This document shows positions 1 through 9,284 of a stretch of 9,284 bases of DNA, one piece after another; the stretch's first letter is position 1, and every line of letters begins with the position of its first letter. The notes beneath the pieces were generated by a model. The model saw only the letters and a list, made by a program, of their open reading frames with translations, was not told where the DNA came from and made no database searches. Made by a program: the position numbers and the translations under genes. The stretch comes from Spirochaeta sp. GTDB taxonomy: Bacteria > Spirochaetota > Spirochaetia > DSM-2461. The stretch covers positions 1-9,284 of the forward strand of contig DAOVYP010000057.1 of NCBI GenBank assembly GCA_030635565.1, read 5' to 3'.

Positions 1-1227
1 CTCCCGTCGGTAGTCGCAACTCCTCTGCCTGAGAAACCTTTTCCCTGGAGACTAAATCTTTCTGCTGCATGGTTTACTCAAATCCTGTCTCTGACCGGTT
101 TCACTTTCGCGATATCCTTTATGCCTTTTTATCTGGAAGAACTCGGTATTACCGATCCAGATCGCTTGAAACTCTGGACGGGACTCAATACCGCCTCAAT
201 AGCCTTAGCAATGGGGATTATGGCTCCGCTCTGGGGTCGGTTGGGAGATATAGTCGGACGAAAAGCAATGCTTATTCGTGCCCTGGGAACCGGTGTCGTA
301 ATCGTCCTGGGGATGTCATTCGTTCAGAGCCCGGGTGGACTTCTGGTATTTCGTATCGCCCAGGGACTCTTCACGGGAACCGTTACAGCGGCAAGCGCAC
401 TTGTAGCGGCAGGTACTCCGGAGAACAGGATGCCCTCATCTCTGGGTTTTTTCTCGACATCCACTTTCGTCGGTATTTCCGTTGGGCCGGCACTCGGGGG
501 TCTGGCGGCGGAGCTGTGGGGTTACAGAACGGTATTTCGGATTGGATCGGGAATACTCGCCCTTGGCGTTGCCGCGGTTATCATCTTGATCGTCGAGCCG
601 CCACGTTCTCAGAATTATTCCGAAGAGCGTCGGAGCGGGGTAATGGTAACGATAAAGAGCTTCATCACCCCGATAATCGTATGGTCACTCGTTCTGCTGT
701 TTTTCATGAGAATTACGCGAACAACCACCGGCCCATTTCTGCCCCTTTATGTACGGGAATTCCGGGGGAATGTCATGAGTGGAACCGTGGCCCTGTCCGG
801 AGCCGTAAACGCCGGTGTCGGGTTGGCTTCGGCTCTCGGTGGATGGTTTCTCACCCGACGTGCGGATCATGGCAATCCTATGAGATTCGCAGTCGTATAC
901 GTATTCCTGGCTTTTATCGCTGCCGTCCCCCTGTATTTCCTGAACTCACTCTTCACGTTCTCCGCTTCCTATTTTATCGTCTTTTTCTTCCTCGGAGGTA
1001 TCGAGCCGCTGGTTGTGGCCACGATGGTTCGTGAGGTTTCTTCCGACAATCGAGGATTAATGATCGGGATCCAGGCCACCGTCAAGAGTGCTGCCTGGGC
1101 GATTGCCCCGCTCCTGGGAGCCGGAATTACGATTATCTGGTCTCTGGGGACTCTGTTTCTTGTACTGCCTGTACTCATTCTCATTACCGGGGGGGCAGCG
1201 GTGATACTCTCACGGGTTCATCGGTAA
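1..1227 (+). CDS. MFS drug efflux transporter, MdtG-like (5' end cut by window edge)
   Basis: Major facilitator superfamily exporter of the inner membrane, probably proton-driven multidrug efflux. The reading frame is open from the first base, with no ATG, GTG or TTG before the internal Met codon at 121. The 40 residues before that Met already encode the first membrane helix (about visible residues 20-45), so the true start is left of the window. 408 residues are visible, nearly full length for a 12-helix MFS protein. The helix 2-3 loop has the family's motif A, GRLGDIVGRK (visible residues 79-88). The order of motifs (LYVRE-like segment at the start of the second half, GPALGG after helix 5) resembles E. 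coli MdtG as I remember it. The substrate cannot be told from sequence. It is the only + strand gene, and its last 18 bp overlap the end of folC tail to tail. Confidence 0.85.
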   Translation, partial: LPSVVATPLPEKPFPWRLNLSAAWFTQILSLTGFTFAISFMPFYLEELGITDPDRLKLWTGLNTASIALAMGIMAPLWGRLGDIVGRKAMLIRALGTGVVIVLGMSFVQSPGGLLVFRIAQGLFTGTVTAASALVAAGTPENRMPSSLGFFSTSTFVGISVGPALGGLAAELWGYRTVFRIGSGILALGVAAVIILIVEPPRSQNYSEERRSGVMVTIKSFITPIIVWSLVLLFFMRITRTTTGPFLPLYVREFRGNVMSGTVALSGAVNAGVGLASALGGWFLTRRADHGNPMRFAVVYVFLAFIAAVPLYFLNSLFTFSASYFIVFFFLGGIEPLVVATMVREVSSDNRGLMIGIQATVKSAAWAIAPLLGAGITIIWSLGTLFLVLPVLILITGGAAVILSRVHR

Positions 1228-2595
1228 GGAAGATTCATTAACTATACGGTTCAGATTGGCGATTTCCCCGGCCATATAAAATGATCCTGTCACCAGAATA
1301 GGCCTGTCCCCTCCGGCACGTTTCAATGCTGTCTCCCAGGCTCTCTCCGGCTCCGGTATCAGTGAAACCTCGGCGCCGGTTAGGCGGAAGGATTCCGCCA
1401 CTTCCTCCGGGTTACTTGGCTTGAAGCTGCCCGGCGTACTGATGATGACTTCCTTGAAACGCGGATTGCGGCCTCCGCAGAGTTTCCTCGCCATGGCTCT
1501 GTCATCTTTTCCTTTCCCACTGCCGAACAGGAGGAGAGGCAGGCCGCCTGCAGCTCTTTCCGTCACCTGCGCGAATGCCTCGGCCAGGGCCGTTACGGAA
1601 CGGGCTGTATGGGCACCGTCGATGATGATTACCGGGTCGCGCCTGAGAAAATGGAAACGGCCGGGCAGGCTCACTCCGGCCAAAGTGGATGAGCATTCAC
1701 TGAGATCGGGTTCCAGTTTACGTGAGACAAGTAATGCCAGAGCGGCGTTTTCGGCCTGGATTCGCCCACCCATGGAAAGTTGTATAATTTCCTGTTTGCC
1801 GTCTTTCCAAAGTAACTGCCAGGCGAACTTGCAGTCATCGCACCCGTCGGAGGGGATCTGATTGATGCTTCTGAGACGGGAGGGGAGTTCCGTCAGCCTC
1901 ACGCCGGCCCTGCGGGTCTGTCGCCTGAACTCATGCCGGGGGATAAGGCTCTGACCGGCCGACCAGGCCCGTGTCCCCGGTTTCAGAATCCCGGCCTTTT
2001 CGGCGGTGATTTGCTTCAGCGTGTTACCGAGTATCTCGGTATGTTCCATTTCGATGGGAGTGAATACCACGGCCTCGGGCCTGTCGATGATGTTGGTAGC
2101 GTCCAGGCGGCCGCCGAGGCCGGTTTCAAGAACTGCAGTGTCGCAGCCTGTCTCCCGGAAGAGCAGGAAGGCGAAGAGGGTGAGGAGTTCGAATGTGGTG
2201 GCCCCGCCTTCTCCGGGTAGATCTTTTTCATGTTCAGGAAGCTTTTCCAGCAATAAGCGAGCGGTCGCCAGGGCAGTCTCTTCCGGAAAGCTTTCCCCAT
2301 AGATACGGAAGCGTTCCCGGTAATCCACGAGATGCGGAGAGGCGTATACGCCCACCCGGCGACCGGCCGACTTCAGAAGGGCGGCGATATATACGGCGAC
2401 GGACCCTTTTCCCTTGGATCCGGCCAGATGGATGGTGCGATACGTGTTCTGGGGATTGCCGTACGCTCCACAGAGCACACGCATTCGATCGAGACGGTAC
2501 ACCCTGTTCGGATTGCCGGGAGGGAGGCCCTTCTCCAGGTTGGTGCGGGACTCAAAGAGAGCGAACACTTCATCAAGAGTCCGGATATTCGGCAT
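1210..2595 (-). CDS. folC: Bifunctional folylpolyglutamate synthase / dihydrofolate synthase
   Basis: Mur-ligase-family cytosolic enzyme that adds glutamate to dihydropteroate and/or reduced folates using ATP. Visible signatures: P-loop GSKGKGS at residues 59-65 (family norm GTNGKGS), SPHL and RERFRI at 87-98, ETGLGGRLDATN at 157-168, the Mg-ligand region EMEHTEILG around His185, EKAGI near 199-203, PGRFH at 311-315, IDGAHT at 325-330 and VTGSFYMAGE near 436-444. At 461 residues it is slightly longer than the usual 420-440. I start it at the ATG at 2595, which lies 7 bp after the HisD-like stop and has AGAGAGG about 11 nt upstream. A start at 2631 would add 12 residues overlapping the upstream gene and lacks a convincing ribosome binding site. 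It is probably translated from the same mRNA as the HisD-like gene. Whether both synthase activities are present cannot be decided from motifs alone. Confidence 0.93.
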   Translation of the reverse strand: MPNIRTLDEVFALFESRTNLEKGLPPGNPNRVYRLDRMRVLCGAYGNPQNTYRTIHLAGSKGKGSVAVYIAALLKSAGRRVGVYASPHLVDYRERFRIYGESFPEETALATARLLLEKLPEHEKDLPGEGGATTFELLTLFAFLLFRETGCDTAVLETGLGGRLDATNIIDRPEAVVFTPIEMEHTEILGNTLKQITAEKAGILKPGTRAWSAGQSLIPRHEFRRQTRRAGVRLTELPSRLRSINQIPSDGCDDCKFAWQLLWKDGKQEIIQLSMGGRIQAENAALALLVSRKLEPDLSECSSTLAGVSLPGRFHFLRRDPVIIIDGAHTARSVTALAEAFAQVTERAAGGLPLLLFGSGKGKDDRAMARKLCGGRNPRFKEVIISTPGSFKPSNPEEVAESFRLTGAEVSLIPEPERAWETALKRAGGDRPILVTGSFYMAGEIANLNRIVNESSLPMNP

Positions 2596-2602
2596 TGGGT
2601 TG

Positions 2603-3934
2603 TCAGCCTCTCTTATCTGTGCTGCCGGCATCTTCAGCCGGTTTCCATTCGGTCAGGGCCCGCTGATGGGCGGGGAATCCTTCATATTCCGCCAGCGCGG
2701 CGGCATGGGATCGGAGGTCAGTTAAACCGGTTTCAGACATGTAGACGACGCTGGAGCGTTTCTTGAAATCACCTACAGATACGCCGGACCAGGTACGGGC
2801 ATTGCCTCCGGTTGGTAGAACGGCGTTGGCACCCACCGAGTAGTTGGCTGCCGAGAAGGGCACGTTGTTCCCCAGGAGTATTTCCCCGGCATTGGTGATG
2901 AGTCCCAGTGTGGCGAACGGGTCTGCGGTGCGGATCTGGAGATGTTCTGTGGCGAAACGATTTGCCAGTTCGGCTCCCTCTTCGATGCTGTCCACGATGA
3001 GTATGCCGCCGTAGCCTGATAAGACATCGGAAACAAAGGTTCGTCGGGGTTCCGGTAACGCGTCTCCCAGTTCAGAGAGATGCTTGCTGACCTCTTGCGC
3101 CAGTCGATCTGAGTCCGTGATGAGAAGTACCGAGGAGTCCGAACCGTGCTCGGCTTCCACCAGGAGATTTCTGGCGACATCCCGGGGATCAGGTGTTGCA
3201 TCGGACAGGATGATAGACTCGGAAGGACCGGCGGGGAGGCCGCAGTCCAGAACATCCCCCAGCAGGCGCTTGGCTGCCGCGACGTATTTGCTCCCCGGGC
3301 CGAGGCATTTATCCACCTTTTTTACCGATTCGGTACCGTAGGCCAGGGCGGCCCAGGCCTGGGCTCCGCCTATGGCGTAAACTTCGTCGACACCGCAGAG
3401 GCGGGCCGTATACAGACAGGCCGCATCCACACGGCCTTTTTCATCGGGAGGGCTGGCCATGGCGATACGCTTGACGCCGGGCTTCTGAGGAGGAACGGCC
3501 ATCAGGTAGAGCATCGAGGGAAAGCTGCCCCTGGCCCTGGGGACGTAGAATGCCGCCGAATCGATGGGGCCTGTGCGTTCACCGGCCATGATACCCGGAC
3601 GGATCTCCTTCCAATGCAGGCCGTCGGGTTCCTGGTCGGCGTGATAGCGGCGGACGTTCTCAACCGAATATTCCAGAGCATCTTTGATTTTCTGTGAAAG
3701 AAGAACATCGGCTTCATCGAAATGGTTTTCGGGAATCCGGATCGGCGCATCGAGGGGGGCTCCATCGAAGCGTTTGTTCAGTTCCTGAAGGGCCTTATCG
3801 CCTCTGCTGCGGACATCGGAGATGATACCGGCCACCGCATCGCTTACTTCAGCAATGTCGATTTCAGACCGGGAGAGCAGTTTTTCACTATCCTCTCCGC
3901 TGATTTCGGACCAGCGGCGTATGTTTACAGTCAT
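2603..3934 (-). CDS. hisD: Histidinol dehydrogenase family protein with altered metal/substrate residues
   Basis: 443 residues, full length for the HisD family (E. coli HisD is 434). Family hallmarks seen: GGAQA (189-193), GPGSKYVAAAKR (212-223), AGPSES (235-240), the catalytic Glu-His pair TEHL (E330, H331), VLPTGG (372-377) and PAHQRAL with H423. The start is the ATG at 3934, with GGGAGG 7 nt upstream; the frame opens 16 codons earlier, at 3982, without a good site. Compared with E. coli HisD as I recall it, zinc ligand Gln259 is Glu260, zinc ligand Asp360 is Asn364 and imidazole-contacting His367 is Ala371, while zinc ligands His263 and His423 remain. True HisD oxidises L-histidinol to histidine with NAD. 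These changes make a related NAD-dependent alcohol dehydrogenase equally possible. No other his gene is in the window. FHA lies 54 bp upstream and folC 7 bp downstream on the same strand. Confidence 0.85.
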   Translation of the reverse strand: MTVNIRRWSEISGEDSEKLLSRSEIDIAEVSDAVAGIISDVRSRGDKALQELNKRFDGAPLDAPIRIPENHFDEADVLLSQKIKDALEYSVENVRRYHADQEPDGLHWKEIRPGIMAGERTGPIDSAAFYVPRARGSFPSMLYLMAVPPQKPGVKRIAMASPPDEKGRVDAACLYTARLCGVDEVYAIGGAQAWAALAYGTESVKKVDKCLGPGSKYVAAAKRLLGDVLDCGLPAGPSESIILSDATPDPRDVARNLLVEAEHGSDSSVLLITDSDRLAQEVSKHLSELGDALPEPRRTFVSDVLSGYGGILIVDSIEEGAELANRFATEHLQIRTADPFATLGLITNAGEILLGNNVPFSAANYSVGANAVLPTGGNARTWSGVSVGDFKKRSSVVYMSETGLTDLRSHAAALAEYEGFPAHQRALTEWKPAEDAGSTDKRG

Positions 3935-3945
3935 GGAGCATCCTC
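3935..3945 (-). promoter_or_regulatory. Ribosome binding site that fixes the hisD-like start
   Basis: Read on the - strand, GGGAGG lies 7 nt before the ATG at 3934. This is the strongest initiation signal near the 5' end of this frame and decides against the longer reading from 3982. Confidence 0.7.
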
Positions 3946-3970
3946 CCAAGGGTGTATAAGAAATAGACGA

Positions 3971-3988
3971 CCGACAATTCATTGCCGG
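3971..3988 (-). other. Short hairpin directly after the FHA stop codon
   Basis: On the - strand an 8-nt arm CCGGCAAT is followed by GA and ATTGTCGG. This folds as about 7 bp, including one G-U pair, with a TGAA loop, and it abuts the TAG of the FHA gene. A pyrimidine-rich but not poly-T stretch follows, so it could be a weak terminator, a processing or stability element, or chance. It is the only structure I see in the 54-bp FHA-hisD gap. Confidence 0.35.
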
Positions 3989-4330
3989 CTAAATCAGTGA
4001 GACTTCGATCCGACCGCCCAGTTTAATGATGTCTTTTGGTCCGAGACGTACGGACTTCCCGGGACGGAGGCGTTTGTCGTTCACCCATGTACCGTTGGTA
4101 CTTCCGGCATCCTCGATGTACCAGCTGTTTCTGATCCGGTGAACGATGCAGTGAATACGGGATACCAGGGGATCATCCACCCTGATTATGTTGCCTCTGT
4201 CCCGACCGATGGTCATCTCGTCGGTGAGTCGGACACGCTTGCCGTTATGGACCAGAAACCTGAGTTCTTTCTTGGGAATCCGGGACAATCTTCGGCCAAC
4301 CGGGCTTTTTCCTGAAATGGTTTCGTCCAT
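3989..4330 (-). CDS. Small FHA-domain protein
   Basis: 113-residue cytosolic protein that is little more than one forkhead-associated domain, a phosphothreonine-binding module. The residues that mark an FHA fold are present in order: TIGR at 40-43, SRIH at 57-60 and STNGTWVN at 77-84, preceded by about 30 basic residues with no known domain. There is no signal peptide or membrane segment. The start at 4330 is well supported by AAGGAG 6 nt upstream. Stand-alone FHA proteins usually read the output of Ser/Thr kinases, but no kinase or phosphatase is in the window, so the partner is unknown. It heads the probable FHA - hisD-like - folC unit. I see no link in the sequence between FHA signalling and either downstream enzyme, so co-transcription may be its only connection to them. 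Confidence 0.88.
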   Translation of the reverse strand: MDETISGKSPVGRRLSRIPKKELRFLVHNGKRVRLTDEMTIGRDRGNIIRVDDPLVSRIHCIVHRIRNSWYIEDAGSTNGTWVNDKRLRPGKSVRLGPKDIIKLGGRIEVSLI

Positions 4331-4483
4331 AGGGTTCTCCTTTTTTTCAGGTTATCACAAAACATGGAAAAAGGTTGATTCCCAAGCGAAATGAGAGGAG
4401 TGAACCAGTTCATTCTGTCGGGATCGTTCCTCGGCTCTCGCCTCCGGTACGACCCTTGATCCGAATGAGCGCCGGAAAAGCAT

Positions 4484-4522
4484 GGTATCATACCCCGCGG
4501 CTCTGCCCTGGGGAATGATACC
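4484..4522 (-). terminator. Probable terminator of the nrdR-nrdD-redoxin-nrdG operon
   Basis: Inverted repeat with 13-nt arms (4484-4496 and 4510-4522), one internal A/A mismatch and a 13-nt loop. The outer 8 bp are GGTATCAT/ATGATACC and the inner 4 bp are CCCC/GGGG. It begins 7 nt past the nrdG stop. Read on the - strand it is followed by ATGCTTTTCC, a short T run only, so it may be a modest intrinsic terminator or a 3'-end stabilising hairpin. It separates the dNTP operon from the FHA unit. The rest of the 199-bp gap (4331-4529) shows only the FHA ribosome binding site and no convincing promoter. Confidence 0.6.
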
Positions 4523-4529
4523 TTTCATT

Positions 4530-5243
4530 TCAGCGGATTATAATTTCGGTTTCCGTCTCGATTTCTCTCGAAATACGTCTCAATTCGTCCTCGTCCGGTG
4601 CTGCGAGCCTGCTCCATAACGGATTCAGGGTGGTGCCGGGCTTGTAGGGCTGCCAGACCCACCTTGGGGCCGATGTCGTCAGGGGGACGAGATTTTTCAG
4701 GACAGTTTCATCCACAAGCGGCGGAACCACGGTGGTGCGAATCTCATAGGAAATTCCGGATTCGGCCAATAATGCCATGGTTCCCGACAGGAGCAATTCC
4801 GCCGATTTCATCCCCGTTCCCTTCCAGCCCAGCTCATGGTAACGCCCGGGAATGGTTTTCAAATCCATGGCGACATAGTCCAGCAGGCGGGATTCCAGGT
4901 ATGGAGCAAGGATATCGGGAAGCAGGCCGGCGGTATCCAGCTTCACCGGCAATTTGAACTCTTCCGCGAGGCTTATGATTTCCGGGAGCAGTGGATGCAG
5001 CAATGCCTCACCGCCGGAGATTGCCAGGCCGCCGAGCAATCCGGCACGCCGAATCAGAAACCTGCGGAATCCCCGGATGTCCTCGTTGAATACGTCATCA
5101 TTTATTTTGAAGTCCGGTTCAACAAATTCCGGATTATGGCAATAGGGGCAGCGGAGGTGACAGCCGGGAAGGAACACCGTAGCGGCCACTCTCCCGGGAT
5201 AGTCCAGGAGAGTGGTTTTAACCAGGGCGAATCGGTTTTTCAA
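4530..5243 (-). CDS. nrdG: Anaerobic ribonucleotide reductase activating protein (radical SAM)
   Basis: 237-residue radical-SAM activase, of the longer NrdG type rather than the short E. coli type. It reductively cleaves S-adenosylmethionine at a [4Fe-4S] cluster and abstracts hydrogen from the class III reductase glycine to make the glycyl radical. Seen directly: KTTLLDYPG (9-17), cluster motif C28-x3-C32-x2-C35 within GCHLRCPYCHNP, and the SAM-binding SGGEA at 76-80. The start I accept is a TTG at 5243, because the conserved KTTLLDYPG block requires the frame to begin about here and no in-frame ATG or GTG lies just upstream. TTG overlaps the TGA of the upstream gene by 4 nt (TTGA), and I see no good Shine-Dalgarno before it, so translation probably depends on coupling. 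Its substrate glycine should be Gly33 of the neighbouring 179-residue protein, because NrdD here carries no radical motif. Confidence 0.93.
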   Translation of the reverse strand: MKNRFALVKTTLLDYPGRVAATVFLPGCHLRCPYCHNPEFVEPDFKINDDVFNEDIRGFRRFLIRRAGLLGGLAISGGEALLHPLLPEIISLAEEFKLPVKLDTAGLLPDILAPYLESRLLDYVAMDLKTIPGRYHELGWKGTGMKSAELLLSGTMALLAESGISYEIRTTVVPPLVDETVLKNLVPLTTSAPRWVWQPYKPGTTLNPLWSRLAAPDEDELRRISREIETETEIIIR

Positions 5244-5779
5244 GCGCCGACGACGGCGGAAATTCCGATCTGGGTTTCCAATGCCGGGACGGATGTTCCC
5301 CGGCCGGTTTCCCTTCCTTCTCCGTCAAGGAATACGACGGTTGGGGCGGCGGTGATGTCATAACGGACGGCTTCATGCATGCCGGATTCTCTGTCAACGT
5401 CAATTCCCCGGCCTTCGAGTCCTGAATTTCTGAGCCAGTCGGCCACTGGAGGGCAGCTGGGACATGTTTTCCGGTAGAAGTAGAGGTAATTGACCGGTTT
5501 TCTGTTACCGGCGAATAGAAGTTCGTGCTGTGCCTTTTTACCCTTAACCAGCGAGAGAGTCGGAGAAATCTTTACGGCATCGACTGGTTCGGGTCGCCCG
5601 GAATCGAAATCCGAATAGTTCAGTCTTTCGCCGTATTCTTCCTTTTTTCCCTTATTCCAGTTTCTCACCGAACGGTAGTATCCGACGATACGGGAATAGA
5701 CTTCCGTTTCCAGCCCTTTTACTTGAGTCTTCTGCACTTTGAGTTCTTCAAGGCGGGTGTTGATCTGGTCCAGTGTCAT
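5240..5779 (-). CDS. Separate glycyl-radical domain of class III RNR fused to a thioredoxin-fold (CPSC) domain
   Basis: 179 residues. Residues 1-24 are charged and helical in character. Residues 25-55 match the C-terminal end of NrdD proteins: TEVYSRIVGYYRSV followed by WNKGKKEEY, with R30-I-V-G33-Y34 as the glycyl-radical motif. A linker of about 35 residues leads to a thioredoxin/glutaredoxin-like domain (about 85-175) with active site C106-P-S-C109 and the cis-proline region AAPTVVF (P146). I infer that it supplies both the radical site and the thiol reductant to NrdD; NrdG would charge Gly33. The ATG overlaps the nrdD TGA (ATGA) and has GGAGG 7 nt upstream, inside nrdD codons, so it looks like a genuine independent start. 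The 3' end overlaps nrdG by 4 nt. Alternative: the C-terminus of a single NrdD chain broken by a one-base error in the A run at the junction. Confidence 0.85.
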   Translation of the reverse strand: MTLDQINTRLEELKVQKTQVKGLETEVYSRIVGYYRSVRNWNKGKKEEYGERLNYSDFDSGRPEPVDAVKISPTLSLVKGKKAQHELLFAGNRKPVNYLYFYRKTCPSCPPVADWLRNSGLEGRGIDVDRESGMHEAVRYDITAAPTVVFLDGEGRETGRGTSVPALETQIGISAVVGA

Positions 5780-7887
5780 TTGGCGGCCTCCTCCAGTTCT
5801 CTTTTCCTGGTTTCAAGATCGGCGATTTCCCGGTCTAACGCCGATTCCTGCTTCATGCGGCATTTCGGACATTGAAAATGCTCACCCTCGAGATAGCCGT
5901 GGACGGGACAGACGGAGAAAACCGGAGAAATGGTGAAGCAGGGGAGACGGTATCCGGTCGCGATGGTTTTCACCAGTTCGCGACAGGCCTCCCAGTCCTT
6001 GATACGCTCTCCCAGAAATCCGTGAAACACGGTTCCTCCGGTATATTTTGTCTGCAGTTCGTCCTGCAGGTCGAGGGCATCGAAAATATCTTCCGTGAAA
6101 TCCACCGGCAGCTGGGTGGAGTTCGTGTAATAGGGATCGTCGGTCCCTGCGGTCTTGATATCCGGATAATGCTTTTTATCGTGTCGGGCCAGGCGGTAGC
6201 TGGTGCTTTCGGCGGGTGTTGCCTCCAGGTTGAAGAGCTCGCCGGTTTCTTCCTGATAGTCGGCCATGCGTCCCCGCATGAAGTCCAGGATGTCCAGGGC
6301 AAAATTCCGGGCCGTTGTATCGATGATGGGACTGCCGGTGAAATTGATGAGGCATTCGTTCATTCCCACCAGTCCGATGGTGTTGAAATGGTTATTCAGA
6401 TTCTTCAGATACCGTTTGGTATAGGGAAAGAGTCCCGCCTGGAGAAGATGGTTGATTACTTTGCGCTTGGCTGTCAGGGATTCGGCGGCCAGATCCATTG
6501 TTCGGCCCAATCTACCGTAAAAATCGGCTTCAGATGACGAGAGGTAACCGATACGGGGCAGGTTTATGGTGACCACACCGAGGGATCCGGTGAATTCATC
6601 TGAACCGAAGAGTCCTCCGCCCCGCTTTCTCAGCTCACGTTTGTCCAGCCGCAAACGGCAGCACATGGATCTGACATCCTCGGGATTCAGATCAGAATTG
6701 ATGAAGTTCTGGAAGTAGGGTGTTCCGAACTTGGAGGTCATTTCGAAGAGAAGCCTGGCGTTTGGACTGTCCCATTCGAAATCCCTGGTGATGTTGTATG
6801 TCGGAATGGGATAGGCAAACCCCCGACCGTTGGCATCTCCTTCAAGCATGAGCTGAATGAAGGCCTTGTTGATCATGTCCATTTCGGCGCGGCAGTCACC
6901 GTAAGAGAAATCCTGTTCATTACCCCCGACGACGGCGGGGCGCTCTTTCAGATCCGTGGGGCAGACCCAGTCCATGGTGATGTTGGTGAAGGGAGCCTGG
7001 CTTCCCCAGCGGGATGGGGTGTTCACACCGAAAATGAAACTCTGCAAGGCCTGTTTAACGGCTTTAAAGCTCAGCTTATCGGCTCTCACGAACGGTGCCA
7101 GGTAGGTGTCGAAGCTGGAAAGGGCCTGTGCACCGGCCCATTCATTCTGCATGATTCCCAGAAAATTGACGATCTGGAACATCAGCGTGGAGAGATGGGC
7201 GGCTGGACTGGAGGATATCTTTTCCGGGACTCCGCCCAGCCCTTCAGAGATGAGCTGCCTCAAAGACCAGCCGGCGCAGTAACCTGAGAACATGGACAGA
7301 TCGTGGATGTGCATGGCTCCCGATCGGTGGGCTTCGGACACTTCCGGGGAATAGACGTTCTTCAGCCAGTAATTAGCGGTGATGGTGCCTGAGTTATGGA
7401 GTATGAGTCCGCCGAGAGAAAAATTCACATTGGCGTTTTCATTCACCCGCCAGTCGGATCCGGAGAGATAGCCGTCCATGGTACGGTCAACATCCAGCAT
7501 CAGGCTTTTAGCGTCTCTGACGGCCTCCCGCCGGGAGCGGTAGAGAATATAAGCTCTGACAAGGGATGTCTCACCGTATTCGATGAGGGCGGATTCAACC
7601 AGATCCTGAATTTCTTCAACCGCCGGCAGCGAATTCGGGTGGCGATCATTCATGAAATTCCGGAGGGATGATTCAACCCGGTCGGTGATTTCTGCCGGGT
7701 CGGAATCACTGTTTACGGCTTCGACGGCCAAGGCGACGGCTTTTTTAATTCGGGAACGGTCGTACCTGACAACACGGCCGTCACGTTTGACGATCCGTTT
7801 GATTGGAAAATCCGCGACTGAGATGTTCTGCTCTGTGGTAACACCTATGAGCGCTTTCCAATCGGTTGTCCGGGTCTGCCCATCCAT
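5776..7887 (-). CDS. nrdD: Class III (anaerobic) ribonucleoside-triphosphate reductase, catalytic chain lacking the glycyl-radical segment
   Basis: 703-residue oxygen-sensitive cytosolic enzyme converting NTPs to dNTPs. An N-terminal ATP-cone (about 27-120, KRDGRVVRYDRSRI) gives allosteric control. The ten-stranded barrel follows, with HIHDL (193-197), YCAGWSL with Cys204, the paired cysteines MCCRLRLD (C409, C410) and GMNECL (508-513). The C-terminal zinc site reads C660-x2-H663-x9-C673-x2-C676. NrdDs I know, such as E. coli and T4, continue about 16 residues past the last zinc Cys to the radical glycine. This protein has 27 more residues, rich in Glu, Lys and Leu, then stops without an RVxGY motif. 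The motif is in the next gene. The start at 7887 has AGGAG 5 nt upstream, overlapping the nrdR stop, and nrdR ends 8 bp before. The active-site cysteine set and redoxin partner fit thiol-dependent rather than formate-dependent NrdD types, by inference. Confidence 0.93.
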   Translation of the reverse strand: MDGQTRTTDWKALIGVTTEQNISVADFPIKRIVKRDGRVVRYDRSRIKKAVALAVEAVNSDSDPAEITDRVESSLRNFMNDRHPNSLPAVEEIQDLVESALIEYGETSLVRAYILYRSRREAVRDAKSLMLDVDRTMDGYLSGSDWRVNENANVNFSLGGLILHNSGTITANYWLKNVYSPEVSEAHRSGAMHIHDLSMFSGYCAGWSLRQLISEGLGGVPEKISSSPAAHLSTLMFQIVNFLGIMQNEWAGAQALSSFDTYLAPFVRADKLSFKAVKQALQSFIFGVNTPSRWGSQAPFTNITMDWVCPTDLKERPAVVGGNEQDFSYGDCRAEMDMINKAFIQLMLEGDANGRGFAYPIPTYNITRDFEWDSPNARLLFEMTSKFGTPYFQNFINSDLNPEDVRSMCCRLRLDKRELRKRGGGLFGSDEFTGSLGVVTINLPRIGYLSSSEADFYGRLGRTMDLAAESLTAKRKVINHLLQAGLFPYTKRYLKNLNNHFNTIGLVGMNECLINFTGSPIIDTTARNFALDILDFMRGRMADYQEETGELFNLEATPAESTSYRLARHDKKHYPDIKTAGTDDPYYTNSTQLPVDFTEDIFDALDLQDELQTKYTGGTVFHGFLGERIKDWEACRELVKTIATGYRLPCFTISPVFSVCPVHGYLEGEHFQCPKCRMKQESALDREIADLETRKRELEEAAK
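5787..5794 (-). promoter_or_regulatory. Ribosome binding site inside nrdD for the radical/redoxin gene
   Basis: The - strand reads GGAGGAGG, ending 7 nt before the ATG at 5779. These bases are also nrdD codons for the final Glu-Glu. The strong, well-spaced site supports deliberate initiation of the downstream protein, together with termination-reinitiation at ATGA. Confidence 0.7.
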
Positions 7888-7895
7888 GAGTACTC

Positions 7896-8399
7896 CTAAA
7901 AAAGTTCGCCGTCGGGCTGGTTTTCCGAACCTTGAGGCTTCAGGTCCGGTCCGAGATCGTCAATCACCTGGATAAACTCTTCTACATCCTCAAATTGGCG
8001 GTATACCGAAGCGAATCGGACGTATGCGACTTTATCAAGGGAGAAGAGATTCTCCAAAACCAGATCGCCGATGGTTTCGCTCCGAATTTCGTGTGTGGAA
8101 CGGCTCATCATGGCCGCTTCATCCTCAATACGATGAAGGAGTTCTTCAACGGCTACATGGGCGACAGGGCGTTTCTCAATGGCCCGCTGTACTCCATACT
8201 CGATTTTTTTCAGATCGAAATTTTCCCGACGGCCGGACCTCTTAATCACCATAATGGGCACTTCTTCAATATGCTCATATGAGGTAAAGCGGTATCCGCA
8301 ACCGATGCACTCTCTGCGACGGCGGATGGTGGTACCGCTCTGATTCTGCCTGGACTCAATAACTTTGTCGTCGGTTTTTCCGCATAACGGACATTTCAC
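7896..8399 (-). CDS. nrdR: Transcriptional repressor of ribonucleotide reductase genes
   Basis: 167-residue NrdR, a nucleotide-sensing repressor that binds tandem NrdR boxes when loaded with ATP/dATP. The zinc ribbon is C3-x2-C6 (KCPLC) and C31-x2-C34 (CIGC), with RRRREC between. The ATP-cone spans about 48-140 (IKRSGRRENFDLKKI onward). Length is slightly above the usual 150-160 because of a polar tail from about residue 150. I choose the GTG at 8399 because NrdR proteins start with M-K-C-P, and because GGGAGGGG lies 11 nt upstream. A TTG at 8420 would add seven residues but sits at the edge of that purine-rich site. It heads the operon and is preceded by two NrdR-box-like repeats, indicating that it controls its own synthesis together with nrdD, the radical/redoxin protein and nrdG. 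Confidence 0.95.
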   Translation of the reverse strand: MKCPLCGKTDDKVIESRQNQSGTTIRRRRECIGCGYRFTSYEHIEEVPIMVIKRSGRRENFDLKKIEYGVQRAIEKRPVAHVAVEELLHRIEDEAAMMSRSTHEIRSETIGDLVLENLFSLDKVAYVRFASVYRQFEDVEEFIQVIDDLGPDLKPQGSENQPDGELF

Positions 8400-8423
8400 G
8401 CCGAGTCGTACCCCTCCCAAAAA

Positions 8424-8436
8424 ACGCCATATGTAG
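8424..8436. promoter_or_regulatory. NrdR box, promoter-distal copy
   Basis: ACGCCATATGTAG, identical to the copy at 8465-8477. The core CCATATGTAG matches 9 of 10 positions of the NrdR core CWATATNTWG as I remember it. It lies downstream of the predicted start site and about 25 bp before the nrdR start codon, so bound NrdR would block early elongation or cooperate with the other box. Confidence 0.65.
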
Positions 8437-8458
8437 GTGTTTGTCAGCCAATAGAAAC

Positions 8459-8486
8459 TTTATCACGCCATATGTAGAATCATCAA
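8459..8486 (-). promoter_or_regulatory. Candidate sigma70 promoter of the nrdR operon
   Basis: On the - strand TTGATG (8486-8481) is followed after 16 nt by GATAAA (8464-8459), each 4 of 6 against consensus. A second candidate, TTGACG (8525-8520) with 16 nt to AATTAT (8503-8498), is also possible, and a run of eight Ts lies in its spacer. Either would place at least one NrdR box at or just after the start site. Both elements are weak, so this is a prediction from position and operator overlap. Confidence 0.4.
8465..8477. promoter_or_regulatory. NrdR box, copy within the promoter
   Basis: Second exact copy of ACGCCATATGTAG, in the same orientation and 41 bp from the first (four helical turns, so on the same face of DNA). 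It falls between the -35 and -10 elements of the best candidate promoter, where binding would exclude RNA polymerase. Confidence 0.65.
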
Positions 8487-8549
8487 GGTTCACCGGGATA
8501 ATTCAGCAAAAAAAACGATCGTCAATTCAATTTTCTTTGTGATCAATGT

Positions 8550-9284
8550 CTACAGATTGGTTTCCAGACGGGCGGTACGGGTAGCCGTATCATCAATGTC
8601 TGAACGATCGATGGAAGGAGGGTCCTCGGGATTTGCCCAGATGCCGACGACGGACAAGGTCAAATCAGCATCGTCGTTCACGGTGAAACTGAGAGATATG
8701 GGAAATGGAGGGTTATCGCCGATAAATATCTCGGCAGATGTTCCCGAGGGAGACATTTCAAAGGGGAAATTGGAATTATGCAGGGTGAAGGGAGAAACCG
8801 ATTGAAGGCGAAGTACAAGACTTTTTGGGTCCGCTTCACCGCTGATAGTTCCTGAGATGGTTCGTCTGCCGAGAAAAGATCTTGCTTTCGACTTTATAAC
8901 CAGAGGGATTCTGTTGAATGGCATTCGGACTTCGGCCCGGCGTCCGAGATTCTCCAGCGGGTAGACGTTTCCGTCCAGTGTGAGTTCCGCATCTCCAATG
9001 GGACCGGGGCTCACGATTTCCAGTCGCCGGTCTCCATTTTTCAAATCAATGTGATCGAATATTTCCACAGGTTGCGGATTATCGGCGCTGAAGGGGTTCA
9101 GGCTGAGAATCCAGAACAGGGTGATGACTGCCGATAGGCTCAAAGTGAATGTCGCCGCCGGTGTGAGAATGCTGTGTCTGGTCCTGTGATAATGTAGACG
9201 CCAGTAATTCAGGCTTGTGATGCTGAGAATTACAGGAAAAAGCAGCAGAGTGAGAACCAGGTTCCCGGATATCCGTGTGAGCAG
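8550..9284 (-). CDS. Membrane protein with C-terminal beta-rich domain (N-terminal part cut by window edge)
   Basis: The frame is open from the right edge to a TAG at 8550-8552, giving 244 residues. A TTG at 9143 could be read as a start, but the upstream codons keep encoding membrane-like sequence, so the gene almost certainly begins outside the window. Visible residues 5-25 (LVLTLLLFPVILSI) and 40-62 (ITLFWILSL) look like two membrane helices joined by a short basic loop containing HYHRTRH. The remaining 180 residues, beginning NPFSADNPQPVEIF, are soluble, rich in alternating hydrophobic residues, and lack cysteines. By the positive-inside rule the HYHRTRH loop would be cytoplasmic and the soluble domain extracytoplasmic. 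I do not recognise the family. The layout faintly recalls membrane-bound M28 peptidases, whose catalytic part would be outside this window, but I see no catalytic motif here. It precedes nrdR by 150 bp. Confidence 0.75.
   Translation of the reverse strand: MLTRISGNLVLTLLLFPVILSITSLNYWRLHYHRTRHSILTPAATFTLSLSAVITLFWILSLNPFSADNPQPVEIFDHIDLKNGDRRLEIVSPGPIGDAELTLDGNVYPLENLGRRAEVRMPFNRIPLVIKSKARSFLGRRTISGTISGEADPKSLVLRLQSVSPFTLHNSNFPFEMSPSGTSAEIFIGDNPPFPISLSFTVNDDADLTLSVVGIWANPEDPPSIDRSDIDDTATRTARLETNL

Follow-up and report, generated by a model that had tools for sequence, protein, structure and literature searches.

Class III ribonucleotide reductases (RNRs) are represented by the NrdD/NrdG systems of E. 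coli, T4, T. maritima and P. copri, and in those described in the literature examined the radical glycine sits within the catalytic chain itself. Small separate proteins that carry a glycyl-radical domain (GRD) in trans are known in GrcA/YfiD and T4 Y06I, which serve as spare parts of pyruvate formate-lyase (PFL; PMC8683613). The class II enzyme NrdJa/NrdJb of Pseudomonas aeruginosa is likewise an RNR in two chains (PMC4520616, PMC9669993), but it is B12-dependent and has no GRD to separate. In Facklamia ignava, the class I NrdB is a separate radical subunit with its own redoxin reductant, a fused glutaredoxin (PMC6187632). Phage nrdD genes also occur in pieces, through introns, inteins and homing endonucleases, although these are mobile-element interruptions or broken coding regions rather than a conserved separation of the GRD (PMC3653736).

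The window analyzed here, a 9,284-nucleotide stretch of Spirochaeta sp. DNA, has in common with the class III systems the barrel, ATP-cone, zinc-site region, GRD motif and NrdG activase, and the double-cysteine finger loop of its NrdD places it on the T. maritima side of the family. In those systems the GRD lies within the NrdD chain, whereas in the window it is encoded by another gene, joined to a thioredoxin-fold domain. The genes are ordered nrdR-nrdD-small gene-nrdG (Table 1). We read the locus, with a probability of roughly 85%, as encoding a two-chain class III RNR, in which an NrdD without a GRD and a 179-residue GRD/thioredoxin-fold partner likely form one obligate enzyme, with the radical supplied in trans and a predicted built-in reductant.

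Table 1. Features of the split class III RNR locus, in coordinates of the window.
Feature	Position	Strand	Basis or remark
nrdR (transcription regulator of RNR genes), immediately upstream of nrdD	7896..8420	-	TIGR00244, E 3.2e-51
nrdD catalytic chain, 703 aa	5776..7887	-	ATP-cone residues 31-121, class III barrel residues 150-681, no GRD
ATP-cone domain of NrdD	7525..7797	-	Pfam PF03477, E 2.5e-20
Cys204 of NrdD	7276..7278	-	Alignment with T. maritima NrdD Cys125 (beta-A cysteine)
Finger-loop motif M408-C409-C410-R of NrdD, double-cysteine class III type	6655..6666	-	Sequence; motif classes from PMC9669993
C-terminal zinc-site region of NrdD, C660..H663..C673..C676	5857..5910	-	Sequence; zinc role by family analogy
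NrdD C-terminal tail, residues 678-703, predicted helix	5779..5856	-	Conserved in split NrdDs, missing from single-chain relatives read
GGAGG Shine-Dalgarno-like site	5787..5791	-	7 nt ahead of small-gene ATG
Radical-site chain gene (small gene), 179 aa	5240..5779	-	N-terminal helix, GRD, linker, thioredoxin-fold domain
Small chain N-terminal predicted helix, about residues 1-20	5720..5779	-	AlphaFold2 helix 3-18
GRD, small chain residues 25-55	5615..5707	-	PF13597 533-562/562
RIVGY motif with Gly33, small chain	5678-5692	-	Sequence
Thioredoxin-fold domain, small chain residues 96-176 (about), P146	5252..5494	-	Pfam, alignment, AlphaFold2, Foldseek
CPSC motif of thioredoxin-fold domain	5453-5464	-	Sequence
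nrdG radical-SAM activase (NrdG2, CxxxCxxC)	4530..5243	-	TIGR02495, E 9.8e-42

The NrdD chain matches positions 1-532 of the 562-position Pfam profile PF13597 (NRDD; E 4.4e-173), and the small chain matches positions 533-562 of the same profile (E 1.7e-7, over the gathering score), so the cut sits at the start of the GRD. A preliminary description of this DNA had reported that NrdD stops 27 residues past its CPKC without an RVxGY-type motif, that the glycyl-radical motif instead lies at the start of the next gene (RIVGY, residues 30-34), and that the latter has a GGAGG at 7 nt spacing and an ATGA overlap with nrdD; all of this is borne out by the sequence. The overlap is 4 nt, with the two genes in different frames, and the TTG start codon of nrdG in turn overlaps the stop of the small gene. 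Both the double-cysteine finger loop and the beta-A cysteine, which in T. maritima is Cys125 (discussed in PMC4493059), are kept in NrdD. According to Pfam and the sequence, the GRD is absent from this chain and present as a separate protein, and the NrdG activase is encoded beside NrdD (TIGR02495). In 18 aligned rows, the window included, the small chain has invariant E26, Y28, RIVGYYR (30-36), W41-N42, G44-K45, E48 and R52, so the GRD block is not a chance resemblance. No PFL-type glycyl-radical family appears among the four Pfam matches to the small chain up to E 10.

To place the split among relatives, we surveyed the window's own genome and 60 relatives by profile. An NRDD match is present in 50 of these 61 genomes, and in 40 of the 50 (the window's own genome and 39 relatives) it ends at profile position 530-539; every one of the 40 also has a GRD match, in each case on a separate open reading frame (ORF). 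The separation into a catalytic chain and a GRD chain, as first described, is real and conserved, and the prospect that close relatives would all have a single uninterrupted NrdD is contradicted by 40 of the 50 genomes with a match. Nor is the split special to the window's organism, being conserved in most relatives with NRDD. A wider set comprised the window and L003-L112, or 111 loci, 110 of them with a GRD; L033-L112 entered the set because they resemble the small protein, and in at least seven cases two loci represent the same contig. Here 100 loci are split, four are fused and six have no nrdD end on the locus. In 89 of the 100 split loci, nrdR lies upstream and nrdG downstream. The fused locus L005 nests among split rows (SH-aLRT 93), and a simple history does not account for it.

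The wider set also bears on two explanations that would restore a single polypeptide. A sequencing or assembly frameshift in an ordinary single-chain nrdD is suggested by the 4 nt overlap in different frames, but the relatives show no frameshift pattern: frame and spacing vary freely, with the three relative frames represented 44, 29 and 27 times among the 100 split loci and offsets from nrdD to the small gene of -23 to +306 nt (starts picked by script). Given also the separate GRD ORF in all 40 genomes whose NrdD ends at this point, and helices at the junction that are missing from the single-chain proteins read, we reject an assembly error, whose probability is negligible. Programmed frameshifting or stop read-through could also yield one polypeptide after all, and some loci (L008, L011 and L014) do have a GRD in the same frame right past the NrdD stop. 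Against this mechanism, which we also reject as very improbable, are the mixed frames and stops of the split loci (TAA 67, TGA 27 and TAG 6) and the ribosome-binding-like sites and ATG starts of the small gene (ATG in 96 of the 100).

Helices accompany the split on both sides of the junction: NrdD ends in a helical tail and the small chain begins with a helix. The single-chain proteins read are without the tail helix. An NrdD tail of 21-39 residues past the last CxxC is found in 101 of the 102 NrdD ORFs of the split type, with none readable in L052. From CxxC to radical motif there are 8 residues in nine of ten single-chain proteins read and 9 in the tenth; a single-chain exception to this spacing, with 16 residues, occurs in Acidiphilium. 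An AlphaFold2 model built from the read-through single chain of relative L014 matches class III structures in Foldseek. The helical hairpin in this model is biased, because the chains were artificially linked, and its GRD loop is of low confidence (pLDDT 45 and 39, residues 751-770).

The earlier assignment of the small protein as a radical-bearing chain stands as far as the GRD is concerned, but it missed a thioredoxin-fold domain at about residues 96-176, which changes the likely function of the chain. Residues C106, C109 and P146 are invariant in 52 aligned rows; Foldseek matches the domain to thioredoxins (best E 4.2e-5), and a match of the small chain to Glutaredoxin PF00462 (E 0.002) falls under the family cut-off. 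The domain is carried by 36 of the 40 GRD ORFs of split genomes (one ORF ends at a contig end), and its absence from the other four shows that a split enzyme can do without it. A redoxin attached to a radical subunit has a precedent in the glutaredoxin fused to NrdB, which acts as reductant (PMC6187632), although the F. ignava protein is a class I subunit with a metal cofactor and an N-terminal redoxin, unlike the window's chain. Counting against a redoxin role, formate may be the reductant in enzymes with the MCCR motif (PMC9669993).

A further explanation would make NrdD a decaying protein and the small chain an unrelated redoxin, with no ribonucleotide reduction taking place. The window's genome does encode a class II-type RNR (NPCGE) as well, so the two-chain class III enzyme need not be essential. 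Nevertheless, NrdD keeps its barrel, finger loop and ATP-cone, its dN/dS is 0.05-0.075 in those four of six pairs that are not saturated, and all 52 aligned rows share the GRD block of the small chain without change. For the small gene, dN/dS between the window and L015 is 0.09, a sign of purifying selection; the other five of the six pairs are saturated. Gene decay is rejected as extremely unlikely.

No second NrdD was found in the window's genome, which is 77.75% complete, so that absence is not certain; the alternative of a complete NrdD elsewhere, with this copy decayed, finds no support. The profile survey likewise yielded no intact NrdD for 37 of the 40 genomes with the split, although some of these are incomplete. 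This matters for the comparison with GrcA drawn in the preliminary description. The analogy holds for a small protein carrying the radical domain separately, but is not supported for a spare part. GrcA repairs a PFL-type enzyme with a radical domain of its own. The window's chain belongs to the NrdD type instead, and since no intact NrdD turned up, it looks like an obligate subunit and GrcA is only a mechanistic analogue. A related reading is that the split mainly allows an oxygen-cleaved GRD chain to be replaced without loss of the large chain, in the way that GrcA/YfiD serves PFL. Oxygen cuts glycyl-radical enzymes at the radical glycine, YfiD repairs PFL, and spare parts for other glycyl-radical enzymes have been a subject of speculation (PMC8683613); in addition, a ribosome-binding-like site precedes the small gene itself, and GRD-only ORFs without nrdD occur on eight spirochaete stretches (L113, L114, L117, L118, L223, L224, L226 and L228). 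The lack of an intact NrdD to repair argues against it, as does the overlap of the small gene with nrdD, which suggests coupled rather than excess synthesis. This replaceable-part reading is compatible with the two-subunit reading but is a stronger claim, and we consider it possible, though on balance doubtful.

Under the two-subunit reading, the NrdD tail helix and the first helix of the small chain would pair up, keeping the GRD in place against the barrel. NrdG would generate the glycyl radical on Gly33, from which it would pass to finger-loop Cys409/Cys410, and after turnover the CPSC pair may reduce the disulphide formed with Cys204. The GRD chain would then be a radical subunit in its own right, with a function like that of class I NrdB and a redoxin attached.

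Similar arrangements are found beyond Spirochaetia. Spirochaetes of other classes fall into a clade of their own, in which the small gene encodes a GRD alone, of 45-66 aa. Six of nine plasmid loci read are split, among them that of Cupriavidus necator H16, which carries the same kind of split on pHG1, with a 66-aa small gene at 253274-253474 of NC_005241, and which we count as a genetic precedent; its NrdDG is essential for complete denitrification (PMC2864759). The tree contains no plasmid rows, and further phyla were sampled through plasmids, phages and protein names. A eukaryote-named match, P0075 (Anaeramoeba), is at a guess a bacterial carry-over. We found no description of a class III RNR with a separate GRD in the open-licence literature; Siedow 1999 (C. 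necator nrdD) and Wei 2014 (N. bacilliformis NrdD), which are outside that scope, might mention one.

A more general proposal, which is speculative and which we rate as rather unlikely in its full extent, is that class III RNR turned on several occasions into a genuine enzyme of two subunits, in which the glycyl-radical subunit can detach and corresponds, in anaerobic metabolism, to class I NrdB. Such enzymes would include those of Spirochaetia with a fused thioredoxin, in which one small chain would start and recharge catalysis, those of other spirochaete classes with a radical peptide of 45-66 residues, and plasmid systems such as that of C. necator H16; free NrdD-type radical peptides on phages would be trans-acting cofactors that take over host NrdD. 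A split enzyme makes testable the handover of a glycyl radical between polypeptides, the confinement of oxygen damage to a cheap part, and the organization of activase, radical carrier and reductant, and the addition of a single small protein could serve to titrate radical loading. Short proteins annotated as whole reductases, such as the 66-aa 'nrdD' in C. necator, would also find an explanation in such an enzyme.

The window's NrdD combines an ATP-cone with positions 1-532 of the 562-position NRDD profile (Pfam PF13597), and the small protein encoded next to it supplies positions 533-562, the glycyl-radical domain (GRD), followed by a thioredoxin-like domain from about residue 96. nrdD and the small gene overlap at ATGA, with GGAGG 7 nt upstream, and the TTG start codon of nrdG overlaps the stop of the small gene. 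The preliminary description of an nrdD split from a radical-bearing chain was correct, but it overlooked the thioredoxin-like domain. The window genome (77.75% complete, 589 contigs) also encodes a class II-type ribonucleotide reductase (RNR) with NPCGE and a cysteine-rich C-terminus (L244, contig C436).

Genes and proteins of the window locus, with viral and plasmid proteins discussed in the text
Feature	Source	Coordinates	Strand	Remark
nrdR	window		minus	first of four consecutive genes
nrdD	window		minus	second
179-aa gene	window		minus	third
nrdG	window		minus	fourth
FHA-domain protein, histidinol dehydrogenase, Mur-ligase-type protein	window	1210-4330	minus	downstream of nrdG
144-aa protein	ANMV-1 virus KP703175 (L213)	3180-3614		annotated "anaerobic ribonucleoside triphosphate reductase"
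Single-chain NrdD	Acidiphilium multivorum plasmid (L253)	1746-3629		16 residues from CxxC to radical motif

A PF13597 search of this genome and 60 relatives from the same genus, family and class (61 in total) gave matches in 50. For 40 of these (39 relatives plus the window genome), NrdD matched only as far as profile position 530-539 and a GRD match was also present; reading the ORFs of all 40 (the window, L006-L032 with L127 for G049, L218, L231 and L233-L242) placed the GRD on a separate ORF every time, unlinked from nrdD in G049. Three of the 40 have a second, full-length NrdD (G010, G015, G019). The ten remaining genomes comprise three with single-chain NrdD-GRD-thioredoxin proteins (L003-L005), five with an unbroken single match (G025, G027, G028, G042, G054), one fragment (G040) and one locus cut by contig ends (G007, L232). 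A thioredoxin-like domain is carried by 36 of the 40 separate GRD ORFs (one cut by a contig end) and is lacking in G035, G047, G049 and G059. In three Spirochaetia stretches (L127, L128 and L129, from G049, G089 and G181) a GRD gene without this domain adjoins nrdG with no nrdD in the stretch; the nrdD of G049 is located elsewhere.

Among 111 loci (the window and L003-L112), the GRD was found in 110, of which 100 are split, four are fused and six lack an nrdD end. Because L033-L112 are 80 of 575 confirmed matches, selected for similarity to the small protein, and a contig is repeated in at least seven pairs, frequency can be read from the 61-genome set only. The titles of L033-L112 are all spirochaete, including Treponema bryantii, T. 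lecithinolyticum and Candidatus Marispirochaeta. Of the 100 split loci, 89 have nrdR on the upstream side and nrdG on the downstream side; on the stretch examined, eight show no nrdR and three no nrdG. The relative frames of the two genes are distributed 44/29/27, the nrdD stop codon varies, and the distance from this stop to the GRD-gene start (picked by script) ranges from -23 to +306 nt. This variation, together with a separate ORF in 40 of 40 genomes, is incompatible with a frameshift artefact.

The junction itself differs between the two forms. From the last CxxC to the R of the radical motif there are 8 residues in nine of ten single-chain proteins examined and 9 in the other, with a 16-residue exception in Acidiphilium, whereas 101 of 102 split-type NrdD ORFs run on for 21-39 residues past this CxxC (none readable in L052). 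This conserved tail has a helix-like pattern (CPKC..E..L...I..LE.EK..L), and another helix opens the small chain ahead of TEVY. A structure prediction for the relative L014, with the stop read through, has long helices at 674-703 and 714-743 (mean pLDDT 77.2, pTM 0.65) and low confidence in the GRD loop; the predicted hairpin between the helices is only suggestive, as the two chains were joined artificially. Modelled alone (mean pLDDT 73.0, pTM 0.46), the small window protein shows a helix at 3-18, a GRD surrounded by short strands, a linker without order and a thioredoxin fold predicted with confidence, with thioredoxins as best Foldseek matches (E 4.2e-5); a PDB sequence search also recovered this domain.

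Across the phylum, profile A1 (159 genomes, E 0.001) matched 83 genomes, some merely through a redoxin-like stretch; the whole two-domain chain was counted in 22, and in one more in two pieces. Outside the class, 39 genomes had a GRD-type match on an open frame no longer than 162 codons. Of the stretches read, 14 (L115, L116, L119-L126, L132, L222, L225, L227) have nrdD followed by a GRD-only gene and then nrdG; the GRD-only product measures about 45-66 aa, according to which start is chosen, and all 13 of these whose NrdD ends were read have a C-x2-H ... C-x3-H zinc region. In eight further spirochaete stretches (L113, L114, L117, L118, L223, L224, L226, L228) a GRD-only ORF occurs with nrdD absent from the stretch; G073, G121, G123, G145 and G148 have a further GRD copy beside nrdD, which suggests that these ORFs encode paralogous radical peptides. 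Database matches to the short form include Brevinematales and Thermospira aquatica, as well as Desulfuromonas acetoxidans and Victivallaceae. Clusters numbered 3430 for the two-domain chain and, for the short form, at least 7990 out of 7993 scored; some of these may be C-terminal pieces of ordinary NrdD cut off at contig ends.

A rapid tree built from 68 NrdD cores (SH-aLRT as sole support measure, several long branches, 18 of 65 inner branches open, no plasmid rows) places the single-chain NrdD-GRD-thioredoxin proteins L003, L221 and L004 outside the split rows of Spirochaetia, an arrangement consistent with fission of a fused ancestral gene. NrdDs of other classes of the phylum with a GRD-only partner form a separate 13-row clade (support 90), and the tree requires at least three split/fused changes. 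L005, fused yet nested among split rows, does not fit a simple history.

Searching plasmids by tblastn with the 54-aa GRD of L123 and with that of Cupriavidus necator returned 18 and 29 records. Six of nine loci read (L245-L253) are split with a separate GRD ORF: C. necator H16, C. metallidurans CH34, Bradyrhizobium diazoefficiens, Paracoccus ferrooxidans, P. denitrificans and Sulfuricurvum kujiense. Four annotated split loci have GRD proteins of 58-66 aa; in four pairs scanned with Pfam, the large chain ends at NRDD 529-532 and the small chain covers 530/532-562. NCBIfam matches up to E 0.01 included no model dedicated to the short protein. The Geoalkalibacter and Acidiphilium loci are single-chain, while the Allochromatium vinosum stretch contains a GRD gene but no nrdD. 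The gap in the Acidiphilium multivorum protein is about twice the usual 8, and this is possibly a re-fused form.

Among the best 80 of 478 confirmed viral loci (L133-L212, IMG/VR contigs), 67 encode an NrdD-type GRD in an ORF that does not exceed 250 codons and mostly has fewer than 100, and a single-query search found nrdD in the fetched stretch for just three of them (L138, L156, L161). These short proteins are possible phage-borne radical parts for a host NrdD. Five (L135, L160, L190, L191, L196) have CxxC pairs ahead of the GRD, resembling a zinc ribbon supplied jointly with the radical loop. The paper on the ANMV-1 virus infers an oxygen-sensitive RNR; of the 69 annotated features, only the 144-aa protein is an RNR, and it consists of a CxxC-containing segment and a GRD rather than a complete reductase.

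In the open-licence papers searched, we found no class III RNR described as carrying its radical domain on a second chain, and an earlier mention elsewhere is possible. The closest cases found there are split class II RNR, phage nrdD genes broken up by mobile elements (PMC3653736) and a speculative suggestion that other glycyl-radical enzymes may also have spare parts (PMC8683613).

The window system conserves Cys204, the MCCR finger-loop motif and the radical motif, with nrdG adjacent, and the small gene is under purifying selection (dN/dS 0.09, from the one unsaturated pair of six). Published sources associate MCCR with either formate or thioredoxin (PMC9669993), list a grx::nrdD fusion in one Lachnospiraceae and Grx fused to NrdB in class I, a precedent for a redoxin on the radical subunit (both PMC6187632), and state that T. 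maritima NrdD assays required a protein component of cell extract (PMC4493059). The small chain would dock onto NrdD through the paired helices, NrdG would form the radical on Gly33, and the radical would pass to the finger-loop cysteine. The CPSC pair of the thioredoxin-like domain may then carry out the reduction, a role suggested by the MCCR motif and the class I precedent.
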